DNA of 42,839 nt from Phycisphaerales bacterium (lineage in GTDB: Bacteria > Planctomycetota > Phycisphaerae > Phycisphaerales > SM1A02). A program made the translations under genes and the position numbers. Where the stretch lies: NCBI GenBank assembly GCA_014237965.1, contig JABABZ010000005.1, positions 1-42,839 on the forward strand, given 5' to 3'. The number at the start of each line of letters is the position of its first letter. The first letter of the stretch is position 1. This document shows, in pieces, positions 1 to 42,839 of this stretch. The notes beneath the pieces are model-generated. The model ran no database searches, was not told where the DNA came from, and was given only the letters and a program-made list of their open reading frames with translations.

Positions 1-200
1 ATTCCCACCACCACCGTCTGCACCGCGATGGTCTGCCCGTTTCGAATCGTCGCGAAAGACCCCGGCTCGATCGCGGTGAAGATCACCAGCACCAGGAAGA
101 GCCCGATGAACGGCGCCGCCAACCTCCCCACTCGGCCGATCCAGTCTCGCGTCGGTACTTGAGCCGACTGATCGGCCGCTGGATTCGATTCCACCGTCAT
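1..200 (-). CDS. Sugar ABC transporter permease, RbsC type (5' part only)
   Basis: Only the first 66 residues are in the window; the gene runs off the left edge. The reading begins MTVESNPAADQ, has a soluble N-terminus of about 28 residues, and then a hydrophobic segment (AAPFIGLFLVLVIFTAI) followed by EPGSFATIRNGQTIAVQTVVVG. That layout is typical of BPD_transp_2 (RbsC/AraH-like) permeases, which form the membrane channel of ribose-type sugar importers. The start codon overlaps the stop of the upstream ATPase gene as ATGA (197-200), so the two are probably translationally coupled. The gene is third in a binding protein-ATPase-permease operon. The family call rests on a short piece plus the context. 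Confidence 0.8.
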   Translation of the reverse strand, partial: MTVESNPAADQSAQVPTRDWIGRVGRLAAPFIGLFLVLVIFTAIEPGSFATIRNGQTIAVQTVVVG

Positions 201-1759
201 GCCGCCACCTCCCCGTCCGAACCGAGCACCGCTTCGGACATCAAGGAAGCCTCCGTGCATTCGGTGACATCCCGTGCGGGGCCGAGCACGCCGCGATGCA
301 TCACCGCGATGCGGTCACAGAGACCGAGCAGTTCGGGAAGATGACCACTCGACACGACCACCGCTCGGCCCGCCCGAGCCAGACCATCGAGAAGTTCGTA
401 GACCTGGACCTTGCTGCCGATATCGATTCCTCGGGTCGGTTCATCCAGCAGGAGCACCGAGGAATCCTGATGCAGGAGTCGCGCGATGGCGATCTTCTGC
501 TGGTTTCCTCCCGAGAGCGTCTCCGCAGCCTTGGCGGGATCACCGGATCGGATTGCGAGACGATCGATCCACTCCCTCGCGGCCGCTTGCATTCGAGTCG
601 TCGAAAGCACGCCTCGACTCGAGACGGCCTGAAAGTTCGACAAGAGCAGATTCTCGGCGATGGACATCGTCAACGCGAGACCTTCACCCTTGCGGTCCTC
701 GCTCAAGAATCCGAGGCCTCGGCGCATTCTCGCGCGGATCGAAGACTTCGATTCCATTCGTCGCCCATGGATCGAGATCTCACCCGCGGTGATCGGGGCC
801 AGACCGGCGACGCATCGAAGGAACTCCGTACGCCCCGCTCCGACCAGACCGGCGATTCCAACGATCTCACCGGATCGGACTTCGAGTGATGCCCGGCTGG
901 GCGTCGGCCGACCGGCGAGTCCGTCGACTCGAAGCACCACGTCGCCGGGCCGCCGATCCCGCTCGGGGAAGACGGCGCCCACCGAGCGGCCGGTCATCGA
1001 TTCGATCAGCCCTTGATCGGTCGACCCCTCGATAGACGCAGTGGCGACCGTCTGTCCATCACGAAGGACGGTGAATCGATCCGCGACTCGTCGAATCTCC
1101 TCGAGGAAGTGACTGATGTAGACGATCGAAATCCCCTCATCCCGGAGTCTTCTGACCACTTCGAGAAGTCGATCGGCATCGTGCCGACCGAGGGAACTCG
1201 TCGGTTCGTCCATGATCATCACCGTGGCCCGGCTCGCGAGGGCTCGTCCGATCTCGACCAACTGCCGGGTGGCCGCCGGAAGATCGCCGGTTCGGCGAGC
1301 CGGATCCAGTCCGCCGTGACCCAGTCTCGCCAGTACCCGTGATGCCGTCGCGTGCATCGATCGACGATCGAGCGGCGACAGTGATCCCAGACGCGGGAAT
1401 CTCCCGGGCTCGACGCCCAAGGCGATGTTCTCCGCGATGGAGAGATGCGGGGCGAGCGCCAGCTCCTGATGGATCATCGCGACCCCGGCCCGACGGGCTT
1501 GAACCGGACCGGACGGTCTCCAGGCCCGCCCCTCGAATTCCATGGTGCCATCATCGGGACGTTCCACACCGGAGAGCACCTTCATGAGCGTGCTCTTGCC
1601 CGCTCCATTCTCTCCCACCAGCGCGTGAACCTCTCCCGGCCCGACCGAGAGGTCGACGCCCCGCAGCGCCTTGACGCCTCCGTACCGCTTGCAGACCCCG
1701 CGCATGGCGAGCAACGGATCGGGATGCGGGGAGTGGGCGTCAGACAAGTCGGTTCTCAT
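197..1759 (-). CDS. Sugar ABC transporter ATP-binding protein, RbsA/MglA type
   Basis: A 520-residue double-nucleotide-binding-domain ATPase, the usual size for the CUT2 (ribose/galactose-type) family. The first domain has Walker A GENGAGKST at residues 49-57, a relaxed signature (LPAATRQLVEIGRAL) and Walker B VMIMDEPTSSL. The second has the degenerate P-loop GLVGAGRTEF, the signature LSGGNQQKIAIARLL and VLLLDEPTRGID. A degenerate second P-loop with an intact second signature is normal for the family. It powers uptake by the permease encoded just downstream, with which it overlaps by 4 bp, and follows the binding-protein gene after 34 bp. No clear Shine-Dalgarno sequence precedes the start; Met19 (MRGVCKRYGG) is an alternative. 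The substrate is not readable from the ATPase; neighbouring genes suggest a sugar or sugar acid. Confidence 0.93.
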   Translation of the reverse strand: MRTDLSDAHSPHPDPLLAMRGVCKRYGGVKALRGVDLSVGPGEVHALVGENGAGKSTLMKVLSGVERPDDGTMEFEGRAWRPSGPVQARRAGVAMIHQELALAPHLSIAENIALGVEPGRFPRLGSLSPLDRRSMHATASRVLARLGHGGLDPARRTGDLPAATRQLVEIGRALASRATVMIMDEPTSSLGRHDADRLLEVVRRLRDEGISIVYISHFLEEIRRVADRFTVLRDGQTVATASIEGSTDQGLIESMTGRSVGAVFPERDRRPGDVVLRVDGLAGRPTPSRASLEVRSGEIVGIAGLVGAGRTEFLRCVAGLAPITAGEISIHGRRMESKSSIRARMRRGLGFLSEDRKGEGLALTMSIAENLLLSNFQAVSSRGVLSTTRMQAAAREWIDRLAIRSGDPAKAAETLSGGNQQKIAIARLLHQDSSVLLLDEPTRGIDIGSKVQVYELLDGLARAGRAVVVSSGHLPELLGLCDRIAVMHRGVLGPARDVTECTEASLMSEAVLGSDGEVAA

Positions 1760-1793
1760 TCAGGAACGACGTTCGAGGACACGAGCGATGCGG

Positions 1794-2807
1794 TCATTTG
1801 AGGTACTCGTCGATCGGCGGATCGAGAACCACCCGGGCTTCCGGCGTCTCCATGTTCGTACGCGTCACGACCACACAGCCGGTATCGACCCGCTTCGCCA
1901 CGTCGCGGCCCTCGATGGAGTCCACGAGCAGCGCAACCCCTCGCTCACCCATCGCGAACGGACTCTGGACGACCAACGCATCGACCTTGTCATTCCGCAG
2001 TCCATCGACGAGCGATTCGCTGGCGTCGAAGCCGACGAGAACGGTGTTCGCCTTTCTCCCCGCCTGATCGAGGGTCCGCATGAACGCCACGGTGGCCGGC
2101 TCACACGGTGCGAAGACGCCGTCGATCTCCGGAAATCGATCAAGGAGATTCTCGGCCGTCGAAACGCATCCCTCGAGCGTCGCGCCGCCGTAGGAGTTGT
2201 CGGAGAGCATCACGACATCGGGAAACTCCGAACGGATGGTGTCGAGGAATCCCTCTTCCCGTTTGGTCGTGCTGGCGGAGCCTTCCACGTAACGCATCAG
2301 GATGACGTTGCCCTTCCCGTCGAGTTGTCGGCCCATCTCTCTCGCCGCTCGAACCCCGCCCTCGAAGTTGTCGGTGGCGGCGAAGGTGATCGACCCGTCC
2401 CAGTTCACGCCCGAATCGATGACCGCGACCGGGATGCCCGCCTCGGCCGCCTCCTTCAACGGACGAACCAGTGCGGTGTCATCAAGCGGCGCGATGACGA
2501 TTCCGTCCACACCCTTGGTGATGAACTGCTCGACGACCTTGATCTGATCGTCTCGATCATCCTCTCGGGCCGGACCCTGCCAGATGATCTCGACACCCAG
2601 CTCGTTCCCTGACTTGACGGCCCCGGCATGGACCGCCTTCCAGAATTCGTGGCTGGTCCCCTTCGGTATGACCGCGAAGGTTCGAGCAGTGCCGTCCGCC
2701 CCGACCTGGGTCGGGGAGGATCCGGAATCCTTGCAGCCGAAGGACGAGATCGTCGTCATGACCGCGAGAGAGGCGAGAATCCTGATACCGCGGTAGCGGT
2801 TGAACAT
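1794..2807 (-). CDS. Sugar ABC transporter periplasmic-binding lipoprotein, RbsB type
   Basis: A 337-residue Peripla_BP_4 protein. I chose the start at 2807 because it gives a lipoprotein signal (MFNRYRGIRILASLAVMT) with lipobox SSFGC and lipidated Cys25, and has GGAGA 7-8 bases upstream; a longer frame to 2993 only adds an unlikely basic leader. The mature part opens FAVIPKGTSHEFWKAVHAGA, a hallmark of ribose-type binding proteins, and contains KVVEQFITKGVDGIVIAPLDD and GVNWDGSITFAATDNFEGG. It would capture the sugar in the periplasm and deliver it to the RbsA/RbsC-like subunits encoded downstream. It heads the minus-strand operon and faces the epimerase operon across a 184-bp gap, so the two are probably co-regulated. 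The ligand is unknown. Confidence 0.92.
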   Translation of the reverse strand: MFNRYRGIRILASLAVMTTISSFGCKDSGSSPTQVGADGTARTFAVIPKGTSHEFWKAVHAGAVKSGNELGVEIIWQGPAREDDRDDQIKVVEQFITKGVDGIVIAPLDDTALVRPLKEAAEAGIPVAVIDSGVNWDGSITFAATDNFEGGVRAAREMGRQLDGKGNVILMRYVEGSASTTKREEGFLDTIRSEFPDVVMLSDNSYGGATLEGCVSTAENLLDRFPEIDGVFAPCEPATVAFMRTLDQAGRKANTVLVGFDASESLVDGLRNDKVDALVVQSPFAMGERGVALLVDSIEGRDVAKRVDTGCVVVTRTNMETPEARVVLDPPIDEYLK

Positions 2808-2847
2808 TCCGATCTCCAGTTGTTTTTCGTCCGAAGACGCTGGGTTC

Positions 2848-2881
2848 TTGACGTTTCGACGGTGTCGAGGGTACACCTCGA
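2848..2881 (+). promoter_or_regulatory. Candidate promoter with overlapping inverted repeat
   Basis: TTGACG at 2848-2853 matches five of six bases of a -35 box. TACACC follows after an 18-bp spacer and is a poor -10. The inverted repeat TCGAGG-gtaca-CCTCGA (2865-2881) covers the -10 position, as a repressor operator would. It lies in the divergent gap between the binding-protein gene and the epimerase operon. Assignment is by inspection only. Confidence 0.3.
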
Positions 2882-2991
2882 TGGTCGGTCCGGCAATGCA
2901 GGGCCGCTCTCGGCCTTCCCTCGGGGTGCTCGTTCCTTCCCGACCGCTATCCTCAACGTTCAACCCCCACTTGCGGAAGGCAGGAGACCCC

Positions 2992-3972
2992 ATGGCAACG
3001 AGACTCGTGACCGGCGCGAACGGCTGTATCGGCGCCTGGGTCGTCCGACGACTCCTCGAAGACGGCGATGACGTGACTGCGCTCGATCATGGCACCGAGC
3101 GGCATCGTCTGGAAGCACTCCTCGATCCGGATTCGCTCTCTCGCGTCCGGTTCATCCAGGCCGACGTCGCCGACGCCCCGATGGTCCGGGCGACGGTCGA
3201 GGCCCACGGATCCGACGGCGTCATCCACCTCGCCGGACTGCAGGTACCCACCTGCCGCGCCGACCCGATGCTCGGCGCGACGGTGAACGTGCTCGGAACC
3301 CTCGCGGTCTTCGAAGCGGCGGCAGCGGTCGGTTGCCGTGTCGTCTATGCGTCCAGCGCCGCGGTCTACGGACCGGATGATGAACCGCTCCGCCCTCATG
3401 GTGAACAGGAAGCGGGTGATGCCCGCTCCCACTACGGCATCTTCAAACTCGCCAATGAAGGTAATGCGAGGATCTATCATCAGGATCATGGCGTGAACAG
3501 TGTCGGTCTTCGTCCACTCACCGTGTACGGAGTCGGTCGGGACTTTGGAATGACCAGCGGGCCGACCACGGCGTTGAAGGCGGCGATCCTCGGTCGCCCC
3601 TACACCATCGGATTCCGAGGGCCCACGGACTTCCAGCTCGCCGACGACATCGCCGAGATCCTCGTCCGGTGTTTCGATGCACCCGAAGGCGCCCATGTCT
3701 TCAATCCCCACGGCGAAACCTCGACCGTCGAGGAAGTCATCGCGATGATCGACGAGATCGTCCCGGAGGACCGTCGCGGCCTGATCGACTGCGATGGCCC
3801 CCATCTTCCGATTCCGGGCGCACTGGACGACTCCGCGCTCGCGGCCGCGATCGGCCCGCCTCCCCGGACGTCGCTGAGAGAAGGACTGGCATCCACGCAT
3901 GCCGCATTCTCAGCCCTTCACTCCAACGGTTCGCTCGACCTGCGCGACCTCCCCGAAGAGGTGACGTCATGA
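2992..3972 (+). CDS. NAD(P)-dependent epimerase/dehydrogenase (extended SDR)
   Basis: A 326-residue extended short-chain dehydrogenase/reductase. The N-terminal Rossmann motif is G8-AN-G11-CI-G14; the catalytic Ser is near 121-122 (YASSAAVYG) and the Tyr/Lys pair is Y148/K152 in HYGIFK. The downstream LRPLTVYGVGRD is typical of the NAD-epimerase family. The start at 2992 is preceded by AGGAG. Family members include UDP-sugar epimerases, uronate dehydrogenases and D-erythronate dehydrogenase. Because it is coupled by ATGA overlap to a sugar-acid dehydratase and lies opposite a sugar importer, oxidation of an imported sugar or sugar acid is a reasonable guess, but the substrate cannot be read from the sequence. 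Confidence 0.88.
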   Translation: MATRLVTGANGCIGAWVVRRLLEDGDDVTALDHGTERHRLEALLDPDSLSRVRFIQADVADAPMVRATVEAHGSDGVIHLAGLQVPTCRADPMLGATVNVLGTLAVFEAAAAVGCRVVYASSAAVYGPDDEPLRPHGEQEAGDARSHYGIFKLANEGNARIYHQDHGVNSVGLRPLTVYGVGRDFGMTSGPTTALKAAILGRPYTIGFRGPTDFQLADDIAEILVRCFDAPEGAHVFNPHGETSTVEEVIAMIDEIVPEDRRGLIDCDGPHLPIPGALDDSALAAAIGPPPRTSLREGLASTHAAFSALHSNGSLDLRDLPEEVTS

Positions 3973-5540
3973 CGTCACCATCCCCGTCGAATGCCACCCC
4001 GCTCGCGAGCGTCGCCGTCCGGGTGGACCCGCAGGACAACTGTGCCGTGGTCAAGTTCGGGGTGACTGCAGGCACCACCGTGGAAGTCTCGGGTGACCTG
4101 GTGACCATCGCCGATGACATCGGCCCGGGGCATCGCTTCGCGATCTCCGCGATCGACGGAGGCGAGTTCGTCCGGCAGTACGCCCAACCCATTGGAACCA
4201 GTCGTGGATTGAAGGCGGGCGACGCCATCACCGAAGCGACGATGAGCAACGAGGTCCCGGTGGTCCGGGATCTCCCGGACGATCTTGAATCGCCGCCGCC
4301 GTCGTACGTTTCCGACGAGGAGATCGGGACTTTTCGCGGATTCCTCCGGCCGGACGGCCGGACGGGAACCCGGAACTTCCTGCTGGTGCTTCCGACCTCC
4401 ATGTGTTCGAGCCACGAAGCCAGCCAGATCTCGATGATCGCCGAGTTCCAGCATTGGTCCAGAGCGAAGTTTCCGAACGTCGACGGCGTCGTCGCCATCC
4501 CTCACTCCAAGGGGTGCGGATGTTCCGACGGCTCGAATCTCGACATCACGATGCGCACGCTCGCGCACTACGCCGATCACCCGAACGTCGGCGGCGTCCT
4601 GATGCTCGAACTCGGTTGCGAGAAGACCAACCAGACGGTCGTCGACCAATGGCTGGGAGAACACGGCGGATTCTCATGGGACAAGCCCGTCGAACGCATC
4701 GGTGTCCAGACCGAAGGCGGTACCGAGGCGACCGTGCTCAAGGGATTGTCACTGGTCGAGAAGATGCTGCCGGAGGTGAATCGAGCCGAGCGGACGGAGC
4801 GACCCGTCTCCGAAATCGTGCTCGGTCTCAAGTGCGGCGGAAGCGACGGATTCAGCGGGCTCAGTGCGAACCCGGCACTGGGCGTCGCGACGGATCTTCT
4901 GATCGATCGACGAGGGACCGCGATCATCACCGAGGTTCCGGAATTCTGCGGCGCCGAACATATCTTCGCGTGGCGGGCGAAGGATGCCGCGACCGGCCGA
5001 TCGGTCTATGAACTGGTGGACTGGTACAAGGAACACGCCGGGGTGTTCGGGACTCGACTGGACGACAATCCCAGTCCGGGGAACAAGGCGGGCGGGCTCC
5101 TGAACATCGCGATCAAGAGTCTCGGCGCCCTCGCGAAGGCCGGCTCGCGGCGGGTCGAAGGATGTTGCGACTACGCCGCCATTCCCACGTCGAACGGACT
5201 CTGGCTGATGCAGGGGCCGGGGTACGACCAGGAGGCCACGCCGGGCATCGTCGCATCCGGCTGCAACGTCGTGGTTTTCACGACCGGACGAGGAACCACG
5301 ATCGGCAATGCGATCTGCCCGGTGATCAAACTCTCCAGCAACACCGACACCTTCGATCGCATGAAACATGACATCGATCTCAATGCCGGGACGGTGATCG
5401 ACGGCGACGAGTCGATTCCCGAATGCGGGCGTCGGGTCTTCGACCACGTGGTCGCCGTCGCCGACGGAACTCCGGCACTGGCCGAGAAGACGAAGCATCG
5501 AGAATTCCAGATCTGGTCGGAATGCTCGGTTTCCCTCTAG
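3969..5540 (+). CDS. UxaA-family altronate/galactarate-type dehydratase
   Basis: A 523-residue protein with an N-terminal SAF domain (about residues 12-90) and the C-terminal D-galactarate dehydratase/altronate hydrolase domain. Family signatures are clear: GFLRPDGRTGTRNFLLVLP, HSKGCGCSDGSNL, ELGCEKTNQT, LGLKCGGSDGFSGLSANPA, ITEVPEFCGAEH and TTGRGTTIGNAICPVIK. The conserved cysteines fit the family's metal dependence. Such enzymes dehydrate altronate or galactarate to 2-keto-3-deoxy sugar acids. The start at 3969 overlaps the previous stop as ATGA; longer readings run back into the epimerase gene. The length is close to that of UxaA. Which of the two substrates, or another such as L-galactonate, is used cannot be told. 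Confidence 0.92.
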   Translation: MTSPSPSNATPLASVAVRVDPQDNCAVVKFGVTAGTTVEVSGDLVTIADDIGPGHRFAISAIDGGEFVRQYAQPIGTSRGLKAGDAITEATMSNEVPVVRDLPDDLESPPPSYVSDEEIGTFRGFLRPDGRTGTRNFLLVLPTSMCSSHEASQISMIAEFQHWSRAKFPNVDGVVAIPHSKGCGCSDGSNLDITMRTLAHYADHPNVGGVLMLELGCEKTNQTVVDQWLGEHGGFSWDKPVERIGVQTEGGTEATVLKGLSLVEKMLPEVNRAERTERPVSEIVLGLKCGGSDGFSGLSANPALGVATDLLIDRRGTAIITEVPEFCGAEHIFAWRAKDAATGRSVYELVDWYKEHAGVFGTRLDDNPSPGNKAGGLLNIAIKSLGALAKAGSRRVEGCCDYAAIPTSNGLWLMQGPGYDQEATPGIVASGCNVVVFTTGRGTTIGNAICPVIKLSSNTDTFDRMKHDIDLNAGTVIDGDESIPECGRRVFDHVVAVADGTPALAEKTKHREFQIWSECSVSL

Positions 5541-5576
5541 GAACGGCCCGGCCCGACGGCCTTGAAAGGACGCGTC

Positions 5577-6743
5577 ATGAAGGCTTCCCTGCTGATCGAG
5601 ACGAAACGCCTGGAGGTCCGCGAAATCGCCGACCCCGAGGTGCATCACCGGGAGATCCTCGTGCGTCTGGATGCGGTCGGGATCTGCGGTTCGGACGTTC
5701 ATGTTCACGACGGGCACGCCAACTGGAACACGGATGCCGACGGCGATCCCGTTCCGTTGTCCGTGCACCCGCAGATTCTCGGCCATGAAATGGTCGGCGA
5801 GATCGTCGAAGTCGGCAACGACGTCGAGGATCTGAAGGTCGGTGACCGAGTGATTCTGGATCAGGGAATCAACTGCGCTTCTCGTGGCCGACCGGGAACG
5901 TCGTACTGTGAGTACTGCGCCACCGGATTCGCTCATCATTGCGTCGACTACCAGGAACACGGAATCACGGGACTTCCGGGCGGATTCGCCGACTTCATCG
6001 CGATTCCCGCGGTGAATGCGATTCGCATCGAAGACGATCTTCCTTCGGACCTCGCCACCATGGCGGAGCCGCTCGGCTGTGTCCTTCACAATCTGAGACT
6101 GATGACCGACCGAGGCGGACGTTTCTCGATCGAGGCCGCCGAACCTCGTGATCGCATCCGGAACATCGTGATCTGCGGCCTGGGACCGTCGGGGCAGATC
6201 TTCGGGAAGGCGCTTCGAAACATTCTCGGATTCGAAGGCCGGATCATCGTGACCGACCCGCGGTCATCGAAACTCCGACTGGCCGAAGCGTCCTTCGACG
6301 GAACGCCGATCGAGATCGACGATTCGACCGACGTTCCGAAGACGATCCGGGAATTGACCGATGGCGACGGTTGTGAGTTGCTCATCGATGCCTGCGGGGC
6401 GGCGGCGGCCTGGGCGGATTTCGCAGCGATCATCCGGAAACAGGCCACCGCGGTGCTCTACGGTTTCGGACGCGAACGAGGCGGGAATGCCGGTCTTGAT
6501 CGTCTCCAGTGGCGAGGCGCGAGTCTCATCACATCAAGCGGGGCCTCGGGTCCGATCGATCCGGACGGACGGCCCGGACTGTATCGAGAGTGCCTCGGCC
6601 ATCTCCAGAGCGGCCGGATCGACGTTCGAGACCTGATCACCCACCGGTACGAGGACCTTGAGCAGCTTGAGCACGCGCTGGGTGTCGATCCCCGCGAACC
6701 CGACTACCTCAAGGGCGTGCTGGTTCGGTCGTGGGATCAGTGA
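5577..6743 (+). CDS. Zinc-dependent alcohol dehydrogenase (MDR family)
   Basis: A 388-residue medium-chain dehydrogenase. The catalytic zinc ligands appear as C37 (GICGSDVH) and H70-E71 (GHEMVGEIVEVG). The structural-zinc lobe has C100, C111, C114 and C122, with the first Cys unusually far from the second because of an ASRGRPGTSY insert. The Rossmann motif is ICGLGPSGQIFG. The start at 5577 is chosen over one 15 bases upstream because AAGGA sits at the right distance. It is the third gene of the catabolic operon (36 bp after the dehydratase). Relatives are threonine and polyol dehydrogenases; here it probably oxidises a polyol or sugar-acid intermediate, which is inference from context. Confidence 0.88.
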   Translation: MKASLLIETKRLEVREIADPEVHHREILVRLDAVGICGSDVHVHDGHANWNTDADGDPVPLSVHPQILGHEMVGEIVEVGNDVEDLKVGDRVILDQGINCASRGRPGTSYCEYCATGFAHHCVDYQEHGITGLPGGFADFIAIPAVNAIRIEDDLPSDLATMAEPLGCVLHNLRLMTDRGGRFSIEAAEPRDRIRNIVICGLGPSGQIFGKALRNILGFEGRIIVTDPRSSKLRLAEASFDGTPIEIDDSTDVPKTIRELTDGDGCELLIDACGAAAAWADFAAIIRKQATAVLYGFGRERGGNAGLDRLQWRGASLITSSGASGPIDPDGRPGLYRECLGHLQSGRIDVRDLITHRYEDLEQLEHALGVDPREPDYLKGVLVRSWDQ

Positions 6744-6802
6744 TCGAAACTTGATGATGCAGACGATTCGCTCGTCGAGTCAGCGACGACCTCGGGGCGG
6801 AT

Positions 6803-7429
6803 CTATTCCGGTTTGTCTTCGATCTTCCGATAGACGATTTCCAACGGAGGCTGATTCTCGCGGTCGATTCGAACTCCCAGCCGCGTGAATCCGATTCGCT
6901 CCCGTCGCGTCGCATTCGATTCAATGCAGAATCCCAGGACGAAGTCCCAGCCTCGGCAACGGGCATGGCTCGCCATGGCCGCGGAGATCGTCTGGGCGAC
7001 CGTCGCCTCCGGAACTTCAGGATCGATCAGAAGATGCTGTGACCAGGCCACCTTGACGAGATCCCCGCCGAGCTTCTCCGCGAGCCGGCGTCCGTTCAAG
7101 TAGTCGCCCAGCCGGGATTGCGCGCGTTCCAAGGGGATCATCCTCGCCGAGGCGACGACGTCGCCCGTCGCCGCCAGCACGAGCAGGCACTCTCCGTTGC
7201 CACCTTCTCTCTCGCAGGCCGTCTGGTCGTGATCCAGGAATCCGTCAAGCGTTTCGACGTCGACCGCCGCATCGAGGATTCGACGTCTGAACCGATGGAT
7301 GACATCATGATCCGTGGCGATGTCCGCCAGGCGGGTATGCCATGGAGCCGGTCCCGAGTTCGAGGCGGATCGAGCTCGAAAACGAGGAGGTATCCCGTCT
7401 TCGGGAGTCTGGTGCAGATCAGACTTCAT
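6803..7429 (-). CDS. Autoinducer-synthase/FeeM-like acyltransferase (GNAT fold), putative
   Basis: About 208 residues from the start at 7429, which has AGGA 10 bases upstream; another ATG lies at 7438. The core reads FRRRILDAAVDVETLDGFL, then LDHDQTACERE and LLVLAATGDVVASARMIPLE, and later LVKVAWSQHLLIDPEVP and ESNATRRERIGFTRLGVRI. This order (acidic E...D-x-D region, G-x-VVAS-x-R strand, then Arg/Ile-rich acetyltransferase strands) resembles N-acyl amino acid synthases and the acyltransferases reported beside exosortase/PEP-CTERM loci. It would then transfer an acyl group from acyl-ACP to a small amine. The assignment is from pattern only. It is monocistronic and convergent with the dehydrogenase, and a hairpin sits just upstream of its start. 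Confidence 0.5.
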   Translation of the reverse strand: MKSDLHQTPEDGIPPRFRARSASNSGPAPWHTRLADIATDHDVIHRFRRRILDAAVDVETLDGFLDHDQTACEREGGNGECLLVLAATGDVVASARMIPLERAQSRLGDYLNGRRLAEKLGGDLVKVAWSQHLLIDPEVPEATVAQTISAAMASHARCRGWDFVLGFCIESNATRRERIGFTRLGVRIDRENQPPLEIVYRKIEDKPE

Positions 7430-7456
7430 GCAACGCATGTCCTGAATTGAAGTGCT

Positions 7457-7533
7457 GGAAGACGAAAACCCGTCTTCCACGTGATTTTGGCCCCAAGATG
7501 ACAGCGATAGAGATGAAGAGGTGGCTGTCATCC
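7457..7533. promoter_or_regulatory. Two inverted repeats in a divergent intergenic region
   Basis: Repeat 1 is TGGAAGACG-aaaacc-CGTCTTCCA (7457-7480), a perfect 9-bp stem just upstream of the acyltransferase start. Repeat 2 is GATGACAGC (7498-7506) with its exact complement GCTGTCATC at 7525-7533, an 18-bp spacer between. Both lie in the roughly 200-bp gap between the acyltransferase and lutA. They could be operators, or RNA hairpins in either leader. No promoter boxes were convincing. Confidence 0.35.
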
Positions 7534-7632
7534 AGTTCCTACGCAGATGAAGTGTGAAAGGACGCCCGTTCTCTCGAAATTCCGCGATATTGGCTCCCAG
7601 ACGTCAGGAATCGAGGGAGTATCCTCCTCAGC

Positions 7633-8385
7633 ATGCGGATCGCCCTCTTCGTCACCTGCCTCATGGACCAGTTTCGCCCTGATGCGGCAGAGGCCACGGT
7701 CTCGGTCCTCGAACACTGCGGATGCGAGGTGGTCTTCGACCCGCGGCAGACCTGCTGCGGCCAGCCCGCCTTCAACGCCGGCCTTCATCAGGATGCCATT
7801 CCAGTTTGCAGAGGAACCGTACGCGTTCTCCACGACCAGCTCACCCATGGTGGCTGCGATGCGATCGTGACCCCGTCCGGCTCCTGCGCCGCCATGTTCC
7901 GGCACGCGATCGAACTCCTGGATGGTGAGGACGCGATCGCCGCGAAACGCGTTTCCGAAGCCACGTATGAATTGAGCGACTTCCTCGTGCGCCGACTGGA
8001 GCGCGTCGAACTGGGCGCTTCCTGGCCGGGCCGGGTCGCCTGGCACGATGCATGCCACGGGCTTCGAGAGCTGGGACTCAAGAGCGGCCCCCGACGCTTG
8101 CTCGAAGCGGTCGACGGGCTGGAACTCGTTGATTCGACGACTTGCGAACGCTGCTGTGGATTCGGCGGCACCTTCAGCGTCAGTCTCCCGGGTGTCTCGG
8201 TGGGCATGGCCGATGACAAGATCGACGAGCTGGAGACACTGGGCATCGATGCCGTCGTATCCGGTGACGCCAGTTGTCTCATGCAGCTGGAGGGGCGGCT
8301 CGAAGCGCGCGGATCACGGATCCGTGGCGTCCACCTCGCCGAAATCCTCGCTGCCCGAGAAGCCCCGATGAGCGTCAAGTCATGA
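7633..8385 (+). CDS. lutA: Lactate utilization protein LutA (Fe-S/CCG-domain subunit)
   Basis: A 250-residue protein with two cysteine-rich CCG domains, seen as TCCGQPAFNAG in the first half and TTCERCCGFGGTFSVS in the second, each with further cysteines (SGSCAAM; GDASCLMQ). It begins MRIALFVTCLMDQFRPDAA, a classic LutA/YkgE N-terminus. With LutB and LutC it forms the complex that oxidises L-lactate to pyruvate in the cytoplasm, probably at the membrane. Its stop overlaps the lutB start as ATGA. Length is normal for the family. A GGAG lies about 14 bases before the start and could pair with the adjacent CTCC. Confidence 0.93.
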   Translation: MRIALFVTCLMDQFRPDAAEATVSVLEHCGCEVVFDPRQTCCGQPAFNAGLHQDAIPVCRGTVRVLHDQLTHGGCDAIVTPSGSCAAMFRHAIELLDGEDAIAAKRVSEATYELSDFLVRRLERVELGASWPGRVAWHDACHGLRELGLKSGPRRLLEAVDGLELVDSTTCERCCGFGGTFSVSLPGVSVGMADDKIDELETLGIDAVVSGDASCLMQLEGRLEARGSRIRGVHLAEILAAREAPMSVKS

Positions 8386-9899
8386 CGCTCTCGAAGTCCG
8401 AATCGGACGGCGCCGGATCGATCCACCATCTGGACGCGCATCACTTCGACGATCTCGTGCCTCGAGCACTGGCCAACGTCGAACTTCGCGGCGCGCTTGC
8501 CAATGCGACGAACACCATTCGAAATCGACGGGCCACCGCCCTCGAGGGCATCGACGATCTTCAGGAACTGCGAAGCCGGTCCAAAGCGATCAAGACCGAG
8601 GCCCTGTCACATCTGGACGAGCATCTCGAGAACTTCGAGCGGCATGCCACTGCCAACGGAATAAAGGTCCACTGGGCGGCCGATGCCGCCTCCGCACGGG
8701 CGATCGTTCTCGATCTGGCGCGTGACAACGGCGTTCGGCTCGCGGTGAAGGCGAAATCGATGGTCTCGGAGGAGATCGGGCTCAACGACGCCCTGATCGA
8801 CGCCGGAATCGCACCGGTCGAGACCGACCTCGGCGAGTGGATCGTGCAACTCGCCGAAGAACCGCCTTCTCACATCCTGGCCCCGGCGATCCACAAGCGG
8901 AGACGGGAGATCCGAGATCTGCTTGCTCAAGTGCTGGACCGACCGATGCCCGATGACGCCGCGGGATTGACCGAGGTGGCGAGAAACGAACTTCGCGGCC
9001 GTTTCGCTCAAGCCGATCTGGGGATCAGTGGTGCGAACTTCCTGGTCGCGGAGACCGGCTCCTTCCTGCTCATCGAGAACGAGGGGAACATCCGACTCAC
9101 CACGTCGCTGCCGAAGATCCACATCGCCGTGGCGGGAATCGAGAAGATCGTTCCGCGTCTGCAGGATCTCGGGCCACTGGTTCGAATCATCACCCGAAGT
9201 GCGACCGGCCAACCCATCTCCTGCTACCAGACCCTGGTCACCGGGCCGAAGACCAGCCCCGGAGACGACGGCCCGGAGGAGATCCATCTGGTCCTGCTCG
9301 ACAACGGGAGATCGGAACTTCTGGCCGATGATCTCACCGCCGAAACTCTTCGGTGCATTCGGTGCAGTGCATGCTTGAACATCTGCCCCGTCTATCGACA
9401 GATCGGTGGCCACGCCTACGGGAGCGTGTATCCCGGTCCGATCGGAGCGATCTTCACTCCCCAGATCGCCGGGATGCATGCCGCCTCCCAACTTCCGGGC
9501 GCCTCCAGCCTCTGCGGCGCGTGCCGAGAAGTCTGCCCGGTGGACATCGATATTCCCGGCGTGCTCCTCCACCTTCGTCATCGCGCCGCAGAAGGCGATC
9601 GAAGCACGGGTGATCGTCCTCTCTCCGACGCGAAGACCGCGGAAAAGAACAGGTCGATGCGTCGCGGATTCCGCATCTGGCGATGGGCGATGGCCTCACC
9701 ACTGCGATTCCGGCTGTTCGGTGCGATCGGCAGACTCTCGGCGAAGGTGGTGGGTGGCGTTCCAGCCCTCGCCAGGCATGCCGGCCCGCTCGCCGGCTGG
9801 ACCGACGGCCGCGCCGTCCCAAGGCCACCCGCGCGGAGCTTCAGATCCGGCGACGTCGCACGTCGGCTGCGTCTCGAGGAAGAGAGCCGAGATCGATGA
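8382..9899 (+). CDS. lutB: Lactate utilization iron-sulfur protein LutB
   Basis: A 505-residue protein with an N-terminal LUD domain and a C-terminal two-cluster ferredoxin module. The first cluster has C325, C328, C331 and C335 (CIRCSACLNICPVY), and the second has CGACREVCPVDIDIP. The signature YGSVYPGPIGAI between them is characteristic of LutB/YkgF. It would carry electrons from lactate oxidation within the LutABC complex. The start at 8382 is set by the ATGA overlap with lutA; longer readings run inside lutA. The C-terminal 100 residues (after about 400) are basic and Pro-rich, as in some homologues. The stop overlaps the lutC start. Confidence 0.93.
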   Translation: MTLSKSESDGAGSIHHLDAHHFDDLVPRALANVELRGALANATNTIRNRRATALEGIDDLQELRSRSKAIKTEALSHLDEHLENFERHATANGIKVHWAADAASARAIVLDLARDNGVRLAVKAKSMVSEEIGLNDALIDAGIAPVETDLGEWIVQLAEEPPSHILAPAIHKRRREIRDLLAQVLDRPMPDDAAGLTEVARNELRGRFAQADLGISGANFLVAETGSFLLIENEGNIRLTTSLPKIHIAVAGIEKIVPRLQDLGPLVRIITRSATGQPISCYQTLVTGPKTSPGDDGPEEIHLVLLDNGRSELLADDLTAETLRCIRCSACLNICPVYRQIGGHAYGSVYPGPIGAIFTPQIAGMHAASQLPGASSLCGACREVCPVDIDIPGVLLHLRHRAAEGDRSTGDRPLSDAKTAEKNRSMRRGFRIWRWAMASPLRFRLFGAIGRLSAKVVGGVPALARHAGPLAGWTDGRAVPRPPARSFRSGDVARRLRLEEESRDR

Positions 9900-10627
9900 G
9901 CGATGACCGGTCGACCATCCTCGATTCCATCAGGTCCTCGCTTGCGAAGGCCGCAGTCGTCCGGAACGCGACCGAAGTGCATGGATCCCAACCCGCGATC
10001 GGCGCACCCCCGCCGACCGGCGAATCGTCCGTGCCACTGGCCGATGGCGAGGCGCCGACTCCGAACCGAGCCATCGCCGAGTTCCAAGCCGCGTTGGATC
10101 GCGTTCAAGGAGTCTGTCATCGCGTCACCAGTGATGCCGGAGCGGCCGACGCGCTGCAGGCGTTGACCGCGGACCTCGGAGTGAGCCGCGTGGTTCGAAG
10201 TGATGACCCGCTGGTCATCGACATCCTCGAGCGGGTGATCGGCGGATTCGAACTTATTCCGCCGGACGTTGCGAAATCCGCGATTCTCGAATGCGAACTC
10301 GGCGTGTCACGCGCGACCATCGGGGTCGTCGAATATGGAACGATCGTCCTCACTTCCGGCGACGCGGAAGGCCGCCAAGGCCCGCCCACCGAACGACAAC
10401 GCCTGGTGGCGCTGTTGCCAGAGACGCACGTGGCGATCCTGGCCGCCACGGATCTCGTCGCGACCTGGGACGCGGCCTTGTCCTCGCTCCACTCGGCTTC
10501 GGGAGGTCTTCCGCCGACCGCGACATTCGCCACCGGGCCGAGCCGGACCGCGGACATCGAACTCGAACTGGTTCTGGGCGTGCATGGTCCGAAGAACCAG
10601 CACGTGATCCTGCTCGAACATCGCTGA
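9896..10627 (+). CDS. lutC: Lactate utilization protein LutC (LUD domain)
   Basis: A 243-residue LUD-domain protein, third gene of lutABC, with ATGA overlap to lutB. Typical motifs are GVSRATIGVVEYGTIVLTSG, followed by RLVALLPETHVAIL and FATGPSRTADIELELVLGVHGP; the last is the diagnostic end of LutC/YkgG proteins. The N-terminal 100 residues are variable, with an Ala/Pro-rich stretch. It works with LutA and LutB in L-lactate to pyruvate conversion. The gene ends 21 bp from the stop of the convergent AlkP-like gene, and no terminator hairpin is visible in that gap. Confidence 0.92.
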   Translation: MSDDRSTILDSIRSSLAKAAVVRNATEVHGSQPAIGAPPPTGESSVPLADGEAPTPNRAIAEFQAALDRVQGVCHRVTSDAGAADALQALTADLGVSRVVRSDDPLVIDILERVIGGFELIPPDVAKSAILECELGVSRATIGVVEYGTIVLTSGDAEGRQGPPTERQRLVALLPETHVAILAATDLVATWDAALSSLHSASGGLPPTATFATGPSRTADIELELVLGVHGPKNQHVILLEHR

Positions 10628-10648
10628 GCGGTGCGACGCCGACCCGAG

Positions 10649-12292
10649 TCAGTCGCCGACCTGCCGGCGCAGGCCATTCAACATGCCCGTGGCGCCCGTC
10701 TCGCTGGGGAATCTGCTGAGGAAAGCCTCGAGAACCGCGATGGCCCTTTTCGGCTGACCGGATTTCACGTGAGACTCGGCGAGCAGTCGTACAAGCTTCG
10801 AACGGCGATTCGGGCTCGACACGGAGGAGATACGACGAACCAGCGCGACTCTGGCTCGCTCGCAATCATCCCCTTGGTTCCGTTCGATCGACTTCACCGC
10901 GAACACCACGTGTTCCTGATGACTGGCCCAGTCATCGATGATGCGTCGCCAGAGGCTGGGCAGCCCATCGTCGAGCCGTCCGAGCATGATCGTGGTGCGG
11001 ATCCACAAGCCGCGCAGATGGGAATCGTAGAATGTCGAGATCGGATTCTGATCCAGAATCTCCATTCGCTCGATATCGGTCTTCCCTGAAACGGGAAGCA
11101 GATCGACCAGCCGATCGAAAATGGAGTCCGGATACAACGCGTGCAAATTCTCGCGAGCAACCTGGAACTCATCCGGACTTCTTTGAATCGAGAGCGACAG
11201 GCAGAGACGAAAAAGGGACCGCGGGTTGTCGGCGATCGCGACGAGATCTCTCGCCAGATCCACGAGATCGGAGATCATCATCGAATCGTAGGCGCCTTCC
11301 CAGGCCGCTTGAAGTACTTCCTGCCCCACACTCCGAGTGATGGGGCCTCCTTCGCCTCGGACCGCGGCAGCGACGGTCTCGGAAAGATCAGGCGCTCCGA
11401 TCTCTTTGGTGGACTCGATCTCCCAACTGATCCCGGTATCCGGCGTTTCCATCTCCTCGTCGGCCTCGACCTCGAGGATCGAGTTCGAATCCACATCCGC
11501 CGGCCTTGGAAGTCCGAAGAGATCGAAGGTCGTCGCCACCACGGCGAACGAACTGACCATCGGACCTTTCACCCTCATCTCACGCTCCCCGTCGTAGGAA
11601 AGCCACTCCACCCCGTTCGCCGAGTAGACCACCATCAGGTGGTCGAGTGACGACACATCCTTGAAACGACGAAGGATGGACGGAAGCGAGTGCAACAACT
11701 CCACATCGCCATCGTCCGAGACATCCCTGGCGTGGTCTTCGTCGGACGTTTCGCCGTGGGATCGCTTCGATGCCAAGTCGAGCGAGAGCTGATGGAATCT
11801 GGCTCCTTGCCGTTGCGCACTTGCCTCTTCAAGCGCCTCGAAGGACGTCTCCTGCAAGGAGACCTTCCGTAACCTCGCTGCTTCCGCGAGTACGCGTGCA
11901 TCCACTTCATGAACTCCGTCGACTCCAGACGATCCAAATCGTGATCCGACCACGACCGATTCGATTCCTCGGCTCAGGAGTCGATGCATGAGAAGAGGTC
12001 GATTGGTCTCGGTCGTTCGGCGAAATCGAAATCGTTCCCCGAAGGCACTGGGAATCATGGCGTCGCTCGATTCGTCTGCTGGCACCCTCCAGGTCTCAAC
12101 ACCGTGCGCCGTGGGCGATGTTCCGGATAGCAACATCGCGGAGAGCGGAGCGCGAGTCAGCCACCGACGACGACGAATCCTCCGAAATCTCTCCGGTCGA
12201 TCCTCTCTGAACCTGTCGAAGTGAACGGAGCCCAGATGAAGAAAAAGAAGGCCGACGCGTGTTTCATCCGGTGATACGTCGTCTTCGCTCAT
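10649..12292 (-). CDS. Degenerate AlkP-like protein, partner of the upstream fusion
   Basis: A 547-residue protein whose start overlaps the stop of the large phosphodiesterase-TPR-sulfotransferase gene as ATGA. The first 300 residues keep the outline of an AlkP-superfamily fold: VGLLFLHLGSV at the first strand, LTRAPLSAMLLSGTSPTAHG at the nucleophile turn, and DHLMVVYSANGVEW where active enzymes have a DHG motif. The first metal Asp and the DH pair are missing, so I infer it is catalytically dead. The C-terminal half is helical, ending SHVKSGQPKRAIAVLEAFLSR, which looks like a TPR. A role as binding partner or regulator of the active enzyme is inference. No signal peptide is visible. Confidence 0.6.
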   Translation of the reverse strand: MSEDDVSPDETRVGLLFLHLGSVHFDRFREDRPERFRRIRRRRWLTRAPLSAMLLSGTSPTAHGVETWRVPADESSDAMIPSAFGERFRFRRTTETNRPLLMHRLLSRGIESVVVGSRFGSSGVDGVHEVDARVLAEAARLRKVSLQETSFEALEEASAQRQGARFHQLSLDLASKRSHGETSDEDHARDVSDDGDVELLHSLPSILRRFKDVSSLDHLMVVYSANGVEWLSYDGEREMRVKGPMVSSFAVVATTFDLFGLPRPADVDSNSILEVEADEEMETPDTGISWEIESTKEIGAPDLSETVAAAVRGEGGPITRSVGQEVLQAAWEGAYDSMMISDLVDLARDLVAIADNPRSLFRLCLSLSIQRSPDEFQVARENLHALYPDSIFDRLVDLLPVSGKTDIERMEILDQNPISTFYDSHLRGLWIRTTIMLGRLDDGLPSLWRRIIDDWASHQEHVVFAVKSIERNQGDDCERARVALVRRISSVSSPNRRSKLVRLLAESHVKSGQPKRAIAVLEAFLSRFPSETGATGMLNGLRRQVGD

Positions 12293-15200
12293 TCCGAATC
12301 CGACTCCGATCCATTGATTTTCTGACGGCGAAGCGTCTTGTCGACTCCTGCAACCATCGCTTCGACATCCCCCTCGAGATCGAGAAAGCTGGATATTCGA
12401 ACCGCCTCGGCCATCGGATCTTCGAGAACCGACCCGTAATCGACGAAGATCGCATCGATGTCCGGACGTCGTGCGAGGAGCCGCTCGACCTGGGCGACCT
12501 GGGCGTCGAGCGTCGACATCATCCGAGCGTCCGTGAGACTCCCGCCCTTGCGTTCCAGTCGGTCGAGCATCACCCGCTGGCTCTTCACGATCTCGTGCAG
12601 ATCACGATCCATGAAGATGACGCGATATCGCTCGCCCCGCGGCAGAAAGGGAAGCAGCTGTGCCACGATCTTGACCGCGTGCCCACGGGCATCGGGCATC
12701 CACGAGGCGTCGCTGCCGAGTCGAGCGCTCTTCTCGTGCTCGAAATAGCCGCGTGGATTGTCTTCATCCGCCTCGCGATTTCCATCGGAGAAGGCGGGAA
12801 TGCCGCCATTCGCGAGCATCTGCATCATCATCGAGGTGCCGGAACGCGGCAGACCGCTCACCACCACGATCGGCTTCCGATCGGAGACGGCCTCGGCGGT
12901 GCTCTCGAAGTCCAATGCGGCGCGACGGTCGACGCGGGAGGCGCGAATGTCCTCGGCGAGCGCGTCGACGTCGTCGTTCGCGATGGCGGTGTCCCGACTC
13001 GCAAGTTCACGGACCTCTTCGAGCGTCTTGCGATGCTGATCGGCCTCCTCCTTCGGACCGACACGGTCGAGCAGACCGATCAGCGCCTCCCGTGCCTCGA
13101 TCATCCCGGGCGCCTGCCCCACCGCGACGCCGTATGCGATCTTCGCATGATCGTCATCGCCGACGCCCTCGAGCGATCTTCCCAGCATGAAGTGCGCGGT
13201 CGGATTCTGGAAAAGCAACTCCGTCGTGGTCAGCGCCTCTTCGATGCCCCGCTCCAAGTCCTCGCGGACGACCGCCACCCGCGCGAGACCGAGTCGGGCA
13301 CCACTGTTCTCATCGTCGATCTCGAGGGCTCGCGCGAATCGATCCGCCGCGGCGTCGATGTCGCCCATCGAGAACCTGGCTTCTCCGATTCCAAGCTGCA
13401 GATCCAGCGATTCCCGGATCTTTTCGCTCTGCTCCATCGCCTCGAGGAACTTCCGGGCCCGATCGTGGTCGTCCGTCATCACCGCCTGCTGCATCGCGAG
13501 CCAGTTCAGGGTGGGACCGATCGGCTGGAGAAGGCTCATCACCTTTCGAATCGCGAAGGTCAGTTTCTTCGGCGGCTCCTTCGACTCCGCGTCTTCGCCT
13601 TCTGCTTCGTCATTCGCCGCGTCGACCGCAGGCTCGGCCTCTTCGTCGACCGCCATGCTCTCCTCGGCCAATTCGCCAGCCGCGTCGACCTTCGGACGGG
13701 GCAGCTTGATGCCGTACTCATCGGCCTCGGGCCGAAGACGTTCGATCTCCTCGAGCGCCCACATGAAGTTGTTCTTCGCGTTCATCGCGAGGCGTTCGAT
13801 CGCGAGGCCACGCTCTTCGACCCGACCGAGGCCACCGAGACATGCGATCAGGTTGAGCCCGAATCGAGCCTCTCGCGGCCAGTCGCTCCAGATCTCCTCG
13901 AGGATCTCGGTCGCCTCCGCGATTCGACCGCCATCCATGTAGGACTGCGCGAGGTTGTACTTGAGCTCCCGCTTGGTCTCCCGGACCGCTACATCGGTGT
14001 CCTCGTTGGGTTCCTCGATGTATCCGAGTTCGACCAGCTGCTTCATCGCCTCGGCGCTTTGCACCGAATCGATGCGCGCGCCTTCCGGGTGCATGCCGTC
14101 CGGATGCGGACCGTCGATGTCGTCCCAGGACGCCACCGTCTCGATCTCCCGATCGCCCTCGAAGATCGTCACCAGGGGTTTCCCGTCCATGTCCTCACCG
14201 ACGGGAAGACCGAAGGCGTTCAGCACGGTCGGCGTCAGGTCGAGCACGCTCGCACCGCTGACGGTCTCGCCCTTGCGGATTCCCGGCCCCTTCGCGACGA
14301 AGATGCCGTAGGGACGGTGCTCGATCGCGGGTCCGGCCGGTTCGACGGGGATGTGCTCGGGCCGCAGATGATCGGGGTGGAAACCATGGTCGGACAGCAG
14401 CATCACGGTGGTCTCATCGCCCGCGAGGTGCAGGAGGGCGCCGAGCATCATGTCGTGGAAGCGGTAGCCGCCTTCGACGACGCCCTTGTAGAGCTCGAAG
14501 TCCTCTTCCTTGATGAATGACTGTCGCGGCGGGTGGTACTTCATGAACCCGTGACCGAAGTGGTCGATCCCGTCGTAGTAGACCGCCATGAAGTCCCAGG
14601 GTTCGAGCTGCATCAGCGCCGTCGCCGCGCCGTGGATGGTGACGGTGTCGGCGAGGGTCTTCGCGAATCCGGTCAGGCGCTGGTCCTTCTTCTGGTCGAT
14701 TTCCGCGAACTTCGGAATGAAGGGTCCGACGTGCTCGTGATCGAGTTCAAGCGGGTGAAAGCGGAACTCCTGGAGGTTCTTGGCGAGGCTGGGCGGATGG
14801 ACGGTGCCCTGCGGCATCTCCCACTGCGACATCTCCCAGCCCGCGGAGTCCGGACGCGGCTTGCCGATCTCGGGGTCGATGTCCGCGTTCTGGATGTTCC
14901 GCGCCGTCTGGTAGAAGTTGCTGACCATCACGCCGTCGATGGGTTCGGCCGGGTGCGACGGCCACCAACCGACCACGTTGCACTTCTTGCCGACCTGGTT
15001 GAGCATGTTCCAGATCGCCTTGGTCTTTCGATTGGTGTTCGTGATCGGACGGATCGCCTTTCCGTCCGGAGTCGGTTCACTGAAACCATGAATGCCATGC
15101 TTGTAGGGTCGCTTTCCCGTGCCGATCGAGGTCCAGAGCGTCGGACTGAGGACCGGGTTGAGCGTGGAGACGTTTCCGTGCACGCCCTCCGCCATCATCT

Positions 15201-15321
15201 TCTCGAGATTCGGCATCTTCCCTTCGGCGATCATGGGATGGATGACCCGCCAGTCGGCGGCATCCCAGCCAATGACCAGTACCTTCTGGTTGTTGGGGGA
15301 GAGTTCCGACGATGGGTTCAT
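12289..15321 (-). CDS. Phosphodiesterase (AlkP superfamily)-TPR-sulfotransferase fusion
   Basis: A 1010-residue three-part protein. Residues 10-400 are a type I phosphodiesterase/nucleotide-pyrophosphatase-like domain with metal ligands in place: D20 (VIGWDAADW), the nucleophile turn LSPTLWTSIGTGK (S59/T61), D250-D253-H257 (YYDGIDHFGHG), D311-H312 (SDHGFHPD) and H335. Residues about 440-780 are TPR-like helices, split by an acidic Ala/Glu-rich linker at about 545-592. Residues 815-1010 are a P-loop sulfotransferase with GLPRSGTSMM at 823-832 (PAPS phosphosulfate loop). There is no signal peptide, so it is predicted to be cytoplasmic. Both enzyme domains appear intact. The start at 15321 is favoured because earlier readings add residues unlike the family. 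Substrates are unknown. Confidence 0.85.
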   Translation of the reverse strand: MNPSSELSPNNQKVLVIGWDAADWRVIHPMIAEGKMPNLEKMMAEGVHGNVSTLNPVLSPTLWTSIGTGKRPYKHGIHGFSEPTPDGKAIRPITNTNRKTKAIWNMLNQVGKKCNVVGWWPSHPAEPIDGVMVSNFYQTARNIQNADIDPEIGKPRPDSAGWEMSQWEMPQGTVHPPSLAKNLQEFRFHPLELDHEHVGPFIPKFAEIDQKKDQRLTGFAKTLADTVTIHGAATALMQLEPWDFMAVYYDGIDHFGHGFMKYHPPRQSFIKEEDFELYKGVVEGGYRFHDMMLGALLHLAGDETTVMLLSDHGFHPDHLRPEHIPVEPAGPAIEHRPYGIFVAKGPGIRKGETVSGASVLDLTPTVLNAFGLPVGEDMDGKPLVTIFEGDREIETVASWDDIDGPHPDGMHPEGARIDSVQSAEAMKQLVELGYIEEPNEDTDVAVRETKRELKYNLAQSYMDGGRIAEATEILEEIWSDWPREARFGLNLIACLGGLGRVEERGLAIERLAMNAKNNFMWALEEIERLRPEADEYGIKLPRPKVDAAGELAEESMAVDEEAEPAVDAANDEAEGEDAESKEPPKKLTFAIRKVMSLLQPIGPTLNWLAMQQAVMTDDHDRARKFLEAMEQSEKIRESLDLQLGIGEARFSMGDIDAAADRFARALEIDDENSGARLGLARVAVVREDLERGIEEALTTTELLFQNPTAHFMLGRSLEGVGDDDHAKIAYGVAVGQAPGMIEAREALIGLLDRVGPKEEADQHRKTLEEVRELASRDTAIANDDVDALAEDIRASRVDRRAALDFESTAEAVSDRKPIVVVSGLPRSGTSMMMQMLANGGIPAFSDGNREADEDNPRGYFEHEKSARLGSDASWMPDARGHAVKIVAQLLPFLPRGERYRVIFMDRDLHEIVKSQRVMLDRLERKGGSLTDARMMSTLDAQVAQVERLLARRPDIDAIFVDYGSVLEDPMAEAVRISSFLDLEGDVEAMVAGVDKTLRRQKINGSESDSE

Positions 15322-15492
15322 GGCAAATGGTCCGGTTTCTCTGGCGTTGTGATGATCGAATGCAAAATCAACCATACACAGGGTAACTGCCCCCACCACG
15401 GATCAGAAGATCGAGTTGACGATTCACCAGCATGCAGACAAGTGAGGAAGGTCCGATACCAGACCATCTGGCCACCGGTTAGGCTCGCACAT

Positions 15493-16368
15493 ATGAAGAT
15501 CGTTCACTACCGCATTATCGACGGGTCACGGGTCCATTTCGGCGCCATCGCGGAAGACGGCGCCGTGATCGACGGCACCGATCTTCTCGACCCCCCCGAT
15601 CAAGATCGATTCGACCTCGGAGTTCGAAGTCGATTCGACTTGTCTCGCTCCGTCATCGCCAGGATGCGAGATCGCTTGAACACTTCGGGCGTCGTTCGGA
15701 TTCCGATCGCGGATTGCCGACTGATGGCACCGGTACCCGCGCCCGGCAAGGTGATCTGCATCGGACTCAACTATGCCGACCATGCTGCAGAAAGCGGCAT
15801 GGATCCTCCGGCATCGCCCCTCTCCTTCTCGAAGTTCAGCTCCAATGTCGTCGGTCCCGGAGATCCGGTACCGATGCCCCTCGGAATCTCGGAGACCGAC
15901 TACGAAGCCGAACTCGCCGTGGTGATCGGCCGCCGGGCCTGGCGAGTCGCGGAATCGGAGGCGATGGATCACGTTCTCGGATACGCGTGCGCCAACGATC
16001 TCAGCGCCCGTGCATTCCAATTCGCCGACGGGCAGTGGCAGCGAGGGAAGAGTTGCGAGGGTTTCTGTCCGCTCGGTCCGTACATCGTGACGGCCGATGA
16101 AATCCCCGATCCCCATCAACTCCGAATCCAACTCCGACTCAACGGGGAACTGGTGCAGGACTCGTCGACCAGCCAGTTGATCTTCCGGATCCCCGCGCTG
16201 ATCGCCCACCTCTCGTCCTTCGTGGCTCTCGAACCCGGCGATCTCGTGCTCACTGGAACGCCCCCCGGCGTGGGATTTGCCAGAACACCGCCGATTCACC
16301 TGAAATCGGGTGATCGAATGGAAGTCGAAGTCGATGGTCTCGGCGTCCTTGAGAACACCATGAGCTGA
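15493..16368 (+). CDS. Fumarylacetoacetate hydrolase (FAH) family protein
   Basis: A 291-residue FAH-fold enzyme. The family signature begins at about residue 84 with GKVICIGLNYADHAAESG; metal ligands are E138 and E140 (DYEAELAVVIG) and the Asp of YACANDLSARAFQ. It ends with LTGTPPGVGFARTPPIHLK. Relatives cleave or decarboxylate acylpyruvates, 2-keto-3-deoxy acids and similar compounds. A 2-keto-3-deoxy sugar-acid substrate would connect it to the altronate-dehydratase-type operon 10 kb away, but that is speculation. It diverges from the phosphodiesterase-sulfotransferase operon across about 170 bp. The start at 15493 is taken because the family N-terminus (MKIVHYR) begins there. Confidence 0.9.
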   Translation: MKIVHYRIIDGSRVHFGAIAEDGAVIDGTDLLDPPDQDRFDLGVRSRFDLSRSVIARMRDRLNTSGVVRIPIADCRLMAPVPAPGKVICIGLNYADHAAESGMDPPASPLSFSKFSSNVVGPGDPVPMPLGISETDYEAELAVVIGRRAWRVAESEAMDHVLGYACANDLSARAFQFADGQWQRGKSCEGFCPLGPYIVTADEIPDPHQLRIQLRLNGELVQDSSTSQLIFRIPALIAHLSSFVALEPGDLVLTGTPPGVGFARTPPIHLKSGDRMEVEVDGLGVLENTMS

Positions 16369-16397
16369 ACGAGCCGACCCCGCGGCTTGCGAACCGC

Positions 16398-18464
16398 TCA
16401 GTTCTCGATGACCTTCTCGCTCGCCTTCATGGTGACTGGGATGGTCATCTCCTCGCCGTCGCGGATGATCACCATTTCGACCACGTCGCCGGGTTGATGC
16501 TCACGGAGGCGAGTGACCATGTCCATGACGTCGATCAGATCCTCGCCCCCCCAGGCGATGATCACGTCGCCCTTTCGAAGCCCCGCAGCACTCGCACTGG
16601 TGTTCTCGCTCACACCTTCGATCTTCACCCCCGGCTCGTCGCCCGCGCCCATTCCCGGGCGAACTCCGAGACGGACGGGCGCATATCCCCGATCGTTCGG
16701 ATCAGGTCTCCCCGCCGCCTCGTTCTTCGGCTCCGCGACGACCCGAGTCGGACGTCCGCCCCCGAAGACCAGACGTTCGGGGTCGGTCGCGAAGTGGTCC
16801 GCAACCTCCACGAGGAGGTCGATGGCCTTCGCGGCTCCGGCCGGGTTCACCGTCCATCCATAGTCGCCGGGCTGGTGATAGACGTCGTGCGTCCCGGTGA
16901 AGAAGAAGAGCACCGGAATTCCCGCGCCGTAGAAACTCGCATGGTCACTCGGCCCACGGCCGTTCGGATCGGCGTGCACGGTGAGACCGCTCTCCTCGAG
17001 CATGGGTCGAACCTCTTCGAGCATGCCTTCTGCGCTCCCGGTACCTCCGATGGCGATCGTGTCGCTTCGCATCCGACCGATCATGTCCAGGTTCAACATC
17101 GCGTTGATGGAACCCGCGGGAAGCGTCGGATGCTCGACGTAGTAGCGAGACCCGTTGAGACCGGTTTCTTCTCCCGTGAATGCGAGGAAGAGAATCGAAC
17201 GCAGATCCGCGCCTTCTTCCGCGTTTTCATATCGCTCTGAAAGAAGTCCCGCCGCGACGATCACCCCGCTGGTCCCGCTGGCATTGTCATCCGCCCCGGG
17301 GTGAAGCCGGCCTCGATTGTTGGGCATCGCACCGAAGGTTCCCAGCCCGACGTGGTCGTAGTGACCCCCGATGATCACCCACTCGTCGGCGAGGTCGCCG
17401 CTTCCACGCAGCACGCCACCGATGTTCGAGGTGCGGTTCATTCCCCCGTCGATCGCCGTCGCCAGTCGGACTTCGTCGTCGCCATCAAAGATGATGCCGC
17501 CATGTCCCCCCTCGTCGGCGATACGGCGGAGCGCCGCGAGGTCTCTTCCGTCCGAGTCCGACGCCGCGATGATTCGATTCGCGATTTCGGGCGTCACCTG
17601 GACCACCGGAACATCAAGACTGGTTCCGGATCGGCTTGCTGCGACGTCCTGCAAGCCGTCCTTCGCGAAGACGGCGCCAGGAGGGTTCACGAGAATGATG
17701 CCCGCGGCCCCACGATCCACCGCCGCCTTCATCTTGGGCGGAATCGCGGCGTGACGGCTGAAGCGACGGTTCGTGAATCGACTTCGACCTTCCTCGTCCA
17801 GAGGCTCATAGCGAAGAATGATCACGATTCGTCCGGAGAGGTCCGCGCCGGGCTCCTCCCCGGCTGGAAAACTCGAGTATCCGTCCGGCCCTTCTTCGAT
17901 CGCGTAGCCGAGAAACGCGAGTGGCGCCGAGACATCCGCGGTGCCGGAGTTGCCGAGCACCGTGAAGTCTCTTCCCACCTCGGCGGTCTGCTCGCCGAGA
18001 TCGGCTCTTCGATACTGCATCAGCGCCCGTTCGATGGAGGGCCGTCCGCCCGGCAGCTCGAGGAACTGGCGATAGCTCGACCAGGTCTCCGACTCGTCTC
18101 CATCTTCGGGAAACGCCGGTTCCAACCCCAGGCGCTCGAACCAGAACTGCACGTAATCCGCCGCTCGCTCGATTCCCGCACTCCCCGGCGCCCTGCCCTC
18201 GAAGTAGGGACCGGAAAGCGTCATGACATGTTGATACCACTCGCGGGCCACCGGACCGAGATCCTCGAACAACCGGCCAAGATCCGCGGTCTCCGCATCG
18301 ACGACGACGAAGTCGTTCTCCGGCTGGAAACCGTAGGGGTTGATCGTTCCTTCGATGATCGTGCCGGACGCACGGTCCTGCGCCGCGGCGTTCGGACTGA
18401 AGCCGAGCACGATGATCAGGACGGTCGAAGTGACGATGAACGAAGAAACCTGGCGAATGCGCAT
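16398..18464 (-). CDS. Secreted M28 aminopeptidase with PA and PDZ domains
   Basis: A 688-residue exported protease. The signal peptide (MRIRQVSSFIVTSTVLIIVL...AAAQ) ends near residue 29. A PA domain spans about 170-280 (AFLGYAIEEG...GAAGIILVNPP). The M28 zinc-peptidase domain follows with all ligands visible: GGHYDHVG, GADDNASGT, FTGEETGLNG (catalytic Glu), NLDMIGRM and HDVYHQPGD. The C-terminal PDZ domain (GVKIEGVSENTSASAAGLRK) probably positions substrate or anchors the enzyme. It would release N-terminal amino acids from peptides in the periplasm or outside the cell. It is apparently monocistronic and convergent with the FAH-family gene. The order signal peptide-PA-M28-PDZ is known in marine bacteria. 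Confidence 0.93.
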   Translation of the reverse strand: MRIRQVSSFIVTSTVLIIVLGFSPNAAAQDRASGTIIEGTINPYGFQPENDFVVVDAETADLGRLFEDLGPVAREWYQHVMTLSGPYFEGRAPGSAGIERAADYVQFWFERLGLEPAFPEDGDESETWSSYRQFLELPGGRPSIERALMQYRRADLGEQTAEVGRDFTVLGNSGTADVSAPLAFLGYAIEEGPDGYSSFPAGEEPGADLSGRIVIILRYEPLDEEGRSRFTNRRFSRHAAIPPKMKAAVDRGAAGIILVNPPGAVFAKDGLQDVAASRSGTSLDVPVVQVTPEIANRIIAASDSDGRDLAALRRIADEGGHGGIIFDGDDEVRLATAIDGGMNRTSNIGGVLRGSGDLADEWVIIGGHYDHVGLGTFGAMPNNRGRLHPGADDNASGTSGVIVAAGLLSERYENAEEGADLRSILFLAFTGEETGLNGSRYYVEHPTLPAGSINAMLNLDMIGRMRSDTIAIGGTGSAEGMLEEVRPMLEESGLTVHADPNGRGPSDHASFYGAGIPVLFFFTGTHDVYHQPGDYGWTVNPAGAAKAIDLLVEVADHFATDPERLVFGGGRPTRVVAEPKNEAAGRPDPNDRGYAPVRLGVRPGMGAGDEPGVKIEGVSENTSASAAGLRKGDVIIAWGGEDLIDVMDMVTRLREHQPGDVVEMVIIRDGEEMTIPVTMKASEKVIEN

Positions 18465-18592
18465 GGACGGGACCTTTGGCGACGAGGGCGAAGCGAAGAG
18501 GTGGTGAAGCAGGATCGACCGGAGAGAAGCCTGCGGTCATCATAGGTTCCGCGAGAACGAAAATCCGCTCGCCGGCAAGCCACCGGAAGAGA

Positions 18593-19558
18593 TCAAGGCT
18601 GCAGGGGCAGAAGAACCCCTCCGAACGTGGCGAAGGTGATTCGACGGCCGGAATCGACCTCGATCAGATCGAAGAGACCTCCCGGTCGACGGCGATACCG
18701 AGGCGGCGGCGAATCGATCGGGGCGCCGGAATCAAGGATCTCCGCCGCTTCGACCCCGCCGGGCAGTCGACCGCCCCGGACACCGGCGTGCGCCGTGATC
18801 CTCCGAGCATGTGGAACGAGACTCTGAATGAGCGCCATATCCTCGTCATCGAGTTGCATGCCACGTCGCCGCGAATCGAGCGCTCGCTCGAAACCGACGA
18901 GCATCCGGCCGTCGGCGGCGTACATGTAGATGCCGCCTCTCTCGGGATCGACCGGCGTGATCGCCGATCCTTCAGACGGGTCGAGGGGTGGCCCGATTCG
19001 CCAACGCAAGAGGCAACCCGGCGGACGCGACAGCGTCTCGATCGCCAAGGGGCCGGGCGGCTTTCCGCCGTGCCGTCGCAAGGAGTCCGGGATGCGCTCG
19101 AGAATCTCCGCGAGCGCCGAATCCGGTGGGGTCAGAGGATCTGCAGGGTCGACGCCACGAGCGATCCGGGCGGCCATCGCCGAGCCGAGTCGTCCACCCG
19201 CATGGATGATCCCGGGGGGTGGGCGATCGGTCACCATGGCATTCAGGAAACCGGCCAGACCTCCGATCCAGCCCGCCAGCACGAGCAGAGAGAGCACCGT
19301 GCCCGCGATCGACCAGGCGGGCCTCGGAGATCGGATTCCCGGCAATCCCAGCCCGATTCCCGCGATCGCGGAGAGCCCGACCGTGGGAATACCCAGAAGC
19401 CCCATCACCACCGCGGCCCGCCCTCGGCGGACTTCAAGCGGTTCCGGCATCGTGTTTCCGGGGAGGTTCCCGGAACCTGATCCGGATACCGGATCCGCCT
19501 CTTCCGGAGACTCTGGTTCGGACGGCGTGTCGATACGCGAATTCGCCATGCGGACCAT
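18593..19558 (-). CDS. Membrane protein of unknown function
   Basis: About 321 residues, or 318 if it starts at 19549 (MANSRIDTP); neither start has a clear ribosome site. The first 45 residues are acidic and low-complexity. Two hydrophobic Gly-rich segments follow, at about 50-75 ([20 protein letters not shown]) and 80-105 ([20 protein letters not shown]), the second like a DUF4190-type segment. The remaining 210 residues are soluble and include a [15 protein letters not shown] stretch, [19 protein letters not shown] and a closing [16 protein letters not shown] recognise no catalytic motif. The gene is followed 128 bp later by the M28 peptidase gene on the same strand and diverges from gcvP. 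Confidence 0.65.
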
Positions 19559-19626
19559 CTATACTCGACGGATTCGATCAGTGTCGACCCCCCCCTCGAT
19601 TCCCGCTCTGGAACGATCCTCCTGCC

Positions 19627-22557
19627 ATGGCCAACTCCACGCGAACGTCAGACTCCCCCACTTCGACCCATCCACTGAACCCGACCGACGACTTCCCCCG
19701 TCGCCACCTCGGGCCGGATGCGAACGAGGCCGCTGGAATGCTTGCGGAACTCGGTCTCGATTCGATCGATTCCTTGATCTCCGAGGCGATCCCCGCCGCG
19801 ATCCGGGATGGGCGACCGCTCTCCCTTCGCGATGATGTTCTCTACACCACCAACACCAGACGAATCCCGGGAGAGCAGGAAGCGTTGTCGTGCATTCGCG
19901 ATCTTGCGGAGCAGAATGAAATCTGGCGCAGTTACATCGGCATGGGATACCACGGAACCATCACGCCATCCGTGATCCTGCGGACGGTGCTGGAGAACCC
20001 GTGCTGGTACACCCAGTACACGCCGTACCAGGCGGAGATCGCGCAGGGCCGACTTCAAGCACTGTTGAACTTCCAGACGATGATCGCGGATCTCACCGCG
20101 ATGCCGCTCGCGAACGCCTCGTTGCTCGACGAAGCGACCGCCGCCGCGGAAGCGATGTCGATGTGCGCCACGCAGACCAACCGACGCGCGTTCTTCGTCG
20201 CCGACGACTGCCATCCCCAGACCATCGGAGTGATCGAGACCCGTGCGAAGGGGCTCGGTATCGAGGTGCTCGTCGGGAATCTCGCGGGCATCGACTTCGA
20301 GAGCCGGGAGTTCGCCGGCGTCCTCGTGCAGTACCCCGCCACCGACGGGCGGATCGGCGATCACGGTGATCTGGCCGAACGCACCCATGCGGCTGGCGCC
20401 ATGCTCGTGGTGGCGGCCGACCCACTCGCGCTCACCCTCCTCAAGCCACCCGGTGAATGGGGTGCTGACATCGTCATCGGGTCCACCCAGCGATTCGGCG
20501 TGCCGATGGGCCTCGGAGGTCCTCATGCGGCGTACATGGCCGTGCAGGAGAAACTGGTCCGCCGCATGCCCGGTCGCCTCATCGGTGTAAGCCGGGACGT
20601 CCACGGCAAACCGGCCCTTCGCATGGCGATTCAGACCCGCGAACAGCACATCCGGCGCGATCGGGCCACCAGCAACATCTGCACCGCACAGGTCCTGCTC
20701 GCGATCATCGCCGGTTTCTTCGGCGTCTACCACGGACCCGAAGGTCTTCGCAACATCGCCGATCGAATTCGCGGACTCTCCTGCACGCTCGCGGAAGGAC
20801 TCCGGCGACTCGGTCACGTGATCCACGAAGGTCCCTTCTTCGACACCATCCGCGTCCGACCCAAGGGTGGCGTGGAGACCGTTCTGGAGAAGCTCGCGAA
20901 GTCGAAGATCAACGTCCGGAACTTCGGAGACGGATCTCTGGGGATCAGCCTCGACCAGACCGTGCTGGCGACCGACCTCCAGTCGATCTGGGCATGCTTC
21001 GGTTCGACGGAATTCGAATTCGACGCGGTGTACTCCGAAGTCGACCCCGAGTATCCCGCCACGATCAAGCGTGAATCGAAGTTCATGACCCACCCGGTGT
21101 TCCATGAGCATCGCACCGAAACCACGTTGCTGCGTTACATCACCGAACTTCAGTCACGGGACCTCTCTCTCGCCCATTCGATGATTCCCCTCGGCTCGTG
21201 CACGATGAAACTCAATGCATCGAGCGAGATGCTTCCGGTCACCTGGCCCGAATTCGGAGCGATCCATCCCTTCGCACCCGAGTCCCAATGGCCGGGATAC
21301 ACGGCCCTGTTCAAGTCGCTCGAGTCATGGCTGGCGGAGATCACCGGCTTCGATGGCATCAGCCTCCAGCCGAACGCCGGCAGCCAGGGCGAATACGCGG
21401 GACTGATGTCCATCAAGGCGTACCACGAACACCGTGGTGATCGAAACCGGGACGTCTGCATCATTCCCCTCTCGGCCCACGGCACGAATCCCGCCAGCGC
21501 CGTGGTCGCGGGCATGACCGTGGTCCCCGTGAAGTGCACGGATTCCGGGGACATCGATCTCGACGACCTTCGAGAACGAATCGACGCCCATCGGGACCGG
21601 CTGGCCGCGATCATGATCACCTATCCCTCCACGCACGGCGTGTTCGAGACCGAAGTCCGAACGATGTGCGATCTGGTGCACGAAGCGGGCGGCATGGTCT
21701 ACATGGACGGCGCCAACATGAACGCGATGGTCGGCCTCGTCCGACCCGCCGATCTCGGCGCCGACGTGTGTCACCTCAACCTTCACAAGACCTTCTGCAT
21801 TCCCCACGGCGGAGGCGGCCCGGGCATGGGCCCGATCGGGGTGACCAGCGTCCTGCAACCGTTCCTTCCGAGCCATCCCGTGGTCAGGCCGATCGACGCC
21901 GGCGAGCACGCGATGGGACCGGTGTCGGCGGCACCCTACGGATCGCCGAGCATCCTCCCGATCTCCTGGATGTACATCGCGATGATGGGCGGCGAGGGTC
22001 TGACCCGCGCGACCGAGATCGCGATCCTCAACGCCAACTACATGGCGTCCCGACTCGCGGGCCACTACGAGATCCTCTACACCAACGAGAATGGACGATG
22101 CGCGCACGAGTTCATCATCGACTGCCGCCAGTTCGACAAGTCCGCCGGTATCAAGATCGACGACGTCGCCAAGCGACTCATGGACTACGGGTTCCACGGG
22201 CCGACCATGAGCTGGCCGGTCCCCGGAACCCTCATGGTGGAACCGACCGAAAGCGAGACTCGCGCCGAGCTCGACCGGTTCTGCGACGCGATGATCTCGA
22301 TTCGAGCCGAGATCAAGGCGATCGAAGACGGCACCGCGGACCGGGAGAACAACGTGCTCCGCAATGCGCCCCACTGCCTGCATGCGGTCACCGGTGATGC
22401 CTGGGATCACCCCTATCCCCGCGAACAGGCGGCGTATCCGGCAGCATGGTTGAAGGAGCGGAAGTTCTGGCCGAGCGTCGGGCGAATCGACAACCCCTAC
22501 GGCGACCGGAATCTGGCCTGTTCCTGCGAAGGAATGGAGTCCTACGCGGAGGGTTGA
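19627..22557 (+). CDS. gcvP: Glycine dehydrogenase (decarboxylating), P-protein
   Basis: A 976-residue single-chain P-protein, full length for the fused (non-split) form. It decarboxylates glycine and loads the aminomethyl group onto lipoylated GcvH. Signatures include [10 protein letters not shown] at the N-terminus, [36 protein letters not shown], and the pyridoxal-phosphate lysine K721 in [20 protein letters not shown]. The end [20 protein letters not shown] is typical. The start at 19627 is chosen because the family homology begins shortly after it; upstream readings are antisense to the neighbouring gene. gcvT and gcvH are not adjacent, so the rest of the glycine cleavage system must lie elsewhere. 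Confidence 0.97.
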
Positions 22558-22597
22558 GGTCGGCGAGCGTTTCGGACGCCGTCCTCCCGCGACCGAC

Positions 22598-24076
22598 TCA
22601 GGCCAGGCCGAGCCAGCCGGACAACGATGCCGCCGTGCCGAGGAAGATCAGGAAACTCAGCGAGTCGGTCACCATGGTCAGGAAGATGGTGCTCGCGGTC
22701 GCCGGATCCGCGCCCAACCGTCGCATCAGCATCGGAAGCGCCGTGCCGGTGAAAGTACCGATGGTGAGCGAGCAGGTCATCGAGATCGCGATCACGATTC
22801 CGAGCTTCCAGGTGCCGCTCCCCGAGATGATCGAAATGCTCCCGATCAGCGTGCCCACCAGAATTCCTGCGATGAGCCCGTTGATCGCCCCGACCATCGA
22901 CTCACGAAGCAGAAGACGACTCGCGACCTTGCTGTTCACCTGATCGAGCACGATGCCTCGGAGAGTGACCGCGAGCGACTGCTGTCCGGCGTTTCCGGAT
23001 TGATTCGCGATCACCGGCATCAACACCGCGAGGATCGCGATCTCCGCGATCAGACCCTCGAACTGGAAGACCACGATCGCGCCGATCGAACTGGTGATCA
23101 GATTGACGACGAGCCAGGGAATCCGACTTCGGAGCTTCTCGCCGGTCGACGAAAAGACCATCTCCTCCCGACCCGCCCCAACCATCATCTGCGCATCTTC
23201 AGTACCTTCGGCGAGGATCGACCCGAGGACGTCATCCACGGTGACCGCCCCGAGCAAGCGACCCTCTCCATCCACCACGGGAAGCACCAGATAGTCGTAT
23301 TTCTCGAACTCGATCGCGACCGTCTCACGATCGAGTTCCGGAGGAATGGCCGCGATCTCGCGATCACAGACATCGCTGATCCGCTCGTCGGGTCCGGCGA
23401 TCACCAGCCGGCGGTATCCGAGCATGCCGGTCAACCGGCCTTCGGCATCGACCACGAAGATCGAGTGCATCTCCTCGCTCGCCTCCGCCACTCGAATCGC
23501 CTGCACCGCCTCGATGACCGTCATCTCCTCGCGGATCCTGAGGACGTCCGGCGTCATCAGTCCACCGGCGGTGTCCTCCTCGTAGGCCAGCAGCCGCTGC
23601 ATCGCGAGTCGACCGGCCCCCGACATCCGAGGGAGAATCGCATCGGTGATCTCATCCGGCGCCAGCTGAAGGAGGTCCGCCGCATCATCCGACGCCATCG
23701 TTTCGAGGAGCGCCGCCGCGTAGGCGGAGTCCTCTTCGACGAGATCTTCGAGCACACTGACCGCAAGCGGCCCGACCATGTGCGAAAGCGCTTCGGCCGC
23801 ATTGGCGACTTCCATCTCCTCCAGCACGTCCGCAGCGTCACCTTCGTCGAGCGCCTCGAGCGTATCCGCCGCATCCGCGGGATCCTGCGCCTCGACCGCG
23901 GAGGCGAGAATCGGCAGATCGATCGTGTGCTGAAGCAGTCGAGCGACGCGATGGTCTTCGGCGCTGGCTTCCGCCGGGTTCTCGATGACCGTCGATGGAG
24001 GCGTGGGTCTTGGCTCCCCGCCGACGTCTTCCGAGCGGGGTCGATCCTCGGGCTCGGATTCTCGTTCGGGAGTCAT
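22598..24076 (-). CDS. mgtE: Magnesium transporter MgtE
   Basis: A 492-residue Mg2+ channel/transporter with the standard layout. A soluble acidic N-domain of helical repeats (about 45-165, with DAADTLEALDEGDAADVLEE) is followed by a CBS pair (about 170-290, LMTPDVLRIREEMTVIEAV...DYLVLPVVDGEGR). Five transmembrane helices then run from about 325, containing the pore-region sequence PVIANQSGNAGQQSLAVTLRG. The start at 24076 gives MTPERESEPEDR; an upstream alternative at 24142 adds 22 residues overlapping the divergent promoter region. The gene is convergent with gcvP and divergent from the RNA methyltransferase. Cytoplasmic Mg2+ binding to the N/CBS domains gates such channels. Confidence 0.95.
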   Translation of the reverse strand: MTPERESEPEDRPRSEDVGGEPRPTPPSTVIENPAEASAEDHRVARLLQHTIDLPILASAVEAQDPADAADTLEALDEGDAADVLEEMEVANAAEALSHMVGPLAVSVLEDLVEEDSAYAAALLETMASDDAADLLQLAPDEITDAILPRMSGAGRLAMQRLLAYEEDTAGGLMTPDVLRIREEMTVIEAVQAIRVAEASEEMHSIFVVDAEGRLTGMLGYRRLVIAGPDERISDVCDREIAAIPPELDRETVAIEFEKYDYLVLPVVDGEGRLLGAVTVDDVLGSILAEGTEDAQMMVGAGREEMVFSSTGEKLRSRIPWLVVNLITSSIGAIVVFQFEGLIAEIAILAVLMPVIANQSGNAGQQSLAVTLRGIVLDQVNSKVASRLLLRESMVGAINGLIAGILVGTLIGSISIISGSGTWKLGIVIAISMTCSLTIGTFTGTALPMLMRRLGADPATASTIFLTMVTDSLSFLIFLGTAASLSGWLGLA

Positions 24077-24159
24077 GGCTCGAGTGTATCTGCGACATCC
24101 GGTCCTTACCTCGGCCGTCGGGGTTGCGGAAGGCGTCCACAACCGCGACCCTCCCTTTC

Positions 24160-24987
24160 ATGACCATCGAGGCCATCCGGCATTCCGACGATCCGAGGCT
24201 GGAGGACTTTCGCGACCTTCAAGGCCGCGATCAGCGAGGCATCGATGCGCGACCGGGAGTCTTCATCGGGGAACAGCCTCTGGTGGTGGAAGCGATGCTC
24301 GAGTCTCCCGAGAGAATACGAAGGATTCTGGTCTCCGAAGGCAAGCGACCGTGGCTCGAACAGACGCTCGCGGCGCATGGCGATCCCGAGATCGAGGCGT
24401 TGGTCGCACCAAAGGAGATTCTCGAGTCCATCGTCGGATTCCAGATCCACCGAGGCGTCCTCGCCAGCGGTGATCGAACGGGCGTCGATGATCGCTCCAT
24501 CGACGAGATCATCCATGAATCGGACCGGCCGTCGACGATCCTGGTCTGCGAGTCGATTCGCAACATCGACAACATCGGCATGCTCTTTCGCGTCGCCGCC
24601 GCGTTCGGCGTGGACGGCGTGATTCTGAGCCCGGACTGCCACGACCCGCTCTACCGGAAGTCATTGCGGGTCTCGATCGGTCATGCATTGCGGGTTCCCT
24701 TCGCCCGCAGCACGAGCTGGGCCGAGGATCTCGACCGACTTGGAACGATGCATGGGTTCCACCGGATCGGCGCCAGTATCGAAGGGCGAACCGAGGTCGA
24801 TCTCGCCAACCCGTCCGACCGCATCGCGCTGGTGATGGGAAGCGAGTTCGAAGGCCTGAGCGACGTCGCGTCGCGGAACTGCGACTCGCTGGTCCGAATC
24901 GCCATGGCTCCGGGCGTCGATTCGCTCAACGTGGCGGTGGCGGCCGCAGTCCTTCTCGATCGCCATTCCACCGGCGACAGAGGCTGA
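24160..24987 (+). CDS. SpoU/TrmH-family RNA 2'-O-methyltransferase
   Basis: A 275-residue SPOUT methyltransferase. After an N-terminal substrate-binding part (FIGEQPLVVEAMLESPERIRR) come the three family motifs: ESIRNIDNIGMLFRVAAAFG (motif 1), RIALVMGSEFEGLSD (motif 2) and VRIAMAPGVDSLNVAVAAAV (motif 3). The last two build the SAM-binding knot. It would methylate a ribose in tRNA or rRNA; the exact site cannot be predicted. The start at 24160 has no clear Shine-Dalgarno sequence. About 80 bp separate it from the divergent mgtE start. It is followed by a 241-bp non-coding stretch before the HtrA gene. Confidence 0.9.
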   Translation: MTIEAIRHSDDPRLEDFRDLQGRDQRGIDARPGVFIGEQPLVVEAMLESPERIRRILVSEGKRPWLEQTLAAHGDPEIEALVAPKEILESIVGFQIHRGVLASGDRTGVDDRSIDEIIHESDRPSTILVCESIRNIDNIGMLFRVAAAFGVDGVILSPDCHDPLYRKSLRVSIGHALRVPFARSTSWAEDLDRLGTMHGFHRIGASIEGRTEVDLANPSDRIALVMGSEFEGLSDVASRNCDSLVRIAMAPGVDSLNVAVAAAVLLDRHSTGDRG

Positions 24988-25054
24988 AAAACGCCTTTTC
25001 GACACGGTCCGAATACTTCGCAAATTGAAGAACGAAGTCGATCGACGCCGAACC

Positions 25055-25219
25055 CGCCTCTGCGGCGAGGCGTAAGCTCCATGCGTCGTCCCATCCTAGA
25101 GGAAAAGGGGATGCCGGGACGACGCCACCGATCACCGCGAGGTTTTCGGCTGAAGCCGATCACGGCGAGCGCCATCGTGGCGCCCGCACTCGCGTCAACC
25201 CAGCCTCCGTTGAAAGGAG
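25055..25219 (+). promoter_or_regulatory. Hairpin-rich leader upstream of htrA
   Basis: Five complementary pairs occur in a row: CGCCTC/GAGGCG (25055-25072), a perfect 10-bp GCGTCGTCCC/GGGACGACGC (25083-25125, 23-base loop), TCGGC-tgaa-GCCGA (25146-25159), GCGCC-atcgt-GGCGC (25169-25183), and CTCC-gttgaaa-GGAG (25205-25219). The last pairs the Shine-Dalgarno of the HtrA gene. The first ones may instead terminate the methyltransferase transcript. It could be a structured leader controlling a stress protease. Confidence 0.35.
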
Positions 25220-25228
25220 TCAAGAGTC

Positions 25229-26752
25229 ATGAGAGATTCCACCCGGAACGGTCAGGCGAACCGCACCCCTCGAGGACGTCGCATGATGGTCCTCGCCGCC
25301 CTCGCAGGACTTGCGGCATCGCCGACGCTCTTCGCGGCCGATACCGTCACTTTCACCAACAACGACACACGATCGAGCGTCGGTGTCGGCGACGCGATGA
25401 TTCTGTCGAATGCATTTCGTTCCGTCGCGGAGACTCTTCGTCCCAGCGTGGTCCAGATCATCTCGATCGATCATCCTCCTTTCGCCGGTGGCGAAGGACG
25501 AGGCGGCCGCCCCGATCGAAATCGAATTCCGGAACAGTTCCGTGATCTCTTCCCCGACCTGCCGCAGGCCGGGCCGGATCCGAATCGGAGACAACCCGAT
25601 CGCATGGGGCAGGGAACCGGGGTCATCGCCACGGCAGATGGCCTGGTGATCACCAACAACCACGTGATCGCCGGTGCCGATGAGGTGAAGATCCTCCTCC
25701 ACGATGGTCGCGAGACCACCGCCCAGGTGATCGGTGCCGACCCCGCGACCGATCTCGCGGTGCTGCGAATCGATGCGTCGGATCTCGTCGCCGCGAAATT
25801 CGGTGACAGCGACGAGTCACAGGTCGGCGACTGGGTCATCGCTCTGGGAAGTCCCTTCGGACTGAGCCAGACGGTGACCGCCGGCATCGTCAGCGCACTC
25901 GGCCGAGAAGGGGTGGGGCTCGCCACGTTCGAGAACTACATCCAGACCGATGCGGCGATCAATCCTGGAAACTCCGGAGGTCCGCTCTCGAACATCCACG
26001 GCGAAGTGATCGGAATCAACACCGCGATCTCCAGCGCGACCGGTGGCAACGACGGCATCGGTTTCGCGATCCCCAGCCGGATGGTTCAGCGGATCGTGAA
26101 CGATCTGGCGACCGACGGCACCGTGGAACGAGGCTGGCTCGGCGTCAACATCCAACCATTGGACGAAGACCTCGCGGCGAGCTTCGGTCACGACGCCAGA
26201 TCCGGCGTGCTCGTGGCCGGCGTGCTCGCCGGAACCCCGGCGGCGAATGCCGGACTGGAACCCGGTGACATCGTCTTGAACATCAACGGCCAACGAACCG
26301 ACACCCCGGCGGGACTCGCCCGTCGAATCGCGGACTTCGCGCCGGAAACCTCGGTCTCTCTGGAACTCCTCCGCGACGGAAAGCGGCTGTCGCGAACCGC
26401 GGTGCTCGGCACCCGTCCCGGATCCGAACCGGCGACCGAACTCGAGGAAGCCCCCGAGCCGAAGATGCCGAAGCTCGGACTCGAACTCGAGCCGCTGGAC
26501 GAGACGACGCGACTCGAAGCGGGACTGAACTCGGAAACCGGTCTCTTCGTGAAGGGTGTCCTCGCTGACGGACCAGCCGCTGCGGCGGGCATCGAGCCGG
26601 GAGACGCGATCCTTCGGATCAACGGGCTTCGACCGACCAGCGTCGAGTCGTTCGAGGGTGCCTGCGAGGACATCGAACCTGATCAGAGGATTCGGCTCCT
26701 GGTGGAGCGGAGAGGCATGACTCGCTTCATCCTCGTCGAGGCGGGGAACTGA
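25229..26752 (+). CDS. Periplasmic serine protease, HtrA/DegP type
   Basis: A 507-residue trypsin-like protease/chaperone. The signal peptide ends near residue 36 (GLAASPTLFA-AD), with a twin-basic n-region (RRMM). The catalytic triad is visible as H145 (ITNNHVI), D175 (TDLAVLRI) and S249 (NPGNSGGPL). The loop before H145 holds a Pro/Arg/Gln-rich insert (about 90-128). Two PDZ domains follow, at about 285-390 (GWLGVNIQPLDEDLAASFG) and 410-500 (GLFVKGVLADGPAAAAGIEP). It degrades misfolded envelope proteins. A strong AAGGAG precedes the start and is itself in a possible hairpin. Monocistronic, closed by an intrinsic terminator downstream. Confidence 0.95.
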   Translation: MRDSTRNGQANRTPRGRRMMVLAALAGLAASPTLFAADTVTFTNNDTRSSVGVGDAMILSNAFRSVAETLRPSVVQIISIDHPPFAGGEGRGGRPDRNRIPEQFRDLFPDLPQAGPDPNRRQPDRMGQGTGVIATADGLVITNNHVIAGADEVKILLHDGRETTAQVIGADPATDLAVLRIDASDLVAAKFGDSDESQVGDWVIALGSPFGLSQTVTAGIVSALGREGVGLATFENYIQTDAAINPGNSGGPLSNIHGEVIGINTAISSATGGNDGIGFAIPSRMVQRIVNDLATDGTVERGWLGVNIQPLDEDLAASFGHDARSGVLVAGVLAGTPAANAGLEPGDIVLNINGQRTDTPAGLARRIADFAPETSVSLELLRDGKRLSRTAVLGTRPGSEPATELEEAPEPKMPKLGLELEPLDETTRLEAGLNSETGLFVKGVLADGPAAAAGIEPGDAILRINGLRPTSVESFEGACEDIEPDQRIRLLVERRGMTRFILVEAGN

Positions 26753-26790
26753 AGACAGGTCCGAATATCAACCAATTCGATCCGACCTCT

Positions 26791-26855
26791 CGCACCATGG
26801 TGGTGCGGGACTCCGGGACCACGGTGGGCGCCCCTCCGCCGTGGTCCCCCTTTTT
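26791..26855 (+). terminator. Intrinsic terminator after htrA, with a second hairpin
   Basis: GGGACCACGG (26815-26824) pairs perfectly with CCGTGGTCCC (26839-26848); the stem can extend four more pairs, including two G-T. TTTTT follows at 26851-26855. Immediately before it, CGCACCA-tgg-TGGTGCG (26791-26807) forms another 7-bp hairpin. Together they separate htrA from the ebo-type cluster. Confidence 0.85.
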
Positions 26856-26980
26856 CATGCAGAATTCCGGTGCTCCGAATTCGGAACCAGCCCCGTCGAG
26901 ACGGGTCCGATCTATGCTGTCCCGCTCTACCCGTTCCGTTGGCCTCGGCGTTCGATCGAGCCGATTGACACCAGGTCCCA

Positions 26981-28141
26981 ATGTCTTCCACCCACTCCAT
27001 CGCCCACGAGATTCGCAACGACTTCGGCGTGCCGTTCACCCACCGGCTGCTGTTCGATCGTGACGTGCTCGATCCGGCCAACCCGCTCGTCGATGCGGTG
27101 TTCGAACGCGAGCACGACGACGCCCCGCCAGCGGGGATGATCGTGGTGATCGATCAAGGACTCGCCGACGCTCGACCGGGAATTCAAGAGGCGATTTCAA
27201 AGCGATTTTTCGGATCCGCGCTGCCCGAACTCCGGGAGATCATCCTGATTCCGGGTGGCGAGGCGAGCAAGAACGACCCTGCGATCATCGACCGGATCCT
27301 CGAATCGATCGAACGCCATCGAATCGACCGCCGGTCATATGTCTCGATCTTCGGCGGAGGCGCCGTCCTCGACGCAGCGGGTTTCGCGGCCAGCACGGCG
27401 CATCGCGGAGTCCGCATCGTCCGCTTCGCGAGCACCGTCCTGTCGCAACTCGACGCCGCGATCGGCGTGAAGAACGGCGTGAACCGTTTCGAGAAGAAGA
27501 ACTTCATCGGGTCCTTCGATGTTCCCGTCGCCGTGATCTGTGACGAAGCGATGCTCGATTCCCTCGACCAACGGACCTGGCGAGAAGGTTTCAGCGAAGC
27601 GGTCAAGATCGCCTGCCTTCAAGACGCTTCCTTCTTCGGCTCCATCGCGGACAGCGCCGATCTCATTCGCGAAGGCGATCTGGATGCGGCCCGACCGATC
27701 ATTCGGCGCTGCGCGAAGATGCACCTCGAACACATCGCCAATGGCGGAGATCCCTTCGAACGACTCGAAGCTCGACCGCTCGACTTCGGCCACTGGTCGG
27801 CGCATCGACTCGAATCGATGAGCGGTTTCGATCTGAACCACGGCGAAGCGGTGGCCATCGGAATCTGCCTCGACTCCACCTATTCGCATCTGATCGGTCG
27901 CCTGGACAAGGCGGCATTCGAGCGGATCATCGACGTCATGACGCGACTCGGGCTGCCGATCACCCATCCGCTGCTCTCCGATGACCGACTGATCGCGGGG
28001 CTCGAGGAGTTCCGCGAGCATCTCGGTGGACGTCTGACCATCACGCTCCTCGAGGAGATCGGACGAGGCGTGGATGTGCACGAGATGGACCTCGACCGAG
28101 TCCGCGATGCGATCTCGGTCCTCGACTCGATCGCCGGCTGA
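26981..28141 (+). CDS. eboD: EboD: sugar-phosphate-cyclase/3-dehydroquinate-synthase-like protein
   Basis: A 386-residue member of the 3-dehydroquinate synthase superfamily, with the pattern of the EboD branch. Visible are GGEASKND, FGGGAVLDAAGFAASTAHRG (NAD-binding region), QLDAAIGVKNGVNRFEKKNF, a conserved WREGFSEAVKIA, and the metal His-containing segments LDFGHWSAHRLE and LNHGEAVAIGICLD. Superfamily enzymes cyclise seven-carbon sugar phosphates to cyclitols; EboD's own substrate is not established. No other shikimate-pathway gene is nearby, and the neighbours are ebo genes, which argues against a housekeeping AroB. It is the first gene after the terminator and presumably follows the cluster promoter, though no convincing promoter boxes were found. 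Confidence 0.88.
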   Translation: MSSTHSIAHEIRNDFGVPFTHRLLFDRDVLDPANPLVDAVFEREHDDAPPAGMIVVIDQGLADARPGIQEAISKRFFGSALPELREIILIPGGEASKNDPAIIDRILESIERHRIDRRSYVSIFGGGAVLDAAGFAASTAHRGVRIVRFASTVLSQLDAAIGVKNGVNRFEKKNFIGSFDVPVAVICDEAMLDSLDQRTWREGFSEAVKIACLQDASFFGSIADSADLIREGDLDAARPIIRRCAKMHLEHIANGGDPFERLEARPLDFGHWSAHRLESMSGFDLNHGEAVAIGICLDSTYSHLIGRLDKAAFERIIDVMTRLGLPITHPLLSDDRLIAGLEEFREHLGGRLTITLLEEIGRGVDVHEMDLDRVRDAISVLDSIAG

Positions 28142-28216
28142 CCACCCTTGGTGTTCCGGACTGCTTCCCTCCCATTCCCGACCGTCGATCAAGGCGAGGG
28201 CGGTAGACTCTTGGCC

Positions 28217-28555
28217 ATGCCGAGCAGCCCTCCCCCACTCCCTCTCTCCCGAGCCGCCGTCGTGGATCGGTACTTCCTCGAGCACCGAGCGAAGGTCCTC
28301 GACCTCGCGGCGTTCCTCGATCGAGTCGACCGCGCCAAAGCCGACGCGGCGGATTCCGACGGTGACTTCCGCCTCGACAGCCTCCGTGGTGCGATCGCAC
28401 TGCTGCTCGACGGCGAATCGGATCGAGCGAAGCGGGTGCTCGATCTCATGAGCGACCCGAGCACCGAGCCCATCGACGCGGCCCCGATGAAGGGCGCCAC
28501 GGGCGCGTGGGACGGGTTCAAGACCGAAGCCACACGAGACGGGGAGACCGGCTGA
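28217..28555 (+). CDS. Small helical ebo-cluster protein
   Basis: A 112-residue protein between eboD (76 bp upstream) and eboB, whose start codon shares the A of its stop (TGATG), so the two are coupled. After a Pro-rich start it reads YFLEHRAKVLDLAAFLDRVD, then LRGAIALLLDGESDRAKRVL and LMSDPSTEPIDAAPMKGATG, predicted as two or three amphipathic helices. No catalytic motif is visible and there is no signal peptide. It occupies the place where a small accessory ebo gene such as eboA might be expected, but it is much shorter than the EboA proteins I know and I see no clear resemblance. I cannot name it. Confidence 0.7.
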   Translation: MPSSPPPLPLSRAAVVDRYFLEHRAKVLDLAAFLDRVDRAKADAADSDGDFRLDSLRGAIALLLDGESDRAKRVLDLMSDPSTEPIDAAPMKGATGAWDGFKTEATRDGETG

Positions 28556-29370
28556 TGTACATCGATCCCCACGTCCACATGGTGAGTCGGACCACCGACG
28601 ACTATCAACGCATGGCCCTCGCAGGTTGTGTCGCGATCACCGAGCCCGCTTTCTGGGCCGGGTACGACCGTTCCAGCCCGAAGGGCTTTCACGACTACTT
28701 CTCGGTACTCACGGATACCGAGCCGAAACGAGCGGCGCAATACGGAATCGCTCACCACACCTGGCTCTGCATCAATCCCAAGGAAGCGGAGGATCCGGTC
28801 TTCGCCCGCGAAGTCATCGACATCATCCCGGAGTTCCTGGAGTGCGAAAGCGTGCTCGGAATCGGTGAGATCGGCCTGAACAAGAACAGTCGCAACGAAC
28901 TCGAGATCCTCGAAGCCCATCTCCAGCTGGCCGCCGATCATGACCAGATGGTTCTGGTCCACACGCCGCACCTGGAAGACAAGCGCAAGGGAACGCGTCT
29001 CATCATGGACGCCATCAAGAATCACGGCGTGCTGGATCCGAACCGGGTTCTGATCGACCACGTCGAGGAGCACACCGTCCGAGACGTGCTCGACCGCGGC
29101 TACTGGGCCGGCATGACTCTTTATCCCGACACCAAATGCACGCCGCAGCGAGCCGCCGACATCTTCGAAATGCACGGGACCGATCGACTGTGGATCAACT
29201 CCGCCGGGGACTGGGGCCCCAGCGACCCGCTCGCGGTACCGAAGTGCCGGGACGAAATGCGTCGTCGCGGCCATCTTGAAGCGACCATCCGGAAGGTCTC
29301 TTTCGACAATCCCCTCGAGTTCCTCTCCCAGACGGGCAGGTTCCGAACCGACGTTCAACCGACTCGTTGA
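28555..29370 (+). CDS. eboB: EboB: TatD-like metal-dependent hydrolase
   Basis: A 271-residue amidohydrolase-type TIM barrel beginning MYIDPHVHMVSRTTDD, with the metal-binding HxH at residues 6-8. Further likely ligands are in LGIGEIGLNKNSRNE, LVHTPHLEDKRKGT, VLIDHVEEHTV and INSAGDWGPSD, matching TatD/EboB proteins. The reaction is unknown; TatD relatives hydrolyse phosphodiester or lactone-like bonds. The start at 28555 is set by the TGATG overlap with the preceding small gene. It ends 10 bp before eboE, within one tight transcription unit. The assignment to EboB rests on the sequence together with the surrounding eboD, eboE, eboC and eboF. Confidence 0.88.
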   Translation: MYIDPHVHMVSRTTDDYQRMALAGCVAITEPAFWAGYDRSSPKGFHDYFSVLTDTEPKRAAQYGIAHHTWLCINPKEAEDPVFAREVIDIIPEFLECESVLGIGEIGLNKNSRNELEILEAHLQLAADHDQMVLVHTPHLEDKRKGTRLIMDAIKNHGVLDPNRVLIDHVEEHTVRDVLDRGYWAGMTLYPDTKCTPQRAADIFEMHGTDRLWINSAGDWGPSDPLAVPKCRDEMRRRGHLEATIRKVSFDNPLEFLSQTGRFRTDVQPTR

Positions 29371-29380
29371 ATTCACGGTC

Positions 29381-30592
29381 ATGCTGACCTACTGCACCAA
29401 TGTCCACGCGGGCCGAACACTCGCGGAAACCGAAGCGAACCTCGATCGCTTTGCGCCGCGAGTTCGTGAACTGACCGCCCTCGAGACCGAACCGGATGCT
29501 CCGATCGGACTCGGGCTCTGGCTCTCGGCATCCTCCGCCAGAGAACTCCGAGCCGATGGCGACGTTGCCGGCCTCCGCGACCGCCTCCTGGCCAAAGGCC
29601 TGCAGGTCGTCACCTTCAACGGTTTTCCCTACGGTGACTTTCATGCCGATGTCGTCAAGCACGCGGTCTACGAGCCGCACTGGGCCGACCCGAAGCGCCT
29701 CGAATACACCATCGATCTCGCGAATCTCCTGGTCGATCTTCTGCCGGACGGCACGACCGAAGCCTCCATTTCGACGCTTCCCATCGGCTGGCGGACGTCG
29801 TTCACCAACGAGGGCTGCGGCTGCTCCGTCGGCATGGCCGCCGCTCAACTCGTCGAGGCCGCGAAGGCGCTGCGGGCGATCGAGGATCGAACCGGTATCT
29901 GCATCCATCTCGACCTCGAACCCGAGCCCGGGTGCGTGCTCGACGTGAGCCGGGATGTCGTCGACCTCTTCGAGCAGGCCTTTCGTCCCAGTGACGACAT
30001 CGATCACCGCCGCTATCTCCGGGTCTGCCATGACGTGTGCCATGCGGCGGTCATGTTCGAACCGCAGACCGCGGCCTTGCGGACCTATCGAGCGCATGAA
30101 ATCGGCGTGGGAAAAATCCAGATCTCCTCCGCGATCGAGGTTGATTTCGACGCGATCGACGACGAAGAGGAGCGGGCACGAACCCTCGACGCGTATCGCG
30201 GATTCGTCGAACCCAGGTACCTCCACCAGACGATGATCCGAACCGGCGACGAGCCGCACTTCGACGCCGAGTTCTTCGAGGACCTGCCGATCGCTCTCAA
30301 GAATCGGGCCGAGCATCAAGTCCCGCACGGCCTCTGGCGTACCCACTTCCACGTGCCGATCTTCACCCAGGGCATGAACGGGTGGTCGAGCACTCAAACC
30401 GAAATCGAACGTTGCCTGGCGGCATTTCCGAAGGATCTTCCGCTTCCGCGACTCGAGGTCGAGACGTACGCGTGGGACGTCCTTCCGAACTGCCTCTATG
30501 CCGGCGACGAAGGCCTGGCTGCCGGTATCGCCGAGGAACTTCGATGGCTGCGCGGAACGATCGACTCCATTCGCGATGGAAGCTCCGCATGA
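29381..30592 (+). CDS. eboE: EboE: xylose-isomerase-like TIM-barrel protein
   Basis: A 403-residue protein of the EboE (metabolite traffic) family. It begins MLTYCTNVHAGRTLAETEAN, the typical EboE N-terminus, and continues with GLWLSASSARELRADGDVAG, QVVTFNGFPYGDFHADVVK, ISTLPIGWRTS, IHLDLEPEPGCVLD, VCHDVCHAAVMFEP, GVGKIQISSAIEVDF and HFHVPIFTQG. The His/Glu/Asp set in these strands fits a metal-dependent sugar-isomerase-type barrel. The reaction is not known; cyanobacterial homologues are required for scytonemin-precursor export. The start at 29381 follows eboB after 10 bp, and longer readings lie inside eboB. The stop overlaps the eboC start as ATGA. Confidence 0.92.
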   Translation: MLTYCTNVHAGRTLAETEANLDRFAPRVRELTALETEPDAPIGLGLWLSASSARELRADGDVAGLRDRLLAKGLQVVTFNGFPYGDFHADVVKHAVYEPHWADPKRLEYTIDLANLLVDLLPDGTTEASISTLPIGWRTSFTNEGCGCSVGMAAAQLVEAAKALRAIEDRTGICIHLDLEPEPGCVLDVSRDVVDLFEQAFRPSDDIDHRRYLRVCHDVCHAAVMFEPQTAALRTYRAHEIGVGKIQISSAIEVDFDAIDDEEERARTLDAYRGFVEPRYLHQTMIRTGDEPHFDAEFFEDLPIALKNRAEHQVPHGLWRTHFHVPIFTQGMNGWSSTQTEIERCLAAFPKDLPLPRLEVETYAWDVLPNCLYAGDEGLAAGIAEELRWLRGTIDSIRDGSSA

Positions 30593-31656
30593 GGGCCTGG
30601 CTCGAGATCCTCCGCATCTCGAATTTGCCCACGGTCTGGACGAACGTTCTCGTCGGCGTCGTGCTCTCGATCGCGGTCGCTCGACCATCGAATTCGAGTC
30701 CCGTTGCCGTGCTCATCGCGATCGTCGCCGGCTCGTGTCTCTATCTCGCCGGTATGGTCTTCAACGACGTCTTCGACGTCGAGATCGACCGACGAGAGCG
30801 ACCTGGACGGCCGATTCCCTCGGGAAGAATCGGCCGTGGTGCCGCGACCACGATCGGGGCCGTCCTGCTCGCGATCGGCGTCGGCCTGCCGTGGTTCCAC
30901 GGCGTCATCGCCGGCGGCGTGGCCACGGGCATCGGCGTGATGCTGCTCGCCTACGACGCAATCCACGCTCGTACGGCGTGGAGCGTCCTCCTGATGGGCG
31001 GGTGTCGGGCGGGCCTCTACGTCCTCGGCATGGTGTGCCTCAACGATCCCAGCGGCTCCCCCGCCGACGACGGACTGCTGCTTGCGGTGATCATCGGCGG
31101 CGTCGCCGCGATCCACGTCGCCGCGTTCAGCATGGTGGCCCGCGACGAGGTGACGGCGGCGTCGCGGTGGAAATGCCCGCGGTGCGGATATCCGATCGCC
31201 GAGGATTGCGACATCTGCACGGAGTGCGGAACCGCCTGCGACGCCGACAGCATCGTGGCGATCACCACCGAACGGCTCGGGAAGCGAAGGGGTTGGTACG
31301 GAACCGCGACCCTGATGCTTCTCGCGCCCTTCGTCTTGTTGCTCATCCTCACCGCGATGCTGGGACCGCCGCGATCCGGAGGCCTGTTCCTGCCGACACT
31401 CGTCCTCGCGCTCCTCGGCATCGGTACGTATCTCGTGAATTCGACTCGCCACCTCGCCCGCAATCCGGAGGCGGTCGGTCGATTCGTACTGAGATCCATC
31501 GCGGTGCTCACCCTCTTCGATGCCGGCGTCATGGCGTTCTTCTGGGTGGCGAGCCCGGGCGTGAACGGGCGTAACTTCGCGGGCCTCGGGGTCCTCGCCG
31601 CCATCGCGTGCTTCTTCCTCGTCCGATGGTCCCACCGGCGGATCGCGGGGACCTGA
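30589..31656 (+). CDS. eboC: EboC: UbiA-family prenyltransferase with inserted zinc ribbon
   Basis: A 355-residue integral membrane protein. The first Asp-rich motif is N59-D60-xx-D63-xxx-D67 (NDVFDVEIDRRERPGRPIPSG would continue it), which binds Mg-prenyl diphosphate. The second is weaker, Y122-D123-xx-H126 (AYDAIHART). About eight hydrophobic segments are visible. After the sixth, a hydrophilic loop contains C196-xx-C199 and C210-xx-C213 (plus C207 and C217), a zinc ribbon not normal for UbiA. UbiA enzymes move a prenyl chain onto an aromatic or other acceptor within the membrane. ATGA overlap with eboE fixes the start. A 40-bp gap separates it from a paralogue. Confidence 0.9.
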   Translation: MRAWLEILRISNLPTVWTNVLVGVVLSIAVARPSNSSPVAVLIAIVAGSCLYLAGMVFNDVFDVEIDRRERPGRPIPSGRIGRGAATTIGAVLLAIGVGLPWFHGVIAGGVATGIGVMLLAYDAIHARTAWSVLLMGGCRAGLYVLGMVCLNDPSGSPADDGLLLAVIIGGVAAIHVAAFSMVARDEVTAASRWKCPRCGYPIAEDCDICTECGTACDADSIVAITTERLGKRRGWYGTATLMLLAPFVLLLILTAMLGPPRSGGLFLPTLVLALLGIGTYLVNSTRHLARNPEAVGRFVLRSIAVLTLFDAGVMAFFWVASPGVNGRNFAGLGVLAAIACFFLVRWSHRRIAGT

Positions 31657-31695
31657 GGGAACCGGATCCGGAACCGGATCCGTATGATCGTCCGC

Positions 31696-32733
31696 ATGGG
31701 CCCACGGTTCGATCCCAGTCCGGTCGCAAGCCTTCCCGTCACCTGGGCGAACGTGCTCACCGGCGTCCTGCTCGCGTCGGGGATCCAGGGTGTCGTCGAC
31801 TGGACCGCGACGCTGCTGGTGCTGTCGGCCGCGACCCTTCTCCATCTCGGCGACGTCCGGGCACCCCGGACCGGGGCCGACGACGCGTCCTTCGTCTCCG
31901 GCCGCGGCCTTCTGCTGAGCGTCGCGGCCGCCGCGATCGCGTGGATGATCCGTCCCGAGTGCGGCGTCGTCGCGACGATCTTCGCGATCATCATGGTCTT
32001 CGACGATCTGCGAGGTCGCCGCGGCCTTGCCGGCATCCTCGCCTTCGCGACCCGGCGGACCACGATCTACGCCCTCGGCTTCGCGGCGGCGATTCCGCAG
32101 CCCGTCGACGCGCTCCTCGGTGGCGGTGGCGCCGAGTTCCTCATCGCCTGTCTTCTCCTCACGGTTGTTTACATCCACCTCGTCGGCGCCGGCTTCGTGG
32201 CATGGGGCCGTTTCGATCCGACCTCGCCGACCTGTCCCGAATGCCGGCACCAGGTGCTCGAAGACCAGTCGACCTGCCCCGAATGCGGTTCGCCGTGTGG
32301 AGTGGAGTTCCGGGCGGAACTTGTCCGAGTGACGCAGGGCCGCTATCGAGGCATGCCGCATCGAGTCGCCTACGTGCTCCTCATTCCCTTCCTCGGCTGC
32401 AGCGGCCTTTCAGGATGCCTGACCGCCACACCGCCCGCCGGTCTCGATGTCGGCCAGGCCCTGTACGCAGTCGCCGTGTCCGTGTCGACGGTCGTCGCCC
32501 TCGCAATCGTCCTTCATCGCGCCATTCGTGATCTCGCCGATGTTCCCGACCGACTCCAAAGATTCGTGATCAGGTCGATCTCGGCGCTCGCGCTCTTCGA
32601 CGCCGGACTCATTGCGCTGACCGAAGCACAACTCGGTGGCGTCGCCCTCGGGGCCGCGGGCCTGTGCATCGCGGCGATGTTCGTCACGGCTCACTGGTGG
32701 AACAAGCAGGTACCGGGTCGACCGACCATGTGA
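31696..32733 (+). CDS. EboC paralogue lacking the first Asp-rich motif
   Basis: A 345-residue membrane protein related to EboC directly upstream: both open M-x10-LP..W.NVL.GV.L, which is why I start it at 31696 rather than 31684. It has the same loop zinc ribbon, C180-xx-C183 and C194-xx-C197 (plus C201), and a similar C-terminal end (RFVIRSISALALFDAG against RFVLRSIAVLTLFDAG). The NDxxDxxxD motif is deleted: the segment reads LLHLGDVRAPRTGADDASF. The second motif survives only as FDDLRG. I infer a non-catalytic prenyltransferase-like protein, perhaps a partner or prenyl-lipid binder. It is probably a tandem duplicate that has diverged. Confidence 0.78.
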   Translation: MGPRFDPSPVASLPVTWANVLTGVLLASGIQGVVDWTATLLVLSAATLLHLGDVRAPRTGADDASFVSGRGLLLSVAAAAIAWMIRPECGVVATIFAIIMVFDDLRGRRGLAGILAFATRRTTIYALGFAAAIPQPVDALLGGGGAEFLIACLLLTVVYIHLVGAGFVAWGRFDPTSPTCPECRHQVLEDQSTCPECGSPCGVEFRAELVRVTQGRYRGMPHRVAYVLLIPFLGCSGLSGCLTATPPAGLDVGQALYAVAVSVSTVVALAIVLHRAIRDLADVPDRLQRFVIRSISALALFDAGLIALTEAQLGGVALGAAGLCIAAMFVTAHWWNKQVPGRPTM

Positions 32734-32741
32734 CGTTCTGC

Positions 32742-32773
32742 GGGGGACAGGGCGGCCAGGGGGGGCGGGAGGG
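32742..32773 (+). other. G-rich tract with G-quadruplex potential
   Basis: Five runs of at least three G occur within 32 bases on the plus strand (32742-46, 32750-52, 32759-65, 32767-69, 32771-73), enough for a G-quadruplex in the transcript or non-template strand. It sits in the 173-bp gap before eboF, the largest gap inside the cluster. The rest of the gap shows no clear promoter. Confidence 0.5.
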
Positions 32774-32906
32774 TCGCGATGACGCCGACCCGGATCGAGG
32801 TCGGCGGCGTGAACGAAACGTAGCCGGCGGATGATCGGGCCCGCCTCGGCTCGGCGAGGACTTCGTCGGTGATCGTCGAGGCGCGGGGACGAGTACGATC
32901 CACGTC

Positions 32907-34301
32907 ATGCCCCGTCGCATCGCCATCATCGACCTCGTCGGTCTCTCGCCCGCGCTGATCGGTCCGCACACCCCGGCCATCGCCTCCTTCGCCCGCGAGA
33001 AGGGCGGCGTCCGGACGATGCGACCGACCCTGCCCGCCGTCACCACCAGCGTCCAGACCTCGATGCTCACCGGCGTCGGCCCCGCCGAACACGGCATCGT
33101 CGGCAACGGCTGGATGGATCCCGCATCCGGCGAGGTGGCGCTCTGGAAGCAGTCCGACGGACTGGTTGAGGCCGAGCGCCTCTGGGACACCGCGCGACGT
33201 CGTGATCCCGACGTCACGTGCGCGAACATCTGCTGGTGGTACGCGATGCACACCAGCTGCGACACGGTGGTCACGCCGCGGCCGATCTACAAGGCGGACG
33301 GACGCAAGATCCCGGACTGCCTGACCCAGCCCGCCGATCTCCGTGATCGGCTGACGCGAGCCCTCGGCCCGTTCCCGCTCTTCCGATTCTGGGGACCGGC
33401 GACCGACATCACCAGCACCCGGTGGATCGCCGACGCGGCGATCAAGGTCGAGCGCGACACCACCCCCACCATCACCCTGGTCTACCTCCCCCACCTCGAC
33501 TACGGACTCCAAAAGCTCGGACCGGATCATCCCGAGATCCCCCAGCATCTTCGCGAACTCGACCACGAAGTCGCCCGGCTGCTCGAACACTTCACCAGCC
33601 GCGGCGTCGAACCGATCCTGGTGAGCGAATACGGCATCGTCCCGGTCACCGATGCCGTCGCACCCAACCGGATCCTTCGAGACGCCGGACTCCTCTACTG
33701 GCGGGAGGAACAAGGCCGGGAGATGGTCGATCCCGGTACGTCGGATGCCTTCGCGGTGGCGGATCACCAGGTCGCCCACGTCCGACTCGGTCGGGGCGGA
33801 CACGCCCGGCGCGACGAGATCGCCCAACTGCTCGCCTCCACGCCCGGGGTGGCCGAAGTCCTTGAGGGCGAAGCCCGCGCCACCGCCGGACTCGATCATC
33901 CACGGGCCGGTGACCTGGTCCTGGTGTCCGAACGCGATCGCTGGTTCAGCCACGACTGGTGGCACGACGACGCGAAGATGCCGGACTTCCAGCGCACCGT
34001 CGACATTCACCGCAAGCCGGGCTACGACCCCCGCGAACTCTTCGTCGATCCCGCGATCCGATTCCCGAAACTCGCGATCGGCTCGCGGCTCATCCGCCGC
34101 AAGCTCGGCTTCCGAACCCTGCTCGACGTGATCGCGACCGATCCGACGCTGGTTCGCGGCTCCCACGGTCGCATCGACCAGGGCCTCGGCTGGGACGGCG
34201 TGCTCGTGGCCGACGCCGCGGCGAACCTCGATGACGATTCGGATGGTCGAGTCCCCTGCACCGCCGTCCGCGACCTCGCCCTCGGGACGATGTTCGGATG
34301 A
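32907..34301 (+). CDS. eboF: EboF: AlkP-superfamily phosphodiesterase-like protein
   Basis: A 464-residue nucleotide-pyrophosphatase/phosphodiesterase-type protein. The first metal Asp is D9 (RIAIIDLVG); the nucleophile turn is PAVTTSVQTSMLTG (T46/T47) followed by EHGIVGNGWMDP. A D/H pair is in LVYLPHLDYGLQKLGPDH, and the usual DHG motif is replaced by EYG (LVSEYGIVPV). The C-terminal WFSHDWWHDDAKMPDF and HRKPGYDPRELF are typical of EboF-type proteins. It would hydrolyse a phosphate diester or monoester of the pathway intermediate. There is no signal peptide, so it is predicted to be cytoplasmic. ATGA overlap joins it to the next gene. The 173-bp gap upstream may hold its own promoter. Confidence 0.85.
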   Translation: MPRRIAIIDLVGLSPALIGPHTPAIASFAREKGGVRTMRPTLPAVTTSVQTSMLTGVGPAEHGIVGNGWMDPASGEVALWKQSDGLVEAERLWDTARRRDPDVTCANICWWYAMHTSCDTVVTPRPIYKADGRKIPDCLTQPADLRDRLTRALGPFPLFRFWGPATDITSTRWIADAAIKVERDTTPTITLVYLPHLDYGLQKLGPDHPEIPQHLRELDHEVARLLEHFTSRGVEPILVSEYGIVPVTDAVAPNRILRDAGLLYWREEQGREMVDPGTSDAFAVADHQVAHVRLGRGGHARRDEIAQLLASTPGVAEVLEGEARATAGLDHPRAGDLVLVSERDRWFSHDWWHDDAKMPDFQRTVDIHRKPGYDPRELFVDPAIRFPKLAIGSRLIRRKLGFRTLLDVIATDPTLVRGSHGRIDQGLGWDGVLVADAAANLDDDSDGRVPCTAVRDLALGTMFG

Positions 34302-35140
34302 GCGAGCTCGATCATCTGGCCTGCCGGTCCTGTGGTCAGATCCTCGACGCGACACCATGTCCCGAATGCGGTGCCGAAGTCGCGGTTCGAATCGACCCCG
34401 AGTCGGATACGCATCCGCTCGCTCGGTCGATTCCCACCCTCGCCGTGATCGCCTTCGCCGTGGCGGTTCTGGTGTTGGTCGAACGAAGCGCGATGTTCTT
34501 CATCGGGGCGGGCACCGTCACGACCATCGAGTTCTTCAGGATCGAGACCTGGGTCGAGCCCATCGGCCGATCGCTGGTCGACCTGGGAATGATCTCGGTC
34601 GCCGTCGCCTTGCTGCTTGATCGACGCTCGAGCGGTGGACGCCGCATCGCCCTCTTCCTGACCACCCTGCCCGCCCTGATGATCCTGGTGGTCAGTCTTG
34701 GAGACGCGATCTACCGGCTCTTCGTCGCCTGGAAGGTCTGGGGAGACGGACCGGAGCTCCCATTTGCATTCGAACTGGCCGAACTCGCCTTACGATTCGC
34801 GAGCGGTCGCGCCCTGTTCCGAGCGATCGCGATCGTACTCCTCGGCGTCGCACTTCTTCAGGCGCGACGATCCTGGCCGGGTCGTTCAGGCGGCCGGGCG
34901 ATGATGGCAGGTCTGGTCGCCCTGGCCCTGCCGCCGACCCTCCTGACGATCGCCGCGACCCCGTCCATCTGGGCGATGGTGGAGTCGTACCCCGATGCAC
35001 GGACGATTCTGAGGGTTCTCTGGCTCTCGCCGGCGCTCTTCGGTTCGGCGGCGATGCTCGCCGGCGCGATGCGATGGCGGGCCCAGCAATCGAGCCTGCT
35101 TCGAGCCGTGGGATCGAATCCATCCGATCGCGGGCGGTGA
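34298..35140 (+). CDS. Zinc-ribbon membrane protein coupled to eboF
   Basis: A 280-residue protein whose start overlaps the eboF stop (ATGA). The first 25 residues hold a zinc ribbon, C9-xx-C12 and C21-xx-C24 (CPEC). Hydrophobic segments follow at about 45-62, 90-110, 120-138, 180-197, 208-226 and 240-258, so it is a polytopic membrane protein. The lumenal or cytoplasmic loops carry no motif I recognise. The same CxxC...CPEC ribbon style occurs in both EboC copies, which suggests a shared partner or common origin of that module. Function unknown. Confidence 0.72.
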   Translation: MSELDHLACRSCGQILDATPCPECGAEVAVRIDPESDTHPLARSIPTLAVIAFAVAVLVLVERSAMFFIGAGTVTTIEFFRIETWVEPIGRSLVDLGMISVAVALLLDRRSSGGRRIALFLTTLPALMILVVSLGDAIYRLFVAWKVWGDGPELPFAFELAELALRFASGRALFRAIAIVLLGVALLQARRSWPGRSGGRAMMAGLVALALPPTLLTIAATPSIWAMVESYPDARTILRVLWLSPALFGSAAMLAGAMRWRAQQSSLLRAVGSNPSDRGR

Positions 35141-35161
35141 GGAAGCGGCTACCCTCCCTTC

Positions 35162-37690
35162 ATGATGCCACGCGCCCTGACGGTCCTGCTCCTCCTCTCG
35201 CTCGTTCCCGCCCTCGGCACCCCGGTCGATGCGGCCGAGCCACCGCCGGTGATCGCCGAATTCGATGAGTACCTGGTGATCGACCGGATCGGAGAAGGTG
35301 GACGCAGGCCGGTCCACACCGACGCCATCGAGAAGTCCATCGTGGATGGCTCCTGGGAGACACCCGAGCCCGGAGATTCCGTCGACATCGAGGGCATTCC
35401 TCGAATCTGGCAGACACGAACCGCCGGCGAGGACGGATGGCTTCAGGATGACCTGCTTCGCGGTGGTTATGCCGTCGCCGTCATCGATCGATCGGAAGCC
35501 GGGCCCGCCATCCTCGAGGCGCGTGGACATTCACTGGTCTACGTGAATGGCGAACCCAGACCAGGTGATCCTTATGCGAACGGGACGCTCCGGCTGCCGG
35601 TGATGTTGAAGGCGGGACCGAACGAATTCCTCTTCTCCGTGGGCCGCGGCCGAGTGAATGCACGACTGGTCGATGTCCCCCGCGATTCGGAGGGCGATCC
35701 GAAGACGTTCTTCTTCACCGGCGTCGACGACACGATTCCCGATGCGGTCGCAGGCCTCCCGATCGAAGCACCCGCCGGAATCGTGGTGGCCAACATCGGC
35801 GACGAATGGGCGCCGAACATCTCCATTCTGGTCACCGGCCCGGGTGGCGAAGAAGTCGCCATCGGCATGACCTCGATCCCGCCCGGCTCGGTTCGAAAGA
35901 TTCCCATCCGATTGCTTGCCGTGTCCCGACCCGGCGCGAAGACCGTCGACTTCAAGGTCGAGTTGATCGATGCCGGACGGATCGAACCGCTGGATTCCCG
36001 AACGATTCAAGTCCGAGTGGTCGAGCCCGACCAGACTCGGAAGATCACCTTCAGAAGCGAGATCGACGATACGGTTCAGTTCTACGGCCTGGTGCCGAGT
36101 TCGGCACCGCCGCCGGCGGAGGGCGATCCTGGCGGAGGCCTCGGTCTGATCCTCTCGCTGCATGGCGCCGGAGTGAATGCTCGAGGCCAGGCAGGGGCGT
36201 ACGCACCCAAGGAATTCGCCCACATCGTCGCACCGACCAATCGCCGCGAATTCGGTTTCGACTGGGAGGACTGGGGACGACTGGACGCCCTGGAAGTGCT
36301 CGAACATGCCCGCCGGACCCTCGGGACCCAGCCCGCCAGGCAGTGGGTCACCGGACATTCGATGGGTGGCCACGGAACCTGGCACGCCGCCGCTCATCAT
36401 CCAGATCTGTTCGCCGCCGCCGCTCCGAGCGCCGGTTGGATTTCATTCGACACATATGGTTCCGAGCGGCTCCGCGGAGACGACTCGCCGAATTCCATCG
36501 CATCGATCATGGCGCGGGCCGCCAATCCGAGTGACACGCTTCTTCTGAAGAACAATCTCGACGAACTCGGGATCTACGTGCTCCATGGCGATGCCGACGA
36601 CAACGTTCCGGTGGATCAAGCTCGAACGATGCGCGAGCACCTCGGAGGTTTTCATCCCGACTTCGCGTACTACGAACAACCGGGCGCCGGTCATTGGTGG
36701 GGGAATCGATGCGTCGACTGGCCGCCACTGATGCAGTTTCTCGAATCGAAATCGCGGACCTTCGATTCGGATCGGATCGACTTCACGACCATCTCACCGG
36801 GAATCAACGCCGGACACGACTGGTTCGAGATCGCCCAGCAGCAGGTGGCGTTCGCACCGTCCAGGGTGACGGGGTCTCGAGATCGGGAGGCTGGCCGAAT
36901 CGAACTCGACACCGAGAACGTGGAACGACTCAAGATCGACCTCGATGCGGGCTCTCGCCCCTGGACCGTGGTCCTCGATGGCCAGGTGATCCCCTCGAAT
37001 CCCCGCTTCGACCAGATGAACGGGATCACGCCCGCCATCTTCAACCACACCGGCGAAGAATGGCGTCGCGCCGCCACGTTCAATCCGAAAGAGAAGAATG
37101 CGGGGCGAAGCGGTGGTTTCAAGGATGCGTTCCGTCGCACTCCACTGCTCGTGGTGGGAACGCTCGGAAGCGATGAAGAGGACCGGATCACACTCGCCCG
37201 AGCGATCCTCGACGCCGAGACGTTTCTCTACCGGGGCAACGGCGGATTCGATGTCATGCTCGACACCGACTTCGACGTCGGCCAACATCCTCGACGGAAC
37301 ATCATCCTCTACGGCAACATGGAGACCAACGCCGCCTGGCCGACCCTGTTGGGAGATGATCCGCTTCAGATCGATCGCGAAGGAATCCGATTCGGTGAAT
37401 TGAAACTCGAGGGTGACGACCTCGCCGTTCTGGCGATCCGACCTCGACCGCGCTGGGCATCCGGATCGATCGGCATCGTCGCGGGGACCGGACCACGGGG
37501 ACTTCGACTGACGGAGCGCATCCCCTACTTCCGAAGCGGCGTCCACTATCCCGATCTCGTGGTGTTCGGACCCGAGTCGATCGCTCCGGGCACTGAAGGC
37601 CTCGATGGAATCCGTGCCGCCGCCTACTTCGAGAACGACTGGATGCTCGAAGACGACTTCGCGATTCGTGAACCGAACGCAGCGGACTGA
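35162..37690 (+). CDS. Secreted alpha/beta-hydrolase (esterase/prolyl-oligopeptidase-like)
   Basis: An 842-residue exported protein. The signal peptide ends around residue 25 (LVPALGTPVDA-AE). The N-terminal 290 residues are beta-rich and resemble a carbohydrate- or protein-binding module. The hydrolase core follows: GLILSLHGAGVNARGQAG (oxyanion region), nucleophile S400 in GHSMGGHG, Asp in LHGDADDNVPVDQ and His in QPGAGHWW. The rest (about 540-842) is a C-terminal domain seen in related large esterases. Substrate unknown; a polysaccharide ester or peptide is possible. It begins 21 bp after the zinc-ribbon gene, so it may be co-transcribed with the ebo-type cluster. Confidence 0.85.
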   Translation: MMPRALTVLLLLSLVPALGTPVDAAEPPPVIAEFDEYLVIDRIGEGGRRPVHTDAIEKSIVDGSWETPEPGDSVDIEGIPRIWQTRTAGEDGWLQDDLLRGGYAVAVIDRSEAGPAILEARGHSLVYVNGEPRPGDPYANGTLRLPVMLKAGPNEFLFSVGRGRVNARLVDVPRDSEGDPKTFFFTGVDDTIPDAVAGLPIEAPAGIVVANIGDEWAPNISILVTGPGGEEVAIGMTSIPPGSVRKIPIRLLAVSRPGAKTVDFKVELIDAGRIEPLDSRTIQVRVVEPDQTRKITFRSEIDDTVQFYGLVPSSAPPPAEGDPGGGLGLILSLHGAGVNARGQAGAYAPKEFAHIVAPTNRREFGFDWEDWGRLDALEVLEHARRTLGTQPARQWVTGHSMGGHGTWHAAAHHPDLFAAAAPSAGWISFDTYGSERLRGDDSPNSIASIMARAANPSDTLLLKNNLDELGIYVLHGDADDNVPVDQARTMREHLGGFHPDFAYYEQPGAGHWWGNRCVDWPPLMQFLESKSRTFDSDRIDFTTISPGINAGHDWFEIAQQQVAFAPSRVTGSRDREAGRIELDTENVERLKIDLDAGSRPWTVVLDGQVIPSNPRFDQMNGITPAIFNHTGEEWRRAATFNPKEKNAGRSGGFKDAFRRTPLLVVGTLGSDEEDRITLARAILDAETFLYRGNGGFDVMLDTDFDVGQHPRRNIILYGNMETNAAWPTLLGDDPLQIDREGIRFGELKLEGDDLAVLAIRPRPRWASGSIGIVAGTGPRGLRLTERIPYFRSGVHYPDLVVFGPESIAPGTEGLDGIRAAAYFENDWMLEDDFAIREPNAAD

Positions 37691-37699
37691 CGATCGGAC

Positions 37700-38035
37700 T
37701 CAATCGAGCCCGAGCCGCTGTTCCTCGTCCGAGATCTCCTGCTTCAGCCGCGATGCCATCTCGCGGAGATCAGCGATCGATTCATCGACCTGCTTCACCG
37801 CATCGCTCGTCGTGCCCACGTTGTCGGACAACTCCGACATCGCTTCGCTGATCTGCCGAGCCGCATCTCGCTGCGCCTTCATGCTCTCGAGCACCGTGGC
37901 GAATCGCGGATTGAGATCCTGATTCCGCTCGATGACTTCGGTGAGACCCTCGGCGATCTGCGCGCTGGTCACCGCCGTCTCGTCGAGTCTGCACTGAAAC
38001 ACGTTCATGTTCCGGACGCCGAAGCGTCCGGGCAT
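37700..38035 (-). CDS. Chemoreceptor C-terminal-end-like fragment
   Basis: About 111 residues, predicted coiled coil. I start it at the ATG at 38035, which shares its A with the stop of the thioredoxin-like gene (TGATG), rather than the TTG one codon earlier. The core NPRFATVLESMKAQRDAARQ, then ISEAMSELSDNVGTTSDAVK, and the IADLREMASRLKQEI end match the last helix of methyl-accepting chemotaxis proteins of the WspA type. The sensor, membrane, HAMP and signalling-tip parts are absent, so it cannot act as a normal receptor. It may be a relic or a small partner for another receptor. The stop is 10 bp from that of the convergent hydrolase. Confidence 0.6.
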   Translation of the reverse strand: MPGRFGVRNMNVFQCRLDETAVTSAQIAEGLTEVIERNQDLNPRFATVLESMKAQRDAARQISEAMSELSDNVGTTSDAVKQVDESIADLREMASRLKQEISDEEQRLGLD

Positions 38036-38649
38036 CAACCCTTGGGACCGGTCTTGGTTCTCATCTTGGGGAACGCGGCAAGCACCTTCTGGGGCCCGAC
38101 GTAACTCTTCCGATTCTTCGGGGTGTACTTTCCGTCGGTCTCGTATGAGCCCATGAGCGCGTTGCCGTCATCATCAAGAACCACGAGGTTCGGGATGCCA
38201 CCGCCGGCGTACGCGGACTTGACGTTGCGGTTTCCCGGAGATCCGAAGGGAATCGTATAGAACGGCATCTTGTACTTCTTCAGGTACTCCATTTGCGCTT
38301 CCTTGCTCCGATCGGAACTCACGAAGATGATCGCGAAGTCCTTCGCGTCGGCGTTCGCCTTCGCGAACTTGACCAGATCCGGAGTGAACGCACGGCACGG
38401 AGGGCACCACCCGGCCGAGAAGTAGAGGAGCACGTGCTTCTTGCCCTTGAGGACATCGGCGGTCTTGAACGACTTGCCGGACTTGTCCTCGAGCGTCTCA
38501 CCGATCATCGATGCGAGCTTGGCGTTTCCGCCGGCGTCCGCGGCCTTGGCCGGGGCCTTGGTCGGAGCGGGTTGGATCGCCGGAGTGTCCTGGGGCGACG
38601 CGGCCAGCGAAGTGGCGGCGATGACGAGGCTGGCAAGGATCGTATGCAT
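38035..38649 (-). CDS. Thioredoxin-like (tryparedoxin-type) exported protein
   Basis: A 204-residue protein with a cleavable signal peptide (MHTILASLVIAATSLAA-SPQ), then an Ala/Pro/Lys-rich linker to about residue 42, and a thioredoxin fold with the active site W81-C82-PP-C85 in YFSAGWCPPCRAFTP. The following FAIIFVSSDRSKEAQMEYLK and the GGGIPNLVVLDDDGNAL cis-Pro loop are characteristic of the tryparedoxin/nucleoredoxin subgroup. It would reduce or form disulfides in the periplasm. GGAG lies about 10 bases before the start. The gene is coupled to the chemoreceptor-end-like fragment. No DsbD-like reductant partner is near. Confidence 0.92.
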   Translation of the reverse strand: MHTILASLVIAATSLAASPQDTPAIQPAPTKAPAKAADAGGNAKLASMIGETLEDKSGKSFKTADVLKGKKHVLLYFSAGWCPPCRAFTPDLVKFAKANADAKDFAIIFVSSDRSKEAQMEYLKKYKMPFYTIPFGSPGNRNVKSAYAGGGIPNLVVLDDDGNALMGSYETDGKYTPKNRKSYVGPQKVLAAFPKMRTKTGPKG

Positions 38650-38758
38650 CTATTCAGGCTCCGTGAGTTGGAAGTTGCTGGATTGCGAACGAGTTCACCA
38701 TACGGGAAAAGCGGTTGGGAATCGATCCATTTGAGAATTCCCGCCGCCGAACCGGGGT

Positions 38759-39913
38759 TCAACCGCTTCCCGTGAGTTCGTCCGGGGTCTCCGCTCGGCA
38801 GGCATCATCCAGCGAGGCTCCCGCCATGGGCCCGGCGCCTCGGCTGGCCATCGGCGACGTCCTCGCCTTTTCGTCGGAGGCCGCCCACTCGATCCAGTGA
38901 TCGACCGCCGCCCGCATCGTCTCGAGATCCGGCGCCGTGCGAATGGCCTCCTTCAACGGTTTCACGTGACCCATCGACTTTCCGTACCAGGAGATCCGCT
39001 GCCGCATCAGTTCCGCGGCGGCGCGTTGATTCAAGTGGGTGGCGCACAGCTCGACATGGCGTCGGATCACCTGGAACTTCTCGATCAGTGCCGGCTCGAC
39101 GACCTGTCGTTCCAACGCCGAACGATCGACCTCGGAATCCGGATGCTCGCCCCGAGCCAGACGCACCGCGGCGTCCGCCTGCCGGAAGATCCAGGGTTTT
39201 CGAATCGCCGCACGCGCGATCATGACACCGGCGCATCCGCTATGAGCCATCAACTTCACCGCATCCTGCGGCTCGATCACGTCTCCGTTTCCGATGATCG
39301 GTATCCGATCGACCGCGGCCACGACCTCGCCGATGGCGTCCCAGTTGGCGCAGCCCTTGAAACGCTGGACCGTGGTCCGACCATGGACGGTGACCAGGGC
39401 GATGCCGGCCGATTCGAGATCCCGAGCCAGTCGCGGTGCGACGATCGAATCCTCGTCCCATCCCAGTCGGACCTTCGCGGTGACTGGAATCCGCCCGCCG
39501 GAGTGCCGATCGACGGCAGCGATGATTCGTTCGACGAGATCCAGCGTGCTGGGACAGTCGCGGAGGAGCAACGATCCCCAGTTCTTCTTCGCCACCTTGT
39601 CGACGGGACAGCCCATGTTGATGTCGATCACCGCCGCCCCATGATCGACGGCCCAGCAGGCGGCTTCCGGGAGCGGATCGTGCGGTGCACCGTACAACTG
39701 CATTCCAAAGGGCTCGTCTCCCGGAGCGGTGGAGGCCAGAACCATCGACTTCTCGGTTCCTGCCAGCACGGCACGGCTGTTGAGAAGGTCGGAGTAGGCG
39801 CAGCCGACGCCGCCGAGTTCTCGGCAGAGGAGGCGGAAGGCGAGGTCCGTGTGGCCCGCGATGGGCGCGAGGAGAACACGGGATTCGAGTTGGAGTGATC
39901 CGATCGAGAGCAT
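38759..39913 (-). CDS. tRNA-dihydrouridine synthase (Dus family)
   Basis: A 384-residue FMN-dependent enzyme that reduces uridine to dihydrouridine in tRNA. The start at 39913 gives MLSIGSLQLESRVLLAPIAG, the usual Dus N-terminus. The catalytic Cys is C102 in NMGCPVDKVAKKNWGSLLL. FMN-binding motifs are KVRLGWDED, VTVHGRTTVQRFKG and PIIGNGDV. A helical tRNA-binding region follows, with RQRISWYGKSM. The C-terminal 35 residues are a low-complexity extension (Ala, Asp, Glu). Which Dus type (A, B or C) is uncertain; DusB-like is my reading. It diverges from the MOSC gene across 40 bp. Confidence 0.92.
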   Translation of the reverse strand: MLSIGSLQLESRVLLAPIAGHTDLAFRLLCRELGGVGCAYSDLLNSRAVLAGTEKSMVLASTAPGDEPFGMQLYGAPHDPLPEAACWAVDHGAAVIDINMGCPVDKVAKKNWGSLLLRDCPSTLDLVERIIAAVDRHSGGRIPVTAKVRLGWDEDSIVAPRLARDLESAGIALVTVHGRTTVQRFKGCANWDAIGEVVAAVDRIPIIGNGDVIEPQDAVKLMAHSGCAGVMIARAAIRKPWIFRQADAAVRLARGEHPDSEVDRSALERQVVEPALIEKFQVIRRHVELCATHLNQRAAAELMRQRISWYGKSMGHVKPLKEAIRTAPDLETMRAAVDHWIEWAASDEKARTSPMASRGAGPMAGASLDDACRAETPDELTGSG

Positions 39914-39952
39914 GGCGTGTGGTCCAAGGTCCCCGAGAGTACGGTGCGAACC

Positions 39953-40822
39953 ATGTCGGACGCCAATGCCATCGTCACATCTCTCCAGGTGCACCCGGTG
40001 AAATCCGCCCGCGGACTCGGTCCGGACGCCTGGTGGTTCAGCGATCGAGGACCGGTTCTGGATCGACGTTGGATGCTTGTCGACCAGAATCGGCGGTTCA
40101 TCTCCCTCCGAGAGGTACCCGGGCTGGCGCGTCTTCTGGTCGAACTTCCCGATTTCCCGGATGCGCCCGACGACGACACCGGTCTCCCCGAAGTGGTTCG
40201 CCTCACCGTCGGCGACGAGTCGATCGAGTTCGAGCCGATCGAGTCGACGGCGTCACAGCGGGAATCGGTCGTTCTTTGGAAGGCCGAACGGGTCGTCGTG
40301 CCGGAGCCGGCCGCGGTCGACGAGTGGCTTTCCCACCAATTCCAACAGGAAGTCCGCCTGGTCCGCCATGAACCCTCGCGTGATCCGTGGGTCCAGACCG
40401 AGCCCGAGGCGCAGGGCGCCACGACCGGGCTTGCAGATGGCTATCCCGTGCTCTTCGCTTCCGAGACCACCTTGCTCGAGGGAATCCCCGGCCAATGGGG
40501 GATGCGACGTTTCAGGCCGAATGTCGCGATCAACGGGGCCAGAGCATGGGCGGAAGATGGATGGAAGCGGATCAGGGTCGGCGGCGCGGAGCTGGAACTG
40601 GTCAAGCCGTGTGTCCGCTGCGTGGCGACCACCGTCGATCCCAAGTCGGGTGTGCGAACTGGACCAGAGCCCCTTTCCCTGCTCGCCAAGGGCCGGACCT
40701 GGAACGGCAAGCCGGTCTTCGGCTGGAATGCCATTGTGAAGGTCGCAGGGCTGATTCAGATCGGAGATGCCATCGAGATTCTGGAAGAAAAGCCCCCTTC
40801 TCTGGCTTCTGAGGGGCCTTGA
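39953..40822 (+). CDS. MOSC domain protein, YcbX type
   Basis: A 289-residue protein with an N-terminal MOSC_N beta-barrel (IVTSLQVHPVKSARGLGPDA, RWMLVDQNRRFISLRE) and a C-terminal MOSC domain. FRPNVAINGARAW and the cofactor Cys in LVKPCVRCVATTVDP (C220, C223) are typical. Family members bind molybdenum cofactor and detoxify N-hydroxylated bases such as 6-N-hydroxylaminopurine, working with a flavin/[2Fe-2S] reductase. The usual C-terminal ferredoxin domain of YcbX is absent, so a separate reductase would be needed. The start at 39953 is the first ATG that gives the family N-terminus. Confidence 0.92.
   Translation: MSDANAIVTSLQVHPVKSARGLGPDAWWFSDRGPVLDRRWMLVDQNRRFISLREVPGLARLLVELPDFPDAPDDDTGLPEVVRLTVGDESIEFEPIESTASQRESVVLWKAERVVVPEPAAVDEWLSHQFQQEVRLVRHEPSRDPWVQTEPEAQGATTGLADGYPVLFASETTLLEGIPGQWGMRRFRPNVAINGARAWAEDGWKRIRVGGAELELVKPCVRCVATTVDPKSGVRTGPEPLSLLAKGRTWNGKPVFGWNAIVKVAGLIQIGDAIEILEEKPPSLASEGP
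40789..40820 (+). terminator. Possible terminator overlapping the MOSC gene end
   Basis: AAGCCCCCTT near 40789-40800 pairs with AGGGGCCTT at 40812-40820, with one C-C mismatch. The T-run is short and interrupted (GTTTCTTC). It ends at the MOSC stop codon. Weak but in the expected place. Confidence 0.3.
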
Positions 40823-40873
40823 AGTCCGTTTCTTCGCATGACGCCGGATTTGTCGCTCCGTCCGGGAATTTCA

Positions 40874-40902
40874 TTTCCCTCGACCTGATTCGGTGCTAGA
40901 TT
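40874..40902 (+). promoter_or_regulatory. Candidate promoter for the first PEP-CTERM gene
   Basis: TAGATT at 40897-40902 with an extended -10 TG at 40894-40895 is the best -10 in the 260-bp gap. The -35 17 bp upstream (TTTCCC at 40874-40879) is poor. Transcription from here would make a leader of about 170 bases carrying the hairpins described separately. Confidence 0.35.
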
Positions 40903-40938
40903 TCTGGCGTAGGGACGTGGAATCTGGGTTTCACGCGG

Positions 40939-41074
40939 CCGATCGCGATAAGGGTTGCGATCGGTGGGAATTGGGAACAGAGATCGCAAGTTGCTTTCGG
41001 CTCTTCGAGCCGGTCCCGTTTGGAGGCGGGATGGCCTTTTCAAGGCCGAGCCCGTGCGATCGATGGAAAAGGGA
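40939..41074 (+). promoter_or_regulatory. Structured leader of the first PEP-CTERM gene
   Basis: Four perfect hairpins occur in series: CCGATCGC/GCGATCGG (40939-40964), CGGCTC-ttc-GAGCCG (40998-41012), TCCCG-tttggagg-CGGGA (41014-41031) and GGCCTT-ttc-AAGGCC (41033-41047). The Shine-Dalgarno GGAAAAGGGA follows at 41065-41074. A similar arrangement, with the shared loop GGAGGCG, precedes the next PEP-CTERM gene. Confidence 0.45.
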
Positions 41075-41082
41075 CCGACATC

Positions 41083-41856
41083 GTGACACGGACGATCCAA
41101 TCGTATGCGCTCGGAGGCTGTATCTCCGCTCTGCTCATGTTCAATACCAACGCTCTGGCCCAGAGCGACTCCGTTGGATCGATCGGTCTTTCGACCGGGT
41201 CGGAATCCTCGAGTTGGTCGGCCGGCGCCTATGGGCAGACCGACTGGAATGAGGATGGCTACCACTTCACCGGAAGTGATTCCAGCTCCGATTGGAGTGC
41301 AAGCTGGTCGATGACGTCCTCGATGTCCTCGTCAAGTGGAGGGCAGAGCCTGATCCTGAACTTCACGGTGACCAATACCTCTGCGATGGAACAGACCTTC
41401 TTCCTGTTCGCCACGGACCCCCTCAACAGCCCGATCATCGGTTCATCCCTGGTGGGTGGCTCGATCGCCGGTACCTACACCGACCTCAACGGGGACGGCG
41501 TCGAGGTGTCGGCCCCCGCATCAGGCTCGATCTACACCGCATTCGTCGATGCGAGCACCTACGACCCCTTCGACGGGGTCGTGGTCGACACGCTCCTCGA
41601 CGGCGCCACCGGATCGGCGGCGAACTTCCTCTCCGGAAACTTCGAAGGGACATCCTTCGGTGACTTCCCGACCATTCCGGGCCAGATGGGTCCGGAAGCA
41701 CTCGTCAACTACGGGATGCTGCTCGAATTCACCGTCTCTGCCGGCGACACCGTCGGACTCACGTCAAGCATGGCAATCGCCACCCCTGCTCCAGGAGCAC
41801 TCGCCCTTCTCGGCCTCGCAGCCATCTGCGGCCGACGTCGGCGACGCGGCGGCTGA
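41083..41856 (+). CDS. PEP-CTERM sorting domain protein
   Basis: A 257-residue exported protein. I start it at the GTG at 41083 because AAAAGGGA sits 8 bases upstream and the signal peptide (TRTIQSYALGGCISALLMF... ALA) begins right there; an in-frame ATG 63 bases upstream would give a poor leader. The mature part is rich in Ser, Gly and Thr and beta-prone, with repeated SSSDWSASWSMTSS-like stretches and no catalytic motif. The C-terminus is a PEP-CTERM signal: TPAPGALALLGLAAICG then RRRRRGG. Exosortase would recognise and process it for surface or matrix delivery; the exosortase gene is not in this window. Confidence 0.9.
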   Translation: MTRTIQSYALGGCISALLMFNTNALAQSDSVGSIGLSTGSESSSWSAGAYGQTDWNEDGYHFTGSDSSSDWSASWSMTSSMSSSSGGQSLILNFTVTNTSAMEQTFFLFATDPLNSPIIGSSLVGGSIAGTYTDLNGDGVEVSAPASGSIYTAFVDASTYDPFDGVVVDTLLDGATGSAANFLSGNFEGTSFGDFPTIPGQMGPEALVNYGMLLEFTVSAGDTVGLTSSMAIATPAPGALALLGLAAICGRRRRRGG

Positions 41857-41904
41857 CTGCCGATAACGCTCGTGATCCGTGCAGACGGACGAGCGAGAAG
41901 ATCG

Positions 41905-41934
41905 TTCAAGCCAACCAGACGAGGTTGGCTTGAA
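41905..41934. repeat. Perfect 12-bp inverted repeat
   Basis: TTCAAGCCAACC (41905-41916) and GGTTGGCTTGAA (41923-41934) are exact complements with a 6-base loop. It is 48 bp after the first PEP-CTERM gene and lacks a T-run on either side, so it may be a transcript-end hairpin or part of the next leader. Confidence 0.6.
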
Positions 41935-41944
41935 AACCCAGTGA

Positions 41945-42068
41945 TCGGAAGCAGACTTCCGACGTCTTGATTCGTGCCGGCGACCTTCCCTTGCGGAGGC
42001 GCGTCGGCCCAGAAAGCCCGTTCGGTTTCCCGTGATTCGGCCCTCGGCCCGGCACGGAAGAAAAGGGA
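41945..42068 (+). promoter_or_regulatory. Structured leader of the second PEP-CTERM gene
   Basis: TCGGAAG-caga-CTTCCGA (41945-41962) and GCCGGCG/CGTCGGC (41976-42008, one G-T pair) form hairpins; the second loop holds GGAGGCG (41995-42001). AAAAGGGA at 42061-42068 is the Shine-Dalgarno. Order and loop motif resemble the leader of the preceding PEP-CTERM gene. No clear promoter boxes were seen. Confidence 0.4.
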
Positions 42069-42078
42069 TCGCAGTCGC

Positions 42079-42795
42079 ATGATTCATATGAAGACCCCCA
42101 ACTTGAAGTTCTGCATTCCGGCGGTCGCCGGCGTGCTCGTCTCCGCTTCGGTGGCATCGGCCTCGATCACCGGTCCTGATCTCGAGGTCTCCTGGATCGT
42201 GGACGGATCGGTCAACTCCGCCACGCTGGTTGGCACAGACCTCGGCGGCGGTGTCTTCAGTTACGCCGCGATGACCTCCGATACCGGATATGCGATCGAC
42301 TGGGAGATGACCGTCAACAACAATGGTGCTTCCGGAGGCTACGAAGTCCTCAGTTCCACTCTGGGCGTCACCAACCTCAGTCTCGCGGATGCCGCATTCG
42401 AACTTTCGATTCTCCTCCCCACCGCCTTCGGTTCCGGTTCCGCCGTCTACGGCGGAAGCATCGGTGGCTCGATCACCGGAGATGACGGCGGCGGCTACAT
42501 CGGTGCCTTGGGCCCGTACTCGCTCTGGACCGGCTTCGTCGACGGCTCGGAGATCGCCTCCATGATCGATGCCCCGTTCTTCGTCGAGACCGATCCCTTC
42601 GGTTCGGCCGCCATCCCCGCTGCCGCCTTCGGTGAGCCCATCCCCAGTCTCCCGGGCGCCTCGCCGCTCTCCTCCATGTCACTTGAACTCGACTTCATTC
42701 TCGGCGGCGGAGACACGGCCAGCATCACCAGCACGTTCGTCGCTCAGGTGCCTGCACCCGCCACGCTCGCTCTCTTCGGAGTCGCGGGACTCTGA
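42079..42795 (+). CDS. PEP-CTERM protein with basic tail cut off by a stop codon
   Basis: A 238-residue exported protein with a signal peptide (MIHMKTPNLKFCIPAVAGVL...ASA) and a Ser/Gly/Ala-rich beta-prone mature part. It ends QVPAPATLALFGVAGL and then TGA at 42793-42795. This is the PEP motif and hydrophobic helix of a PEP-CTERM signal without the basic tail. The next in-frame codons encode RRRRRH and a second stop (42796-42816), so the missing tail is directly there. A sense codon at 42793, for example CGA, would restore a normal signal. It may be a recent nonsense mutation, a sequencing error or readthrough. The start at 42079 has AAAAGGGA 10 bases upstream; Met at 42088 is an alternative. 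Confidence 0.85.
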   Translation: MIHMKTPNLKFCIPAVAGVLVSASVASASITGPDLEVSWIVDGSVNSATLVGTDLGGGVFSYAAMTSDTGYAIDWEMTVNNNGASGGYEVLSSTLGVTNLSLADAAFELSILLPTAFGSGSAVYGGSIGGSITGDDGGGYIGALGPYSLWTGFVDGSEIASMIDAPFFVETDPFGSAAIPAAAFGEPIPSLPGASPLSSMSLELDFILGGGDTASITSTFVAQVPAPATLALFGVAGL

Positions 42796-42816
42796 CGCCG
42801 TCGACGACGCCACTGA
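42796..42816 (+). other. In-frame continuation encoding the missing Arg tail
   Basis: CGC CGT CGA CGA CGC CAC TGA follows the stop codon of the second PEP-CTERM gene in the same frame and encodes five Arg, a His and a stop. It is the basic end expected of the sorting signal. Confidence 0.85.
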
Positions 42817-42839
42817 ATCAACGACCGGACAAGGGCCTC

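Follow-up and report, generated by a model that had tools for sequence, protein, structure and literature searches.

In a genus of marine planctomycete-type bacteria, eboC (here C1), the gene of a UbiA-superfamily prenyltransferase, is accompanied by a downstream paralogue, here called C2, whose product appears from its sequence to be a retained pseudo-prenyltransferase, though one species has discarded it. We reached this reading because both motifs of EboC are gone from C2 and the gene is under purifying selection in most species of the genus. A putative UbiA-superfamily pseudoenzyme in an ebo cluster is new here: our search of the open-access literature found no earlier report of it, no published report of UbiA pseudoenzymes or inactive UbiA paralogues in general, and no publication describing a zinc ribbon in a UbiA protein. 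The ebo genes pose a puzzle in that knock-outs point to metabolite export and the enzymes resemble a biosynthetic pathway. A catalytically dead EboC that has been retained would set apart what the UbiA fold does as a binder or scaffold from its chemistry, and makes it testable whether the EboC fold matters beyond prenyl transfer.

A tandem pair of UbiA-type genes in a complete ebo cluster

The window, that is, the whole stretch of 42,839 nucleotides that was analysed, lies on a contig of a 3.0-Mb genome and carries a complete ebo cluster with all genes in one direction, in the order eboD, eboA, eboB, eboE, eboC (C1), C2 and eboF:

26981..28141, + strand: eboD, 3-dehydroquinate-synthase-like (PF01761, 5e-32; PF24621, 4e-29; NF004852 (PRK06203) above cut-off)
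28148..28555, + strand: eboA candidate, from its position and its conservation at the same place in relatives; no family match in Pfam or NCBIfam
28555..29370, + strand: eboB, TatD-like hydrolase (PF01026, 2e-8)
29381..30592, + strand: eboE, TIM-barrel metabolite traffic protein (NF035939, 2e-120, above the curated cut-off)
30589..31656, + strand: eboC (C1), UbiA-superfamily prenyltransferase with an inserted zinc ribbon (PF01040, 1e-20; NF035940, 2.9e-39)
31684..32733, + strand: C2, putative pseudo-EboC paralogue of 349 aa with about nine hydrophobic segments and a zinc ribbon
32907..34301, + strand: eboF, type I phosphodiesterase family (PF01663, 3e-55)

A sequence-only reading of this DNA had placed a tandem UbiA-type pair at 30589-32733, and both open reading frames are found there. 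The start codon of C1 overlaps the end of eboE, and C1 and C2 are separated by 27 nt and lie in the identical frame on the + strand.

Assignment of C1 as EboC

The upstream copy was said to keep N59-D60-xx-D63-xxx-D67, and NDxxDxxxD was indeed observed at C1 residues 59-67. The conserved features of C1 are:

30763..30789, + strand: motif 1, N59-D60-VF-D63-VEI-D67, invariant in 33/33 EboC rows
31006..31008, + strand: R140, invariant EboC Arg (33/33 EboC rows, 6/6 C2 rows)
31141..31149, + strand: R185-D186-E187, the EboC form of the second motif (A-R-x-E); E187 in 33/33 and R185 in 29/33 EboC rows
31174..31227, + strand: zinc ribbon CPRC...CTEC, from the sequence and from sub-cutoff Zn-ribbon matches

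The 33 EboC sequences used for comparison come from Planctomycetota, and more than half of them were picked by the motif-1 pattern, so that conservation of motif 1 is built in for these rows; the motif is also present in the 14 rows that were not picked in this way, and E187 never was a selection criterion. C1 is identified as the predicted EboC by its PF01040 match, motif 1, A-R-x-E and its place in the ebo cluster. Its score against the EboC model NF035940 (E 2.9e-39) stays below the curated cut-off of 250 bits because the alignment covers just the part before the zinc ribbon. Previous work has demonstrated prenyltransferase activity for Ubi-297 homologues, and Ubi-297, itself a homologue of EboC, farnesylates quinoline-type aromatics (PMC9235831). 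C1 R140 is probably the counterpart of the Arg assigned to the acceptor side in Nostoc EboC and in Ubi-297.

In many Phycisphaerae, EboC carries a four-cysteine zinc ribbon right after the second motif, that is, in the active-site cap loop. It was also seen in L050, L052, L055, L057, L062 and L066, and was absent from Pirellulales-type rows and from the family members L053, L059, L061 and L063.

C2 is homologous to EboC over its full length

BLAST aligned C2 with C1 end to end, with 26% identity over 356 columns (E 5e-20), far above chance, and hhalign matched C2 to EboC of its own genus and of genus g148 (99.9%, E 1e-36, 328 columns). The two copies had been described as aligning at both ends; the ends do align, and the identity also spans the middle, where a four-cysteine zinc ribbon is located at the equivalent place in C1 and C2, directly after the second motif of EboC. 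Hydropathy analysis showed nine peaks in each protein. C2 resembles EboC and Ubi-297 in its full-length homology, its position in an ebo cluster, the invariant Arg and the pattern of hydrophobic helices, but differs from them in being devoid of motif 1 (NDxxDxxxD) and of A-R-x-E and in being unmatched by the models NF035940 and PF01040; no UbiA match to C2 was found in Pfam or NCBIfam, both models being absent at E 1. When the C2 profile was searched against PDB sequences, only chance zinc-ribbon matches emerged.

Structure models were computed from shallow alignments, that of C2 from eight rows including C1 (window plus L001-L003). The C2 model was weak (pLDDT 52), and its top 11 PDB matches were all UbiA proteins in both programs (Z 12.4-16.3), the next unrelated structure reaching a Z of 10.7. 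The best match was a DGGGP synthase (Foldseek probability 1.00, E 0.006; VIA-align Z 16.3, 243-244 residues). Archaeal DGGGP synthase (PDB 7bpu, 6m31) and archaeal UbiA homologues (4od4, 4tq3), which gave the best matches (Z 13-16), are active enzymes with Asp-rich motifs, whereas C2 has a central zinc ribbon and no such motifs. C1 matches 6m31 by sequence.

Both EboC motifs are lost from C2

The corresponding features of C2 are:

31849..31905, + strand: loop replacing motif 1, residues 56-74; motif absent, sequence unconserved
32056..32058, + strand: R125, equivalent of C1 R140 and the chief polar position, among those invariant in EboC, that C2 retains (6/6 C2 rows)
32197..32223, + strand: C2-specific signature VAWGRFDPT, residues 172-180, invariant, at the place of EboC motif 2
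32233..32286, + strand: zinc ribbon CPEC...CPEC, cysteines invariant

NDxxDxxxD and the following ERPxRPIPSGR are present in 33/33 EboC rows and absent from 6/6 C2 rows. C1 residues N59, D60, D67, E70, R71 and P72 are all missing from C2, P77 is replaced by V or I, and D63 is matched in 5/6 C2 rows, the exception being that of genome G054. The sequence-only reading had the segment that holds the motif deleted, which is right as far as the motif goes, but the loop is partly deleted and partly replaced by unrelated, unconserved sequence, which leaves it, on balance, about 17 residues shorter in the window copy and 13 shorter in that of G054. Loss of the second EboC motif, a point absent from that reading, is equally consistent among the orthologues: A-R-x-E has become A-W-G-R, with W in place of R185 and R in place of E187 in 6/6 C2 rows. 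With motif 1 and A-R-x-E gone in all C2 orthologues, the downstream copy does look catalytically dead, as had been proposed. An alternative Asp-rich motif, which according to the same reading might have left C2 active, is not conserved in the C2 sequences: no conserved DxxD-type motif was found in the six orthologue rows.

Residues 61-75 of C2, in the motif-1 loop, are the least conserved interior part of the protein (7% invariant). VAWGRFDPT is retained in G054 despite an overall identity of 52%, and ties as the longest invariant run of C2, the other such run being located in the zinc ribbon. Because the motif-1 loop is this variable while VAWGRFDPT is invariant, constraint appears to have shifted from motif 1 to the new motif-2 loop, and C2 would be more than an EboC with a hole.

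C2 is restricted to one genus

C2 was detected in six of the eight genomes of the genus, one of these C2 copies and one C1 being cut by contig ends, and is separated from C1 by a spacer of 27 nt, once 21 nt. Genome G099 carries an obvious pseudogene remnant of C2 in three collinear pieces, interrupted by an in-frame TAG and lacking large internal parts, which is 65% and 59% identical at its two ends to C2 of G054. In the eighth genome (68% complete) neither C2 nor a remnant was seen. No C2 was found in the three genomes of genus g148, which has the next most similar EboC; eboF directly follows eboC in two of them, and the third has a long open reading frame in between. No further C2 turned up when genomes of the order (301), the family (181) and the class (397) were searched. 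Found in no more than one genus, the C1-C2 pair does not characterise EboC in general. C2 is dispensable, having been lost in one species and being absent from g148, whose EboC is next in similarity. As for conservation of the pair under purifying selection across relatives, on which the sequence-only reading had let its interpretation depend, this holds in one genus and the pair was not found outside it.

The weak matches that were inspected in genus g2 (G060, G162, G279) and elsewhere had only the zinc ribbon in common with C2, others being EboC itself, and a 1.1-kb gap after EboC in G326 contained no C2-like open reading frame. The 4.3-kb stretch between eboC and eboF in the g148 genome G311 (L075:1262-5581) contains one very long open reading frame that resembles, by eye, two sulfatases and a calcium-binding middle part.

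C2 evolves under purifying selection

Omega was estimated with a pairwise codon model, in which dS values >2 are saturated and unreliable. C2 omega ranged from 0.10 to 0.22, with 0.085 in one saturated pair, and C1 omega from 0.09 to 0.18 among close species, with 0.26 in one very close pair; where both genes were compared between one and the same two genomes (G000-G063), omega was 0.140 for C1 and 0.129 for C2. Every C2 pair fitted worse with omega=1, the cost being 21-74 log units. In a neutral simulation, copies without an in-frame stop amounted to 15%, 5% and 2% at 0.1, 0.2 and 0.3 substitutions per site. Decay under way, which had been offered as one explanation of the pair, is not the general state of C2, because omega is low with an open frame in six species, omega=1 is rejected and open frames are unlikely under neutrality. 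It does describe G099, which holds a broken remnant only, but not the other six copies, which have open frames and are under purifying selection.

Duplication and recombination within the genus

In the tree, the C2 stem measures about 2.4 changes per site, compared to 0.6 for C1 of the genus, and C2 would have passed through a fast phase after duplication before coming under constraint. The tree places C2 weakly beside EboC of genus g148, and a topology that unites all C1 and C2 of the genus is borderline (p-AU 0.04); the branches involved are long.

Identity along the ebo cluster (28555-34301 and L069-L074) forms a recombination mosaic within the genus, with breakpoints inside eboC. Genomes G054 and G099 resemble each other closely in eboE and eboF, yet the identity of their C1 proteins is only 52% in the N-half and 46% in the C-half. 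Between G054 and G063, the difference at fourfold sites is 0.12 in the first half of C1, 0.45 in the second half and 0.51 in C2, and the two C2 proteins are only 50% identical. Because G054 joins C1 halves of differing divergence to a diverged C2, C1 and C2 are not strictly co-inherited, and such recombined haplotypes would argue mildly against a strictly co-evolved, tightly matched dimer. Identity of eboB across the genus is 93-99% in the pairs compared. The gene eboF occurs in two allele classes, with 81% identity between and 97% within classes, and divergence within the genus also marks eboE in G302 and eboC in G099.

Possible roles of C2

Previous work in Nostoc examined five ebo genes one at a time and found each to be required if the scytonemin monomer is to be exported; it also proposed an EboCAB complex anchored in the membrane (PMC6282210). 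We see an about even chance that C2 is a duplicated EboC turned into a non-catalytic accessory subunit of the Ebo machinery, probably in a hetero-oligomer with EboC. Its place immediately after eboC within a complete ebo cluster supports an accessory role, and a non-catalytic subunit is favoured because of this co-location, the conserved zinc ribbon and loop signature, and the kept Arg. The more specific proposal that C2 is a true UbiA pseudoenzyme, a dead paralogue serving as a dedicated non-catalytic subunit or ligand-binder of the Ebo export machinery with VAWGRFDPT in the active-site cap loop, falls just short of even.

Given what is known of UbiA structures, and with both motifs lost, C2 should be unable to bind Mg-prenyl-diphosphate, and because the Mg/diphosphate site is gone it would perform no prenyl transfer. 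It would remain in the membrane as a UbiA-like bundle with the zinc ribbon on the motif (cytoplasmic) side. There it would most likely use the retained Arg to hold a substrate, whether aromatic or prenylated, or else organise EboC and the soluble Ebo proteins. C1 and C2 may well form a complex. A model of the two as one fused chain, with TGA read as Trp, had a pLDDT of 36 and was uninterpretable for any interface. Membrane prenyltransferases can form heteromers, and the hop complex, as cited in PMC11133429 (Li 2015), is a precedent for two UbiA-type proteins acting jointly; UBIAD1 binds HMGCR according to the title of PDB 8djk, a precedent for a UbiA fold acting via protein binding, although the partner HMGCR is unrelated. 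Against this, the long C2 stem is as compatible with a change of role as with a part in assembly. Unlike C2, both hop proteins carry Asp-rich motifs and UBIAD1 is also an active enzyme; among soluble prenyl-chain synthases, inactive subunits are well known.

Alternatively, C2 might act independently of C1 as a flippase-like membrane carrier of UbiA fold that moves a prenylated Ebo product across or into the membrane. Such a carrier would suit the requirement of Ebo genes for metabolite export in Nostoc, the loss of the diphosphate site with the invariant Arg kept and a new invariant loop signature gained, and the recombination between C1 and C2 haplotypes, which fits a separate function. However, C2 is genus-restricted, ebo clusters elsewhere work without it, and no transporter similarity was found in Pfam, NCBIfam or the PDB sequence search, so that we regard this explanation as unlikely, if worth keeping in mind. 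We give still less credit to C2 being a duplicate on its way out, without important function. The broken G099 remnant with its TAG and large internal deletions, the very long stem branch and the C2 of G054, far more diverged from other C2 than is the N-half of its C1, are compatible with such a fate, but six frames are open, with omega (0.10-0.22) as in C1 and at distances where this is improbable under neutrality, and the zinc-ribbon cysteines and VAWGRFDPT are invariant.

That C2 has remained enzymatic, using another metal site or a chemistry without diphosphate binding, is decidedly improbable. D107, R112, R113, R124, R125, R176 and D178 are strongly conserved, and some conserved polar positions of C2 coincide with conserved polar positions of EboC, but C2 has no conserved DxxD-type motif, its motif-1 loop is unconserved and both EboC motifs are lost, inspection of the pocket being beyond the weak model (pLDDT 52). 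Readthrough of the TGA into a single fused protein with an internal pseudo-dimer is hardly credible: C1 and C2 do share a frame in 6/6 genomes, with a stop that is always TGA and no other in-frame stop in the spacer (stop and spacer at 31654-31683 in the window), but an open GC-rich spacer of 7-9 codons needs no explanation beyond chance, C2 starts at a conserved ATG of its own and the spacer sequence is unconserved, and the shared frame across one TGA is likely a coincidence.

A further membrane protein with an N-terminal zinc ribbon, without a curated family match, is encoded at 34298-35140 and overlaps the stop of eboF; its zinc ribbon was also matched just 3' of eboF in G054.
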